Of a stretch of 55,996 nt of DNA, positions 1 through 55,996 are shown in pieces. Both the position numbers and the translations under genes were made by a program. Under the pieces are notes generated by a model. That model saw only the letters and a list, made by a program, of their open reading frames with translations, was not told the origin of the DNA and did not search any database. The stretch's first letter is position 1, and every line of letters begins with the position of its first letter. The stretch comes from an uncultured Victivallaceae bacterium (GTDB lineage: Bacteria > Verrucomicrobiota > Lentisphaeria > Victivallales > Victivallaceae): assembly GCA_944392655.1 (NCBI GenBank), contig CALXXL010000014.1, positions 1-55,996 of the forward strand. The letters run 5' to 3'.

Positions 1-21
1 AGCTGAAGCTATTCGGCTACA

Positions 22-45
22 TACCGGCGCAGCCGGTAGTTTTTT
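22..45 (+). terminator. Rho-independent terminator of an upstream gene
   Basis: A perfect 7-bp stem (TACCGGC / GCCGGTA) with a 3-nt GCA loop is followed by G and a run of seven T on the plus strand. It probably ends a plus-strand gene lying left of the window, because the next gene runs on the minus strand. Confidence 0.8.
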
Positions 46-105
46 TGCGCTTAAGCTATATAAAAAAAGCCGCGGAAAATTCCGGCGCTGAAAATAATCT
101 GGCAA

Positions 106-1380
106 TTATTTATATTTGCCAACTTCAAATTCATCACGCTCTATACGGCCATTCTCTTCCGTTTCATAGCGGAATGAGTCTGCCTTGCCCTTCAAGGTAA
201 CCAGACTGTTATCTGACGCTTCTACAAAAAGACGGCCGGCGTTCAAGTAAATACATTCCGCTTTACCGGAATCATCGCATTCCAATTTCAGGCTGCCGGG
301 TACAGTAAAAGCTCCAACTGAAATCACCGCGTTGTCTGATATGTCTATGCTGGCACTCTGACTGTTGCCACGAACTATTGCAGTGGCATCTTCTTCTACT
401 TCCAATTTCAAACGGGCGTTATTCCGGCACTCTATCATACCATATGTACCACCTTTTAATTCTATATCCATTGGACGGGCCAAGTTCAAGGTCAATCCCG
501 CAGATTCCGGAGCACTGGTTATTATCAGTTTGTCTTCAACAATACGATAATCAGCCGCACCTTCAGCTATTTCCAGCGAATCGGCTTCCGCACCAACAAC
601 TATTGTTATCTGACCGGAACCGCGGACTTCAAGCTCTCTGGCCCGACCGAAAATATTGTCGCCAGCGGAGTTATTCCGGTGCTGACGGCGAGCATGTTCG
701 CCATCTCGGCGCCCCTGACGGTTGCGCATACGGTCAGGCTTTGCCGCTTCAGACTTGGATTCAAGCTCTTTCAACAGCTCCGCCTTGCGGCTCTCCAGCA
801 TGGCATTAAGCTCTTCAACCTTCTTGTCATGTTCCGCACAGACTGCCGCTACCGCCGCTTCCAGTTCCGCTTTCTCAGCATCAAGTTTACTCTTTACCTC
901 ATTCAGCGCGGCTTCATCATCAGATGTCGCACGGCTTTCAAATTCAGCATAGGCTTCCTGCAAGTCCAGCAGCGCTTCCTGCAATTTTAACTGCGCTTTC
1001 TGTTTGGCTGTCGCAGCGGTCAAAGCTCCTGTCTCTTTCCAGGTATCGATCTGCGCCTCAAATTTCGCCTTCAACTCCGACATTTTCTGCTGAGTCGTCG
1101 CTTCATCATAATCCGCAAGCTGATTCTTCAGCTGCTTGTACTGCGCACGCATCTTACCGGATTGACGGGATACCATCTGCTTGAATTCCGACCACTCTTC
1201 CAACGCATCCTGCTTCAAATCTGAAGCGTCTTCCCGTAATTCAGCTTCCAACTTATTGTATTTCGCACGAATAAAATCACTTGCAGGAATATTCGCCAAA
1301 TCCTCATCATCAAGCGCAAAACTGCAGAAACTGCAACCTACAGCCGCTAAAATAAGAGTCATTTTCGCTGTTTTCTTCAT
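106..1380 (-). CDS. Exported coiled-coil protein with a DUF2807-like beta-helical C-terminus
   Basis: Probable envelope protein of about 424 residues. An N-terminal signal peptide (MKKTAKMTLILAAVGCSFC, then SFA) is followed by about 200 residues of Lys/Glu/Ala-rich heptad-like coiled coil, a short Arg-rich linker, and a C-terminal region of about 180 residues of short beta-strand repeats (Leu/Ile alternating with Asp, Asn and Gly) resembling the GIN/DUF2807 'adhesin head' fold. The open frame extends 9 codons further upstream, but the ATG at 1380 has a ribosome binding site (GCGAGGTAATTGG) and starts the signal peptide, so I prefer it. The Cys inside the hydrophobic segment could be a lipobox, but the context is weak. 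Role unknown; structural or surface function is inference. It stands alone, 126 bp from cysK. Confidence 0.75.
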   Translation of the reverse strand: MKKTAKMTLILAAVGCSFCSFALDDEDLANIPASDFIRAKYNKLEAELREDASDLKQDALEEWSEFKQMVSRQSGKMRAQYKQLKNQLADYDEATTQQKMSELKAKFEAQIDTWKETGALTAATAKQKAQLKLQEALLDLQEAYAEFESRATSDDEAALNEVKSKLDAEKAELEAAVAAVCAEHDKKVEELNAMLESRKAELLKELESKSEAAKPDRMRNRQGRRDGEHARRQHRNNSAGDNIFGRARELEVRGSGQITIVVGAEADSLEIAEGAADYRIVEDKLIITSAPESAGLTLNLARPMDIELKGGTYGMIECRNNARLKLEVEEDATAIVRGNSQSASIDISDNAVISVGAFTVPGSLKLECDDSGKAECIYLNAGRLFVEASDNSLVTLKGKADSFRYETEENGRIERDEFEVGKYK

Positions 1381-1506
1381 CCAATTACCTCGCTTTCCAT
1401 CTTTCAAATTCCAACAATCAAAAGTGGTAACTATTTTTAGTATACATCATAAATAATGCTTTTTAAATATAAAAAATTTTATATGTCTGATTTATTTTTA
1501 TTAATT

Positions 1507-2427
1507 TTATTCAAATAACCAGGTCGATAAATAACGTTCACCGCAGTCTGGAAGCAATACCACTATCCGTTTATTGGCAAATTCAGCCCGCTCACTCAGC
1601 TTCAATGCCGCAAATAATGCCGCTCCGGAAGAGATGCCTATCAGCAACCCCTCACGACAGGCAGATTCACGCGCTGTACGCCCCGCATCATCCGCCGATA
1701 CCGGTATAATCTCATCCACAATAGACATATTCATCACTTTGGGAATAAAACCTGCCCCAATACCCTGAAGTTTATGCGCTCCGGGTTTGCCACCAGACAA
1801 TACCGCACTGGTATCCGGCTCCACCGCTATTATTTTCACCGCAGGATTATAGCGCTTTAAGACTTCTCCTATACCAGTAATCGTTCCACCCGTTCCAACT
1901 CCTGCGACAAACGCATCAACCCTGCCAGACGCATCACGCCAGATCTCTTCCGCTGTAGATTCCCTGTGCGCTGCCGGGTTTGACGGATTGTCAAACTGCA
2001 ACGGCATAAATGAACCGGGATTAGACGCATGAAGCTCTTCCGCCTTCGCTATCGCACCACTCATACCAGCAGCTCCATCTGTCAGCACCAGCTCCGCACC
2101 GTACGCCTGCAACAGCTTGCGCCGTTCAATACTCATCGTTTCCGGCATCGTCAGAATCAGCCGGTATCCACGCACCGCGGCAGCCAATGCCAAACCTATT
2201 CCTGTATTCCCACTGGTTGGTTCAATTATCAGCCCGCCAGGCGACAGCTGACCGGATTTTTCCGCCTCATCTATCATCGCCAGACCTACACGGTCTTTGA
2301 CACTGCCACCGGGATTGAAATATTCCACCTTGGCCAGCACTTCTGCCGTTCCATTGTTGAGCTTGTTTATCCGTACCAACGGAGTATTCCCGATCGTCTC
2401 TGTTATATCATTATAAATTTTTGCCAT
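1507..2427 (-). CDS. cysK: Cysteine synthase (O-acetylserine sulfhydrylase)
   Basis: PLP enzyme that makes L-cysteine from O-acetylserine and sulfide in the cytoplasm. The 306 residues are the normal family length. The PLP lysine lies in PGGSVKDR (Lys44), the substrate loop TSGNTG at 71-76, the QFDNP loop near 144-148 and the PLP-phosphate loop GTGGT at 178-182. The C-terminus ends in the usual DCGERYLS...LFE. Start ATG is preceded by AAGGAG about 10 bases upstream. The next gene upstream (the TIM-barrel protein) has its own terminator between, so cysK is probably transcribed separately. No serine acetyltransferase gene is seen in the window. CysK versus CysM cannot be fully settled by eye, but the motifs fit CysK. 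Confidence 0.95.
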
Positions 2428-2485
2428 TTTTCCTGTACTCCTTGTCAGTATAAGCTAATTTACACTCTTATCAGAATCTTTTCAA

Positions 2486-2525
2486 GAAAAAAAGCCGGCG
2501 GACGGCTATGCCTGACCACCGGCGT
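2486..2525 (-). terminator. Rho-independent terminator of the TIM-barrel gene
   Basis: On the minus strand a GCCGGTGG / CCGCCGGC stem (one G-T pair) with a 14-nt loop is followed by seven T. It lies directly downstream of the gene ending at 2548 and upstream of cysK, separating the two transcripts. Confidence 0.75.
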
Positions 2526-2547
2526 AAATTAAACCGCAAACAACGCG

Positions 2548-3543
2548 TTATTTGCGTTCAAAAGCAGCATCAAATTTTACTTTTGACGGCGCAAAATCTA
2601 CCTTATGCACAAATTCACACGACTCTTTGGCTCCAAATTCACGATCCATTCCAGAGTCTTCCCACTCAACCGACAACGGCCCCTGATAATCTATCCGGTT
2701 CAACGCACGGATTATCTCGTCAAAGTTGATCCCACCATGACCAAGACTCCGGAACTCCCAGCCACGACCGGGTTTGCCAAAGTCCAGATGTGAACCAAGT
2801 ATCCCCGTAGTACCATCCAACTGCAACGCCGCATCCTTCATGTGCACATGGTAAATACGATCCGGAAACGCTTCTATGAATTTTACCGGATTGATCATCT
2901 GCCAGTAAAGATGACTCGGGTCAAAGTTGAAACCAAACTCCTTGCGGTGCCCAATCGCATCCAGTATCCGGCGCGAAGTGACTATGTCAAACGCAAGCTC
3001 CGTAGGATGTACCTCCAAAGCAAACTTTACTCCGCACTCTTCAAATACATCAAGTATCGGATTGAACAGCTCCGCAAAACGATGGTACCCGGCTTCTATC
3101 ATCTCTTCCGATACCGGAGGAAAACTGTACAGCATGTGCCAAATCGAGGAACCGGTAAAACCAGTGACTACATCTATACCCATATTCCTGGCCGCACGCG
3201 CCGCGCATTTCATCGATTCAACCGCCCAGGCACGCTTGCCTTCGGCATTCCCCGCCAACTCCGCCGGCGCAAAAGAGTCTGTACGGGCATCGTCATTCAA
3301 GTCACAGATCAGCTGACCAGCCAGGTGATTGCTGATCGCCCAGACATTCAACCCGGCATCTGACAGCATTTTGCGCTTTTCACGACAGTAATCCAGACTC
3401 TTCGCCGCTTCAAAAACATCAAAATGATCTCCGGAACTCGCCAGCTCAAGCCCATCGTACCCCCATGAAGAGGCTTTTTTTACCAGATCCTTTAACGGAA
3501 TGTCAGCCCACTGACCGGTGAATAATGTAACTTTGCGCGCCAT
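2548..3543 (-). CDS. Sugar phosphate isomerase/epimerase (xylose isomerase-like TIM barrel)
   Basis: About 331 residues of the AP_endonuc_2 / IolE-like TIM barrel superfamily, which contains metal-dependent sugar isomerases and epimerases. Metal-ligand-like motifs are visible: ALEVHPTE (Glu, His), GFNFDPSHL (Asp, His), YHVHMKD (His-x-His) and SVEWEDSG (Glu). This spacing is typical for the superfamily. I chose ATG at 3543 because AAAGG precedes it; the open frame begins 6 codons earlier at 3561 without a clear ribosome binding site. Substrate unknown; such proteins in carbohydrate-degrading bacteria often act on inositol or rare sugars. The gene is divergent from the ECF sigma gene and has its own terminator. 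Confidence 0.88.
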   Translation of the reverse strand: MARKVTLFTGQWADIPLKDLVKKASSWGYDGLELASSGDHFDVFEAAKSLDYCREKRKMLSDAGLNVWAISNHLAGQLICDLNDDARTDSFAPAELAGNAEGKRAWAVESMKCAARAARNMGIDVVTGFTGSSIWHMLYSFPPVSEEMIEAGYHRFAELFNPILDVFEECGVKFALEVHPTELAFDIVTSRRILDAIGHRKEFGFNFDPSHLYWQMINPVKFIEAFPDRIYHVHMKDAALQLDGTTGILGSHLDFGKPGRGWEFRSLGHGGINFDEIIRALNRIDYQGPLSVEWEDSGMDREFGAKESCEFVHKVDFAPSKVKFDAAFERK

Positions 3544-3581
3544 GATTTTATTACCTTTCATATTAACCGTTTTTTCTGTAA

Positions 3582-3610
3582 GTTATATCTTAAATTAAAC
3601 GGGTTGACAA
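3582..3610 (-). promoter_or_regulatory. Probable sigma-70 promoter of the TIM-barrel gene
   Basis: On the minus strand TTGTCA, a 17-bp spacer and TATAAC lie about 40 bp upstream of the chosen start. One mismatch in each hexamer against consensus. Confidence 0.5.
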
Positions 3611-3662
3611 CAGATTGCAAGTCCGGCAAAAGCTTTTTTGACTGAAAATAACTCTACCTAAT

Positions 3663-3690
3663 TTGATTTTTTTATTTATCCGGCTACAAT
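3663..3690 (+). promoter_or_regulatory. Probable promoter of the ECF sigma operon
   Basis: TTGATT, 16-bp spacer, TACAAT, about 37 bp upstream of the sigma gene. This resembles a housekeeping promoter; an ECF-type autoregulatory promoter could overlap but I do not recognise one. Confidence 0.4.
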
Positions 3691-3726
3691 AATCTTGCCA
3701 TATTTATTTTTATTACGACAGCACAA

Positions 3727-4299
3727 ATGAACCAGTTTCAGGACTACAACGACGAAAAACTTATAGAGTTGTACAACGCCGGAGATAATAGCGCCCTTGA
3801 TACGCTGTTTGAAAGATACCGCCGGCCGTTTTACAGCTATTTTAACCGGTTATTCAGCGGAGATACCACTACCGCCGATGACGTCTTCCAGGAAACATGG
3901 ATCAGAATTATCAGAGCTTTGCCTAAATTTCAAAATACCGGCACCTTCTCGGCATGGGCTTTCCGCATCGCTCATAATCAGGCGATGCAGAGCTTCAGAA
4001 AAACTAAAGTCCGAAGCAAAATAGGCGCAATTACACCCACCGGAGATATTCCAGAAGTTCAGATAACTACCGCAACTTCTCCTGATAATATCCTTAACGA
4101 TAAGGATCTGGCCGATAAAATCAATAAGGTCCTTAATATGCTCCCGGAAGAACAGCGCGAAGTATTTACCCTGAGACAGCAGGGCATCAGCTTTAAAGAG
4201 ATCGCCGAAATGCAGAATTGTTCCATCAATACTGCTTTGAGCAGAATGCGATATGTCATAATCTTTATGCGCAAAAAACTCTCTGAAATGATTGAATGA
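3727..4299 (+). CDS. ECF-family RNA polymerase sigma factor
   Basis: 190 residues, normal length for an extracytoplasmic-function sigma factor. Region 2 covers about residues 20-95 (helices with DDVFQETWIRIIRAL and the FSAWAFRIAHNQAMQSFRK stretch that contacts the -10 element). Region 4 with a helix-turn-helix covers about 130-185 (LPEEQREVFTLRQQG, FKEIAEMQNCSINTALSRMRY). It redirects RNA polymerase in response to an envelope or other signal. It is first in an apparent four-gene operon with a zinc-binding anti-sigma-like membrane protein and two exported proteins, so signal reception probably occurs at the envelope. Confidence 0.95.
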   Translation: MNQFQDYNDEKLIELYNAGDNSALDTLFERYRRPFYSYFNRLFSGDTTTADDVFQETWIRIIRALPKFQNTGTFSAWAFRIAHNQAMQSFRKTKVRSKIGAITPTGDIPEVQITTATSPDNILNDKDLADKINKVLNMLPEEQREVFTLRQQGISFKEIAEMQNCSINTALSRMRYVIIFMRKKLSEMIE

Positions 4300-4430
4300 T
4301 TTTTTTTTAATTTTTTTACAATAAAAATAAAAACCGTGACGTTAGTATGGACAGATTTGCAACTGTTAATGGATCAGAACATATAAATGAAGATCCACAA
4401 AATCAATACGATAATCAAGAGGTGGTTACT

Positions 4431-4973
4431 ATGGAACATGCCAAGACTCCGGAAAAATGCGAGGAGATACAGATCCGTTTTCTGACTGCTCCGGATGATC
4501 CTGAGATTGCCGCACATATGGCGGAATGCGAGGAGTGTGCATCTTTCGCGCTATTTCATGATACTTTGATTTCCACCAGCGACCGCCTGTTCGATACGCC
4601 GGAACTGCCCGTCTCAAGACATAAAATCTTCTTCTCCAGACGGGTGTGGATCTCCGCATGTGCCGCCGCTTTTGCAGTATGCACCGGTACCTTCGTTTTC
4701 TTGTCAACTCAAATGACCGGCAGCAACATCAGTCAGAGCAACGCAATAATGCCAGTTGCCGCCCAGCAATATAATAATGACGCTTACAGCGCAGATTATG
4801 CCGTAAATGATCAGAATGCACAGAGTGACAGCTCCAGCGAAGTCTCTCTCTCATGGGACGCGTCCGACGAAGCTCAGATGATTGAGGCTCTGCAACAGGA
4901 ATTCGATACTCTCTATGCCAATAACGCTGATTGGAAAATACAGGAATATACACCCTATTTCGCTATGGAGTAA
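4431..4973 (+). CDS. Putative zinc-finger anti-sigma factor, single-pass membrane protein
   Basis: About 180 residues. The N-terminal cytoplasmic part has a Cys followed by H-x3-C-x2-C (HMAECEEC), the ZAS/zf-HC2 pattern of anti-sigma factors. A transmembrane segment follows (VWISACAAAFAVCTGTFVFL) and then an extracytoplasmic tail rich in Asn, Gln and Asp. The frame opens 28 codons earlier, but ATG at 4431 is preceded by AAGAGGTGG, a strong ribosome binding site. It should hold the sigma factor of the upstream gene inactive at the membrane (inference from family and order). The tail ends in a segment (SWD..., about residues 140-170) that reappears in the next small protein, which is unusual. 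Confidence 0.85.
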   Translation: MEHAKTPEKCEEIQIRFLTAPDDPEIAAHMAECEECASFALFHDTLISTSDRLFDTPELPVSRHKIFFSRRVWISACAAAFAVCTGTFVFLSTQMTGSNISQSNAIMPVAAQQYNNDAYSADYAVNDQNAQSDSSSEVSLSWDASDEAQMIEALQQEFDTLYANNADWKIQEYTPYFAME

Positions 4974-4980
4974 AATTTTT

Positions 4981-5205
4981 ATGAAATTACAAATATTAAA
5001 TATATTCTTCGCTGCCGGATGCACTTTGACACCAATAGCCGGTTCGGCAGCAGAAAATCTGTCCGCTGAAAATAATAATGTTGTTAAAGAGCCATATGCT
5101 ATTTTTTCATGGGATATGGAACAGAATACGGAGATCGCTTCGCTCGAAAACGAAATTAACGATATTTACAGAATATGGATCGAAAATGATTGCCGAGAGG
5201 GATGA
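4981..5205 (+). CDS. Small exported protein of unknown function, ECF operon
   Basis: 74 residues starting with a signal peptide (MKLQILNIFFAAGCTL, cleavage probably near GSA-AEN). The mature part of about 50 residues carries FSWDMEQNTEIASLENEI followed by NDIYRIW, strikingly like SWDASDEAQMIEALQQEF followed by DTLY in the tail of the anti-sigma protein encoded 7 bp upstream. I do not recognise a family. The shared segment suggests a duplicated interaction module, perhaps competing for the same periplasmic partner (inference). Translation is likely coupled to the anti-sigma gene. Confidence 0.7.
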   Translation: MKLQILNIFFAAGCTLTPIAGSAAENLSAENNNVVKEPYAIFSWDMEQNTEIASLENEINDIYRIWIENDCREG

Positions 5206-5235
5206 TTCTTTAAAATATCTTTAGAGAGAGAAATT

Positions 5236-6156
5236 ATGAAACATAAAGCAAAAATTACAGCGCTGGCTGCCGCTGCCATTATTGCCATGCCAAACGGAAT
5301 GGCTCAAATGGCCGAAAATCAGCCTCAGCCAGTAAAAGCAGTGCGCGTGGAAATCGTGAAAAATTCCGATATACAGCAGCCTATCGATGCTAAAAGACAA
5401 CGACGTTACGAAATTATGATTCTTCTCCAGGCATATACAATTGTCCCGGAAGAACAGAAAGACGCTATCAAGGAAGAGATTATTAAACGCATTCGCGCAG
5501 ATTACGACGAAAACCTGGAACATACTAAACAGGTTGTGGAAAAACTTGAACAGAAACTCAATACGCTTAAGGCTTCCATCAATAAGGAAAATGTCGATCA
5601 GCGCATTGAACAGGAATTTGAACGCCTGGTGGATTTTACCGAATCCAGCTCAATCCGGCTCATCCCGATTGAATCGGAAAATTTGCCGAAAATTCCGGAA
5701 AATAACAATAGACAGCCTGTTGTTGTTCCAGATGTCAACTTTGTACCAGTAGGTATGGCTCCGGTTCATCACCAGCCAAGACATTACTACAACTGTAACA
5801 GCAACCGAACCAGAATGGTGCCTCATCCAAATATCAATAGAACCGGGGAACGCCCGGTTATATGCCCGGTCAAGCAGCACCATGAGTATATTCCAAGAAC
5901 TAAAAGAGTCAACCGCGACAGAGTGGATATCGCCCCGGCTCCACGTATCCCCGAAGCTGATATGATGCAGCAGCCACCTGAACCGCCGGCTCCACCGGAA
6001 GAAATTAAAACCGTTGATCCGCAGCCACCGGCTCCACCGGAAAATGTAAAGCCGGCGGAACCGTTAACTCCGGCTCAGCCTGCTCAGTCTGAAACAGTTG
6101 AAGCACAGCCGCCGGCTCCAGCCGAAAATCAGGTTCAGCCACCTGCGGCAGAATAA
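5236..6156 (+). CDS. Exported protein with helical core and Pro-rich tail, ECF operon
   Basis: 306 residues, start preceded by TTAGAGAGAG. Signal peptide over about residues 1-24 (AAAAIIAMPNGMA). A helical, charged region follows at about 55-135 (EEQKDAIKEEIIKRIRADYD, EHTKQVVEKLEQKLNTL), reminiscent of Spy/CpxP-like periplasmic helical sensors but without a recognisable signature. The last third is Pro/Glu/Ala rich with repeats such as QPPAPPE, likely an extended spacer crossing periplasm or wall. No family recognised. As the last gene of the sigma/anti-sigma operon it may be the sensor or the output of the system (inference). Confidence 0.75.
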   Translation: MKHKAKITALAAAAIIAMPNGMAQMAENQPQPVKAVRVEIVKNSDIQQPIDAKRQRRYEIMILLQAYTIVPEEQKDAIKEEIIKRIRADYDENLEHTKQVVEKLEQKLNTLKASINKENVDQRIEQEFERLVDFTESSSIRLIPIESENLPKIPENNNRQPVVVPDVNFVPVGMAPVHHQPRHYYNCNSNRTRMVPHPNINRTGERPVICPVKQHHEYIPRTKRVNRDRVDIAPAPRIPEADMMQQPPEPPAPPEEIKTVDPQPPAPPENVKPAEPLTPAQPAQSETVEAQPPAPAENQVQPPAAE

Positions 6157-6195
6157 AAAAATTCCCTATTTTCCTTTTTTTTCATTTCCAAAATC

Positions 6196-6235
6196 GCCGG
6201 TCGTCCACCATAAATGTATGACCGGCAACTTTTTT
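6196..6235 (+). terminator. Rho-independent terminator of the ECF operon
   Basis: Stem GCCGGTC / GACCGGC with a 17-nt loop, followed by AAC and a run of six to seven T. It overlaps the 3' end of the convergent antiporter gene. Confidence 0.7.
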
Positions 6236-7190
6236 ATGCCATGCAGATAAGATAGATCAAATAACCGATAAAACCTGTTACCAGAACCGCACCCTCTTTA
6301 CGGCTGATCTCAAATCCACTGCGCATTAAAGGCAGAAGCGCAACCGAAAACAGCAATAGAACCACCCAGTCAACTGTGCCAATGCCGGTTACCTTTACCG
6401 GAGAGATCAACGGAACTATACCCATTATCGCAAATACATTGAATATATTGGAACCAACTACGTTCCCCACCGCTATGTCACGCTCACCACGAATTGCCGC
6501 AACTACACTGGTCGCAAGTTCAGGCAGACTGGTTCCTATCGCTACAATCGTAAGACCGATAACCGCTTCCGATAATCCGCACAGACGGCCGATCTCCACC
6601 GCCCCGGTAACCAGAATTTTAGCCCCAGCTATCAACAGACCAAGACCAACTATCACCAGTACTGCACTGAACCAGAAACTGTCCCGCCAGGACAAGATAT
6701 GCGCCTCCTCTGAAACGCTATTATCCGCATCACGCTTTTCCCGCCGGGCAAGCAAAATCAATACTATGGTGTAAGCCACAAACAACAACAGAAACAGCAC
6801 CCCACCCCAGCGCGGAACTCCACCGGTAAACCAGCAGAACAACGCCAGCCCCAAAGCCGCCAACACCATCACCGGAGAGTCAAATTTAAATAATTGCAAC
6901 TTAACGCTCAGAGGATTTATCAACGCCGCAGCTCCAAGTATCAGACCAATATTGCAGATGTTTGAACCGGCTACATTGCCTATGCTTATGTCGCCCTGAC
7001 CGTTTAACGCCGAATCTATACTCACCGCCAGCTCCGGCGCACTCGTGCCAAATGCCACCAGTGTCAAGCCAATTATCAATGACGGCACCGAAAGACGCGT
7101 AGCTATCTTTACCCCGCCGGAAACCAGCCACTCCGCACCAAAATAGAGCAATACCACACCTATCAAAATCTCCACTATTGACAAAAACAT
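6234..7190 (-). CDS. Calcium/sodium antiporter, YrbG/CaCA family
   Basis: 318 residues, integral membrane protein with about ten helices arranged as two inverted repeats. Each repeat has the CaCA alpha signature: GTSAPELAVS plus GNVAGSNICNIGLILG in the first half, and GTSLPELATS plus GNVVGSNIFNVFAIMG in the second. Family members exchange Na+ or K+ for Ca2+ across the inner membrane. It starts 2 bp after the stop of the GT9 gene, at the 3' end of the glycan operon, so it is likely co-transcribed although its function is unrelated. Confidence 0.93.
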   Translation of the reverse strand: MFLSIVEILIGVVLLYFGAEWLVSGGVKIATRLSVPSLIIGLTLVAFGTSAPELAVSIDSALNGQGDISIGNVAGSNICNIGLILGAAALINPLSVKLQLFKFDSPVMVLAALGLALFCWFTGGVPRWGGVLFLLLFVAYTIVLILLARREKRDADNSVSEEAHILSWRDSFWFSAVLVIVGLGLLIAGAKILVTGAVEIGRLCGLSEAVIGLTIVAIGTSLPELATSVVAAIRGERDIAVGNVVGSNIFNVFAIMGIVPLISPVKVTGIGTVDWVVLLLFSVALLPLMRSGFEISRKEGAVLVTGFIGYLIYLICMA

Positions 7191-7192
7191 AT

Positions 7193-8275
7193 TTAATCCT
7201 TTCCAAGTTTATTAAGCTCTTCCAATACCATCGCCGGAGTGATCTTTGCCATACACCAGTTCTCCCGGTTGCGGCAATGCCACTGATCACACGGATAATA
7301 AGAACAATCCCGTTTTTCCAGCAATCTTAATTTACCATACGGATTGTGCCATATCGAAGTGTTTTCCGGCCCAAACAATACTACTCCACAACATCCTAAA
7401 CGATTAGCTATATGCGCAACTGAGGTGTCCGGCGTTATTACCGCAATACTGCCGGAGACAATAGTAAACAACTCTTTCAAATCTGTGTTGTCCAGCGCGG
7501 ATTCGACATTCGGACAGGCAAGAATTGCATTCAATGTCTCCAGATCTTCTATCTCATGCCGGAAACCGGAAACAATGAACGCCCGATCCGGCAACGATTT
7601 TATCAGTTCAAGGTAATTCTTTAACGGCCAGTTACGCCAGCGGCACGGAGTCGACAATACCAGCAATATCCGCCCACTGCTCCCCGCCGCGACCTTGCGG
7701 CTTAACACCGCTTCATCCAGCTCAACGCCAAAAAATTTGCCGAATATCCGCATCCGTTCATAAACGTTGCATCCGGCATCCTCCGGCAACTCCACCGCTG
7801 CAAAGCCGCCCCCACCGCGCAATCCCGAGGCGATCAGTTTCCGTGTGTAAAATCCACGGATAAGGCAATTGTTCACCGCATTGCCGGTCAAGTCAATCCA
7901 CCAGTCAGCCCGGCGGCGTTCCGGAGAAAATATCAGCTTGAACAATCCCGATACCGCCGCAATTTTACCCTTCTTGAACAGCGATGTTACCGGACTCTCA
8001 AACGCAATGCAATCCCAGCCCATTATCGACCCCAGAGCCAGATGGTTTGGACGCAATGCCACTTTTACCCGGCAGCCGCAAGCGGTATAATGACGGTACA
8101 ATGCATCTATCAGAGGCAGCTGGATTATCAGATCACCCAGCCCGCTCAACGACGATATTACTACCTCACCGGACAGCACAGGCACCCCGGCGCAGTGGGC
8201 TCCACGGCGCGGAAAGAGTAAATCGGTAAGCCGCATTACCAGACGGCTCGTCCAGGAACGACTCTCGTAATTCAT
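7193..8275 (-). CDS. Glycosyltransferase family 9 (heptosyltransferase-like), second copy
   Basis: 360 residues with the two-domain GT-B layout of ADP-heptose:LPS heptosyltransferases. N-terminal SGLGDLIIQLPLIDAL is the acceptor-side glycine loop; the C-terminal half has ITPDTSVAHIAN and GVVLFGPENTSIWH, the sugar-nucleotide binding signature. It shares the motif STPCRWRNWPL and most of its layout with the upstream neighbour, so the two are tandem paralogues. Start ATG overlaps the upstream stop (ATGA). It probably adds core-like sugars to a surface glycan on the cytoplasmic face (inference). It belongs to the nine-gene minus-strand glycan operon. Confidence 0.9.
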   Translation of the reverse strand: MNYESRSWTSRLVMRLTDLLFPRRGAHCAGVPVLSGEVVISSLSGLGDLIIQLPLIDALYRHYTACGCRVKVALRPNHLALGSIMGWDCIAFESPVTSLFKKGKIAAVSGLFKLIFSPERRRADWWIDLTGNAVNNCLIRGFYTRKLIASGLRGGGGFAAVELPEDAGCNVYERMRIFGKFFGVELDEAVLSRKVAAGSSGRILLVLSTPCRWRNWPLKNYLELIKSLPDRAFIVSGFRHEIEDLETLNAILACPNVESALDNTDLKELFTIVSGSIAVITPDTSVAHIANRLGCCGVVLFGPENTSIWHNPYGKLRLLEKRDCSYYPCDQWHCRNRENWCMAKITPAMVLEELNKLGKD

Positions 8276-9378
8276 TGCGCCATTTCCCGTTCCATAATAT
8301 CACGCATCGCCGTAATTACCCGGTCCGGCGTGATCCGGCGCATACACCAGTTATCTTCAAAACCGCACTGCCACTGCACGCACGGAAAAAGCGGACAGTC
8401 GTGCTCCTTCAACAACGTCAGCCGGCCGCTGAATGAGTGCCACTTCGCCGAATCCACCGGCCCGAATATTACCACTCCGGGACGCTCAAAACGGTTGGCT
8501 ATATGCGCTATCGATGTGTCCGGAGTTATAACCATCCGTGAACGCGCCACCCGCAGAATCAATTCCCGCAGCGGCAAACCGTCCAGCAGAGATGTTACAT
8601 TGGCAAATTTTAACAGCTCATCCAGCTTCGCCAGATCCTCAGCCGGAAGTTCACCCCGGAATCCGGAAACCGCAAATTTACACTCCGGAAAATGTTTTAC
8701 CACTTCAATAAAATGATCCAGCGGCCAGTTCCGCCAGCGGCACGGCGTCGATACCACCAGCAATATCTCATCCCCGGTCTTCAGCTCTTCCGGAGAAAAA
8801 CGCTTTTTAAGCACTTCAGGATCACAATATGACAGTCCGAAAAATTTCCGCCACTCATCCATCCGGTAATCCATATTCCAGTAAAAGTCATCCGGCAAGC
8901 GAACCGAAGTCACTCCGCCACCGCCACGCAATCCCGAAGCAACCAGATTGCGGGTATAACAGCCGCGGATAATCAGATTGTTCATCACATTGCCCGTCAA
9001 ATCTATCCACCAGTCAACCCGTTCGCTTTTCCTGCTGAACAGCCTCCGGAATAACTCTTTCAATGCCGCACCAGTACCGCAACGCACCCGGATAGTTGCC
9101 GGGCTCTCAAAGGCCATATACTCCCAGCCCATCAGCTCCGCAACTCCGGTGTGATTCGGACGCAGCACCACTTTTACCCGGTTCCCCACATCAATATAAT
9201 GACGGTACAGCGCATCCAGCAACGGCAGCTGAATCATCAGATCACCCAGTCCACCAATCGAGGAGATAACGATATCGCCCTTTATATCCGTCACCTTTTT
9301 GCGATTGCCACCACGGAATATCAGATCCGCAAACCGCATCAAAAAGAGACTCTTCTTTGATAATGCCTCGTATTTCAT
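8272..9378 (-). CDS. Glycosyltransferase family 9 (heptosyltransferase-like), first copy
   Basis: 368 residues when started at ATG 9378, which overlaps the TGA of the upstream gene (TGATG). The open frame extends 26 codons further to 9456, but that would overlap the neighbour by 79 bp and adds a segment not seen in the paralogue. Motifs: SSIGGLGDLMIQLPLLDALY near the N-terminus, STPCRWRNWPLDH in the middle, ITPDTSIAHIANRFERPGVV and FGPVDSAKWHS in the C-terminal half. Paralogous to the next gene. Likely transfers a heptose or related sugar during lipopolysaccharide-type glycan assembly. Confidence 0.9.
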   Translation of the reverse strand: MKYEALSKKSLFLMRFADLIFRGGNRKKVTDIKGDIVISSIGGLGDLMIQLPLLDALYRHYIDVGNRVKVVLRPNHTGVAELMGWEYMAFESPATIRVRCGTGAALKELFRRLFSRKSERVDWWIDLTGNVMNNLIIRGCYTRNLVASGLRGGGGVTSVRLPDDFYWNMDYRMDEWRKFFGLSYCDPEVLKKRFSPEELKTGDEILLVVSTPCRWRNWPLDHFIEVVKHFPECKFAVSGFRGELPAEDLAKLDELLKFANVTSLLDGLPLRELILRVARSRMVITPDTSIAHIANRFERPGVVIFGPVDSAKWHSFSGRLTLLKEHDCPLFPCVQWQCGFEDNWCMRRITPDRVITAMRDIMEREMAQ

Positions 9379-10271
9379 CAATGCAAGCCAACCTTCCGCA
9401 ACAGGTAGTTCTTTAAACAGTCGTAAAACCAACGCCGGTAATAACGGCGGTCCCATTCCCGGCTCACTATCAGATGTTCCGGATGAGCCAGCGGCCAGTT
9501 CAGCTCCATTATCTCCAGCTTGCTGAACATGTTGTTCTCGTCCACCGTGTTGCTACCACGGCAGTCGAAACCGATGTTCCGCACCAGATTTACCGACGGA
9601 AGAATCGCTACCGCATTCTGCTGCCACACAGAACAGTTCCACGGTATCGCCCATGAACCACGGTCGCGTTTGCGCTCACGGTCGTACATCCACTTAAGCC
9701 AGATCCGCGCCGGAAGACTCGTCGCCAGATCAGAGAAAAAGTTCTCCTTTTCCAGACGTTCAAAGCCCAACATCTTTTCATCGTATTTACACCACGCCCG
9801 GCGCCACGTCGCCCAGCCCCAGATTGAACACAGTCGCGAAAAATGATAGCTGTAATCCAGTTTGACTTCCGGCATGAAGTTCGTGCCGCCGATCATCATT
9901 ATCCGTTCGTCATCGCGGTATCGATCCAGCAGTTCTTCGCAGAAACGGAAGAAATCCATGCCAGGCAGGCAGTCGTCTTCCAAGATTATCCCAGACTCTT
10001 CATTCTCAAAAAACCAGTCGATCGCACCCGACATCGCCGCACGGCAACCCAGATTGTTCTCCCGGAACAGCGTCTTAACTTCACACGGCCAGTCCACCTG
10101 TTCCGCCAATGACTGCACCTTCAGCACATTGGCTGCATCATCTTCACGCCCGGCACGCGGTCCATCCGTCGCCAGATAGAGTCGCGGCGGACGCGCCGAA
10201 CGCACCGCCTCAAATACCCGGCTTATCGTATCATAGCGGACAAATCCGCACAAAAGCACCGCCTTATTCAT
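9378..10271 (-). CDS. Glycosyltransferase, nucleotide-diphospho-sugar transferase fold
   Basis: 297 residues. It begins with MNKAVLLCGFVRYDT, typical of GT-A sugar transferases of the hemolytic-protein HlpA-like / GNT-I-like group, and has the metal-binding acidic motif ILEDDCLPG near residue 97. A conserved SRLCSIWGWATWRRAW stretch follows, characteristic of these enzymes. It transfers a sugar from a nucleotide donor, substrate unknown. It overlaps the upstream flippase gene by 8 bp and the downstream GT9 start by 1 bp. Confidence 0.85.
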   Translation of the reverse strand: MNKAVLLCGFVRYDTISRVFEAVRSARPPRLYLATDGPRAGREDDAANVLKVQSLAEQVDWPCEVKTLFRENNLGCRAAMSGAIDWFFENEESGIILEDDCLPGMDFFRFCEELLDRYRDDERIMMIGGTNFMPEVKLDYSYHFSRLCSIWGWATWRRAWCKYDEKMLGFERLEKENFFSDLATSLPARIWLKWMYDRERKRDRGSWAIPWNCSVWQQNAVAILPSVNLVRNIGFDCRGSNTVDENNMFSKLEIMELNWPLAHPEHLIVSREWDRRYYRRWFYDCLKNYLLRKVGLH

Positions 10272-11538
10272 TCCGCTTTTCCCTCAGTTTTTTCATAACC
10301 AGCCACTCCAGCATCCCAAAACTCAATACTGCAAAAATTACATAGCTTAACAGTGTCGCCAGCGATGCACCGGAAAAATCATACTCCGGTATCAGCGTCC
10401 AGTTCAACAGAAAGTTCGCCACCGCCGTTATGCACGACACCAGCACCAGATAAGTTATCGCATTCATACTCAAAAGAATCTGGAAAATGAAGTTGGCAAA
10501 GGTGTAAAATACCATACCACAGCACAGCAATGTTACCGCCGGCGCCGCCTGAACATAATCAGCACTGAACAGGATCCTTATCAGCCAGCCGCCGGTAAAG
10601 TGAAAGAATATAAATGCTGAAGGCGCAAGAATCAGCGTAAACAATACCGCCCAGCGCCCAATCCGGCGCAGCTTGGCGTAATCTCCCTCCGCCGCAATAT
10701 CTACCGTTATCGGCAGCAGTACCTGCGGCAGAAACATTATCAGCTGCACTATCTGCATTATCGGCAGAGCCGCGTTATAATAACCGACACTCGTTTCACC
10801 TTTCAACTTACCCAGCATCACACTGTCCATATTATACATCAAATTCAACAGCGCAATCGCTACCGCTATCCCGCCGCCAAGTTTGAATAATCTGCTCCAT
10901 AACGCTTTACCAATATGAAAGTCAAACCGGAAACCCTCTATTCTCCACGCCAGAAGCAATCCCGCAATGGCAAATAATGCCGGAGTTACCGCAAACGCCG
11001 CCGCCGCCCCCGTAAAACCATGCCAATTCAAGAGCATCATTCCGCTGATCAGCAGAAATCCCGCCCGGCATACTATGATTATGTTGCTCAAACCAAACTT
11101 CTTGAGCCCTGTCCAGTACGCCGTGAGCAGACTCTCCCACGACTGGAAAAACAGTATCGATATAAGCAATGCAAACGCTGCAAAAGTGCCGCTGCTCCCC
11201 ATATAGGTCGAGATAATCTGACGGTGAAAACAGAAAAATCCCCCCATCACCAACAGCGAAAAACAGCTCTTTAACAGAAATATCCCCGTCATACTGCGGT
11301 TGCGGTTGTCCGGAGATTCCGCCACCAGCACCGTGGCCGCTTTACCAAGCCCGAGATCCGAAAATGTCAGACCTATCCCCACTACCGCTATCATTCCATA
11401 GAGCGCACCAAACTCCTCCACCGTCAAACCCAGCGCCATTTCACGCCGGACAAAGTAGTTCAGCACTCCCGCAAGTCCAATCCCCAGTATGGAAAAAAGA
11501 CTCCCCCGGATAAATACTTTTAACCGCGATTCACTCAT
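10264..11538 (-). CDS. Polysaccharide flippase (Wzx/MATE-like)
   Basis: 424 residues with about 12-14 hydrophobic helices, the size and layout of Wzx/RfbX polysaccharide exporters in the MOP superfamily. The N-terminal GSLFSILGIGLAGVLNYFVR and the LGLGKAATVLVAE segment are typical. It would flip a lipid-linked glycan across the inner membrane. Its place between glycosyltransferase genes supports this. Start overlaps the upstream GT2 stop by 4 bp. Confidence 0.88.
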   Translation of the reverse strand: MSESRLKVFIRGSLFSILGIGLAGVLNYFVRREMALGLTVEEFGALYGMIAVVGIGLTFSDLGLGKAATVLVAESPDNRNRSMTGIFLLKSCFSLLVMGGFFCFHRQIISTYMGSSGTFAAFALLISILFFQSWESLLTAYWTGLKKFGLSNIIIVCRAGFLLISGMMLLNWHGFTGAAAAFAVTPALFAIAGLLLAWRIEGFRFDFHIGKALWSRLFKLGGGIAVAIALLNLMYNMDSVMLGKLKGETSVGYYNAALPIMQIVQLIMFLPQVLLPITVDIAAEGDYAKLRRIGRWAVLFTLILAPSAFIFFHFTGGWLIRILFSADYVQAAPAVTLLCCGMVFYTFANFIFQILLSMNAITYLVLVSCITAVANFLLNWTLIPEYDFSGASLATLLSYVIFAVLSFGMLEWLVMKKLREKRNE

Positions 11539-12305
11539 GACAGAAGTTTATAGACCGTTACTATCTTCCAGCAGTTGAACCGGTGAATCAGACGGTGCAG
11601 CCAATTGCCGTGCTCCGAGGCGATCGCCAGCTCCTCCGCAAACTGCTGCTCAAAGAAATTCTCGCTTATCGATTCCGAATGCCGCCGGAATGCCGCCAGA
11701 TCACAGTGCAGCGCCTTCGCCGCTCCGCCGGCTTCCCCCATCTTCAGCCACAACTCGTAATCCCATGCGCCCTTATAGCAGGTGGATAATCCACCCAGCC
11801 GCCGCCACAGATCCATACGCCAGAAGGTCGCCGGCTGATTGATGTAATTCTCGCACAAAAGAATGTTACGGCTGTAAAAGTAACCGATTATCTCTTTATA
11901 CAGCGTTATCGCTTTGCGCGTTTCACGCCCGTTTTCATCCACGATTATACAGCGGCCGTACAACCACTCCCGGCTATCAGCTTTGCTGAAATATGCCGCA
12001 ACTTTCGCCAGCGCACCCGGCAGAAAACAGTCGTCCGCATTCAGCCAGCAGCCGATATCACCAGTAGCCAGATTGAAGCCGTAGTTGATCGCATCGCCGG
12101 GGCCTTTGTCCTTACGTGATATTACTTTTACCCGCTCATCCCGTCTTGCGTACTCCTCCGCAATCGCTACCGTGTTGTCCTTGCTCAAGCCATCGCAGAT
12201 AATGTACTCCAACTCAAAATCACCCTCCTGGCTGAGCACGCTATCCATCGACTGACGAATGAAACGCTCTCCATTATATACCGGCATTATTACCGAGATC
12301 TTCAT
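11535..12305 (-). CDS. Glycosyltransferase family 2
   Basis: 256 residues, GT-A fold. N-terminal ISVIMPVYNGERFIRQSMDS, then the donor-site region YIICDGLSKDNT and the metal-binding NADDCFLPGAL near residue 88. This matches the WcaA-like group that adds sugars to lipid-linked repeat units. Overlaps both neighbours by 4 bp, so it is translationally coupled within the glycan operon. Confidence 0.9.
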   Translation of the reverse strand: MKISVIMPVYNGERFIRQSMDSVLSQEGDFELEYIICDGLSKDNTVAIAEEYARRDERVKVISRKDKGPGDAINYGFNLATGDIGCWLNADDCFLPGALAKVAAYFSKADSREWLYGRCIIVDENGRETRKAITLYKEIIGYFYSRNILLCENYINQPATFWRMDLWRRLGGLSTCYKGAWDYELWLKMGEAGGAAKALHCDLAAFRRHSESISENFFEQQFAEELAIASEHGNWLHRLIHRFNCWKIVTVYKLLS

Positions 12306-12655
12306 TCATCACCCCGCTTTTCCAACCGCCGCAGCCGCTCTTCCAGCAACGCCAGCTCCTGCGTAAGACGCTTTACCTCCTCCGTACGCCGCGACAATAT
12401 CAGCGAATACTGGAACAGTATCAGAAATATCCCCGCCGATAACAGCAGAAACAGCGTCGCCGGAGGATAGACTATCCCGATAACATCCGAAATCCATTTC
12501 AACAGCCCGGGAAACAGCGAGACCACCATGAACCCCGCCCCGATCAATATCCACAGAAGCGCATACGCCTCCTTTAAACGCTGACGCCATACCTGCACCA
12601 GCACCACCGCCAGAAATATTATACTCACCAGCAGTGAGAAAAGTTCTATCTTCAC
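12302..12655 (-). CDS. DUF2304 small membrane protein
   Basis: 117 residues with three hydrophobic helices (about 5-22, 32-50, 64-86) and a charged C-terminal coiled tail (RRTEEVKRLTQELALLEERL). DUF2304 proteins are usually encoded next to a DPM-like GT2, as here, and probably anchor or assist that enzyme at the membrane. This partner role is inferred from gene order. Confidence 0.85.
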   Translation of the reverse strand: MKIELFSLLVSIIFLAVVLVQVWRQRLKEAYALLWILIGAGFMVVSLFPGLLKWISDVIGIVYPPATLFLLLSAGIFLILFQYSLILSRRTEEVKRLTQELALLEERLRRLEKRGDE

Positions 12656-13389
12656 TCTTCAGCTCCCTCCGTTTTACGGATACGCGGACGCAGCGCCGCT
12701 ACCACTACCGAGAAAAATACCTTCACCATAAAATAGGCTGATTTCCAGAAGTTGATCGATGAAACACCTCCGGAACGCTCACGCATCGGCGTAGGAATCT
12801 CAAGTATGCGGAAACCATTACGCGACATTAAAACCACCTCCTCCGGTTCCGGATAGTCAAACGATGGATAATGCTCCTCCGCAAATATCAGCGCTTCACG
12901 GCTGTAAGCCCGGAAACCCGACGTGTTGTCCGTCATCCGGCGCCCTACCAATGCCGAGTTCAGCCACCGGAAAAATCTTATGCCAACCCGGCGCATCGAG
13001 GTCGATTTGAAGCCATTTACATCACCCAGAAAACGGCTGCCGATAACCAGATCCGCCCGACCTTCACGGATCGGCTCAAGCAGTTCATCCACCAGATCCG
13101 CCGGATGCTGACCGTCTCCATCAAACTTTACTGCGTAACGGAAACCATTGCGCGCCGCGTACATCAATCCAGTCTGCACCGCTCCGCCTATCCCAAGATT
13201 TACCGGCAATGTCAGAACGGTTATCCCCGACTCTCCCGCCAGCACCTCACCGGTGGCATCCGTAGAACAGTCATTCACCACCACAAGCGACGCTTCAGGC
13301 TGACTCCGGCGCAGCGAATCAAGCACCCCGCGTATGCACGCCGCCTCATTGTGGCAGGGAATGACTATACAGACTTCTCCGCGACTCAT
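12652..13389 (-). CDS. DPM/DPG-like family 2 glycosyltransferase
   Basis: 245 residues. VCIVIPCHNEAACIRGVL, VVNDCSTDATGEVL and VKFDGDGQHPADLVDELL are the hallmark motifs of polyprenyl-phosphate glycosyltransferases (dolichol-phosphate mannosyltransferase-like), with the DGD metal site. It probably makes a polyprenyl-phosphate sugar used as donor by the GT39 enzyme encoded just upstream. Overlaps neighbours by 4 bp on each side. Confidence 0.92.
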   Translation of the reverse strand: MSRGEVCIVIPCHNEAACIRGVLDSLRRSQPEASLVVVNDCSTDATGEVLAGESGITVLTLPVNLGIGGAVQTGLMYAARNGFRYAVKFDGDGQHPADLVDELLEPIREGRADLVIGSRFLGDVNGFKSTSMRRVGIRFFRWLNSALVGRRMTDNTSGFRAYSREALIFAEEHYPSFDYPEPEEVVLMSRNGFRILEIPTPMRERSGGVSSINFWKSAYFMVKVFFSVVVAALRPRIRKTEGAEE

Positions 13390-14927
13390 TTGTCTCCGCC
13401 TCCTTTATATTTCAGCACCGTTACCACATCCGAATGCGGGTGCTCAACTTTTTCCACATCTCCACGGTTCAACAGACGGTTCACCATATCTTCATCATCC
13501 GTGTAGACTACCGCAAGATCAAAACCTTTCGCATTCTCCGGATAAACTTTGTGCGTACCATACGGGTTCACCGCCTCGCCGCCACTCCAGAAGAAGACCG
13601 TGGCACATTGATTGTAGATCCGCAGACGACGGCTTTCACCCGCAGGAAGAAATTCACCGCGGTGCTCCGCCAGCCACTCCCCGGTTTCACGGTCAATCCG
13701 ACCCGCTTCCCCGCGGAATACCATGTCTATCCCGTTCAACATCTGAAATACCGCCAGCACCGCAAGCAGCACCACCGCCACCCACACCAGACGGAATTTC
13801 CTTACCCAGACCGCAACTTCCGCTCCGCCATAAACCGTGAATACCATCGCCAAAGGCAACGCAACCGTATAATAACGGTAGGAACTTACCGAAATATAGA
13901 ACAATACAAAGTTAAGCCCAATCAGCAACAGCATATAACTGTATTCCCGCCGCCATGCCCGGCGCATGATCAGCAATATCAATCCCAGCAGCGTGAACGG
14001 CAAATAAACTTCGTACAGCCCACGGGACTGATCCTCCAGACAATCTATAAAGCGCTCCGCTACACCGGATTTTTTATCATCGTCTTCTATACCATCCGCC
14101 GGAACATTCTCCACCGCTTTGCGCTCACCATCCGCAAAGGCCTGCGCCCGTTCAGGATTGAATACCGGATCCAGCACTCCCACCATCCGCGCATCCGTTA
14201 CCGGATAACCACAGTAGCTCCATACCTGGTATAAACGCGGCGAAAGCAGTACCGCCGTAAAGAGAAAGACCGCCCCGGCACTCCAGACTGCACGCCATAT
14301 CCGGCGCCCTGCCCCACCATCCGCCGTACGCAGAATCTCTATACCCAGTATCCCGATAAACGCCAGCGCCACTATCAACCCCTCCGCACGCGACAGCGAC
14401 AGACCTGCCAGCGTTACCGCAAAGAGAATTATCCGCTTCAACGTCGCCCTCTCCACCGTCAAGGCGAGCATCAGCACCCCCCAGACTATGAAAAATGTCC
14501 GCGCCGACTCAGGCAACCCTACGCAGCCGAAACGGATTATCTTCGGCGCCAGCATGTACGCCAGCACCCCCCACGAAGCCCACAATGGCGGCATGAACCT
14601 TTTCAGCAATACATAAAGCGGCCAACCGGTAAGCAGATAAAAAAGTCCGGTCACCAGTATCAATGCCGGATAGACCGCCATCCCGCAATAGCCGAGCAAT
14701 CCCGCCAGACCAAGCTGAATCACCGGAAGTTTGACGTGAAACCCATCACCCCAGTTGCCGTTGGCGATCTCCCGCGCACAATAGGCGTAGGCGTGTCCGA
14801 CATCCCGGAACATGTCCTGCAGAAAAAAGATATGGGTCAGGACTATCAGCAGCCCCAACCCGAAAGACAAATACAATACGTTGCGCGGTTTTCCGGAGAA
14901 ATCCGTCAGGCGTTGTTTGATGTTCAT
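13386..14927 (-). CDS. GT39-like integral membrane glycosyltransferase
   Basis: 513 residues with about ten or more hydrophobic segments and a soluble C-terminal part of about 100 residues. The first extracytoplasmic loop has acidic residues (QDMFRDVGHAYAYCAREI) in the place of the catalytic Asp/Glu of PMT/ArnT (GT39/GT83) enzymes. These use polyprenyl-phosphate sugars on the periplasmic side. It is the first gene of the nine-gene operon and is followed by its probable donor-making enzyme. The start ATG is at 14927; the region upstream is AT-rich and probably holds the operon promoter. Confidence 0.82.
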   Translation of the reverse strand: MNIKQRLTDFSGKPRNVLYLSFGLGLLIVLTHIFFLQDMFRDVGHAYAYCAREIANGNWGDGFHVKLPVIQLGLAGLLGYCGMAVYPALILVTGLFYLLTGWPLYVLLKRFMPPLWASWGVLAYMLAPKIIRFGCVGLPESARTFFIVWGVLMLALTVERATLKRIILFAVTLAGLSLSRAEGLIVALAFIGILGIEILRTADGGAGRRIWRAVWSAGAVFLFTAVLLSPRLYQVWSYCGYPVTDARMVGVLDPVFNPERAQAFADGERKAVENVPADGIEDDDKKSGVAERFIDCLEDQSRGLYEVYLPFTLLGLILLIMRRAWRREYSYMLLLIGLNFVLFYISVSSYRYYTVALPLAMVFTVYGGAEVAVWVRKFRLVWVAVVLLAVLAVFQMLNGIDMVFRGEAGRIDRETGEWLAEHRGEFLPAGESRRLRIYNQCATVFFWSGGEAVNPYGTHKVYPENAKGFDLAVVYTDDEDMVNRLLNRGDVEKVEHPHSDVVTVLKYKGGGDK

Positions 14928-15016
14928 AAAATAAAATCCACACCGTTAAAATTTTGCCACAAAGGCACGATAAAATCTCCTAACTATACATCAATTTAAG
15001 CTATTTTCAACCGGAG

Positions 15017-15151
15017 ATGAACGACAATTATATATTATTAAATAGAAATATAAGTGCAAATACCGGAGAACTAACCACTGCGTTGAGCAAACAGAAAAAA
15101 ACTGTCGACAGAAAATTAAATAAAGCCAGTGCAGGGGAACTTCAGAACTAA
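15017..15151 (+). CDS. Possible 44-residue ORF in the GT39/tRNA-Cys gap
   Basis: ATG at 15017 opens a 45-codon frame ending in TAA: a Lys/Asn/Thr-rich peptide containing NISANTGELTTALSKQKKTV. GGAG is directly adjacent to the ATG, too close for a normal ribosome binding site. It lies beside the partial tRNA-Cys copy and may be a remnant of inserted DNA. No family recognised. Otherwise the stretch 14928-15152 holds nothing I can identify. Confidence 0.2.
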   Translation: MNDNYILLNRNISANTGELTTALSKQKKTVDRKLNKASAGELQN

Positions 15152-15152
15152 C

Positions 15153-15204
15153 AATGATTCAGGGCAGAAAAAAGGAGACGTGGACCGGAATCGAACCGGT
15201 ATAC
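15153..15204 (-). repeat. Partial duplicate of the tRNA-Cys 3' half with its downstream flank
   Basis: About 52 bp almost identical to 15263-15314, with one indel and few substitutions. It includes the T-arm (ACCGGTTCGATTCCGGT) and most of the 3' acceptor strand of tRNA-Cys plus the shared flank AATGATTCAGGGCA. The 5' half and the anticodon arm are missing, so it is not a functional tRNA. This resembles an attachment-site duplication or a decayed tandem copy. Confidence 0.75.
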
Positions 15205-15283
15205 AGTGGAGCCGGGAAGAACAATAAAAGTACAGACATACGCTTGGAGTGCACTGGTGGAAAATGATTCAGGGCAAAAAAAA

Positions 15284-15357
15284 TGGAGGCGTGGACCGGA
15301 ATCGAACCGGTGTACGAGATTTTGCAGACCTCTGCCTAACCGCTCGGCAACCACGCC
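15284..15357 (-). tRNA. tRNA-Cys (GCA)
   Basis: 74 nt including encoded CCA. The acceptor stem GGCGTGG pairs with CCACGCC, discriminator U, anticodon loop CTGCAAA with anticodon GCA on a GAGGT/ATCTC-like stem, and a T-arm with GGTTCGATTCC. A partial second copy of its 3' part lies about 110 bp downstream. Confidence 0.95.
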
Positions 15358-15523
15358 TCAATAGCTTTGTTACTCGGATTAATGTAGCGCACTTTTTTAA
15401 TTTATCCAGTCCCAAAAACAAGTTTTTCGCAAAAAAGTACATCTCGCGTTGAAAAATATGCACATAGTGGTAAATTATGTTGATTTTATTATTCGGAAAT
15501 TTAGCTTTTTGAGGTTTTTTCTT

Positions 15524-17209
15524 ATGGACTGCGAAAATAATAACGCTAATTCAGTTGACTTTATCCGCGAAAAAGTGGCGGCCGACGTCGCCAGCGGCAG
15601 ATTCGGACGCGAAATCACTACCAGATTCCCTCCAGAACCAAACGGTTATCTCCATATAGGTCACGCCAAGGCTATATGTCTCGACTTCGGCGTGGCTGAA
15701 GAGTTCGGCGGCGTATGCCACCTCCGCATGGACGATACCAACCCAACCAAAGAGGAAACCGAATATGTGGAGTCCATCAAAAACGATATCCACTGGCTCG
15801 GATTCGACTGGAAAGACCATTTTTACTACGCCAGCGATTACTTTGAACGCATGTATGAGTGCGCTGTCGAACTCATCAAACGCGGTAAGGCATACGTTTG
15901 CGCCCTCTCACCCGAAGAGTGGGAGGAGTATCGCGGCAACCTCTCAACCCCGGGCAAAAATCCACCCGGAAGAGATAACTCCGTTGAAGAAAACCTCGAC
16001 CTCTTCAACCGGATGCGCAACGGAGAATTCGCCGACGGAGAACGCACATTGAGAGCTAAAATCGATATGGCTTCACCAAATATCCATATGCGCGACCCGG
16101 TTATTTACCGCGTACGCCACGCCCACCACTTCCGCCAGGGCGACAAGTGGTGCGTATACCCGATGTATGACTTCGCTCACTGTCTGGAAGACGCTTTCGA
16201 AAATGTCACCCACTCGCTCTGTACCCTCGAATTCGAAATCCACCGCCCGCTTTATGAGTGGGTGCTTAATTCACTCGGCTGGGAAAATCCACCCGAACAG
16301 ACCGAGTTCTCACGGCTTAACCTTAATTATACCGTGATGAGCAAACGAAAACTCCTCCAGCTCGTCAAGGAAAATTATGTATCCGGATGGGACGACCCCC
16401 GCATGCCGACTATATGCGGTCTGCGCCGGCGGGGATATACTCCGGAGGCTATCCGCAAATTTATTAATATGGTCGGTATCACCAAGTTTAACGGCACTAC
16501 CGATATGGCTATGCTCGAATACTGCATAAGAGAACACCTCAACGCCATCGCTCCAAGATTTATGGCCGTTATGGATCCTCTGAAAATCACAATCGAAAAT
16601 TATCCCGAAGGCCAGGTCGAATGGCTCGATGCCGTCAACAACCCCGAAGACCCCGCAGCAGGTACCCGCAAAGTGCCTTTCAGCCGCGAACTGTATATCG
16701 AACGCGCCGACTTTATGGAGGATCCCCCCAAGAAGTTCTTCCGCCTGCGCCCAGATGGCGAAGTACGCCTGCGCTACGGGTATATCATTAAATGCACCGG
16801 AGTTGTCAAGGACGAAAACGGCAATATCACTGAACTCAAGTGTACCTATGACCCCGAATCCAGAGGCGGTACACCCGCCGACGGACGCAAAATCAAAGGC
16901 ACCATCCACTACGTCTCCTGCGCCGAAGCCAAACGCGCCGAAGCCAGACTGTACGACCGGCTCTTTACCGTGGAAAATCCCGGCGCCGACGGCGTAGACT
17001 TCCTTACCCAGCTCAATCCGGATTCACTCAAAGTCTGCGATTGCTGGATCGAACCGGCTCTCGCTAACTGCAAACCCGGCGATAAGGTTCAGTTCGAACG
17101 TACCGGTTACTTCTGCGTCGACCCGGACAGCTCCGCCGATAAGATGGTATTCAACCGCACCGTTACCCTCAAGGATTCATGGGCAAAACAACAGGATGTA
17201 CAGAAATAA
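15524..17209 (+). CDS. glnS: Glutaminyl-tRNA synthetase
   Basis: 561 residues; charges tRNA-Gln with glutamine. Class I signature HIGH at residues 44-47 inside [14 protein letters not shown], and the KMSKS-equivalent VMSKR at 271-275, both exactly as in GlnRS. The C-terminal part is the beta-barrel anticodon-binding region ([27 protein letters not shown]-like stretch). The frame opens 25 codons earlier, but ATG 15524 follows GAGG at a good distance and gives the family N-terminus. Presence of GlnRS means this organism need not rely on Glu-tRNA amidotransferase for Gln. Overlaps rpe by 1 bp. Confidence 0.97.
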
Positions 17210-17907
17210 TGAGATCCATTTTCGATATCCCGCAAGATAAAATAACCGTGGCGCCATCGCTCCTCGCCGCCGACTTCGGCAAACTTAATGAGGAGATCGC
17301 CAGAATCGAAAACGCAGGCGCGGATCTCCTGCACCTCGATATCATGGACGGGCACTTTGTACCCAATATAACTATGGGACCAATGCTGGTCAAATCCATC
17401 CGGCCGCATACAAAACTATTCTTCGACGCACATTTGATGATCGAAGAACCTTTGCGGTATGCCGGAGAGTTTGTCAAGGCCGGTGCAGAATTGATCACAT
17501 TCCATATCGAAACTGAAAAGGATCCGGCATATACTATCGCCGAACTGCGTAAGCTCGGATGCGCCGTCGGAGTATCTATTAAACCCAAAACTCCGGTCGA
17601 AACGGTTTTGCCATATCTTGATTCCATTGATCTGGTGCTTGTAATGTCGGTAGAACCAGGATTCGGCGGACAGAGCTTTATGCCCGAAGTCCTCGATAAA
17701 TGCCGCATTATACGACGCGAGATCAATCAGAAAAAACTCAAGCTCCATATCGAAATCGACGGCGGCATCGACGAACATACCGTGCACGCCGCTGCTGAGG
17801 CCGGCGCTAATATGATGGTGGCCGGCACCGCCGTTTTCCGCCATAAAGAGGGCGCGGAAACCGCAATACAGCGTCTGCACGCCGCACGCCCGGGAGAGAT
17901 TTTTTAA
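17209..17907 (+). CDS. rpe: Ribulose-phosphate 3-epimerase
   Basis: 232 residues. Interconverts ribulose-5-phosphate and xylulose-5-phosphate in the pentose phosphate pathway. TIM barrel motifs: VAPSLLAADF at 14-23, HLDIMDGHFVPN at 42-53 (catalytic Asp and metal His), DAHLMIEEP, MSVEPGFGGQSF and EIDGGI with the second catalytic Asp. ATG overlaps the glnS stop (TAATG); a longer frame from 17179 exists but lies inside glnS. Confidence 0.97.
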   Translation: MRSIFDIPQDKITVAPSLLAADFGKLNEEIARIENAGADLLHLDIMDGHFVPNITMGPMLVKSIRPHTKLFFDAHLMIEEPLRYAGEFVKAGAELITFHIETEKDPAYTIAELRKLGCAVGVSIKPKTPVETVLPYLDSIDLVLVMSVEPGFGGQSFMPEVLDKCRIIRREINQKKLKLHIEIDGGIDEHTVHAAAEAGANMMVAGTAVFRHKEGAETAIQRLHAARPGEIF

Positions 17908-17912
17908 TCCTT

Positions 17913-18848
17913 ATGAGCGCTTTCTTATACACGGAAAACAACTATTCCATTTTTCAGCTTAATGGAGACAGGGTTATTGCCGAACTGGACGGATATCTGG
18001 CAATGCCGGTGAACTCTCTCACTCCCGGAACATGGCAGAAGAACTTTCTGCTTAACTCCACCGGAAAAATCGAGGCGGAGATCACCCTCATGCGCATGGA
18101 GGAGAATGACTGCATGGCAGTAATGCCGGATGCGTGCGCCGATAGATTCTTCGACTTCTTTGACCGGAATCTTTCTCCCGATACCACCATGGCCGATATC
18201 TCCGACGTTTTGAGCACGGTCGAAATATGGGGAGAGTCGGCTCAGGAAATCCTCAGCACTCTTGCCGGAGATAATACCACCCTGCCCGCTGACGGAGAAT
18301 GGCGGAAAATTCCATTCGGCGAAATTAATGCCATCATCGCCGCAGGCGAAAACAACTATTTTACCATTGTCTCCGCTACGGCCGCAGTTGAGACTATGCT
18401 CGGAAAATTCGACGCATTCGACAATATCGCGGAAGCAGAGTTCGAGGATTATGAACTCTTCCGCATCTCAGCAGGAATTCCAGCTTTCCCAACCGAAATA
18501 AATCCGGGACGAACCCCGGTTGAATGCGGCATCACCAGCCTGATCTCCATGGCGGAAAAACGGGAGTTCCGGGGTGCAAAAGCCATGTTGGAAAAGAGAC
18601 CGCAAACCGCCCTGGCATTGATATGCTGCGAGAACAGCAGAAAATTTAAGCCGGGATGTGTGGTGAAATTCAACGCCAGAAAATCAGGCATCATTACCAG
18701 CTCAGCTTATGACCGGGAAAATCACCGATCTGTGGCTTTCGCCGAAATCGAGGCGAAAAATAATATCAGCACGGATGACAGTATCTCGGTGGAATCGGAA
18801 AAGGGAATAATCCAGGGAAAAGTCGTAAAATTACAATTCTTCAGCTAA
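17913..18848 (+). CDS. Folate-binding GcvT/YgfZ-like protein
   Basis: 311 residues of the aminomethyltransferase fold. Recognisable are a weak N-terminal barrel part with LNSTGKIEAEITLMRMEEND and the late motif RTPVECGITSLISMAEKREF followed by RGAKAM, which matches the T-protein 'TPxEAGL...FxG' region. The YgfZ hallmark K-G-C-Y-x-G-Q-E is not present, and the sequence is shorter and more divergent than genuine GcvT (about 360). gcvH follows 94 bp later behind its own promoter, but no gcvP is in the window. It may be a real T-protein of an unusual glycine cleavage system or a YgfZ-like Fe-S assembly helper; I cannot decide. Confidence 0.72.
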   Translation: MSAFLYTENNYSIFQLNGDRVIAELDGYLAMPVNSLTPGTWQKNFLLNSTGKIEAEITLMRMEENDCMAVMPDACADRFFDFFDRNLSPDTTMADISDVLSTVEIWGESAQEILSTLAGDNTTLPADGEWRKIPFGEINAIIAAGENNYFTIVSATAAVETMLGKFDAFDNIAEAEFEDYELFRISAGIPAFPTEINPGRTPVECGITSLISMAEKREFRGAKAMLEKRPQTALALICCENSRKFKPGCVVKFNARKSGIITSSAYDRENHRSVAFAEIEAKNNISTDDSISVESEKGIIQGKVVKLQFFS

Positions 18849-18875
18849 AAAATATGGTTTTTATGCCGTTTATAC

Positions 18876-18903
18876 TTGACAATATTTTTTTTAGCTGTAT
18901 AAA
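18876..18903 (+). promoter_or_regulatory. Probable promoter of gcvH
   Basis: Consensus TTGACA, 16-bp T-rich spacer and TATAAA, about 40 bp upstream of gcvH. This separates gcvH transcription from the preceding GcvT-like gene. Confidence 0.7.
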
Positions 18904-18942
18904 ATTAACAAATGAAATAATAACAACTTTTGGGAGTATATC

Positions 18943-19317
18943 ATGAAATATTTTTCTGAGGATCACGAATGGGTCGAAATTGACGGCGACGAGGCTACCA
19001 TAGGTATATCCGAATACGCAGTCAACGAACTCGGGGATATCACTTACGTTGAACTGCCCGCCGAAGACGAAGATCTTATCGTCGGAGATGTGCTCGGCGT
19101 GGTCGAGTCCGTTAAAACCTCCGCAGATATATATTCACCTATATCCGGTACCGTCTCCGCCGTGAACGACGCGCTCGACGACGACCCCGGCCTCCTGAAC
19201 GAATCACCCGAAGAAAAAGGCTGGATTTGCAAAATTATCAACTTCGAAAGCGCCGAACTCGACGATATGATGAATGAGGCCGCGTACGCTAAATATCTGC
19301 GCGAACTCAAAAAGTAA
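18943..19317 (+). CDS. gcvH: Glycine cleavage system H protein
   Basis: 124 residues, the lipoyl carrier that shuttles the aminomethyl group between P-, T- and L-proteins. The lipoylated lysine is Lys58 in VVESVKTSADIYSP, exactly at the family position; N-terminal EDHEWVE and C-terminal GWICKI are also conserved. The start is preceded by GGGAG. Stand-alone H proteins can also serve lipoate transfer, which matters here because no P-protein gene is visible. Confidence 0.96.
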   Translation: MKYFSEDHEWVEIDGDEATIGISEYAVNELGDITYVELPAEDEDLIVGDVLGVVESVKTSADIYSPISGTVSAVNDALDDDPGLLNESPEEKGWICKIINFESAELDDMMNEAAYAKYLRELKK

Positions 19318-19340
19318 AATCACCCACCCGAAGATAAAAT

Positions 19341-20438
19341 ATGCGCTACGTTGAACGGGTAAGAGGTCTGTACGCCGGAAACTGGCAGTTACAGCCGACT
19401 TTGAATAACCAATATCTATATAGTTTGTCCTGCAACGGCAAGATCATCGCTCAAATCGGCGGCGCTGCCGTCAACAGCTTCCCCGAAAATAAGGCTCTGG
19501 TCAATAAATGGCGCGCACACCGCGCCGAAGACGGACGGTCAGGCAGTATGGAGTATTCCGCGGTGTTCCCGCTGGAACGCGAAATTCAGGTGGACAGACG
19601 CGTCAATATTTTTAACGGCGCGGCTATGGTTACTACCGATATCGGCGGCGGAATCGTCAGAAATCTTGAACTCGACGAAATTTTTCTGCCGGGGAAATGG
19701 CTCCGCGCCGATATTTACAACGGCGACGGATTTGACTCTATTCAGCTCTCATCCACCATTAAAGCACCCATGCCCGTTCTCGCTGTAACTTTTACCGCCG
19801 AAGACGGACGCAAATTTGAATTCGGATGCGGCGACGACCTCTGGAGATACTCCGCAACTGAACAGTTCGGCAGCTGTACGCCGGAATTGACCATTATCCC
19901 TGAAGATAACGGCGTGAAAATTATCCGCAAAATTATTGACGTGCCGGATACAGTGGAGAATTTCCCGCTCAGACCATGGCGGTTTTCATGGTATTTCGCC
20001 TGGAATACCCCCACCATACCACAAAATATCCCCAATGCGGCAATATATGATATTAACACTCTCGATATTCCGGCCAATTCACGGATTCTCGCTGAAGATC
20101 TGTCCCGCAAATCTACGCCATGCCTCATCGCCGCACCGGCCAGAAAAGCGGTAAGAAAACTTATCCGCTCCACCGAAACCGATCTTGTACTCGAACAGGC
20201 TCAGGCAAATCTCTGCTTTGACGCCGCTCATATCGAACGGCCGCAGAAAAAAATCCTCCTGCACTGGGATTTGACCGAACTTTTTGACCTGCATGTGTGG
20301 GGAACTAAACAACTCGATAACAAAAACCTGAAGTTCGCTATCCGGTTTAATCCGGAATCACCGCAGAACCGGCTCCTCACTGCCCAGGCCATTCAGAGCG
20401 AACTTCTTAACGATATGGAGATTGGCGATTATGAATAA
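19341..20438 (+). CDS. Conserved-looking protein of unknown function
   Basis: 365 residues, soluble, no signal peptide or membrane segment. Composition is beta-rich with aromatic patches (WRFSWYFAWNTPTIP near residue 220, LLHWDLTELFDLHVWGT near 315). I recognise no family. It begins 23 bp after gcvH and overlaps the mutarotase start by 8 bp, so it probably belongs to one transcript with both; the aromatic, beta-rich character and the mutarotase partner hint at a carbohydrate-binding role (inference, weak). Confidence 0.7.
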   Translation: MRYVERVRGLYAGNWQLQPTLNNQYLYSLSCNGKIIAQIGGAAVNSFPENKALVNKWRAHRAEDGRSGSMEYSAVFPLEREIQVDRRVNIFNGAAMVTTDIGGGIVRNLELDEIFLPGKWLRADIYNGDGFDSIQLSSTIKAPMPVLAVTFTAEDGRKFEFGCGDDLWRYSATEQFGSCTPELTIIPEDNGVKIIRKIIDVPDTVENFPLRPWRFSWYFAWNTPTIPQNIPNAAIYDINTLDIPANSRILAEDLSRKSTPCLIAAPARKAVRKLIRSTETDLVLEQAQANLCFDAAHIERPQKKILLHWDLTELFDLHVWGTKQLDNKNLKFAIRFNPESPQNRLLTAQAIQSELLNDMEIGDYE

Positions 20439-21309
20439 AAATGCCGATTATTACAACTCAATGTGGCAGGTCGAAGGCGTCTCTTTTGTACAGCTCGCCG
20501 ACCACGTTTGCGCAATAGACGTCGAAAATGAGTTCTGCTATGCCAGAATTTCCCTCTACGGCGGCAATGTGTTGAGTTTTATCCCCAACGGATCTACTCC
20601 GCTGATCTATGTCTGCCGCGGCGCGGTTCTTAAAGACGGCAAGGCTATCCGCGGCGGCGTACCAATTTGCGCTCCATGGTTCGGCGCATCCTCCATTCCG
20701 GGATTCCCCGCCCACGGCGCAGTACGAACCGCCGTGTGGGAGCCGGATATCGTCACCTCAACCGTGATCGTACTAAAACTGAATGCCGAATCCCTGCCGG
20801 AGAAATTCGCCGGAATTACCCTGAACTATAAACTCTATATCCGGCTGGAAAAAGAACTCTCTGTCGACCTGGAATGTTCCAACTTCGGCAGTAAAGACGT
20901 CGATTTCTCCGCCGCTATGCATACTTATTTCCCCGTCAACGATATTAAGTTCCTCCGCATTAACGGGCTGGACGGCAAAAAATATTTTGATGCACTCACA
21001 GGCGAGGAGAAAATCCAACACGGTGATATTATTATCGACCGGGAAGTGGATAGAATTTATCAGGACGGCGGCGCTCAGATCGTCATCCTCGATAACGGAA
21101 AGATTATCCGGATCGATAAACGCAACAGCAACTCCACCGTAGTATGGAACCCATGGAGCGAAAAGGCCAAGTCCTTCAGCGATTATGAACCGGATGAATA
21201 TACCGATATGGTATGCGTTGAAGTGGCTAACGCCAGAGAGGACGCAAGAATAATTCCACCGGGAACTGTTCACCGGTTCGGTATGACAATAAGTGAAATC
21301 AGGAGCTGA
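20431..21309 (+). CDS. Putative glucose-6-phosphate 1-epimerase (hexose-6-phosphate mutarotase)
   Basis: About 292 residues of the aldose 1-epimerase superfamily, YeaD subgroup. Conserved features: IRGGVPICAPWFGA, FPAHGAVRTAVWE (active-site His and Arg), MHTYFPV (second His) and the C-terminal VWNPWSEKAKSF...DMVCVEVANA with the catalytic Glu. It accelerates alpha/beta interconversion of hexose-6-phosphates. ATG 20431 overlaps the upstream gene's end. Confidence 0.92.
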   Translation: MNKNADYYNSMWQVEGVSFVQLADHVCAIDVENEFCYARISLYGGNVLSFIPNGSTPLIYVCRGAVLKDGKAIRGGVPICAPWFGASSIPGFPAHGAVRTAVWEPDIVTSTVIVLKLNAESLPEKFAGITLNYKLYIRLEKELSVDLECSNFGSKDVDFSAAMHTYFPVNDIKFLRINGLDGKKYFDALTGEEKIQHGDIIIDREVDRIYQDGGAQIVILDNGKIIRIDKRNSNSTVVWNPWSEKAKSFSDYEPDEYTDMVCVEVANAREDARIIPPGTVHRFGMTISEIRS

Positions 21310-21318
21310 TTCCGCATT

Positions 21319-22707
21319 ATGGAGAACAGAGAACGCGAAACTTTAGGCTCACGCGCAGGATTCCTGCTGCTCGCGGCCGGATGCTCCATCGGACTAGGTA
21401 ATATCTGGCGATTCCCGTTCATTACCGGACAGTACGGCGGAGCAAACTTCGTATTCCTGTATATCATATTCCTTGTACTTATCGGATTCCCCGTGCTGGT
21501 GATGGAACTGGCTGTCGGACGCGCCGCCAGAAAGAATATCGTCGGAGCTATGCGAAAACTGCCGGAAAAACACGGCAGCGTATGGTCCAGAATTTTTTCC
21601 GTCATCTTCCTCGGCAATCTCCTGCTTATGATGTTCTATACCACCGTATGCGGATGGTTTATCGCATATACCTGGTTCTACCTCTCCGGCAACGGCATGG
21701 AGACATTCGCATCCGGCAGCGGCTCCGGAGACTTCTTCGCCAAATTCGTCGCCAGCCCCGCAAATATGACCGGGTTTATGGCCGCAACCGTGATCATCGC
21801 ATCCATTATCTGTATGTCCGGACTGAAAAACGGCGTGGAACGAATTACCAAAATACTTATGTCAGGACTATTTATCCTGCTCTTTATTCTGGTGGCTAAC
21901 TCGCTTACCCTGCCCAATGCCATGGAAGGGGTCAAGTTCTATCTCTATCCAACTATGGTAGATTCAACCAGATGGATGGAAATGGTCGTCGCCGCACTCG
22001 GACAGGCTTTCTTTACCCTCAGCCTCGGAGTGGGGTCCATGGGGATTTTCGGCAGCTATATTGAAAAAACCCACTCGCTTACCGGAGAATCCATCCTCAT
22101 TATCGCTATGGATACTCTCGTCGCACTTATGGCTGGAATGATCATTTTCCCCGCATGTGCCGCATATGACGTATCAGTCAACTCAGGACCCGACCTCATA
22201 TTTGTAACCCTGCCCAAGGTCTTCGCCAATATGATGGGCGGACAATGGTGGGGTATGCTCTTCTTCCTATTTATGGGAGTGGCAGCGTTTACCACCGTTA
22301 TAGCCGTATTCGAGAATATCATCGGCTGGATGATGGACGAATTCAACCTCTCAAGAAAAAAAGCCGCGCTTATCAATATGATCGGCGTAGGAGTACTCTC
22401 CCTCCCGTGCGCTCTCGGATTCAACCTTCTCTCCGGTGTTACCCCGTTCGGCAGCGGATCAACTATACTCGACCTGGAGGACTTTATCGTCAGCGGAACT
22501 CTGCTGCCGATAGGATCCGTTATCATAATATTTTTCTGTACATGGAAATTCGGATGGGGATGGAAAAACTTTATCGCTGAAGCCGACTATGGCAAAGGCC
22601 TTAAATATCCAGCGTTCGCAAAATGGTACATCGCTATCGTTATACCAGCAGTTATCCTCTTCCTGCTCGCTTACGGATACTATCAGCGATTCGCACCTTT
22701 GTGGTAG
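21319..22707 (+). CDS. Sodium-dependent transporter, NSS/SNF family
   Basis: 462 residues with about 11-12 membrane helices. The N-terminal RETLGSRAGFLLLAAGCSIG then LGNIWRFPF is the signature of the LeuT/NSS family (Na+ site in helix 1), followed by GGANFVFLYI and PVLVMELAVGRAA. Members import amino acids or amines with sodium; substrate unknown. AGGAG precedes the start. Downstream gene is convergent. Confidence 0.94.
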   Translation: MENRERETLGSRAGFLLLAAGCSIGLGNIWRFPFITGQYGGANFVFLYIIFLVLIGFPVLVMELAVGRAARKNIVGAMRKLPEKHGSVWSRIFSVIFLGNLLLMMFYTTVCGWFIAYTWFYLSGNGMETFASGSGSGDFFAKFVASPANMTGFMAATVIIASIICMSGLKNGVERITKILMSGLFILLFILVANSLTLPNAMEGVKFYLYPTMVDSTRWMEMVVAALGQAFFTLSLGVGSMGIFGSYIEKTHSLTGESILIIAMDTLVALMAGMIIFPACAAYDVSVNSGPDLIFVTLPKVFANMMGGQWWGMLFFLFMGVAAFTTVIAVFENIIGWMMDEFNLSRKKAALINMIGVGVLSLPCALGFNLLSGVTPFGSGSTILDLEDFIVSGTLLPIGSVIIIFFCTWKFGWGWKNFIAEADYGKGLKYPAFAKWYIAIVIPAVILFLLAYGYYQRFAPLW

Positions 22708-22714
22708 AAAATTA

Positions 22715-23113
22715 TCAATGTGATGACTTCCACTCTATGTAGGCAGAGTAGTCACGCAAATAGTCGGATTCCCTGTACGGCTGTGACGCAATTACCATAA
22801 CTACCGTCCCGGGAAGAAAATCATACTCCTCCGCCCATTCCCCCGACTCTATCAGCAACGCATCGCTACCTGGCTCCAGCAAAAATTCCTCCCGGCGGCG
22901 AGCGTCATCCACCAGCACCTTCAGCCCGCCGGCAAGACAGAACAATGCCTGCACACTCTCTTTATGCGCATGTCCACCACGACACACCCCGGAAGGCACA
23001 CCGCGAATGAAAAAAACATTGCCTACCGTAAAAGGCAGCGCTCCACCTGTCAATGGAGCACCCAATTCACCACGGTCATCCGCAAAAACCGGTATCCGGA
23101 TCTTTTTCGCCAT
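22715..23113 (-). CDS. WxcM/FdtA-like cupin, putative dTDP-sugar ketoisomerase
   Basis: 132 residues, single cupin domain. RGGHAHKES near residues 45-52 places His48 and His50 where FdtA/QdtA sugar 3,4-ketoisomerases have two active-site histidines. The sequence GVCRGGHAHK plus DDRGELG near the N-terminus fits the family. I start at ATG 23113 because AAGAGGGTG precedes it; the frame also allows GTG 23125. Isolated from other sugar-nucleotide genes, so its pathway is unknown. It is the first of three WxcM-like cupins in this window. Confidence 0.8.
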   Translation of the reverse strand: MAKKIRIPVFADDRGELGAPLTGGALPFTVGNVFFIRGVPSGVCRGGHAHKESVQALFCLAGGLKVLVDDARRREEFLLEPGSDALLIESGEWAEEYDFLPGTVVMVIASQPYRESDYLRDYSAYIEWKSSH

Positions 23114-23266
23114 TATAATATTCACCCTCTTGCGTTTTTACCTAAAATAGCATTTTTTTACCGATTTTCAACCGGAATCAAATCCACAGCTTGCCAAATT
23201 CAGCACCGGGATTTATATTATATAAAATATTTTTTTAATGCGATAAATCAGTCAGCCCGCAAAAAT

Positions 23267-23896
23267 ATGGAAGAGTTTGTTATCAATGCATTCGACCTGT
23301 TCGGCACGGTCATCTTCGCTATAACCGGCGCCGTACGCGGCGTAAGACACCGCCTCGATATGCTCGGCGTTATCGTTCTCGCATGTGTAGTCGGCGTCGG
23401 CGGAGGAATTATACGCGATACCATTATCGGCGCAACGCCAGTTACCGCATTCACCAAAGAATCTTATCTCCTCGTATGCATAATTACCGGTATGGCCGTC
23501 TTCTTTACTCCGCCATCCGCCATCAACCGCAATATCATTACCGTGTGCGACGCTATCGGACTGGGAGTGTTTACCGCAATCGGCGCAGCTAAAGGCGTAC
23601 AGTTCCACCTTACCCCTATCGGCATCGTTCTCGCAGGCGTATTTACCGCCGTGGGCGGCGGCGTACTGCGCGATATTATGGTGGGCATGGTCCCGGTAGT
23701 GCTTAAAAGCGATTTCTACGCCACCGCTTCGCTTATCGGCGGCGTAGTATACTGCATCCTCGTAAGCCTCGGAGTTCCGGTATTCTTTACCTTTATTATC
23801 GTCTCTTTGCTCGTTATCGTTCTCAGACTCCTCGGATACCGCTACAAATTACAGCTCCCCGTGGCAGAACTCTCAGAACAGGATAAGGAAGAGTGA
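23267..23896 (+). CDS. TRIC/UPF0126 family membrane protein (YicG/YadS-like)
   Basis: 209 residues and seven hydrophobic helices arranged as two similar halves: FDLFGTVIFAITGAVRGVRH with GGGIIRDTIIG, and CDAIGLGVFTAIGAAKGVQ with GGGVLRDIMVG. This duplicated GGG-RD pattern defines the UPF0126 family, related to trimeric intracellular cation channels. The start has no clear ribosome binding site; the frame is open far upstream but only this ATG gives the family N-terminus. Its stop abuts the convergent DJ-1 gene. Confidence 0.9.
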   Translation: MEEFVINAFDLFGTVIFAITGAVRGVRHRLDMLGVIVLACVVGVGGGIIRDTIIGATPVTAFTKESYLLVCIITGMAVFFTPPSAINRNIITVCDAIGLGVFTAIGAAKGVQFHLTPIGIVLAGVFTAVGGGVLRDIMVGMVPVVLKSDFYATASLIGGVVYCILVSLGVPVFFTFIIVSLLVIVLRLLGYRYKLQLPVAELSEQDKEE

Positions 23897-24442
23897 TCAA
23901 TCCAGAAGCATCCCCCGCAGCACCTCCCGCGCTTCTGCCCCGGCTCCAAGCTCAGTTGCCACACGTTCCGCAAATTTAAAGGTTAAACCAGGACCACGAC
24001 CGGTTATTATACGGCCATCCGACTCAACCGCATTGTTCGTCGGCACCGCCCCGTTAAGCCCATCTTCCACTCCGGGATAGATCGTGAATTTACGGTTGCA
24101 CAGCAACCCCGCACGCCCCAGCACCATCGGCGCCGCACAGATCGCCGCCACTATCCGCCCCGACTGGTAAAAACCTTTTACTGTCTCCAATACCAGATCA
24201 CTGTTGTAAAGATTTACACTGCCAGGCATCCCGCCAGGCAGTATCAGCGCCGCAAAATCATGCACCTTTACCTCAGAAAGCAATGCGTCGGCTATCACAC
24301 GGATACCATGCGCTCCAGTAACATTTGCCCCCTTAAGCCCGGCTAAAACAACGTCAAAACCACAGCGCTTCAGAAAATCAGCACTGCCTAGCGCTTCAAC
24401 TTCTTCAAAACCATCCGCCAAAATAAGCAAAATTTTTTTCAT
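23897..24442 (-). CDS. DJ-1/PfpI family protein (YajL-like)
   Basis: 181 residues. ILLILADGFEEVEAL with Glu14 and AAICAAPMVLG with nucleophile Cys102 are the DJ-1 catalytic pair; the family includes chaperone/deglycase and oxidative-stress proteins. ATG 24442 is preceded by GGGAG; the frame extends 5 codons more. Divergent from the recombinase gene. Confidence 0.93.
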   Translation of the reverse strand: MKKILLILADGFEEVEALGSADFLKRCGFDVVLAGLKGANVTGAHGIRVIADALLSEVKVHDFAALILPGGMPGSVNLYNSDLVLETVKGFYQSGRIVAAICAAPMVLGRAGLLCNRKFTIYPGVEDGLNGAVPTNNAVESDGRIITGRGPGLTFKFAERVATELGAGAEAREVLRGMLLD

Positions 24443-24519
24443 TTTATATACTCCCAAAAAGTTGTTTGAATGCTATATTACCTCTAAATAGAATAACACT
24501 TAAGCGGAGTTTTTTCAAT

Positions 24520-25416
24520 ATGCTCGAACTCGATTTGAAGCATTTCATCACTTATCTGTCGCTCGAACGCAACCTGAGCAGCAATACCGTGACCGCTTAT
24601 AAGCACGACCTCACCGACTTTATTGCATATATGCAAAATAGAAAAATCAACGACGCTGCAAAAATCTCCCGCGACGATATACTCGACTTCCTGGGAGACC
24701 GGCGCGATGAAGGACTCGAAAGTACCACCCTCGCCAGAAGACTCGTCGCAATAAAGGTGTTCCTGCGGTATCTGCTGAAGGAAAAACTCATACCCGAAGA
24801 CGTGACCGCTATTATGGATGGCCCGAGATTGTGGCAGGTTCTGCCAGACTTCTTATCCGTTCAGGAGGTCGACCGGCTGCTCAACGTCTTCCCAAATTCC
24901 GCCAGAGAACCTCTTACCCAGCGCAACCGCACCATTTTTGAAGTGATGTACGCATGCGGTTTGCGCGTTTCTGAAACCGCTGATTTGAAAATCAGCGACG
25001 TCGATTTTGAAAACGAACTCCTCCGCGTTCACGGCAAAGGTGGCAAAACCAGAATCGTACCAGTCGGTAAAATAGCAGTGGCTTCCCTCAAAAAATATCT
25101 CGAACTGACCCGACCGCAACTGGCCGCCAATCCACTCGAACCTGCTCTATTTATATCCAAGTCCGGACGGAAACTCAACCGCGAATGGATCTGGAACCTG
25201 ATTAAACAGGCCGCGAAAACCGCTGGCATAAATAAAAATATTCACCCGCATACCCTGCGGCACTCATTCGCCACACACCTTCTCGAAAACGGCGCCGATT
25301 TGCGCGTTATTCAGGAACTTCTCGGTCACGCCGATATCGCAACAACCGAGATTTATACCCATGTGGACGCTAAACGACTGTTAAAAATACATCGTCAATT
25401 TCACCCAAGAAAGTAG
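24520..25416 (+). CDS. xerD: Tyrosine recombinase XerC/XerD
   Basis: 298 residues, normal Xer length. N-terminal SAM-like core-binding domain (about 1-100) and catalytic domain with the full set Arg149 (CGLRVSE), Lys173 (HGKGGK), His244-x2-Arg247 (HTLRH), His270 (LLGH) and nucleophile Tyr279 (TEIYTHV). It resolves chromosome dimers at dif. ATG 24520 follows GCGGAG. XerD fits slightly better than XerC by the early motif ERNLSSNTVTAY, but this is not certain. No associated phage or integron genes, so a housekeeping role is likely. Confidence 0.93.
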   Translation: MLELDLKHFITYLSLERNLSSNTVTAYKHDLTDFIAYMQNRKINDAAKISRDDILDFLGDRRDEGLESTTLARRLVAIKVFLRYLLKEKLIPEDVTAIMDGPRLWQVLPDFLSVQEVDRLLNVFPNSAREPLTQRNRTIFEVMYACGLRVSETADLKISDVDFENELLRVHGKGGKTRIVPVGKIAVASLKKYLELTRPQLAANPLEPALFISKSGRKLNREWIWNLIKQAAKTAGINKNIHPHTLRHSFATHLLENGADLRVIQELLGHADIATTEIYTHVDAKRLLKIHRQFHPRK

Positions 25417-25423
25417 GTATTGT

Positions 25424-26458
25424 ATGTACTCTCCAAACGAAAAAAGATATGATAAAATGATCTACCGCAGATGCGGAAACTCAGGATTGAAAATCTCTGC
25501 CATCTCTTTCGGTTTATGGCACAACTTCGGCTCCGACAGCAATTTCGAAAACTGCCGCAGCATGATTCATACCGCATTCGACTCCGGTATAACCAATTTT
25601 GACCTCGCCAATAACTACGGCCCCAACCCAGGCGACGCAGAAATCAATTTCGGCAGAATCCTTAAACAGGACCTCGCTCAATACCGCGATCAGCTTACCA
25701 TATCCAGTAAGGCCGGTTTCCTGATGTGGCCCGGTCCATTCGGCGACGGAGGCTCACGCAAATATATCATCGCCAGCTGCGACCAGAGCCTGAAACGCAT
25801 GGGACTCGAATATGTCGACATTTTTTATCACCACCGGCCTGACCCCGAAACCCCGGTCGAAGAGTCCATGCTCGCGCTCGACCAGATTGTCCGCAGCGGT
25901 AAAGCTCTGTATGCCGGCATCTCAAATTATCCGCCGGCTCAGGCCATAAAAGCCATCAATATCCTGCGCGAACTCAAAACCCCGTTCGTACTCAACCAGA
26001 TTCCATACAATATCATCAACCGTTATCACGAAGATAATGGACTCTTACAGCTGATGGCTGATGAAGGCGTCGGATGTATCATATTCTGCCCCCTCGCCCA
26101 GGGACTCCTATCAGGACGATATCTGAACGGAATACCCGAAGATTCAAGAGCGGTCAGAAACCGTACCACTTATAAAGAACTTTTAAGCAAAAATCCCAAC
26201 GCGGTTTTTACCGATGCACAGATCACTCAGGAGTGGATAACCATCCTTAACCAACTCAATCAGATCGCTGTGAAACGGGGACAGACTCTGGCACAGATGG
26301 CCGTCGCTTGGCTGCTTTCACGCACCGGAGTTACCAGCGCACTCGTCGGAGCAAGCCGGCCGCAGCAGATTATGGAGACGGTTAAGGCTCTGGATAATCT
26401 GGTATTCTCAAGAGAAGAAATTGATGAAATTGAACACATCAGCCGGAATTTTAAATAG
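25424..26458 (+). CDS. Aldo/keto reductase, YghZ-like
   Basis: 344 residues, NADPH-dependent TIM barrel oxidoreductase. Catalytic tetrad Asp60 and Tyr65 (NFDLANNYGP), Lys96 (SSKAGF) and His136/137 (DIFYHHRPD). The fragments GPNPGDAEINFGRIL and WPGPFGDGGSRKYI are typical of the YghZ/Kv-beta-like group, which can reduce L-glyceraldehyde 3-phosphate and methylglyoxal. It starts 7 bp after xerD and is followed by a strong terminator. Confidence 0.93.
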   Translation: MYSPNEKRYDKMIYRRCGNSGLKISAISFGLWHNFGSDSNFENCRSMIHTAFDSGITNFDLANNYGPNPGDAEINFGRILKQDLAQYRDQLTISSKAGFLMWPGPFGDGGSRKYIIASCDQSLKRMGLEYVDIFYHHRPDPETPVEESMLALDQIVRSGKALYAGISNYPPAQAIKAINILRELKTPFVLNQIPYNIINRYHEDNGLLQLMADEGVGCIIFCPLAQGLLSGRYLNGIPEDSRAVRNRTTYKELLSKNPNAVFTDAQITQEWITILNQLNQIAVKRGQTLAQMAVAWLLSRTGVTSALVGASRPQQIMETVKALDNLVFSREEIDEIEHISRNFK

Positions 26459-26476
26459 ATCACCGCAATTTTATAC

Positions 26477-26507
26477 ACTCCCGGAAGATAAATCCGGGAG
26501 TTTTTTT
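26477..26507 (+). terminator. Rho-independent terminator after the aldo/keto reductase
   Basis: Perfect 9-bp stem ACTCCCGGA / TCCGGGAGT with a 7-nt loop and seven T. Confidence 0.92.
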
Positions 26508-26527
26508 GTTTTGTCTCAAAATTATTA

Positions 26528-26555
26528 TTGACAACTGTAAATACGGATGTATCGT
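26528..26555 (+). promoter_or_regulatory. Possible promoter of the PH-like membrane protein gene
   Basis: TTGACA, 16-bp spacer, TATCGT, about 44 bp upstream of the start. Confidence 0.4.
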
Positions 26556-26598
26556 TATTTCATAAAATAATTCTCAATATTGTCTATGGAGAAATATT

Positions 26599-27213
26599 AT
26601 GAATGATACGCATGATGAATTAAACGCCGGAAACGAAACGTATTATGGGAACTATGCCGGACAATACATCTTTGTTACCCCGGAGGAGAATATTCTTATA
26701 TATTTGCGGGCAAAATTAGACTTAATCAGCACAATATGGATGATAATCGGATTGCTTATGGGTATAGTGTTTTTTATGGCAATTATCGCTGTGGCTGTAT
26801 TTGTTGTCGTCGCAAGCATTAACTCAGAAGAACACTCTTTATCGACCGCCATTGTGGTTGCAATAATTCTTTGCGCAGTCAATTCCATACCACTCGCCCT
26901 GATACTTGTAATTCTGAGCAAACTGCTGGGTGAGATGATTCTTATAACTCCGGAAAAGATTATCAGAAAATACGGTATCTTCAAAACAATAATAACAAGA
27001 AAGCATGACGAGAGTATCGAAATAGGAGTTTTCTGCGATAACGAATTCAACCTCTATTGCGCCGATGTGCACCTCTCTTACAAAGGCAAAACCGTTCATC
27101 TGCTCGATTTCAATGAGTATGAAACGAAAACCGAAGCTGATTCCGAAGCCGCAACCATATTCAGGATACTCTCCAGGAATCAAACACATATCGATATCAA
27201 AACCATCGAATAA
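26599..27213 (+). CDS. Membrane protein with two helices and a PH-like tail
   Basis: 204 residues. After a polar N-terminus come two hydrophobic segments (about 45-75 and 84-110), then a beta-rich cytoplasmic domain with ITPEKIIRKYGIFKTIITRK, which looks like the beginning of a bacterial PH (bPH2/DUF304-like) domain. ATGGAGAAATATT precedes the start. Function unknown. It is AT-richer than its left neighbours and stands alone. Confidence 0.6.
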   Translation: MNDTHDELNAGNETYYGNYAGQYIFVTPEENILIYLRAKLDLISTIWMIIGLLMGIVFFMAIIAVAVFVVVASINSEEHSLSTAIVVAIILCAVNSIPLALILVILSKLLGEMILITPEKIIRKYGIFKTIITRKHDESIEIGVFCDNEFNLYCADVHLSYKGKTVHLLDFNEYETKTEADSEAATIFRILSRNQTHIDIKTIE

Positions 27214-27349
27214 GCCGTATCTCCATAAAAACAAAACGGATATTTGGTGTTCCGATGGATACATGATGCAGAACAGCCGGAAAATAATCATGTACACAAA
27301 TAATGTACATAAATCCCACAATATTATATCTTTCAACAAATTAACACAC

Positions 27350-27475
27350 AAAAAACCAACCTGCATTACAGTAAAACACTTTTACAAAAATCACCATCGG
27401 TTTTTATGCAAACATAATAGATAATCAGTTATCTACAAGTATTTTACAAAAAACAAAAACAGGAGTTGGTTTTTT
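27350..27475. repeat. 11-bp inverted repeat bracketing 104 bp
   Basis: AAAAAACCAAC at 27350-27360 and its perfect complement GTTGGTTTTTT at 27465-27475. The enclosed DNA contains a second palindrome (TAGATAA / TTATCTA with a TCAG loop, 27418-27435). It could be a small insertion relic or a regulatory structure upstream of the giant gene. The rest of the 398-bp gap 27214-27611 is very AT-rich and holds no gene I can support. Confidence 0.55.
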
Positions 27476-27530
27476 ATTAAAAAAAATAACAAAAAAAGAC
27501 ATTTTCATACATTTTTTAACATTTTGCATG

Positions 27531-27559
27531 TTGATTTTTGATACTAACCGCGCTATTTT
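27531..27559 (+). promoter_or_regulatory. Probable promoter of the 1747-residue protein gene
   Basis: TTGATT, 17-bp spacer, TATTTT, about 64 bp upstream of the start. A small GGATA / TATCC hairpin follows in the leader. Confidence 0.45.
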
Positions 27560-27623
27560 CCAACGTCGATAGAAATATTACGGATATAAATCTATCCAAA
27601 ACCATTAACCAATGAGGTATACA

Positions 27624-30600
27624 ATGGCTTTTACAGAAGTTGTCGACTCCAATAATTCACCTGTTGTTGGAGAGTATGTAACCAACGGTACTCAGACCGT
27701 TATGGACGGCGGAGTAACCAGCGGCGGTTCTATCAGCGGCGCCGAAGGCAGCGCAGCTATAATCGTCAGCAGCGGCGGCAAAGTTTATGACCTTCAGGTA
27801 AACGGCCCCAATACTATGATTTATCTGCGGGGCGGCGAACTTATTAACGCTCAAATCGAAAACCTCGACCCTGCATGGTATACCGGCGACGGCGTTTTTG
27901 CTCATATGCAATTCTCCGCCGGCGTTATCGAAAACTGCTATTTTAAATACGGGATGCTTACAACTGTCGGAGATAACGGGCAGATCGTTAAAAACTGTAT
28001 CCTCTCCGGCGATGAAATGGTTAACAACCAGGGACTCCATTATACCAACTTCCGTATGGGCGCAGGGGTTATGTCCAACTGTACTGTAACAGGTTACGGC
28101 AACCTGCTCTTCGGATATGGCAACGTGGACGGACATAATTTTTCACCGGTTGCATACAATACCATCGTTACAGGTAACGGTAATGTTGACCTTCGGGAAA
28201 ATGCTATACTATATGATACATATATGAATGGCGGCAAAATCACCGCTGCCGGTAAGTGCAGCGGAACTGTTATCGATAACGGAACCCTGAACGTTGTTAC
28301 TACCGGATCAATTTATGATACCGTAATGAACGGCGGTACCTTAATGGTATCCAAAACCGAAGGCGTAGCTATCGATGGTGCTACTTTAAAAGGCGGCATT
28401 TTCCAACTTGGCGCATCCGGATGCATTATAAAAAATGTTACAGCTGAAAATACCAAACTTGTCGGCAATAATGCAGACGCTTATCTTATGGTAGCAAATT
28501 TAAACGCATTCGAAAATGTTACCTGGAACGGATATGATCTGAACGAAACTTCTGCCGCTATCAGCAACGGATCTCTGCTCAACAACGCAGATGCAAAAAC
28601 TCTTAAGTTCCTCATTGTCGATGATTCTACTTTCATTATGTATGCCGACGGCCTGGTCGAAAATATCACCATTAAAGGCGAATCCGGATGGATTCAGACC
28701 ACCAACGGTACTCTCAATAACGTTACTATCGAAAACGGCCGCCTCGAAGCCATGGGCACAACAAAAGTTAACAAGGTCTCCATTGTCGGCAAAGGATATC
28801 AGGAAGCATGGCATGACGGTTCTACTTTGGTCGCATTCGGCAGCTCCGTAATCGACGATGTGGAAATAGCAGCCGGCGGATCTGCTCACGTTTATGAAAC
28901 TTCGCAGGTGTCTAATATAACCGTTAAAGACGGCGGCGTTCTCCGTATGGAAGGCTGGAGCACCGATAAAGTATACTCCGGTACCGTTGACGGCGTTACC
29001 GTTGAGGCAGGCGGTAAAATGGTTTTCGGACACTATGATACAACCAGCGGCACCGCCACTATCAAAAATACCACCATCGAAGAAGGCGGGATGCTCCAGA
29101 TTACCGGTCACGATTTTTCTTTGGAAAACTTCGTTATCAACTACGGCGGCAGTGAATATCTCGTAACTGTCGACGCTGAAAACAAAACTATTGACGGCCT
29201 GGTTCTCGCGGAAGGTTCTATTTATAACGGATTCGGCGAAAATGATACCCACGGCCTTACCAATGTCGTCGTTATCGAAGGCGGCTCCATCAACGATATG
29301 AGCCTGAACAGCACCGTATCCGGCGAATTCTTCTTCGCTGACGGATCTTCTCAGACCCTCGATATCTCCGGCGGCGAAGTCAAGAGCTTCGTCGTTGCCA
29401 ATGGCGCCGTACTCTATGGCTCTGCCGATGGCACGATGAATAATGTCACCATACTCGATGGCGGATCCCTCGCCGGACTCACCATGTCTACCAACCTTAC
29501 CGGTAAATATGTATATGCCGACGGTTCACAGCTTGAGTTCTATATCCAGGACGGCGCCGAAGGACGCGAAGCCAAAAACCTCGTATTCAACGGAACCGCT
29601 TTCTCCCTCGACTCAGGCAAGGCGGAAAATATCACCATGAACGGCGCAACTTTGATCGCTTCCAACGCTTCCGCTACCGGCGTGATCCTCGCCAACGGCG
29701 CAAGCCTCATGATCAATGACGTTGCCGGAGTTTCCCTCGAAGGTATTAATAAAGATTACAGCGAAACTTCCGATAATTACAACTTCTCGGTCAGCAGCAC
29801 TGAAGCAAGCAATGTCGTCCTCGCTAACGGCGCAATCTTCAAAATGGCCAATAACTACTCCTTCGCAGGCGGCGTTGTCACCGGCAGCCGCGCTGCAGCG
29901 GAAAACGGTTACAGCCAGGAAGATTTTGACGTATACGGCGGCGCTTCTGTTCTCCAGGTCAATGAAGGCGGAAAAGTCGACGGAACCGTGTTCGAAAATG
30001 GCGGCGTTCTGGAAGTAAATGGCGCAAATACCAGCATTTCCAATATCGTGGTCGGCGAAGACGCTGTCCTCAGACTCAACCTCGCTTCCACCGGCAATAT
30101 CAACGGTACTATCTACGGTTTCGTCGATGATGAAGAAAACGCCGGTCGCAACCTGACTTTCGACGGTAAGAAAATTACCAACGTCAGACTGGTTGGCAAC
30201 AACTCCAGCCTGACACTCGGCTCCGGAATGACCGCCGAAAACGTCGAAATGATCGGAATGAATAAAAATGTTATCACTGGCGACAGCAGCAATACTATCA
30301 CCAACCTCTATCTCGATGTGGAAGGCACGGTAGATGCTTTCGAAGCCAATATCAAGAATCTTATTCTCGTAGACGGCGAATTCCAGGCCCGCGCTAAAGT
30401 CGACGGCGCGGTCGTATCCGGCGACGCGGTCCTTTCCACATCACTCGACAACGCTGTATTCAATGACATCACACTGAAGGATTCCGCTACATTGACAATC
30501 GGAAGCGTTATCAATCAGTGGAGTAATACAGCATACGCTGCAACGGTTACCAATATCGTTACTGAAGATGGATTCACCGGAAAAATCGCCCTGCGCAACG

Positions 30601-32867
30601 GCGTTATCAACGGATTGAACATGAACGGCGGCACTCTGGAACTCGACAGCACCGCTGAAGCGGCTCCGGATCGCACCGGCATCAACCTCGATTTCAAGGG
30701 TAACTACTACTTCCAGAATACCACTATCAATGATAACTACGGCAACGGTATTACCTTTGACGACGCATCTACCACCAGCGTCATCTTCGGCGCAGGCAAC
30801 AAAATCAATGCGAAAGTCAATTATACCGCTAATGACGCTACCATTATCTTCAACGGCGAAGGTAATAACATTACTAAACAGATCAGCGCGACCAATGTCG
30901 TATTCGATCTGACCAATATGGCAAAATGCCCGTCTCTCCTCGTCAGCGATCTCAGCATGATCAGCGCCAGCATGAGAGGCGAATATATTATCGACGCTGA
31001 ATGGCGCCAGGGGTATTACAACCTCGGTAAAGCTGAAAAATTCAACGTCGGTATGAGATTCGACGTCGATGGAACCACCGTAAATGATTATTTCCGCGCC
31101 GGTCAGTCCTACACTCAGGACGGATACACCGCAACTCTGGAAAAAATCAATAACTACCTGGTTCTCTCCATCAAGGCGGATGCCAGCACCAATACCAAGT
31201 TCAGCTGGAAAAATAACTCCGATCCAGCTCCGTACTACGTCAACGATATTACCGAGACATCCGGTACCGTATACCTCGGCAATACCATGGAAACTGAAGC
31301 CAACGGTCACGCATTCAAGAGCGTCGGCGGTAAAATCTCCGCGGCCGGAATCATCACTTCTTCCATGAATAATATGACGTTTTTCGGCGGCAGCAATACC
31401 AACGATCGCGCAGCAAGCTGGATCAAGGTTACCGGCGGCAGCAATAACGTTATCTACGGCGGCGGCGACGGCAAGAATATGACCGACGGCACCAATATCT
31501 GGATCTCCGCCAGCAATAACGCTAAAGTCTACGGCGGCAGCAATAATGCCAATGTTACCGGAGATATCAATGTCGATATCGACGCCGGCAGCTATATCAC
31601 CGTATTCGGCGGTAATAATAACGGCGGAACCGTTACCGGCAATATCAACGTCAACGTTGCAGAAGCTCAGATCAACAGCCACTTCGCTGGCGGCGGTATC
31701 GGATCTGTTGTCGGAAATATTACCAGCGAAATTTCTGTAAATAAAGTTTCCGCAGGAAATATCTTCGGCGGCGCTATCGGCGACGCTTCCATCGCCGGAG
31801 GCAATGTGGACGGTAATATCGCCCTCACTATCAACTCCGGTTCTTATCAGGGCCTCGTCTTCGGCGGCAGCCGCATCAGCGGAGACGCTTCCGCTACAGT
31901 TACCGGTTCCATTACCCTGAACGTAAACAATATTACACATCAGGATAATGACGCCATCCTCGAAGAAGGTCCGACTTCATGGATCGTCGGCGGCGGTCAG
32001 GCTGTAGAAGGCGGCAAGCTTACTGCCGGAGCCGTATCCATCTCTATCGCTGATTCCAGCATCGGACGCGTAGTGGGCGGCGCTCAAGCTGATGGCGAAG
32101 GTTCCGTTGCCGAGGTCGGCGATGTCGAAATCTCTATCGACAACTCATCCGTTGTCAACATCTTCGGCGGCGGTTACGCATACAACAACGGCGCATCCAC
32201 AGTCAACGGCGATACTTACATCGTAATCAACGCTGGCGACCGCACCACCATTACCGGTAATATCTACGGCGGCGGCGATAACCCCGCAAGCGGAGTTTAC
32301 GGCGGCAGCGCTACGGTTTCCGGCGACTCCACTATCGAATTCTCCGGAAACGGCGATTCACTTATCTTCACTGGCGTGGTTAACGGCGACGGCATGATCG
32401 CTGGAACTGTGGCCGGAGATAAGAACCTCGTATTCAAAGGATTCTCCGGAACTTTCAACGGTACCGCAGTCAATTTCGACAACGTATCGTTCTCCGGCGA
32501 TACCGCTATGAATATGGCTAACAGCTTCTCGGTAAGTTCTATGACTTTCGACCTGTCCGAACGCTCAAGCTCCATGGCTAATGACGGATTCGTAAGCGAC
32601 GCTGCGTCATTCAACTTCACCGACGGCGAAAAGAATATCAACCTTATTTTCGACTTCGATTCCGATTCGTTCGACTTCGCTCTGATGGACGTCTCCGACG
32701 AATCACTCGAAGGCGCAACCGTAAATATCTTTGATATCAACAGCGATCAGACCGTTTCTCTTACCTTCGGCAGCCAATTCGCTATCGACGGTAAAGGCGT
32801 CTTCAACCTCGACGTTGACGACAACGGCATGTTGACCGCTTCTTTCAAGAAAGGCGCCCTGGCGTAA
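27624..32867 (+). CDS. Giant AIDA-like repeat protein without signal peptide
   Basis: 1747 residues. Start ATG 27624 follows GAGGTATAC; the frame opens 4 codons earlier. Residues 1 to about 1130 are short degenerate beta-helix repeats of the 'NGGTLxVxxxG / GGxxxNxTVxNGG' type, akin to AIDA repeats (parallel beta-solenoid). A second block (about 1230-1640) is built of GGS/GGG-rich repeats such as VYGGSNNANVTGDINVDIDA, each giving a turn of 'FGG...GNI.V.V'. The protein is acidic and almost free of Cys. There is no signal peptide and no C-terminal autotransporter barrel; it ends FKKGALA. Secretion by a type I-like or other C-terminal-signal route is likely (inference). It is followed by a strong terminator. 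Confidence 0.85.
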   Translation: MAFTEVVDSNNSPVVGEYVTNGTQTVMDGGVTSGGSISGAEGSAAIIVSSGGKVYDLQVNGPNTMIYLRGGELINAQIENLDPAWYTGDGVFAHMQFSAGVIENCYFKYGMLTTVGDNGQIVKNCILSGDEMVNNQGLHYTNFRMGAGVMSNCTVTGYGNLLFGYGNVDGHNFSPVAYNTIVTGNGNVDLRENAILYDTYMNGGKITAAGKCSGTVIDNGTLNVVTTGSIYDTVMNGGTLMVSKTEGVAIDGATLKGGIFQLGASGCIIKNVTAENTKLVGNNADAYLMVANLNAFENVTWNGYDLNETSAAISNGSLLNNADAKTLKFLIVDDSTFIMYADGLVENITIKGESGWIQTTNGTLNNVTIENGRLEAMGTTKVNKVSIVGKGYQEAWHDGSTLVAFGSSVIDDVEIAAGGSAHVYETSQVSNITVKDGGVLRMEGWSTDKVYSGTVDGVTVEAGGKMVFGHYDTTSGTATIKNTTIEEGGMLQITGHDFSLENFVINYGGSEYLVTVDAENKTIDGLVLAEGSIYNGFGENDTHGLTNVVVIEGGSINDMSLNSTVSGEFFFADGSSQTLDISGGEVKSFVVANGAVLYGSADGTMNNVTILDGGSLAGLTMSTNLTGKYVYADGSQLEFYIQDGAEGREAKNLVFNGTAFSLDSGKAENITMNGATLIASNASATGVILANGASLMINDVAGVSLEGINKDYSETSDNYNFSVSSTEASNVVLANGAIFKMANNYSFAGGVVTGSRAAAENGYSQEDFDVYGGASVLQVNEGGKVDGTVFENGGVLEVNGANTSISNIVVGEDAVLRLNLASTGNINGTIYGFVDDEENAGRNLTFDGKKITNVRLVGNNSSLTLGSGMTAENVEMIGMNKNVITGDSSNTITNLYLDVEGTVDAFEANIKNLILVDGEFQARAKVDGAVVSGDAVLSTSLDNAVFNDITLKDSATLTIGSVINQWSNTAYAATVTNIVTEDGFTGKIALRNGVINGLNMNGGTLELDSTAEAAPDRTGINLDFKGNYYFQNTTINDNYGNGITFDDASTTSVIFGAGNKINAKVNYTANDATIIFNGEGNNITKQISATNVVFDLTNMAKCPSLLVSDLSMISASMRGEYIIDAEWRQGYYNLGKAEKFNVGMRFDVDGTTVNDYFRAGQSYTQDGYTATLEKINNYLVLSIKADASTNTKFSWKNNSDPAPYYVNDITETSGTVYLGNTMETEANGHAFKSVGGKISAAGIITSSMNNMTFFGGSNTNDRAASWIKVTGGSNNVIYGGGDGKNMTDGTNIWISASNNAKVYGGSNNANVTGDINVDIDAGSYITVFGGNNNGGTVTGNINVNVAEAQINSHFAGGGIGSVVGNITSEISVNKVSAGNIFGGAIGDASIAGGNVDGNIALTINSGSYQGLVFGGSRISGDASATVTGSITLNVNNITHQDNDAILEEGPTSWIVGGGQAVEGGKLTAGAVSISIADSSIGRVVGGAQADGEGSVAEVGDVEISIDNSSVVNIFGGGYAYNNGASTVNGDTYIVINAGDRTTITGNIYGGGDNPASGVYGGSATVSGDSTIEFSGNGDSLIFTGVVNGDGMIAGTVAGDKNLVFKGFSGTFNGTAVNFDNVSFSGDTAMNMANSFSVSSMTFDLSERSSSMANDGFVSDAASFNFTDGEKNINLIFDFDSDSFDFALMDVSDESLEGATVNIFDINSDQTVSLTFGSQFAIDGKGVFNLDVDDNGMLTASFKKGALA

Positions 32868-32889
32868 ATAGCCTCTAAACCCTAACGGG

Positions 32890-32926
32890 AGTCCCGGCCG
32901 TTCAACAACCGGCCGGGACTTTTTTT
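32890..32926 (+). terminator. Strong Rho-independent terminator of the giant gene
   Basis: Perfect 11-bp stem AGTCCCGGCCG / CGGCCGGGACT with a 9-nt loop and a run of seven T. Confidence 0.95.
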
Positions 32927-32937
32927 GTAAATAATAT

Positions 32938-32966
32938 TTGACTTTTTATATTTATATCGATATATT
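32938..32966 (+). promoter_or_regulatory. Probable promoter of the peptide/kinase/PqqD cassette
   Basis: TTGACT, exact 17-bp spacer, TATATT, 46 bp upstream of the small peptide gene and directly after the giant gene's terminator. It shares its -10 hexamer and spacing with the promoter of the second giant gene (36248-36276). Confidence 0.65.
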
Positions 32967-33012
32967 ATAAGTAATGTTTTCTACTTTTTCAGTTAACGGT
33001 AAAGGTAAAGTC

Positions 33013-33126
33013 ATGAAAGAAAAATATGAAGCTCCGGAAATAGTTGTCATGGAATCCGATATAAAAGATGTTATAGCGGTCAGCGCTACTCATGAAGGAT
33101 TCGAAGAAGAGGAGTATGAATGGTAA
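33013..33126 (+). CDS. Candidate RiPP precursor peptide, 37 residues
   Basis: Short gene with its own ribosome binding site (AAAGG, 8 bases upstream) and a promoter 46 bp before. The peptide begins MKEKYEAPEIVVMESD: Tyr5-x2-Pro8-x-Ile10 matches the YxxPxL leader motif that PqqD-like recognition proteins bind in lasso-peptide and related RiPP systems. After a hydrophobic stretch (DVIAVSAT) comes an acidic aromatic C-terminus (GFEEEEYEW). Ser15, Ser24 and Thr26 are possible phosphorylation sites for the kinase encoded next. The core after Thr26 is only about 11 residues, too short for a classical lasso. Function unknown; the RiPP reading comes from leader motif plus neighbours. Confidence 0.7.
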   Translation: MKEKYEAPEIVVMESDIKDVIAVSATHEGFEEEEYEW

Positions 33127-33191
33127 TAATACCATAGCATACATCTCAATAATAAAACAATCGCTTAAGTATACAAGCTGAAAAATCAATT

Positions 33192-33221
33192 GCAGTATGT
33201 TTTCATATCAAAATATACTGC
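33192..33221 (+). promoter_or_regulatory. 12-bp hairpin between peptide gene and kinase gene
   Basis: GCAGTATGTTTT pairs with AAAATATACTGC (one G-U), 6-nt loop. It ends 13 bp before the kinase ATG. No T-run follows, so it is more likely an mRNA stability or partial-attenuation element, as often lies after RiPP precursor genes. The rest of the gap 33127-33234 shows nothing else. Confidence 0.6.
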
Positions 33222-33234
33222 ACTACTATTTTAT

Positions 33235-33987
33235 ATGGCAGTATTTGATATCAGTTTAGCCGGACAACGGATCGGAATAGACTCCATTTATGATTATGTT
33301 TTCAGTTTGTGCCGGAATTATATAACCACAGAAAATCATGGCGACGCTCCGGATTTTAAAGTGAAAATATCCGATGAAGATATCGATCGGGAATATTACA
33401 AACTGATTCAACAGGTTAATGCCGAAAAGAAATCATTTCAGAAGTTTTCCAGACCATATCTGGAGTCTCTCGCCGTATACCGCAAAATCGCTGCCGAAAT
33501 CGTAAATTATAATACCATACTCTTCCACGGCTCGGTTATCGCGGTGGATAATTCAGCATTTATGTTTACCGCCCCCAGCGGAACCGGAAAATCTACCCAC
33601 GCAAAATTGTGGCGGGAATTGTTCGGCAAACGGGCTGCCATGATAAATGATGATAAACCTCTACTCAAAATATACGAAAACAATATAATCGCATACGGCT
33701 CACCATGGAGCGGAAAACATCGACTGGAAAATAATATCGCCGTACCATTAAAAGCGGTAGCTTTTTTACAGCGAGGCACCCGGAACCATATCCGTCAAGT
33801 TACACCTCAGGAGATTTATGTGAACATAATTGAACAGACTTTTAAACCCGAAGATCCTCAGAAAATTGCACTTATATTGAAGCTGATCGATAAAATGATC
33901 CAGAATACACGCTTCTATATAATGACATGCAATATGGAAAAAGAGGCAGCCGTCGTTGCTAGCTCTTCTATGATGCAAATTTTTTAA
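33235..33987 (+). CDS. HPr kinase-like peptide serine kinase (PadeK-type)
   Basis: 250 residues. Walker A APSGTGKS at 113-120, then THAKLWRELFG, INDDKPLLKIY (acidic Walker B-like/base position), YGSPWSGKH and NNIAVPLKAVAFLQRG. This order is that of the HprK-like kinases found in lasso-peptide clusters such as paeninodin, where the enzyme phosphorylates a Ser of the precursor. It lacks the N-terminal half of true HPr kinase/phosphorylase. I chose ATG 33235, which matches the family N-terminus MAVFDISLAG; a TTG at 33190 would place the intergenic hairpin inside the gene. The ribosome binding site is poor. The PqqD-like gene follows after 18 bp. Confidence 0.85.
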   Translation: MAVFDISLAGQRIGIDSIYDYVFSLCRNYITTENHGDAPDFKVKISDEDIDREYYKLIQQVNAEKKSFQKFSRPYLESLAVYRKIAAEIVNYNTILFHGSVIAVDNSAFMFTAPSGTGKSTHAKLWRELFGKRAAMINDDKPLLKIYENNIIAYGSPWSGKHRLENNIAVPLKAVAFLQRGTRNHIRQVTPQEIYVNIIEQTFKPEDPQKIALILKLIDKMIQNTRFYIMTCNMEKEAAVVASSSMMQIF

Positions 33988-34005
33988 TAATAAGGTGATT
34001 TTTCT

Positions 34006-34275
34006 ATGAAACTCAAAGAGGGAGTCGTCCTTCACTTCAACGGCGAAAAGTATATCGCACTTACCACCGGAAACGCAGCAAAAAATTTTAACGGAATAAC
34101 ATACAGCAATTCCACCGGTAATTTTATTATGAATCTGCTGCTCAATGAGGATATCTCCGAACTGGAAATCATTCAGGCGGTAACCAAAAAATATGACGTA
34201 GATTCAGTAACAGCAGGCAAGGATGTCCACCGTTTTCTGGAAAATCTACGTCATATCGGAATATTGGACGAATAA
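34006..34275 (+). CDS. PqqD-like peptide recognition protein (RRE)
   Basis: 89 residues, the usual size of PqqD/RRE proteins. EGVVLHFNGEKYIALTTGNA and AKNFNGITYSNSTGNFIMNLL form the beta-winged part, followed by helices (EIIQAVTKKYDVDSVTAGKD, VHRFLENLRHIGIL). Such proteins bind the leader of a RiPP precursor and present it to a modifying enzyme. AAGGTGA precedes the start. It ends 5 bp from convergent msrB. No radical SAM enzyme, protease or cyclase gene is adjacent, so the kinase is the only visible modifying enzyme. Confidence 0.9.
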   Translation: MKLKEGVVLHFNGEKYIALTTGNAAKNFNGITYSNSTGNFIMNLLLNEDISELEIIQAVTKKYDVDSVTAGKDVHRFLENLRHIGILDE

Positions 34276-34280
34276 GTAAA

Positions 34281-34724
34281 TTATTTTTCCTTTTCCAAAT
34301 CCAATACTTTTTTCCATTCACCGTAACCACGGGAGTCCAGCTCGGCATAAGAAATAAATTCCAGCGACGCACTGTTGATACAGTATCTTACCCCATTAGG
34401 ACTCTCCGGATCATTGTAAAATACATGGCCTAAGTGACTCCCCCCATACCGGCTCTTTACTTCCACCCGATCCATACCGTAACTCCTGTCATCACGGTAT
34501 AACACCGCATCCGATTTTAACGGCGAAGTGAAACTCGGCCAACCGCAACTGCTCGGATATTTGTCCGCCGAAGAAAACAGCGGTTCTCCTGTTACCACAT
34601 CTACATAAATGCCTTTCTCGGCGGAATTCCAGTTCGCAAACTTGTAATATCCCGGACTGCGTGTTATATTCTCGATGTTGCGTGAATCAGACGTAGCCGC
34701 CGATTGTTTCAAGGGGAAAACCAA
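34281..34724 (-). CDS. msrB: Peptide methionine-R-sulfoxide reductase, abnormal 5' end
   Basis: About 147 residues. Catalytic core is complete: [50 protein letters not shown] and [10 protein letters not shown] with the nucleophile Cys. It reduces methionine-R-sulfoxide in proteins. The N-terminus is odd: the usual LTPEQYxVxxxxxTE block is replaced by an unrelated-looking stretch, and no ATG is available; the first plausible start is TTG at 34724, with the frame open to a stop at 34754. A borderline with foreign-looking DNA lies right here, so the gene may have lost its original start. Zinc-site cysteines of many MsrB are absent, as in the MsrAB-type. Confidence 0.85.
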
Positions 34725-34812
34725 CCCCCAGGCGTTAATATGAAACTTTTTTTATGCTCCGAATATTTGCCGTTTTGCGTGAAGCAGGGTAACGGGTGGT
34801 GCCGTCCTGTAA

Positions 34813-34863
34813 GGTGCTGAACTCACCGACCGTAAACGGCTTTTTTGTCGAATGGGAGTTCAG
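34813..34863 (+). promoter_or_regulatory. Switch-like leader hairpins sequestering a ribosome binding site
   Basis: CTGAACTC (34817-34824) pairs perfectly with GAGTTCAG (34856-34863), and CGAC pairs with GTCG inside. The right arm covers GGGAG, the ribosome binding site of the ATG at 34867. A competing local hairpin GGTG / CACC (34813-34816 with 34824-34827) uses part of the left arm and would release it. This mutually exclusive pairing is typical of translational switches or attenuators. A T-rich CGGCTTTTTT stretch lies within the loop. Confidence 0.5.
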
Positions 34864-34866
34864 ACC

Positions 34867-34917
34867 ATGAGTAAGACCAACTCAAACAAGAAACAAAACT
34901 GTTGCCGCAAACCTTAA
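34867..34917 (+). CDS. Possible 16-residue leader peptide
   Basis: ATG at 34867 with GGGAG 8 bases upstream gives the peptide MSKTNSNKKQNCCRKP and a stop. A +1 frame from the same place runs without stop into the 197-residue ORF, so this may instead be the true start of that protein with a frameshift. Uncertain. Confidence 0.25.
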   Translation: MSKTNSNKKQNCCRKP

Positions 34918-34927
34918 AAGCCAAGAA

Positions 34928-35521
34928 ATGGCCGGAAACAGCCCGCAAATCACAAAAGCCCAAACCCCCAATACAGACACGAAAACAATAAAAAGCGGGC
35001 TACAATCGGCAAAAGAAGCAAAAATCAAGCCCCCTGCTGGACAGACAAAGACTAACACAGCTAAGAAAGCCCGGCAACGCGCCTGTAATGCACGAAAAGC
35101 AGAAAAACAAGTAATTACACGAACCAATGATAAAATCGCACCAGAAGCGGCAATCCGCGAAAAATGCGACAAAGCAAAATTAAAAAAGCTAATTCGTGTA
35201 TTCAACAGCGAAGAATCTACACATACTATGCCGGACGGACTGGAACTTTCAGCCAAAGCCCGGACAATTGTACAAATGGCTTCAACAATACCCGGATATA
35301 GTATTCTTGAATTTTTGGAAGAATTAACACCGCTGATTATACTTTCATGCCTCTACACGCCGAAAGAAATTGTAGATGAATTTGAGCTTGACTCAATAGA
35401 AACTGTAGCCTTATGGGAATATCGAGGTCTATTAACCCCGTCAATCACCGGACGAGTGTATTCTGCATACGATTTAAAATGTTTTTGCGAAAAGCTAAAG
35501 AATTTGACAGGAAACGCATAG
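34928..35521 (+). CDS. Hypothetical protein, basic N-terminus and MerR-like C-terminus
   Basis: 197 residues. The first 90 residues are Lys/Thr/Ala/Gln-rich and low-complexity, unlike any other protein here. The C-terminal 50 residues (PKEIVDEFELDSIETVALWE, then YRGLLTPSITGRVYSAYDLK) resemble a MerR/excisionase-like winged helix: recognition helix, wing, 'GLL.P...GR.YS..DL'. A DNA-binding regulator of a mobile element is likely (inference). The start has no good ribosome binding site; see the 16-residue ORF upstream. It sits alone in a block between msrB and the tRNA operon. Confidence 0.55.
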   Translation: MAGNSPQITKAQTPNTDTKTIKSGLQSAKEAKIKPPAGQTKTNTAKKARQRACNARKAEKQVITRTNDKIAPEAAIREKCDKAKLKKLIRVFNSEESTHTMPDGLELSAKARTIVQMASTIPGYSILEFLEELTPLIILSCLYTPKEIVDEFELDSIETVALWEYRGLLTPSITGRVYSAYDLKCFCEKLKNLTGNA

Positions 35522-35536
35522 GCACACCCCTGTATT

Positions 35537-35646
35537 TTTATCCGGTTATTTTGATTATAGCCACATCACAACATAAATGATTTTCTGGTATTTTAAGGCG
35601 AAAAACCCCCAAAATTTTTATCCGGTTTTTATCCGGTTATTTTTAG
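35537..35646. repeat. Three copies of a TTTTTATCCGGTTATTTT-like motif
   Basis: TTTTTATCCGGTTATTTT occurs near 35537, and a doubled TTTTTATCCGG TTTTTATCCGG form near 35615-35646. Meaning unknown; short iterons of this sort occur near element ends or binding sites. No gene is seen between 35522 and the tRNA terminator. Confidence 0.5.
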
Positions 35647-35684
35647 AATCATAAGGAAACTTGAGGTCAAACGGGAAAAATATC

Positions 35685-35724
35685 CAAAAAAAAGAGGGCT
35701 TACGGATTTTATTCTGTAAGCCCT
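35685..35724 (-). terminator. Rho-independent terminator of the tRNA operon
   Basis: On the minus strand an 11-bp stem AGGGCTTACAG / CCGTAAGCCCT (one G-U) with an 8-nt loop is followed by C and eight T. It lies 12 bp after tRNA-Tyr. Confidence 0.88.
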
Positions 35725-35735
35725 TGAGTATCAAG

Positions 35736-35820
35736 TGGTGGTGGAGGATGGATTCGAACCATCGAAGGTATCACCAGCAGATTTACAGTCTGCCCCCTTT
35801 GGCCGCTCGGGAACTCCACC
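35736..35820 (-). tRNA. tRNA-Tyr (GTA)
   Basis: 85 nt with encoded CCA. Acceptor GGTGGAG pairs with CTCCACC, discriminator A, anticodon GTA in ACTGTAAAT, long variable arm, T-arm GGTTCGAATCC. Confidence 0.97.
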
Positions 35821-35828
35821 ATTTTTTA

Positions 35829-35902
35829 TGGAGCGGGTAAGGGGAGTCGAACCCCTATAACCAGCTTGGAAGGCTGGTGCACAACCGTTATGCCATACCC
35901 GC
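35829..35902 (-). tRNA. tRNA-Gly (TCC)
   Basis: 74 nt with encoded CCA. Acceptor GCGGGTA pairs with TACCCGC, discriminator U as usual for Gly, anticodon TCC in CTTCCAA, T-arm GGTTCGACTCC. Confidence 0.97.
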
Positions 35903-36003
35903 AACTTTTTATCAACCGCAAGTATATGCCAGTTGCTCGCTCCTGCAACGCATCGCTGCCTTATTTGAACAGCTCCCATTTTAATCCATCGAAAGGATCA
36001 GAA

Positions 36004-36088
36004 TGGTACCGACGGTGGGAGTCGAACCCACACTCCGTGAAGAACTGCGACCTGAACGCAGCGCGTCTGCCAATTCCGCCACGTCGGC
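36004..36088 (-). tRNA. tRNA-Leu (CAG)
   Basis: 85 nt with encoded CCA. Acceptor GCCGACG pairs with CGTCGGT (G-U at the first pair), anticodon CAG in TTCAGGT on a CTGCG/CGCAG stem, long variable arm, T-arm GGTTCGACTCC. First in the Leu-Gly-Tyr minus-strand tRNA operon. Confidence 0.97.
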
Positions 36089-36247
36089 GACCTCAAACAA
36101 GCATCTCTTGCATGTCCCTTAAAATAGACCTTTTTTTGCGGAATGCAAACTCAACTGCAACTTTTTTTGCAAAAAAAATACTTTTTTGCCTTTCCAGTCA
36201 GAAAATAATTTCAATACAGCCGGATTCACCACATAAACGCAACTTTT

Positions 36248-36276
36248 TTGACGTTATTTATGATTAATTTTATATT
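36248..36276 (+). promoter_or_regulatory. Probable promoter of the 1363-residue protein gene
   Basis: TTGACG, exact 17-bp spacer, TATATT, 85 bp before the start. The stretch 36089-36247 between tRNA-Leu and this promoter is AT-rich and holds nothing else that I see. Confidence 0.7.
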
Positions 36277-36279
36277 AAA

Positions 36280-36347
36280 TCTCTTGAAAAAAAGTTTCCG
36301 GAATGCTACACTATTCCTGTATAGACCAAACAGATCACTTCAAGAGA
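36280..36347 (+). promoter_or_regulatory. Structured 5' leader with inverted repeat next to the ribosome binding site
   Basis: TCTCTTGAA (36280-36288) and TTCAAGAGA (36339-36347) form a perfect 9-bp stem whose right arm ends one base before AAGGGG, the ribosome binding site. Inside is a second hairpin GGAAT / ATTCC (36300-36317). The stem begins right at the predicted transcript start, so it would cap the mRNA 5' end. Confidence 0.55.
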
Positions 36348-36360
36348 AAGGGGTTTTATT

Positions 36361-39300
36361 ATGACAATTCACAGCGGCGTAAACCTCGGCGATAATTATC
36401 AGGACAGCCGACTCGTCCTGAGACCCGGCGACAGCGCTTTCGTCACTACTTTGCACGACGATACCGCAGAACTCTCCGTAGCCGGAGGCGTAACCTCCGG
36501 CACCATTATCAATAACGGTTGGGAAAACCTTACCGATAAAGGTTCTGCCTTTAATACCGTTATATATAAAGGAAGACAGACTCTCGAAGGCGGTTCATAC
36601 GCCTTCGGTACCACTATCGTCTCAGGCGGTACACAGTGGGTCAATAACGGCTCAGCCGCAAATACCGTCGTAGAACGCGGATATCTGCACGTCTCCGGCG
36701 GATCTGCATATATCAGCAATACCGAAATTAAAAGTGGCGGAAATCTCAATATCTTCGAATCCGCCACAGTTACCAATACCACCATCGAAAGCGGCGGCAA
36801 CCTCCTTATATATAAGGATGCAAAAATACGCGGCGAATTGCATATCGCAGGACGCGCAAGATTCGCTTACAACGGCACCGCTATCGCCGACGGTACCGGT
36901 GCAACCGTGGTTATGCACCTCGAAGACCGTAAGCCATCCGATCAGGCTATCTTTGAAACCAGCTTCACCGCAATCAAAAACGCCAACTTCGCGGTATCGG
37001 TTTCTCCAATGATGGAGGAAGGTTCATACCGCCTCGCCGATGATATCTCCAAATTCAATACCACTATTACCGTACGCAGCGTCAACGGACAGGAAATCGG
37101 TAAACTCAGCCTCAACGAGGCTATTGTATGGAACAATACCACTTATAAACTCCAGATCCTCCCATTCGGATCAAGCTCCAACCGCACATTCTCACTCGTG
37201 CTGACCGTACAGGCCGGATCACACCCCGAACCAGGCCCCATCTGGGTGGAAGAAGGTGGTACCATGAATGTGCCCTCCGACGCAGGATTCGGGTCTATCG
37301 GATTCTATGAAAACTATACCGATACTTTCCAGCTCAATATAGAAAAATCCGGCAAGTATGTGATCGGAGATTACGATTTCGGTACCCTTAACGGAAATTT
37401 TACCATCACTCAGACGGTCAACGGGAAAACTAAAAAGGTCGCAGAAGGCAAAATTAAAAACGGCGTCGTCTCCCTTAAAGAAACTCTGCTCGAAGCCGGC
37501 GACTATACTTTGACTATTACCAATTCCGACAAGGGCAAAACCAACGCTGAATATGTATTCGATTTCGACGCAACGGCTCTCTTTAAAGATCCGTCCAAGG
37601 ACGAAGACTTTAATAACCTGCCAAACGAAAATAAAATCAATATCGCTGAAGATAATGTCTCAGGCTGGGTCGGATTCGGCGATAAACTCGACTATTATCA
37701 GGTCAACTTCGACGTCGCAACCAAATCCACATTCAATATCTCTACTTCCGATGAAATAAAGGTGACTTTCTATACCCTCAGCAACGGTAAGCTGAAATCA
37801 ATAAAGAATGTCACCGTCAAGGCTAATCAGACCGCTCAGATAAAGGATATCCTTATCGAGTCCGGATCTTACTACTTCGGCATCGAATCCAAAAACGCCG
37901 ACAAGGGCGGCAGCGCCGATTTCGAAATTTCTCTCGACGATAAGACCGTGTTCTTTACCAAAGGCAACAACGCTGACGATAATTTCGCCCAGCTCGACGC
38001 CGGATACAGCGTCACCATTGGAAATAAACCGGATGAACTTATCTCGGACGAATGGGTAGGATGGGGCGACGAATTCGACTACCGCAAGGTAACTTTTGCC
38101 GACGCAGGAAAATATACATTCGATGTAAGTTCATCCGATGATATCAAATTCACCATCTATGAATTGCAGAGCAACGGCAAACTCAAGTCCATCAAAAATA
38201 TCACCGTTAAAGCAGGAAAAACCGGCCAGATTAAGGATTATCTCCTCGAAGCCGGTACTTACTACATCTCGGTACAGTCCACCAACGCCAGCAAGGGCGG
38301 AAACGCCGACTATGATGTCAGCTTTAACGAGTCCAGCGTCGTATTCACCAAAGGCAATAACGCCGACGATAATTTCGCTTCCCTGCCAACTGAATACAAC
38401 GTCACCGTTGGCGATCAGGCAATATCGCTTGTCAGCGACGAATGGGTCGGATTCGGCGACGAATATGACTACCGCAAGGTGACGTTCGAAACCGCAGGAA
38501 AGTATACCTTCGATGTAAAAGCTACCGACGCAGCCAAGTTCACCATCTATGAATTGCAGAGCAACGGTAAACTTAAATCCATCAAGAACATCACCATCAA
38601 AGCCGGACAGACCGTTCAGCTTAAAGATTTGATGCTCGAAGCCGGAACTTACTACATCTCCATGCAGTCCACCAACGCCAGCAAGGGCGGCAACGCCGAC
38701 TACTCCGTGGATATGAATGACTCCAGCGTATTCTTTACCAAAGGCAACAATGCCGACGATAATTTCGCCGCGCTGCCCGCGGAATACACCGTTACTGTCG
38801 GCGATCAGGCGGTATCGCTCATCAGCAGTGACTGGGTCGGATTCGGCGACGAATTCGACTACCGCAAGGTGACGTTCGAAAACGCTGGGAAATATACCTT
38901 CGATGTAAAATCATCCGATGCGGCCAAGTTTACCATCTATGAGTTGCAGAGCAACGGTAAACTCAAGTCCATCAAGAACATCACCATCAAAGCCGGACAG
39001 ACCGTTCAGCTTAAAGATTTGATGCTCGAATCCGGAACTTATTACATCTCCATGCAGTCCACCAACGCCAGCAAGGGCGGAAATGCCGACTACTCCGTCA
39101 ACATCAACAACGGAAGCGCATTCTTTACCAAGGGCAACAATGCCGATGATAATTTCGCCGCGCTGCCCGCAGAATATTCGGTAACCGTTGGCGATCAGGC
39201 GGTATCGCTCATCAGCAATGAGTGGGTCGGATTCGGCGACGAATTCGACTACCGCAAGGTGACGTTCGAAAATGCAGGAAAATATACCTTCGATGTAAAA

Positions 39301-40452
39301 TCATCCGACGACGCCAAGTTCACCATCTATGAGTTGCAGAGCAACGGCAAACTCAAGTCCGTCAAGAACATCACCGTCAAGGCTGGACAGACCGTTCAGC
39401 TCAAAGACTTGATGCTCGAATCCGGAACTTATTACATCTCCATGCAGTCCACCAACGCCAGCAAGGGCGGCAACGCCGACTACTCCGTAAGCATCAACAA
39501 CGGAAGCGCGTTCTTTACCAAAGGCAACAACGCCGATGATAATTTTGCCAAACTCTCTCAGGAATATGTGGTTAAGGTGGCAGATCAGCCGATGAAAATT
39601 GTCAGCGACGAGTGGGTCGGATTCGGCGACCAAATCGACTACCGGATTGTTTCGCTCGAAAACGCCGGAATGTATACCTTCGACATCACCAGCTCCGACG
39701 CGGCGAAATTCACTATCTCCACCATGGACAGCAAAGGTAAACTTAAATCGGTTAAAAATATTACAATCAAAGCCGGACAGACCGTTCAGCTTAAAGACCT
39801 CCTGCTCGACAGCGGCGTATACTACATCTCCATGGAATCTACCAACGCCAGCAAAGGCGGCAACGCATCATACTCCATCGGTATCAACAGCACTACGGAA
39901 TTCTTTACCAAGGGCAATAACGCCGATGATAACGTTAACGCATTGCCAGATCCTTACAGCTTTGATATCGTTGACGGCAGAAATATTATCTCCACCAACG
40001 AATGGGTCGGATACGGCGACAGCGTAGACTGGCGCGAAATCGATATCAGAAAAGACGGACTCTGCCAGATTACCGTTTCCGGCGTATCAGATAAAGTCAA
40101 ACTGACTATCGGCGAGCTTCAGGATAATGGAAAAATCAAGAGCATCAAAACGCTTACCGTAAACTCCGGCAGCGGTACGATCTCGCTCGAACTCGACGAC
40201 GATGACTACTTCATCGGAGTTGAAGCATCCAACGCCAGCAAGGGCGGCGGCACAAATTATTCGCTGGAAATCAATTTCCAGAGCTTCGCCAATCCGCACG
40301 ACCTGAAGGACGCGTTGGAGGTTTCCAGCATGAACCTCCTCCTCGATGACGGAGCTATAGATTCTCTCGCTATCGACAGCGTTATGGCCGACTTCGCCGA
40401 TAACACCACTCAGGACGAAACCAGCATCAATAAATACTCACTGCTGGCATAA
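36361..40452 (+). CDS. Giant protein: AIDA-like head plus tandem PPC-like repeats, no signal peptide
   Basis: 1363 residues; start follows AAGGGG. Residues 1 to about 165 are AIDA-like repeats (NTVVERGYLHVSGGSAYISN and SGGNLNIFESATVTNTTIES). After a linker comes a run of beta-sandwich units of the bacterial pre-peptidase C-terminal (PPC) type, each with 'WVGFGDEFDYRKVTF', 'GKYTFDVKSSD', 'GTYYISMQSTNASKGGNADY'. From residue 531 the units are exactly 130 residues long and nearly identical. No signal peptide, no membrane anchor, no autotransporter barrel; the C-terminus is an acidic stretch ending SINKYSLLA. Likely a secreted or surface protein using a non-Sec route (inference). Strong terminator follows. 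Confidence 0.87.
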   Translation: MTIHSGVNLGDNYQDSRLVLRPGDSAFVTTLHDDTAELSVAGGVTSGTIINNGWENLTDKGSAFNTVIYKGRQTLEGGSYAFGTTIVSGGTQWVNNGSAANTVVERGYLHVSGGSAYISNTEIKSGGNLNIFESATVTNTTIESGGNLLIYKDAKIRGELHIAGRARFAYNGTAIADGTGATVVMHLEDRKPSDQAIFETSFTAIKNANFAVSVSPMMEEGSYRLADDISKFNTTITVRSVNGQEIGKLSLNEAIVWNNTTYKLQILPFGSSSNRTFSLVLTVQAGSHPEPGPIWVEEGGTMNVPSDAGFGSIGFYENYTDTFQLNIEKSGKYVIGDYDFGTLNGNFTITQTVNGKTKKVAEGKIKNGVVSLKETLLEAGDYTLTITNSDKGKTNAEYVFDFDATALFKDPSKDEDFNNLPNENKINIAEDNVSGWVGFGDKLDYYQVNFDVATKSTFNISTSDEIKVTFYTLSNGKLKSIKNVTVKANQTAQIKDILIESGSYYFGIESKNADKGGSADFEISLDDKTVFFTKGNNADDNFAQLDAGYSVTIGNKPDELISDEWVGWGDEFDYRKVTFADAGKYTFDVSSSDDIKFTIYELQSNGKLKSIKNITVKAGKTGQIKDYLLEAGTYYISVQSTNASKGGNADYDVSFNESSVVFTKGNNADDNFASLPTEYNVTVGDQAISLVSDEWVGFGDEYDYRKVTFETAGKYTFDVKATDAAKFTIYELQSNGKLKSIKNITIKAGQTVQLKDLMLEAGTYYISMQSTNASKGGNADYSVDMNDSSVFFTKGNNADDNFAALPAEYTVTVGDQAVSLISSDWVGFGDEFDYRKVTFENAGKYTFDVKSSDAAKFTIYELQSNGKLKSIKNITIKAGQTVQLKDLMLESGTYYISMQSTNASKGGNADYSVNINNGSAFFTKGNNADDNFAALPAEYSVTVGDQAVSLISNEWVGFGDEFDYRKVTFENAGKYTFDVKSSDDAKFTIYELQSNGKLKSVKNITVKAGQTVQLKDLMLESGTYYISMQSTNASKGGNADYSVSINNGSAFFTKGNNADDNFAKLSQEYVVKVADQPMKIVSDEWVGFGDQIDYRIVSLENAGMYTFDITSSDAAKFTISTMDSKGKLKSVKNITIKAGQTVQLKDLLLDSGVYYISMESTNASKGGNASYSIGINSTTEFFTKGNNADDNVNALPDPYSFDIVDGRNIISTNEWVGYGDSVDWREIDIRKDGLCQITVSGVSDKVKLTIGELQDNGKIKSIKTLTVNSGSGTISLELDDDDYFIGVEASNASKGGGTNYSLEINFQSFANPHDLKDALEVSSMNLLLDDGAIDSLAIDSVMADFADNTTQDETSINKYSLLA
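37951..40280 (+). repeat. Tandem 390-bp coding repeats
   Basis: Units start at 37951, 38341, 38731, 39121, 39511 and 39901 (each at the FFTKGNNADDN or VFTKGNNADDN codons), an exact 390-bp period. The units at 38341, 38731 and 39121 are nearly identical in DNA, including silent positions, while the first and last are diverged. A more diverged unit precedes at about 37573. Confidence 0.95.
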
Positions 40453-40475
40453 CCGGAATAATCACCTGAATTGTA

Positions 40476-40508
40476 AGCCGGCCGGACACCATCCGGCCGG
40501 CTTTTTTT
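40476..40508 (+). terminator. Strong Rho-independent terminator of the repeat-protein gene
   Basis: Perfect 11-bp stem AGCCGGCCGGA / TCCGGCCGGCT, 5-nt loop, run of seven T. Confidence 0.95.
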
Positions 40509-40596
40509 GTATCCATGAATGGCTTTTTAATAAAAATGCACTATATTAAAAGGCAATATTTTGTATTCATAACCACAAAAGTAAAGCTCAACTGAT

Positions 40597-41223
40597 ATGC
40601 CGGACAATAATGAAATAAATGCAGACTCCCAAAATGTCTCAAAAGCAAGAATGCTGTGGCTGCTATTCTGGGAGTTCTTCAAAATCGCATCTTTCGTGGT
40701 CGGCGGAGGATTCGCTATCCTCATAGTGGCTGAGGACGTATTCGTCAAAAAATATCACTGGCTCCGCGACGGAGAACTCTCGGACATGCTCGCGCTTATT
40801 CAGACCGTACCGGGGCTTACCGCCGGTAATATCGCCATATATACCGGATACCGTATCGCAGGAACCGCCGGAGCGCTACTCGCTCTCACCGGAGTTGCCA
40901 TGCCGTCGTTTATCGTCATTACCGCCATTGCCGCAGGGTTCTCCGCCCTCCCCCTCGATCACTATATCGTTCAGGGAGCGTTCACCGGCGTAAGAACTGC
41001 TATGGCAGGACTGATGCTCGTAGCGTTGGTTCAGCTGTGGAAAAGCTCACTGAGAGATCCTTTGCAGTATGCGGTCTTCATCGCCGGAATTATCGCTGTG
41101 TCCCTCTTTCACCTCAATCCGGGATGGCTGATCGGAACCGCTCTCATTCTGGGACCGGTTTGGTGTATGGCTATATTGCGCAGAATTCCCAAAGCCGCGG
41201 AAGAAGAGGAGGCTCAGAAGTAA
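40597..41223 (+). CDS. chrA: Chromate transporter, first half (CHR family)
   Basis: 208 residues. FFKIASFVVGGGFAILIVAE and LALIQTVPGLTAGNIAIYTG are the CHR domain motifs; about five or six hydrophobic helices. Short-chain CHR proteins work as pairs and move chromate or related oxyanions across the inner membrane. The partner is encoded 3 bp downstream. Confidence 0.9.
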   Translation: MPDNNEINADSQNVSKARMLWLLFWEFFKIASFVVGGGFAILIVAEDVFVKKYHWLRDGELSDMLALIQTVPGLTAGNIAIYTGYRIAGTAGALLALTGVAMPSFIVITAIAAGFSALPLDHYIVQGAFTGVRTAMAGLMLVALVQLWKSSLRDPLQYAVFIAGIIAVSLFHLNPGWLIGTALILGPVWCMAILRRIPKAAEEEEAQK

Positions 41224-41226
41224 TTT

Positions 41227-41835
41227 ATGAACCTCATTGTTATATTCTTCCTTTTCGCTTATTTCGGATGCCTCTGCCTGAGCGGCGGCTCCAGCCTGTT
41301 GCAGTTCTATATCGACGAACTCGTTGTCGCACGGCAGTGGATGACCCTTGAAGGTCTGGGAAATCTTATGGCTATATCACAGGTGACGCCAGGACCGATC
41401 GGCGTAAACCTGGCGACTTTCCTCGGATATACCCAGGGGGGATTCTGGGGCGGACTGCTCGCCACTGTGGGACTGCTTACTCCATCTTACATCCTTATGT
41501 CCCTTGCCGTCAAGTCATACACCAAGTGGCACGACAGCAGATTTGTGCGCAGTTTGATGTATACACTGAAGCCAATGACTCTGGCTCTCGTCGCAACAGC
41601 TCTGTTCGCCGCACTCGGAATGTCCGTCTTCACCGATCAGATACCGTTCGACTACTGGACCGGAATGGTCGAAAAATATGAGGGTAATTTCGGTATATGC
41701 TGGGAAATGACTCCGCTATTCATTTTTGCCATTGTTGCACTGTGGAAGAAAAAACTCTCCATCATGAGCGTTATTTTTATCTCAGCTGGAATCGGCGCCG
41801 CTATCGCAGCTGTTATGGGCCCGGCTTCCGCATGA
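41227..41835 (+). CDS. chrA: Chromate transporter, second half (CHR family)
   Basis: 202 residues, paralogous half of the upstream protein: FGCLCLSGGSSLLQFYIDEL and GNLMAISQVTPGPIGVNLAT with LGYTQGG. The physiological substrate in a gut-type organism may be another anion such as sulfate (inference). Confidence 0.9.
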   Translation: MNLIVIFFLFAYFGCLCLSGGSSLLQFYIDELVVARQWMTLEGLGNLMAISQVTPGPIGVNLATFLGYTQGGFWGGLLATVGLLTPSYILMSLAVKSYTKWHDSRFVRSLMYTLKPMTLALVATALFAALGMSVFTDQIPFDYWTGMVEKYEGNFGICWEMTPLFIFAIVALWKKKLSIMSVIFISAGIGAAIAAVMGPASA

Positions 41836-41860
41836 AAATTATTTGTATTTTAAGATTATT

Positions 41861-41926
41861 GCGGTAAATTATTCCCCGTAATTATAGCAATTTTAACTAC
41901 ACAGAATAAAACAGGATTTTTACCGC
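41861..41926 (+). promoter_or_regulatory. 8-bp inverted repeat upstream of the GT39 gene
   Basis: GCGGTAAA and TTTACCGC, 50 bp apart, in the 115-bp gap before the second GT39 gene. Possible leader structure; no clear promoter identified. Confidence 0.35.
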
Positions 41927-41950
41927 ATAATTCGGGAAAAGAGGTTGGAT

Positions 41951-43612
41951 ATGGCAAAATATGAGGAACGAGCGGTCTCTTCAGGCAGCGTGATCCTGCT
42001 CCTTATTATGGTTTTTCTGATGCTGTTCCAACCATGGCAGATCGGCGGAAAAGAACTCTACTGGGACGAGGGAATGTATGCCGCAGAAGCGATGGAGTTT
42101 AACTCATTTCCGCCTGTAACTACCGCACACGGCGAACTCATCGCCGCTGGTCACCCTCTCTTCCCCATGGCCGCCAGAGCTTTGTTCGAAATAGGTCTGC
42201 CGGTTGAATACGCCCTGAGACTGCTGTCGATTATCCCCGCCGCAGCCATTATGATATGGATTTTCCTCCTCGCCAGAAGCGCAGGAGGAACTGCCGCAGG
42301 CGGAATCGCCGCTGCCGTATGGCTCACCAGCAATATCGTTATGGAAAAAACCCTCGACGGATACCCGAACTTGATGGCGGTGTTCTTTATATATGCCGGA
42401 CAGTTCCTGTGGTTCACTCTCGGTCAGAAATACAACCGGTGGGACGCTGCATGGATTGCAGCTGGAATTTTCGCATCGCTCGCATTCTATACCATGGGTA
42501 TACCGGCTCTTATGTGCTTTGTCGTACCGTTTATCTTTCAACGCAGACCGCTGTCGATTAAACATAAATTACAGCGCCCTGGCGCTATCGCCGCTATCAT
42601 AATGGTCGCCTTGACCATATTGATATGGTTCATTCCATATTTCCGCGCACCGGAAGAGATTATCGAACCGGTTGAATACAACTTCAGTGGATATTATTCC
42701 CATTTGATTTACTTCCCGTTCGACCTTATATGGCGACTGCTGCCATGGAGCCTTATCGCATGGCCGGCTTTCTGCGCCGCATACCGGCCCCTCGACCCGA
42801 CTCCAATATTCAGCCGATTCCTCAGAACTTTATTCATATCCAATTTCTTCCTCCTATGGCTGAGCCCACTTACGGATGTACGCGATATGGTATTGCTGGT
42901 GCCGCCTCTGGCTATACTTATTGCTCTTAACTACTCCATCCTTATGCGGCGGTACGGCAGCTTCTACTGGAAAATAGTGCGCATTTTCCCATACCTTACG
43001 GTGATCCTCGGAATCGTTACCGTTGCACTGTTCCTCGCGGAAAACTCTTTTATGGAACAGGCACTGACTTTCCTGAGAATCGATCCGCAGATCCTCGACT
43101 TCCGCCTCGAAAGAACCGCTACCATAAACGGCGTGGCCGCTGGTACCATCATTTTCCTTATCGGATTATATATGCTGTGCCGGAGAAAAGGTATGCCTTT
43201 ATGGGTCATAACTACTCTGGTTATGACGGTACCCATGCTATTTATGTGGGCCGTAACCAGACCATATACCAGCCAGAAAATGCCCAAGAGAAAATGGGCA
43301 GCTGAAATGAATTCCAAAATCTCTGATCAGAATATCAACCATATATATAAATGGAATATTTCCGGTCTGTACGGCGAATGCTTCTACCTCGGCATCCCCG
43401 TAACCGAAATCGACGAACTTGAACAACTCCCAAAACAGCCGGACGAAATTTTCCTTCTGGGTACATCGTTCCCTCAGCTCCCCGAACGCAACTGGAGCAA
43501 AATCGCGGAAACCAGATTGCTCGACGCCAGCGACGATGAACGATCTTTGTCCATTTACCGGGGAAAACTCGTAACCCAAGATGCCGGAAAGAAAAATCAT
43601 GACAACAAATAA
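41951..43612 (+). CDS. GT39/ArnT-like membrane glycosyltransferase
   Basis: 553 residues. The first extracytoplasmic loop has ELYWDEGMYAAEAM, the Asp-Glu site of PMT/ArnT enzymes that use polyprenyl-phosphate sugars; about 11-12 helices follow and a soluble tail (about 430-553). ATG 41951 is preceded by GAGGTTG. It may decorate lipid A or a surface glycan. It overlaps rlmN by 14 bp. Confidence 0.86.
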   Translation: MAKYEERAVSSGSVILLLIMVFLMLFQPWQIGGKELYWDEGMYAAEAMEFNSFPPVTTAHGELIAAGHPLFPMAARALFEIGLPVEYALRLLSIIPAAAIMIWIFLLARSAGGTAAGGIAAAVWLTSNIVMEKTLDGYPNLMAVFFIYAGQFLWFTLGQKYNRWDAAWIAAGIFASLAFYTMGIPALMCFVVPFIFQRRPLSIKHKLQRPGAIAAIIMVALTILIWFIPYFRAPEEIIEPVEYNFSGYYSHLIYFPFDLIWRLLPWSLIAWPAFCAAYRPLDPTPIFSRFLRTLFISNFFLLWLSPLTDVRDMVLLVPPLAILIALNYSILMRRYGSFYWKIVRIFPYLTVILGIVTVALFLAENSFMEQALTFLRIDPQILDFRLERTATINGVAAGTIIFLIGLYMLCRRKGMPLWVITTLVMTVPMLFMWAVTRPYTSQKMPKRKWAAEMNSKISDQNINHIYKWNISGLYGECFYLGIPVTEIDELEQLPKQPDEIFLLGTSFPQLPERNWSKIAETRLLDASDDERSLSIYRGKLVTQDAGKKNHDNK

Positions 43613-44645
43613 ATACCTCCCCGGAATCACCCGAGATGAACTTAAAACTATTATTAAAGAGCTCGGCGAACCATCATACCGGGCTAATCAAATCGCTGAA
43701 CATATATACCGCCACCGGGTAACCGATCCGGATAAAATGAGCAATCTGCCACAAAATCTGCGCGGTAAATTGAAAGAGCTCTTCTTCCCGTTCCCAGTAG
43801 CAGTAGAGGAGTGCATCGCCGCCGGAGACCAGACACAAAAACTGCTCCTGAAGCTGCACGACGGAAACCAGATCGAAATGGTGATGATTCCTACCGCCGA
43901 ACGGATGACTTTCTGCCTCTCTACTCAGGCAGGATGCCCCGTAGGATGCCGCTTCTGCGCAAGCGGAGCTGCCGGACTCGCAAGAAATCTCTCCGCCGCT
44001 GAAATCCTCGCTGAACTCTTCGCCGGAGCGGAAATCCACGGCTCATGGCCGGATAATATCGTTTTTATGGGCATCGGCGAAGGATTGCTCAATACCGGCA
44101 ACCTTTTCCACGCACTCGAAATTATAACCGGACATGACTATATCGGCATGTCACCACGACGCATTACTGTTTCCACTTCCGGCATCGTACCGGGTATATA
44201 CAAACTGGCTGAACTGGGCAAAGAGTTCACCCTCGCACTTTCTCTGCACGCAGTCAATGATGAGATCCGCTCCTCCATTATTCCGGATAAACTGCGCTAC
44301 CCTATCGCCGAAATTCTTCAGGCTGCCGACTTTTACCGCAATACCGCCGGAAGAATGGTCACCTTCGAATATACCCTGCTCGCCGGCGTGAACGATTCAC
44401 CGCAGGACGCCGAAACTTTAGCCAGACTCGCTAATAAACATCACGCCAAAATCAACCTTATCGCCTACAACCCGACTTCAGATAAGTTCAAACGGCCAAC
44501 CGATAAGGTTATCGAACAATTCCTGCATAAAGCAGAATCTATATGCCGCAACGTTACTTTACGACGCGAACGCGGTGGCGGGAAAAAAGCCGCATGCGGA
44601 CAACTGCGCCTGGGAAAAATTCAGAATGACGGGAATCTTTCATAG
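43599..44645 (+). CDS. rlmN: 23S rRNA/tRNA adenine-C2 methyltransferase
   Basis: 348 residues, radical SAM enzyme. Fe-S cysteines Cys113, Cys117 and Cys120 in GCPVGCRFCASG, GIGEGLLN for SAM binding, and the C-terminal Cys in GGGKKAACGQLR that forms the methyl-carrying intermediate. Starts: ATG 43599 with GGAAAG upstream; an in-frame ATG at 43581 is possible and lies deeper in the upstream gene. Confidence 0.95.
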   Translation: MTTNKYLPGITRDELKTIIKELGEPSYRANQIAEHIYRHRVTDPDKMSNLPQNLRGKLKELFFPFPVAVEECIAAGDQTQKLLLKLHDGNQIEMVMIPTAERMTFCLSTQAGCPVGCRFCASGAAGLARNLSAAEILAELFAGAEIHGSWPDNIVFMGIGEGLLNTGNLFHALEIITGHDYIGMSPRRITVSTSGIVPGIYKLAELGKEFTLALSLHAVNDEIRSSIIPDKLRYPIAEILQAADFYRNTAGRMVTFEYTLLAGVNDSPQDAETLARLANKHHAKINLIAYNPTSDKFKRPTDKVIEQFLHKAESICRNVTLRRERGGGKKAACGQLRLGKIQNDGNLS

Positions 44646-44650
44646 AGTAT

Positions 44651-44678
44651 TTGATTTTTTTAAATTTAATGGTATTGT
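44651..44678 (+). promoter_or_regulatory. Possible promoter of the acyl-CoA synthetase operon
   Basis: TTGATT, 16-bp spacer, TATTGT, about 43 bp before the start. Confidence 0.4.
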
Positions 44679-44721
44679 ATAACTATATACATTTTAAAAT
44701 TATCTAAGGACTGTTGAAAAA

Positions 44722-46380
44722 ATGGGTGAATCAATGCAAAACAATATTCCAAACGCCAGAGAGGGGTTCGAAATACCGGCGCCGGAATACTACAACTTCG
44801 CTTATGACTGCATAGATCAGATGGCGGTAAAAGAACGCAACCGCGAAGCTATGATCTGGGTTAATCAGGACGGACAGGAACGCAGATTTACTTTTTACGA
44901 CTTCAGCAGACTATCTAATCAGGCCGCTAATCTGCTCCTGAAACTCGGCATCAGCAAGGGCGACTTCGTTATGATGATGCTGCCGAGAATTCCGGAATGG
45001 TGGATCTTTTCCCTCGCTCTTAATAAAATCGGCGCCGTTCAATGCCCGTCTCCTACCCTGCTCACCGCGGTCGACCTGCAACAGAGAATGCAGCTCGGCA
45101 GGTTCAAAATGGTTATCGCCGATACCAGCAACGCCGATAAAATCGATGAGATTTTCGACGATTGCCCCCTCCTGCGCGAACGACTGCTCGTAGACGGTTC
45201 ACGCCCGGGTTGGAGCAGCTATCCCGAACTTATCAACGGCGAAGTACGCATCTCCAGGCATCAGGTTCAGCTTAAAGTTAAAACCAAAGCATCCGACCCC
45301 ATGGTACTTCTATTTACCAGCGGAACCAGTAAATCACCCAAAATGGTGCTTCATAACTGCGCATATCCGCTCGCTCACCTTATCACAGCAAAACTCTGGC
45401 ACGGCCTTACCCCCAATGACCTGCATTTTACCATTACCGATACCGGATGGGGCAAGAATATGTGGGGCAACTACTTCGGTCAGTGGCTGTGCGGAGCATG
45501 CCTCTTTATTTATGATTTCCGTGGCAAATTTAATGCCGATGACATACTTCTGCTGCTGGAAAAATATTCCATCACCTCCCTGTGCGCACCGCCTACCGCT
45601 TACCGTATGATGGTGCTTAACGATTTGCACGCTTTCGACCTGCGCGAACTTAAACACTGTACCGCCGCAGGCGAAGTCCTGCCCCCGGATACCGTACGCC
45701 TGTGGCAGGAAGGAGTTAAACTTACTATACATGAAGGTTACGGTCAGACCGAAACAACATGCATGATCGGATGCTTCCGCAACGATAAGGTTAAACCGGG
45801 GTCCATGGGTAAGGCCAGCCCATACTGGCAGGTGGAACTCCACGACGACAACGGTCAGCCAGTACCTGTCGGCGAAGAGGGCAGAATCGCTGTGAAACTC
45901 ACTCCACGCCCCCCGGGGTTGATGGAAGGATATCTCTATAACCCGGAAGAGAACGCCAAAAGCTTTGTCAATGCTTATTACTACACCGGCGACCGCGCAC
46001 GCATGGACGAGGACGGATATTTCTGGTTCATCGGACGCAGCGACGACATCATTAAAAGCTCTGGATACCGGATCGGCCCCGGAGAAGTCGAAGACGCCCT
46101 CCTTAAACACCCCGCTGTTCACGAAGTGGCCGTTGTCGGCGCACCGGACTTGCTGCGCGGTATGAAGGTTAAAGCATATATCGTTCTGCGGCAAGGATAT
46201 GAACCAACTGAAACTCTGGTCAAGGAACTTCAGAACCATACCAAACATATTACCGCTCCATATAAATATCCGCGGGAAATCGAGTTCGTCAACGCATTGC
46301 CGAAAACGTTTTCCGGTAAAATTAAACGCGACCTTTTGCGCATTCATGCCGCAAATGGAGGCGCTTATGAGTTTAACTAA
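44722..46380 (+). CDS. AMP-forming acyl-CoA synthetase
   Basis: 552 residues of the ANL superfamily. P-loop TSGTSKSPK at 199-207, GYGQTETT (A5 motif), YYTGDRARMDEDGYFWFIGR (A7-A8) and the C-terminal catalytic Lys533 in TFSGKIKR. The pattern and the 'SPTLLTAVDLQQRM' region suit medium-chain or aromatic acyl-CoA synthetases (ACSM-like) better than acetyl-CoA synthetase. It activates a carboxylic acid with ATP and CoA. The 3' end overlaps the small lipoprotein gene by 14 bp. Confidence 0.9.
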   Translation: MGESMQNNIPNAREGFEIPAPEYYNFAYDCIDQMAVKERNREAMIWVNQDGQERRFTFYDFSRLSNQAANLLLKLGISKGDFVMMMLPRIPEWWIFSLALNKIGAVQCPSPTLLTAVDLQQRMQLGRFKMVIADTSNADKIDEIFDDCPLLRERLLVDGSRPGWSSYPELINGEVRISRHQVQLKVKTKASDPMVLLFTSGTSKSPKMVLHNCAYPLAHLITAKLWHGLTPNDLHFTITDTGWGKNMWGNYFGQWLCGACLFIYDFRGKFNADDILLLLEKYSITSLCAPPTAYRMMVLNDLHAFDLRELKHCTAAGEVLPPDTVRLWQEGVKLTIHEGYGQTETTCMIGCFRNDKVKPGSMGKASPYWQVELHDDNGQPVPVGEEGRIAVKLTPRPPGLMEGYLYNPEENAKSFVNAYYYTGDRARMDEDGYFWFIGRSDDIIKSSGYRIGPGEVEDALLKHPAVHEVAVVGAPDLLRGMKVKAYIVLRQGYEPTETLVKELQNHTKHITAPYKYPREIEFVNALPKTFSGKIKRDLLRIHAANGGAYEFN

Positions 46381-46636
46381 AATTTATATCGCAATCGCCG
46401 TATCCGCCGCTCTGGCGGCATCTTCAACCGGATGCCGCCAGTTCAAAGAGCTGGTGAACGAAGAGCCGAAAACTCAGACCACGCAGGTGCAGAAGAGTTC
46501 TATCCAGGAGGAAGAGCAGCCGCTTATTTTACAGAACTCTTCCCTTAACGAGGTGGAACGGGCGGAAATCGAGGCAATGTACGGAGATCGCGAAGCGGAA
46601 CGCAAAGCCAGAAGAAAAAGAGTCTTCGGATTCTGA
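46367..46636 (+). CDS. Small putative lipoprotein
   Basis: 89 residues. Start preceded by TGGAGG. The N-terminus is a signal peptide with Cys23 after SSTG (MSLTKIYIAIAVSAALAASS), a weak lipobox; then an acidic, Gln-rich stretch and a basic end (REAERKARRKRVFGF-like). No family recognised. Overlaps the acyl-CoA synthetase gene and precedes nadE by 18 bp. Confidence 0.7.
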   Translation: MSLTKIYIAIAVSAALAASSTGCRQFKELVNEEPKTQTTQVQKSSIQEEEQPLILQNSSLNEVERAEIEAMYGDREAERKARRKRVFGF

Positions 46637-46654
46637 AAATAAACAGGAATTATT

Positions 46655-48556
46655 ATGTACGGATTCTATCGGGCAGCCGCCGTTACTCCGGTTATGCGGG
46701 TCGGCGATACCAATTTTAACGCCAACGAAATTATAGCAGCTTTCAGGCAGTGCGCTGAACAGAAGTGCGCCGCCGTTGTATTCCCCGAACTCGCTGTAAC
46801 CGGATACAGCTGCGGCGACCTGTTCTTTCAACAACGACTGCTCGATGATGCGAAAACCGCTCTGCGCAATATAATCGACGCCACCGCCAACACTACAACT
46901 GTGTTGATCGCCGGACTCCCGTGGCGCGAAGACAGCGCGCTCTACAATGCCGCCGCCGTCATTCAGAACGGTTCGCTCAAAGGCGTGGTTTTTAAATCCG
47001 TAATCCCCAATTACCGCGAATTTTATGAACAGCGCAACTTCCGCTCCGGCAACGGTTTCAACCGGAATTACCTGCGCTTTGACAATCTGGATGTGCCTGC
47101 CGGAACCGGAATGGTTTTCGACGACGGATGCGGGTTCAGCTTCGGCATTGAAATATGCGAAGACCTGTGGAGCGTTATCCCTCCAAGCTCTTATCTCGCA
47201 TTAAACGGAGCCAAACTTATATTCAACCTCTCAGCCAGTACCGCACTGGTGGGTAAAGCCGATTACCGCAGAAAACTTGTCGCACAGCAATCCGGCAGAA
47301 CACTCTCCGGATACATCCTCTCCGGCGCCGGAGTCCATGAGTCTACCGCCGACGTCGTTTACGGAGGACACTCTTTAATCGCGGTAAATGGCGCAATCGT
47401 CCGCGAAAACGAACGGTTCGACCGGTCAACTTCTATCATCTCTGCCGATATCGACCTGGAGGCTCTCAACGCCGCCAGAATGAGCGAGTCCTCTTTCAAT
47501 GACGCCAGAGAAAATTGCAGCGTAACCGCACGCAAAGTCGATATCGAACCCGTAGCAGAAGCAGATGAACTGCAATATATTCAACTCTCTCCACGCCCGT
47601 TCGTCCCGGACTGCTCCGCCGACCGGCAGGAGAGATGCCGCGAGATTTTTCAGATTCAATGTGCCGGACTCGCAAAAAGAATCGAACACACTAAAGCTGA
47701 AACCATGGTGGTCGGATTGTCGGGCGGACTCGACTCCACGTTGGCTCTGCTCGTAGCCGTGGAAACATGCCGCATCCTTAAACGAGATACCAAATCCATT
47801 ATCACCATCACCATGCCGGGATTCGGTACCACCGAACGCACCCGCTCCAACAGCGAAAAACTTGCCGAACTACTCAATACCACCCTGCGGAAAATCGATA
47901 TCCGCACGGCCTGCCGGCAGCATTTTGCCGATATCGGACACGATGAGAATAATCACAACGTCGTATTCGAAAATACTCAGGCCAGAGAACGTACCCAGAT
48001 TCTTATGGACGTTGCCAACGCATCCGCCGGTCTCGTTATCGGAACTGGAGACCTCTCCGAAATCGCTCTCGGATGGAGCACTTTTAACGGCGACCATATG
48101 GCAATGTATTCCGTCAACTGTTCCATCCCCAAAACCCTCATAAGATATGTTATCGCGGAATATGCCGCCCGTACCGAAGGGGAAATCGCCGCAGTACTGA
48201 ACGATGTTTTGGCCACCCCTGTAAGTCCAGAATTGCTCCCGGCCGACAAAAACGGCGAAATTACCCAGAAAACCGAAGAGATCCTGGGAGCTTATGAACT
48301 GCACGACTTCTTCCTCTACCACTTTATCAAAACCGGCGCATCTCCGGAAAAATTGCAGTTCCTCGCCAAATACGCTTTTGAAGGACGGTATGACGATAAG
48401 GTTATATACAATTCTCTGAAGATATTTATCCGGCGATTCTGGAGTATGCAGTTTAAACGCAACAGCTCCCCAGACGGCCCCAAGGTCGGCTCCATCGCCC
48501 TCTCCCCACGGGGAGACTGGAGAATGCCATCCGACGCGGTGCCGCCGGAGTTCTAA
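46655..48556 (+). CDS. nadE: Glutamine-dependent NAD+ synthetase
   Basis: 633 residues, long two-domain type. N-terminal nitrilase-fold glutaminase with Glu45 (VFPELAVTGYSCGD), a Lys in the FKSVIPNYREF stretch and Cys168 (FGIEICEDLW); C-terminal synthetase with the pyrophosphate loop SGGLDS at 356-361. Converts deamido-NAD to NAD with glutamine as nitrogen source, cytoplasmic. AACAGGAA precedes the start. Confidence 0.97.
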   Translation: MYGFYRAAAVTPVMRVGDTNFNANEIIAAFRQCAEQKCAAVVFPELAVTGYSCGDLFFQQRLLDDAKTALRNIIDATANTTTVLIAGLPWREDSALYNAAAVIQNGSLKGVVFKSVIPNYREFYEQRNFRSGNGFNRNYLRFDNLDVPAGTGMVFDDGCGFSFGIEICEDLWSVIPPSSYLALNGAKLIFNLSASTALVGKADYRRKLVAQQSGRTLSGYILSGAGVHESTADVVYGGHSLIAVNGAIVRENERFDRSTSIISADIDLEALNAARMSESSFNDARENCSVTARKVDIEPVAEADELQYIQLSPRPFVPDCSADRQERCREIFQIQCAGLAKRIEHTKAETMVVGLSGGLDSTLALLVAVETCRILKRDTKSIITITMPGFGTTERTRSNSEKLAELLNTTLRKIDIRTACRQHFADIGHDENNHNVVFENTQARERTQILMDVANASAGLVIGTGDLSEIALGWSTFNGDHMAMYSVNCSIPKTLIRYVIAEYAARTEGEIAAVLNDVLATPVSPELLPADKNGEITQKTEEILGAYELHDFFLYHFIKTGASPEKLQFLAKYAFEGRYDDKVIYNSLKIFIRRFWSMQFKRNSSPDGPKVGSIALSPRGDWRMPSDAVPPEF

Positions 48557-48572
48557 CCCGGAGTAAAGACTG

Positions 48573-49121
48573 GTGAAAATTCTCTTCTTTTCCGATATTC
48601 ACGGCGTACCGGCAACATTGCAGAAGACGCTTGAACACGCAGACAGACTCCAGCCTGACAGACTGGTTCTGCTCGGCGACGCCCTCTATCACGGCCCACG
48701 CAATGGCGTCCCCGGTCAATATGACCCGGTAAAAGTGGCCGAACTCCTCAACCGCGAAAAACAGCGCATCATCGCAGTACGCGGCAACTGCGACTCCGAA
48801 GTAGATCAGATGATGCTGGAGTTCCCCATTATGAGCGATTTTGCCGAGATTGTCACCTCCAATGCACGGTTTTTCCTGACCCATGGACATCTGTGGAATC
48901 AGGAGCATCTGCCGCCAGTGCCGGATCAGACCATCCTCGCACACGGGCATACCCATATCCCCACGCTCAAATCTCTTGAGTGCGGTATCACCATCTTCAA
49001 TCCGGGATCCATATCCCTCCCGAAAAACGGACATCCGCCAACCTTCGGGTGGTTCGACGGAAGGAATTTATCCATCCACCGGCTCGATGACGGTAATTTA
49101 TATGACGGATTTTGTTCATGA
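48573..49121 (+). CDS. yfcE: Metallophosphoesterase, YfcE type
   Basis: 182 residues, GTG start behind CCGGAG. All metal-site motifs present: SDIHG at 7-11, GDALYHGP, RGNCDSE, THGHLW and GHTHIP, plus FNPGS. YfcE-type enzymes are Mn2+ phosphodiesterases. The stop overlaps the start of the next gene (ATGA). Confidence 0.93.
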   Translation: MKILFFSDIHGVPATLQKTLEHADRLQPDRLVLLGDALYHGPRNGVPGQYDPVKVAELLNREKQRIIAVRGNCDSEVDQMMLEFPIMSDFAEIVTSNARFFLTHGHLWNQEHLPPVPDQTILAHGHTHIPTLKSLECGITIFNPGSISLPKNGHPPTFGWFDGRNLSIHRLDDGNLYDGFCS

Positions 49122-49858
49122 CCCATTTGGAACATACCAACCGCAACGCTGAGAAAATTGCCGCCGCGTGCATCTTGAGCATCTCCGGCGGATTCCTCGA
49201 TATATATACCTACCTCTTCCGCGGAGGCGTATTCGCTAACGCCGTAACCGGAAATATGGTATTGTTCGGGTTCAATATCGCTCACGGACAATGGCAGGGG
49301 TGCGTTAAATATATTATCGCTATAACTTCTTACGCTATCGGAGTATTCGCCGCCGAGTTCCTGCATCAGAAAATGTCCGCCGCAAGAAAAATAGGATGGC
49401 ATCAGACTATACTTATGCTCGAAATCATTGTCCTGCTGCCCGTCATTTTTATTCCATACGGGAAAATGGACTTCATTGTCAACTCCCTGATTTCACTGGT
49501 GTGCGCTATGCAGGTGCAGACCTTCAGACGAGTCAACGGACTGCCCTTCGCATCCACCATGTGTACCGGAAATCTACGCAGCGGTACCGAAGCCCTCTTC
49601 CGCGGAGCATATTACAAAACCACAGCCGAATTAACCAAGGCATGGCACTACTTTATCATTATATTATGCTTTATCGCCGGCGCCGCGGCCGGCGCAGTAC
49701 TGCTGAAACATTTCGGCCACAGCGTTTTCTTCCTCGTTCCAGCCGCCCTGCTCGCGGTCTTCTTTATGGTTACCACTAAACGGCAGCTCGCCGCACTGCG
49801 GCACGCTTTCCGGCACAATCAGCCATCAAGCGAGTCATCCAGAAGAATCTCACGGTAA
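49118..49858 (+). CDS. DUF1275 (YoaK-like) membrane protein
   Basis: 246 residues with about six hydrophobic helices. ILSISGGFLDIYTYLFRGGV, FANAVTGNMVLFG and FASTMCTGNLRSG are typical DUF1275 motifs. Function unknown in the family. The 3' end overlaps the convergent glycosyltransferase gene by 40 bp. Confidence 0.9.
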   Translation: MTHLEHTNRNAEKIAAACILSISGGFLDIYTYLFRGGVFANAVTGNMVLFGFNIAHGQWQGCVKYIIAITSYAIGVFAAEFLHQKMSAARKIGWHQTILMLEIIVLLPVIFIPYGKMDFIVNSLISLVCAMQVQTFRRVNGLPFASTMCTGNLRSGTEALFRGAYYKTTAELTKAWHYFIIILCFIAGAAAGAVLLKHFGHSVFFLVPAALLAVFFMVTTKRQLAALRHAFRHNQPSSESSRRISR

Positions 49859-50589
49859 CTGGCTACATTCAGTTTGTCTCCCAGCTTGCGGAAGGCCGAC
49901 GCACTCGTGGTTTTACGGCCGCGAAGCTCCGGATTTAAAATCATTGTCGCATGATTCAGGTGCGCCATATAACGGCTTAACTCCTTCACCGGCAAAAATT
50001 CCAGCTCGTACCCCGCCAGCAGAAGATGCTTGTGTATCGAACTGCCCGCACATTCTCCATCCCAGAACCCTTTGGTACAGCGCTTTAAAAGCTCTGTACG
50101 GTACAAGGCACAATGACTGCGCAGAAAACGGAATTCATGGTGCTTTTTGCCCATCAAGGTCTTTATCCCATCCTCCACGGCCTTCCCGCAACGCTTCCAC
50201 AATGGAACATACTCCAGCTTCCAGCTCCCTACCCCGGCAATCTTTTCAGAACGGTTGATGTGATTCAGAAGATAATCCAGCCATCCGGAATTATGCACTA
50301 TCGTATCGGTGTGCATCGAAATTACATAGGGCGTATCTACCTCACCCAGCGCCAAATCCAGCGCCGAAGAGTGCATGTAGGCCGGAGCCATACCGGCAAT
50401 GTCATCCGCCGTACGTTCTATCAGACGGATCCAGCTGAGTGAACGCAGGTAATCCAGCGATTCATCCCCGGAAGCATTGTCCACCGCTATAACCTTGATA
50501 CGGGAACAGTCTGTATATTTACGCAGTGAACGCAGACAGAGTCTGGTCAATTCCGGCGTCTTGTAATTCGGCAGCAATATCGTCAGCAT
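49819..50589 (-). CDS. Glycosyltransferase family 2
   Basis: 256 residues, GT-A fold: LTILLPNYKTPELTRLCLRS, VIAVDNASGDESLDYL and the metal region ISMHTDTIVHNSGWLD. It resembles rhamnosyl- or other GT2 enzymes of surface glycans; donor and acceptor unknown. It lies directly downstream of the Cys-rich small protein gene on the same strand. Confidence 0.88.
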   Translation of the reverse strand: MLTILLPNYKTPELTRLCLRSLRKYTDCSRIKVIAVDNASGDESLDYLRSLSWIRLIERTADDIAGMAPAYMHSSALDLALGEVDTPYVISMHTDTIVHNSGWLDYLLNHINRSEKIAGVGSWKLEYVPLWKRCGKAVEDGIKTLMGKKHHEFRFLRSHCALYRTELLKRCTKGFWDGECAGSSIHKHLLLAGYELEFLPVKELSRYMAHLNHATMILNPELRGRKTTSASAFRKLGDKLNVASYREILLDDSLDG

Positions 50590-50605
50590 CCTATACCCCC
50601 CTGCT

Positions 50606-50920
50606 CTATTTCGAATGTCTTTCCGCCAGATCCGCAGCCAGCGCTACGCATTTACTGCACGGTACGCCAAATTCACGCTTTATACGCGCACACTCAACCG
50701 CACCAACCTGCGCAACAAATTCCGCAGCAATCTCACCGGCATGCTCCGGATTCAGAAGCTGCGCCGCATACAAGGCTCCGCATACCCCTCCCGGCGCACG
50801 GCCACCACCGCAACTCTGCAATTCATTATACAACTCATCACCTCCGCAGCCGCAGGCCACCGCCTGCGCACAATTGTGCCGGTGCGGCACGGCAGAGAAT
50901 AATTCAGACGCTCTGTTCAT
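50606..50920 (-). CDS. Cys-rich C-GCAxxG-C-C-like small protein
   Basis: 104 residues with regularly spaced cysteines: HNCAQAVACGCGGD, LQSCGGGRAPGGVCGALY, and a C-terminal VECARIKREFGVPCSKCV. This is the pattern of the C_GCAxxG_C_C family (redox or metal-binding, often near oxidoreductases), with the GCA motif slightly altered. A 7-codon longer frame from TTG 50941 exists; I prefer ATG 50920. Confidence 0.75.
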   Translation of the reverse strand: MNRASELFSAVPHRHNCAQAVACGCGGDELYNELQSCGGGRAPGGVCGALYAAQLLNPEHAGEIAAEFVAQVGAVECARIKREFGVPCSKCVALAADLAERHSK

Positions 50921-50937
50921 TGTTCTTTGTCCATCCT

Positions 50938-51051
50938 TCAAGTATTTTTTATATTAATAATATACCCCACGGAAACCAGAAGTAAAATTACTACGGCAAT
51001 ATATTTTATTATTGAATAACTGCTTAACTTCTTTATCCGGTAGTTTGCCAT
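50938..51051 (-). CDS. Possible small membrane peptide, 37 residues
   Basis: ATG 51051 starts MANYRIKKLSSYSIIK followed by about 18 hydrophobic residues (YIAVVILLLVSVGYIINI) and KNT. Stop lies 17 bp before the Cys-rich protein gene, with AAGGA in between, so the two could be co-transcribed. No ribosome binding site is seen for this ORF. Confidence 0.35.
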   Translation of the reverse strand: MANYRIKKLSSYSIIKYIAVVILLLVSVGYIINIKNT

Positions 51052-51129
51052 ACATATATATTGGTGTATATTACCCCAATAGATTACCGCCGCATTGAAC
51101 GCGGCAGAGAAAAGGATTGAACAACCAAA

Positions 51130-51579
51130 ATGATTCGTGTGGAAGTTATTGACGGAGAGATTTTTACCGACGAACGTGGCAGCATCTCCTCGGTAAACGG
51201 ATTCGATGCTGAAGATATCAGAAGATTCTATCTGATTCAACACCCGGATACTTCAGTGATCCGCGGATGGAATGCTCATAAGTTCGAACGCAAATGGTTC
51301 TACTGCATAAAAGGAGCGTTTACCCTGGCTCTGGTGAAAATCGACCGGTGGGATAATCCGTCAGACAACCTCGAACCGGAAATCTTTTACCTGTCTGCCG
51401 GAAAAAGCAGAATAATTGCCGCACCAGCCGGTTATGCCAGCTGTATGAGAGCAGATCTGCCGGACTCCATACTTATGGTGCTTTCCGACAAAACAATTGC
51501 GGAATCGGCTCAGGACAGCTGGAAGTTCGATAAGAATTTGTGGATAAATTGGGAAAAACTGGAGCGAAAAAATGATTAA
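51130..51579 (+). CDS. WxcM-like cupin, putative nucleotide-sugar isomerase
   Basis: 149 residues, single cupin. Homologous over its length to the cupin at 55473 (shared FxDxRGxISSxN, HPDTSVxRGW, EPEIFxLS, PxGYAxCxxxxxP). The active-site pair His-x-His is changed: Asn48 and His50 in RGWNAHKF, where the paralogue has His48 and His50. Activity may be altered or it may act as an epimerase or binding protein. It overlaps the CapF-like gene by 8 bp, so both act in one pathway. Confidence 0.8.
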   Translation: MIRVEVIDGEIFTDERGSISSVNGFDAEDIRRFYLIQHPDTSVIRGWNAHKFERKWFYCIKGAFTLALVKIDRWDNPSDNLEPEIFYLSAGKSRIIAAPAGYASCMRADLPDSILMVLSDKTIAESAQDSWKFDKNLWINWEKLERKND

Positions 51580-52690
51580 AGTCGGTATAACCGGACAGCC
51601 CGGATTCGTCGGTACGCATCTATATAACCTCCTCGGTATCACTGAAGACATCGAAAGAGTTCCTTTTGAAGACGCTTTCTTTGACTGCGATGAGAAAATG
51701 GAATCGTTCGTCAGCCAGTGCGACGCAATCGTCCACCTCGCCGCAATGAACCGCCACCCGGATCCGCAGGTCATATACAATACCAATGTCGAACTGGTTG
51801 ACAAACTTATTCGCGCTATGGAAAAAACCAATTCCACTCCGCATGTGTTATTCTCATCATCCACCCAGGAGGAGCTGGATAACCTCTATGGAGCATCCAA
51901 ACTGGAAGGCCGCAGAAGATTGTCCGACTGGGCAGCTAAAAGCGGCGGCAAATTTACCGGATGCGTAATACCAAACGTTTTCGGCCCATACGGCAGACCC
52001 AACTATAACTCGGTTGTCGCAACATTCTGCCACAAATTAACCCACGGGGAAACTCCGCAGATTATCAAAGATGGCTCCATTAAGCTGATCTATGTCGGCG
52101 ATCTCTGCCGCCATTTCACCGATATCATAAAAACAGGTAACGCGTGCGATAAATATATGATCCCGTATACCGCCGAAAAAAAGGTCTCCGAACTGCTCGC
52201 GACTTTTATGCGGTTCAAAGAAGATTATTTTGAACACGGAGTGATTCCACAGCTCAGCGACCCGTTTGAAGTTCAGCTCTTCAACACCTTCTGCGGATAT
52301 ATCGATCATAAGAGTTTCTTCCCGTTTATGCTCAAGAAAAATTCCGATGAACGCGGGACGTTCGTCGAAGTGGCCAGACTCGACCGTATCGGCGGGCAGG
52401 TGTCTTTCTCTACCACCATGCCGGGAGTTACACGGGGCAATCACTATCATACCAGAAAAATTGAGCGCTTCGCTGTAATCAAAGGTAAAGCACGCATCGA
52501 AATACGGAAAATCGGAACCAGCGAGAAGATATCTTTCGAACTCAACGGCGAAAATCCGGCCTTTGTCGATATGCCGGTGTGGTTCACCCACAATATAACC
52601 AATATCGGCAACGATGAACTCTATACCATGTTCTGGATTAATGAATTTTATAATCCCGAAGACCCGGATACCTTTTTTGAAAAGGCCTGA
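51572..52690 (+). CDS. capF: CapF-like reductase (UDP-FucNAc pathway)
   Basis: 372 residues, two domains. N-terminal short-chain reductase/epimerase Rossmann fold (VGITGQPGFVGTHLYNLL, IVHLAAMNRHPDPQ, SSSTQEELDNLYGASKLEGR), C-terminal cupin from about residue 255 (LKKNSDERGTFVEVA, MPGVTRGNHYHTRKIERFAV, VDMPVWFTHNITNIG). This fusion is CapF/WbjC/FnlB, which reduces a UDP-hexosulose intermediate in UDP-N-acetyl-L-fucosamine synthesis. The usual partners CapE and CapG are not in the window. Confidence 0.9.
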   Translation: MIKVGITGQPGFVGTHLYNLLGITEDIERVPFEDAFFDCDEKMESFVSQCDAIVHLAAMNRHPDPQVIYNTNVELVDKLIRAMEKTNSTPHVLFSSSTQEELDNLYGASKLEGRRRLSDWAAKSGGKFTGCVIPNVFGPYGRPNYNSVVATFCHKLTHGETPQIIKDGSIKLIYVGDLCRHFTDIIKTGNACDKYMIPYTAEKKVSELLATFMRFKEDYFEHGVIPQLSDPFEVQLFNTFCGYIDHKSFFPFMLKKNSDERGTFVEVARLDRIGGQVSFSTTMPGVTRGNHYHTRKIERFAVIKGKARIEIRKIGTSEKISFELNGENPAFVDMPVWFTHNITNIGNDELYTMFWINEFYNPEDPDTFFEKA

Positions 52691-52693
52691 TTT

Positions 52694-52828
52694 ATGCAGA
52701 AAATCCGGCTGAATGATATGACTCACAACGGTAATGGCGCGGAGATGGTCAACTATGTTAACAATACTTCGCGCCACTCCTTGATGATGAACCCAGGTGC
52801 AGCAAACAACTCATACCCAAGAGAATAG
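52694..52828 (+). CDS. Possible 44-residue ORF
   Basis: ATG 52694, three bases after capF, to TAG 52828; polar Asn-rich peptide (NDMTHNGNGAEMVNYVNNTS). No ribosome binding site and no family. It fills the gap between capF and the GT4 gene and may be chance or a relic of a deleted gene. Confidence 0.2.
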   Translation: MQKIRLNDMTHNGNGAEMVNYVNNTSRHSLMMNPGAANNSYPRE

Positions 52829-52838
52829 AAAGGCTGAT

Positions 52839-54041
52839 ATGGAAAAAATCATCTTCTTTTCCGAATTTTATGCTCCGGCACAGAACTCTACCGCATTTTT
52901 CGTTTCCAGAATAATCTCTGCCGTCGCAGAGAAATATTCCGGCAAAATACGGGTGGTATGTGCAACAGAATTGAACGGAAAAGAAGAAACTCCGCATCCG
53001 GACAATATGCGCATTACAAGGCTCAACCCGGTATTTAAAAATAAAAATCACCTGGTAAGCAGGATTTTACGGCTGCTTACCATTACCGTTAAATTCGCAT
53101 GGTACGCATTTTGGGGCATACGCAGAAAAGATACCGTATTCGCCGTCACCAATCCGGCGTTTATGATTCTATTTCTGGCAATGTTAAGACGTATTCGCAA
53201 GTTCCGCTTCATATTGCTCGCTTATGACATCTTTCCGGAAAATACCGTCGCCGCAGGATTGTGTAGGGGCAATTCCGCTAAATATAAACTGAGCAAGAGA
53301 TTGTTCGACTGGGCATACGGACAGGCCGATATAGTAATCGCCATCGGACGGGATATGCACGATATCCTTATCCGCAAAGGCGTTGCACCAGAACATATCC
53401 GCGTCGTTACCAACTGGTGCCCCGAACACGAAATTATACCATCCCCCAAAAATGATAACGGATTAATAAAAAAATTCGCGTTGCAGAATAAAACCGTATT
53501 CCTCTTCGCCGGAAATCTCGGCCGCGTACAGGGAATTCCTAATCTGCTTGACGCTATCGCATTAACCAGCCATGACAATGCAGCTTTCCTCTTTATCGGC
53601 GACGGAGCAATGAAAAGTGAACTGGAAAAATTTAAAGACGCTCACCCAGATAAACATATCTACTCCATCGGCAATCAGCCAATCGATAAGGCCAATGACT
53701 TCCTATCCGCCGGAGACGTGGCCGTGATCCCTCTCGCCAGCGGGATGCTCGGACTCGGCGTGCCAAGTAAAAGCTATTTCTACATGGCCGCCGGTATGCC
53801 GCTGCTGTTTATCGGCAGCCGGGATTCCGAAATCGCTATCACTTTGAAAGAAGAGAACAATGGATGGCAGGTCGATCCCGATTCCCCGGAAAAACTGGCG
53901 GCAATGATAGATCAGATTACTACGGCCAATATTGAAGAACTATCTGAATATTCACACAGATCACGAACGGCCGCGGAAAAACGTTTTGCCGAGAAATTAA
54001 TATTGCAACAATTTAACCAAATTATCATTGAACAAAATTGA
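52839..54041 (+). CDS. Glycosyltransferase family 4 (WbuB-like)
   Basis: 400 residues, GT-B fold. N-terminal FFSEFYAPAQNSTAFFVSRI; C-terminal nucleotide-sugar site FLFAGNLGRVQGIPNLLDAI and VPSKSYFYMAAGMPLLFIG. WbuB-like enzymes transfer L-FucNAc, which suits the neighbouring CapF. ATG 52839 follows AAAGG; the frame is open to 52797. Confidence 0.88.
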   Translation: MEKIIFFSEFYAPAQNSTAFFVSRIISAVAEKYSGKIRVVCATELNGKEETPHPDNMRITRLNPVFKNKNHLVSRILRLLTITVKFAWYAFWGIRRKDTVFAVTNPAFMILFLAMLRRIRKFRFILLAYDIFPENTVAAGLCRGNSAKYKLSKRLFDWAYGQADIVIAIGRDMHDILIRKGVAPEHIRVVTNWCPEHEIIPSPKNDNGLIKKFALQNKTVFLFAGNLGRVQGIPNLLDAIALTSHDNAAFLFIGDGAMKSELEKFKDAHPDKHIYSIGNQPIDKANDFLSAGDVAVIPLASGMLGLGVPSKSYFYMAAGMPLLFIGSRDSEIAITLKEENNGWQVDPDSPEKLAAMIDQITTANIEELSEYSHRSRTAAEKRFAEKLILQQFNQIIIEQN

Positions 54042-54065
54042 TTTTGAGTTATAATATATTATAAT
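54038..54065 (+). promoter_or_regulatory. Probable promoter of the phosphoglycosyl transferase gene
   Basis: TTGATT, 16-bp spacer, perfect TATAAT. A palindrome TTCAGT / ACTGAA (54073-54087) follows and could be an operator. Confidence 0.55.
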
Positions 54066-54159
54066 ATAGAGTTTCAGTAATACTGAACAAATATGAATCG
54101 TTTTTATAGATAGAGTTTTTTATGGACATTGAGTTTTTGAAACCGGGGAGACGCAATAT

Positions 54160-54873
54160 ATGAAACGTTTCCTCGATGTTTTTCTGGCTATTTTAACTTT
54201 GATCGTATTTTCTCCACTGATCCTGATAATTATAATAATCCTGAAATGCACCGGAGAGCATTCCGTCTTTTACAGCCAGGATCGCGCCGGAGTCGGCGGC
54301 AAACCATTCCGGCTGGTAAAATTCAATACCATGCTGAAAAACAGCCAGTTCCTCGGCTCCGGCCACATTACATTACAGCATGACCCACGGGTTCTGCCAT
54401 TCGGAGGATTCCTCCGCAAAACAAAACTCGACGAAATTCCTCAGCTCTTCAATATCATCAAAGGCGATATGAGCATCATCGGCCCACGTCCGGTTACCAT
54501 GCAGATCTATACCTATTACACCGATGAGGAAAAGAAAAATATCAGCCTGGTACGGCCGGGATTGAGCGGAGTCGGTTCCATATTCTTCCGCGATGAGCAG
54601 ACTCTTATGGAGCAGTCCGGCTTGCAGTACGAAGATTATTACAAAATTTATATCGCACCATCCAAAGGCGAAATGGAAAGCTGGTACGCCCAACATCATA
54701 ACCTGTGGCTGGATATTAAACTGGTGCTTTTAACCAGTATCGTACTATTTTATCCGCCGTTCGACTCATTGCGCTTCCTGCCGGAAATGCCACAGGAAAT
54801 TAAAGATAACGCTTTAGAACTTAAGCGAATCGCGGTAAATGACGTGGCCGCAAAAAATAAAAAGTCTGAATAG
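54160..54873 (+). CDS. Initiating sugar transferase (monotopic phosphoglycosyl transferase)
   Basis: 237 residues. A hydrophobic re-entrant helix (LAILTLIVFSPLILIIIIIL), catalytic Asp-Glu dyad at 91-92 in TKLDEIPQLFNIIKGDM and SIIGPRP. It transfers a phospho-sugar from a UDP-sugar to undecaprenyl phosphate and starts repeat-unit synthesis. GGGGAG lies upstream, inside a 13-residue ORF (54122-54163) whose stop overlaps the start codon. Confidence 0.94.
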   Translation: MKRFLDVFLAILTLIVFSPLILIIIIILKCTGEHSVFYSQDRAGVGGKPFRLVKFNTMLKNSQFLGSGHITLQHDPRVLPFGGFLRKTKLDEIPQLFNIIKGDMSIIGPRPVTMQIYTYYTDEEKKNISLVRPGLSGVGSIFFRDEQTLMEQSGLQYEDYYKIYIAPSKGEMESWYAQHHNLWLDIKLVLLTSIVLFYPPFDSLRFLPEMPQEIKDNALELKRIAVNDVAAKNKKSE

Positions 54874-54890
54874 CTTATATACAATACAGC

Positions 54891-54925
54891 GCGGCGGCAT
54901 CTCTTATGAAATGCCGCCGCTTTTT
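54891..54925 (+). terminator. Rho-independent terminator of the phosphoglycosyl transferase gene
   Basis: Perfect 10-bp stem GCGGCGGCAT / ATGCCGCCGC, 10-nt loop, five T. Confidence 0.9.
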
Positions 54926-54939
54926 CATTGCCAGTAATT

Positions 54940-54969
54940 ACAGCTGGCGTTGCCACCAAAGCCAGCTGT
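54940..54969. repeat. 9-bp inverted repeat at the end of the small membrane protein operon
   Basis: ACAGCTGGC / GCCAGCTGT with a 12-nt loop, abutting the stop of the minus-strand 53-residue gene. No T-run on either side, so a protective 3' structure rather than a classic terminator. Confidence 0.6.
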
Positions 54970-55130
54970 CAAAGAGAAATCAGCAACCCCAGCACAATAA
55001 GTATAATCGAAAAAATAAAACAGCCCCAAAGGTTGGAGTGATAATGATCGTCATTATCCTCCAGGAGCTCTAATACCGAATCATACCAGCTGTGCCTGAA
55101 CAACCCGCATAGAACTCTTATAAGCCACAT
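54969..55130 (-). CDS. Tiny membrane protein, 53 residues
   Basis: MWLIRVLCGLFRHSWYDSVL, then an acidic His-rich linker (ELLEDNDDHYHS) and a C-terminal hydrophobic helix (NLWGCFIFSIILIVLGLLIS). It starts 11 bp after the stop of the other tiny gene and has no own ribosome binding site, so coupling is likely. Too short for common gene callers. Function unknown. Confidence 0.6.
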   Translation of the reverse strand: MWLIRVLCGLFRHSWYDSVLELLEDNDDHYHSNLWGCFIFSIILIVLGLLISL

Positions 55131-55141
55131 AATAAACTATA

Positions 55142-55291
55142 TTAACAAAACAGAATGTAAAATAGAAAAAATACCACTATCAATACCAGACAACCACAGC
55201 AGCCACCACTGTTGCCACCGCCTTTGCCATTCGTCAAATCATCCAGTAGACGGAAGCCACCGTAAAATGCCAGAAGATCCTTCCACATCAT
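55142..55291 (-). CDS. Tiny membrane protein, 49 residues
   Basis: ATG 55291 has a strong ribosome binding site (CAGGAG, 8 bases upstream). The peptide has an amphipathic start (MMWKDLLAFYGGFRLLDDLT), a Gly-rich, Cys-containing turn (GKGGGNSGGCCGC) and a C-terminal hydrophobic helix (LVLIVVFFLFYILFC). With the next tiny gene it shares the layout 'amphipathic helix, polar turn, tail anchor'. Function unknown. Confidence 0.65.
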   Translation of the reverse strand: MMWKDLLAFYGGFRLLDDLTNGKGGGNSGGCCGCLVLIVVFFLFYILFC

Positions 55292-55399
55292 ATCTTTTAC
55301 TCCTGAAAATATCTTTTACTATGGTAAATAATAGCATCAATAACAGATTTTAAAAATCATTTTCAGATTTTATTTGATTTTTTTAAACACTGTTTCATG

Positions 55400-55415
55400 A
55401 TGGAAACGGTTGCAA
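55400..55415. promoter_or_regulatory. LacI-family operator-like palindrome
   Basis: ATGGAAACGGTTGCAA fits the LacI/GalR/CcpA consensus TGNAANCGNTTNCA without mismatch, with a central CG. It lies 58 bp upstream of the cupin gene. No LacI-type regulator gene is in the window. Between 55292 and 55399 I see only AT-rich intergenic DNA. Confidence 0.6.
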
Positions 55416-55472
55416 TATCAATAGAGAAAAGTATATTTTATTCCGGTTGAAAACTATCTAAGGAGCATATAT

Positions 55473-55904
55473 ATGTCCGAAATTAAAGTTATTAATGGCG
55501 AAATTCACAGCGACGCACGCGGATTTATATCGTCGCTGAACAGTTTCAGGTTCGACGATGTACAGCGAGTCTACTTTATTCATCACCCCGACACCTCCGT
55601 CGTACGCGGATGGCACGCCCACCAGTTCGAGAAGAAATGGTACTACTGCGTTAAAGGACAATTCTCCATGGCGTTCGTTAAAATCGATAACTGGGAGAAT
55701 CCATCGCCAGACCTCAAACCGGAGATCTTTGAACTCTCCGAAGAGAAAAGCGAAATTCTCTGCATTCCGCCGGGATATGCCAACTGCCTTAAAACCAGTA
55801 TCCCCGGTTCAGTCCTGCTTGTTTTCTCCAGCAAAGTAATGCCGGATGCATTAGAAGACAGCTGGCGCTACCCCAATACCATGTGGGTCGACTGGGTAAA
55901 ATAA
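55473..55904 (+). CDS. WxcM-like cupin, putative nucleotide-sugar ketoisomerase
   Basis: 143 residues, single cupin with intact His48 and His50 in RGWHAHQFEKKW, the active-site pair of FdtA/QdtA-type isomerases. Strong ribosome binding site AAGGAG. Close relative of the cupin at 51130. Substrate probably a nucleotide-linked 4-keto sugar (family knowledge); the gene has its own regulatory region with a LacI-like operator. Confidence 0.85.
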   Translation: MSEIKVINGEIHSDARGFISSLNSFRFDDVQRVYFIHHPDTSVVRGWHAHQFEKKWYYCVKGQFSMAFVKIDNWENPSPDLKPEIFELSEEKSEILCIPPGYANCLKTSIPGSVLLVFSSKVMPDALEDSWRYPNTMWVDWVK

Positions 55905-55929
55905 ATTATTTTAACCGCACACAATCAAA

Positions 55930-55996
55930 ACCACCGGCTAAGCCGGTGGTATGCACCACGCCTTCAAGGCGATATTACCGGCAACCCGACACGGGT
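55930..55996. mobile_element. Three consecutive hairpins, possible IS200/IS605-type end
   Basis: ACCACCGGC-TAA-GCCGGTGGT, CGCCT-TCA-AGGCG and ACCCG-ACA-CGGGT follow each other, each with a perfect stem and 3-nt loop. No T-run. Short perfect hairpins of this kind mark the ends of IS200/IS605 elements, whose transposase recognises them as single-strand DNA. The element, if present, continues beyond the window. Confidence 0.4.

Follow-up and report, generated by a model that had tools for sequence, protein, structure and literature searches.

Our analysis of the 56-kb window (the whole stretch of DNA that was read, 55,996 nucleotides) reveals an intact A-K-B cassette at 33013-34275, in which the ORFs of a short YxxP peptide (A), an HprK-like kinase (K) and a PqqD-type RiPP recognition element (RRE; B) follow one another, and which reads, at the level of sequence, as an LPP-like system from outside Bacillota, in a variant with a DVIxxS leader and three genes in cis. 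We consider it probable that this cassette makes a linear phosphorylated RiPP resembling the linear polyphosphorylated peptides (LPPs; Popov et al., May 2026, PMC13381572): B would bind the leader, K would phosphorylate Ser24, and the product would be cleaved after Ile21 and exported, with peptidase and exporter supplied in trans. This view draws on the genes themselves, on a conserved peptide motif and its spacing, on the predicted folds, on conserved leader-binding and kinase residues, and on further parts that relatives carry or that lie on other contigs of this genome. A first-pass annotation of this DNA had pointed to the same three-part arrangement of YxxP peptide, kinase and PqqD-like protein, which is borne out with all ORFs intact; the DVIxxS block, a 13-bp hairpin, the system parts elsewhere in the genome and the LPPs as nearest described relatives had escaped it.

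The cassette and its precursor peptide

Upstream, the 1751-aa gene is closed off by an inverted repeat plus T run, which sets the cassette apart from it (Table 1). At the other end, a convergent msrB/SelR (methionine sulfoxide reductase) gene, identified by Pfam and the ORF list, lies immediately past B, and no S, D or N gene of the LPP set stands in cis with A-K-B. The AT-rich stretch around the candidate promoter contains 11 promoter-like matches against 4.8 expected from shuffles; because these matches top the shuffles only modestly, the promoter of its own that had been ascribed to the peptide is plausible and no more. The ribosome binding site ascribed along with it has a counterpart in AAGG at 33003-33006, ahead of the start codon. 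The hairpin in the peptide-kinase gap lies directly upstream of the kinase ATG and may be an attenuator or processing site that tunes the ratio of peptide to enzyme.

Table 1. Features in and around the A-K-B cassette (window coordinates)
Feature	Position	Strand	Basis
GC-rich inverted repeat with T run	32893..32925	+	Read directly from the sequence; absent from the list of a simple hairpin scan
Candidate sigma-70-type promoter, TTGACT-17-TATATT	32938..32966	+	10/12 consensus matches; weak, in an AT-rich region
Precursor peptide A, 37 aa	33013..33126	+	ORF; motif scan; spacing compared with BsfA and LppA
13-bp hairpin in the peptide-kinase gap	33191..33222	+	MFE z-score -3.2 for 33127-33240; second scan agrees
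HprK-like peptide kinase K, 250 aa	33235..33987	+	Homologue alignment, motif residues, AF2, Foldseek
PqqD-type RiPP recognition element B, 89 aa	34006..34275	+	PF05402, profiles, AF2, Foldseek

The peptide ORF, which runs from an ATG to a TAA, encodes MKEKYEAPEIVVMESDIKDVIAVSATHEGFEEEEYEW and contains two blocks, YEAPEI at residues 5-10, the predicted RRE-binding motif, and DVIAVS at residues 19-24, whose Ser24 sits at Tyr5 +19. Pfam and NCBIfam searches with such peptides returned no accepted family. Scanning for the full motif, [YF]xxP-(10)-[DE]x[hydrophobic]xx[S/T], we found 11 short ORFs in 282 kb of type-1 kinase loci; 298 kb of control loci gave none, and shuffles gave 0-1. The count is partly circular because the motif was partly defined on peptides that it counts: several of them helped to define it, and the L085 peptide was found by the scan from outside the definition. 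Within the 56 kb of the window the motif occurs once, at the candidate ORF, where local shuffles lead one to expect 0.1. YxxP by itself was rejected as a test for precursors, since it matches 17 of 86 control genes and the longer spaced motif alone discriminates. A recognisable YxxP peptide is not found at every kinase locus (11 matches in 23 loci); even so, the reading of the small ORF as a RiPP-type precursor, which had come with the question of whether it is kept beside homologous kinase/PqqD pairs, withstands the comparison of related with control loci, the peptide being conserved across homologous kinase loci.

Some peptides of this kind depart from the window example. At L032:1276-1362 a 28-aa precursor, MKEVYETPQLKIIEFKAEDVITTSSEAE, has a predicted core of just seven residues, and at L080 (genome G230) a YxxP-DAI peptide with a Cys-containing core and no Ser at Tyr+19 adjoins a kinase, an RRE, a signal-peptidase-like (SpI) gene and a radical SAM protein. 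YxxP peptide genes often lie directly 3' of a gene for a large secreted or repeat-rich surface protein (27612-32867 in the window; also L082, L085, L096 and L097), an adjacency that occurs in both host groups and may be coincidence.

The two proteins, their relatives and their genomic setting

The longest kinase ORF starts at TTG 33190 and spans 265 aa; homologues align from the ATG at 33235. The protein carries the Walker A sequence APSGTGKS, and 18 homologues all share its H98, G116, G118, K119 and D140. Against the H-G-G-G-K-S-D-D motif of BsfK, the window kinase keeps H98, G116, G118, K119, S120, D139 and D140, with Ala113 in place of the first glycine. Pfam gives only sub-threshold matches to Hpr_kinase_C, a PDB sequence search with the kinase profile returned no match, and the AF2 model (pLDDT 93.9) finds PEPCK and HprK/P structures in Foldseek. 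Motif residues and modelled fold together place the protein in the HprK/PEPCK superfamily, which includes HprK, in keeping with its first description as HPr-kinase-like.

B matches Pfam PqqD (PF05402) at E = 1.2e-11, its profile matches comprise the lasso RREs TbiB1, TfuB1 and PbaB1 as well as LppB, and the best Foldseek match of its AF2 model (pLDDT 90.6) is the TbiB1-leader complex. In LppB, N33 contacts the leader at the Pro kink, D70 hydrogen-bonds to the Tyr, F74 is the pocket residue beside the Pro, and Y60 lies in the Tyr pocket; N35, Y63, D73 and F77 of B align with N33, Y60, D70 and F74, and N35 is invariant in 15 sequences. What had been called a PqqD-like protein is an RRE carrying the residues with which LppB holds YxxP.

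Three further genomes of the same class encode kinase homologues, as do two named Bacillota contigs, one of them from a Lachnospiraceae bacterium. Among 200 genomes from the family of that host (the Lachnospiraceae set), 32 have a kinase match at E<=1e-30, with about 15 loci close. Regions around kinase homologues usually have the order K-B-S, with an RRE in 19 of 22 and an SpI-like peptidase in 18 of 22, and several add an MsbA-like ABC exporter and a PF14907 nucleotidyltransferase. In the order of the host the type-1 kinase is patchy (3/137 genomes), and the sister genome of the genus gave no kinase match. The type-2 kinase clan is common there (44/137 genomes); its regions contain an RRE in 19 of 22 and an SpI gene in 14 of 22, and in several a YxxP peptide lies directly upstream. 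In a tree of the kinases, the window protein forms a pair with the L085 kinase of the Lachnospiraceae set at 91/90, below the mark for strong support, and the G230 kinase falls inside a clade of Lachnospiraceae-set kinases at 100/99. A single origin of the type-1 kinases of the host group is therefore not supported, and the placement of the G230 kinase suggests horizontal transfer, so that the tree is consistent with exchange among gut bacteria. A scan of viral contigs for the kinase system found none, and plasmid tblastn gave weak partial matches only; a record labelled 'Bacteriophage sp.' (MT835590.1) with a K-B-S-D operon was set aside as a phage case and looks like a bacterial fragment.

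Two loci (L093:4906-7191 on the minus strand and L098:7793-9907) contain an SpI-like peptidase apparently fused to an ABC exporter (704-761 aa), with the ABC domains of the L093 fusion confirmed by Pfam. At L079 (G073 contig C37) the neighbour of a type-1 kinase is a 287-aa protein that begins Cys-rich and contains a Hint domain; next come a protein that looks by eye like a radical SAM enzyme and an RRE. This locus may encode another kind of RiPP, whose precursor would process itself.

Elsewhere in the window's own genome we find several parts of such a system. Contig C15 encodes a 205-aa signal-peptidase homologue with the Ser/His/Asp motifs of archaeal-type SpI (GNSM/VHRI/GDNN), which is conserved in the sister genome, where it lies next to the same gene. 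The first-pass statement that no protease gene is present accordingly holds in cis and fails genome-wide, and relatives have such a gene beside the kinase. The C15 enzyme belongs to the type-2 SpI family and matches the type-1 SpI profile weakly (E 0.01), so it may serve the cassette on C3 instead, and its role for the window cassette is uncertain. Contig C10 carries an RRE followed by an ABC-transporter-like protein (identified as ABC by eye, not by Pfam), and two PF14907 proteins lie on C20 and C1, one of them in a polysaccharide locus. A further A-K-B cassette lies on contig C3 (L077:6659-7896); its YxxP peptide, MEYKSPQISELETQLYCDSEIGSSVDQPIDPGDQPWS, differs from that of the window, and its kinase is of the type-2 clan. 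Just upstream of this cassette lies a pilin-like gene. A third kinase homologue, on C16 (L151:5421-6311), was set aside, having no RRE nearby and adjoining methyltransferase and mutS-like genes; its homologue in the sister genome likewise adjoins mutS (L166).

Comparison with known phosphorylated peptides

The closest described systems are the LPPs, cyclase-free kinase-plus-RRE RiPPs with the gene set A-K-B-S-D-N, stated to be restricted to Bacillota, whose kinase modifies core Ser3 of FETxxS with the leader cut after FET (PMC13381572). The window cassette shares with them a YxxP precursor, a discrete RRE with a Tyr-type leader pocket (N35, D73 and F77 matching N33, D70 and F74 of LppB), an HprK-like kinase, as judged by homologues, motif residues and model fold, a Ser three residues into the predicted core, and the lack of a macrolactam cyclase; its relatives share the SpI-like peptidase, the MsbA-like exporter and the NTP transferase. 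It differs in its host, which lies outside Bacillota, in its leader (DVIxxS as against VLxHQxIxFETxxS), and in a Tyr-to-Ser distance of 19 rather than 18; against the LPP consensus YxxPxVLxHQxIxFETxxS, the window segment YEAPEIVVMESDIKDVIAVS has the YxxP and the xxS end only. The SpI-like leader peptidase, the NTP transferase and the MsbA-like exporter that belong to LPP clusters are missing in cis, with their counterparts in this genome being the C15 homologue, the PF14907 proteins on C20/C1 and the RRE+ABC pair on C10. With the precursor consensus unmatched and three genes of the cluster absent in cis, we do not file the cassette as an LPP. Equally, the first-pass label of an undescribed RiPP system is too strong, because LPPs use the same enzymes without a cyclase (PMC13381572); the underlying observation is sound and the idea largely right, yet less novel than it seemed, and it gains precision from the DVIxxS block, the phosphosite predicted here, a host outside Bacillota and parts that lie scattered through the genome. 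The three genes of the supposed minimal system probably represent a reduced cassette of the larger A-K-B-S-D-N set.

A second point of reference is the phosphorylated lasso peptide of Bradymonas sediminis, in which BsfK phosphorylates core Ser3 of BsfA with strict regioselectivity and BsfB1 assists both phosphorylation and cleavage (PMC10368454). The likeness lies in the RRE-assisted HprK-type kinase and in the spacing: with Ala22 taken as core residue 1, Y5, P8, I10, V20 and S24 of the window peptide correspond to Tyr-17, Pro-14, Leu-12, Ile/Val-2 and Ser3 of BsfA. From this match to BsfA, and with core Ser3 modified in LPPs too, one expects phosphorylation at Ser24 and a leader that ends at Ile21; of the sites proposed in the first pass, Ser24 is favoured as the conserved Ser at Tyr+19, and Ser15 and Thr26 are not. 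Unlike the Bsf system, the window genome has no lasso leader peptidase, its operon has no cyclase, and the predicted core starts with Ala rather than the ring-forming Gly. Paeninodin-type lasso clusters likewise combine a short precursor with a neighbouring HprK-like kinase and PqqD-type RRE, but they use a WxxP leader, phosphorylate a C-terminal Ser and include B2 and a cyclase, none of which has an equivalent here. HprK-related and PqqD-related proteins also occur together in the SynChlorMet cassette (ScmC/ScmD) and the HPr-rel-A system of NCBIfam; scores for HPr-rel-A (TIGR04352/TIGR04353, 18.9/200 bits and 14.9/35 bits) fall far below the curated cut-offs, that for ScmC is 16.7/125 bits, and the window cassette contains no radical SAM gene, the SynChlorMet partner.

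Proposed mechanism and alternative readings

We propose that B would grip the YEAPEI strand of the leader and so present the DVIAVS segment to K, which would phosphorylate Ser24, nineteen residues past the anchoring Tyr5, once or more than once. A Ser-His-Asp signal-peptidase-like enzyme would then cut after Ile21 to give AV(pS)ATHEGFEEEEYEW, which an ABC transporter would export, peptidase and exporter probably being supplied from unlinked loci; trans-supply is the economical reading of the missing parts. Counting against this scheme is the G230 peptide, which has YxxP and D-x-I and lacks the Ser at +19.

One may ask whether the three genes suffice, with the peptide phosphorylated by K and B and acting uncleaved in the cell. 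Nothing else lies in the operon, msrB/SelR converges right after B, and the genome holds a second three-gene A-K-B cassette; we nevertheless think this unlikely, as an SpI-like peptidase accompanies most related kinases, this genome has such a peptidase and an RRE+ABC pair elsewhere, and the conserved DVI block, at a constant distance from the Ser that follows it, resembles a processed leader end. The patchy distribution in the order and the sister genome without a kinase match would also suit a decaying LPP-like cluster that has lost peptidase, exporter and transferase and yields no product, a reading that three intact ORFs, conserved catalytic and binding residues and a peptide retaining the full motif make decidedly improbable.

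We give very little credence to a remnant or unusual phosphorylated lasso cluster. Its attractions are an RRE closest by profile to lasso B1 proteins and a residue spacing that matches the lasso precursor BsfA; it fails because the B2 transglutaminase-like leader peptidase (PF13471) is missing from the whole genome searched and the predicted core is unsuited, AVSATHEGFEEEEYEW starting with Ala, given the predicted cleavage site, and so departing from lasso cores, which open with a ring-forming residue, mostly Gly, and have Asp/Glu at 7-9. No Asn-synthetase-like cyclase was found among the operon ORFs. That the peptide is no ordinary lasso, as the first-pass annotation held, agrees with this. 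It is just as hard to believe that the small ORF arose by chance and that kinase and RRE act on another peptide: YxxP alone is indeed common by chance in control genes, but the longer fixed-spacing motif has its single occurrence in the window at this ORF and separates related from control loci by 11 to 0.

Returning to the LPP-like reading with parts in trans, we suggest more tentatively, and at somewhat less than even confidence, that YxxP-(10)-DVIxxS peptides with an HprK-like kinase and an RRE constitute a distinct class of linear phosphorylated RiPPs, as yet unnamed, in gut Lachnospiraceae and the host's order, some with predicted cores of seven residues, run here as two A-K-B cassettes sharing one unlinked peptidase and one unlinked RRE-exporter pair. 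The (poly)phosphorylation of peptides by HprK-type kinases, a theme still young, has to our knowledge no known biological role. The locus and its relatives carry this theme beyond Bacillota, define a second, directly searchable leader signature (DVIxxS), and offer a small three-gene test case that is easy to express and for which one phosphoserine position is predicted. Should the parts of such systems indeed act in trans, cluster-based mining would miss many of them.
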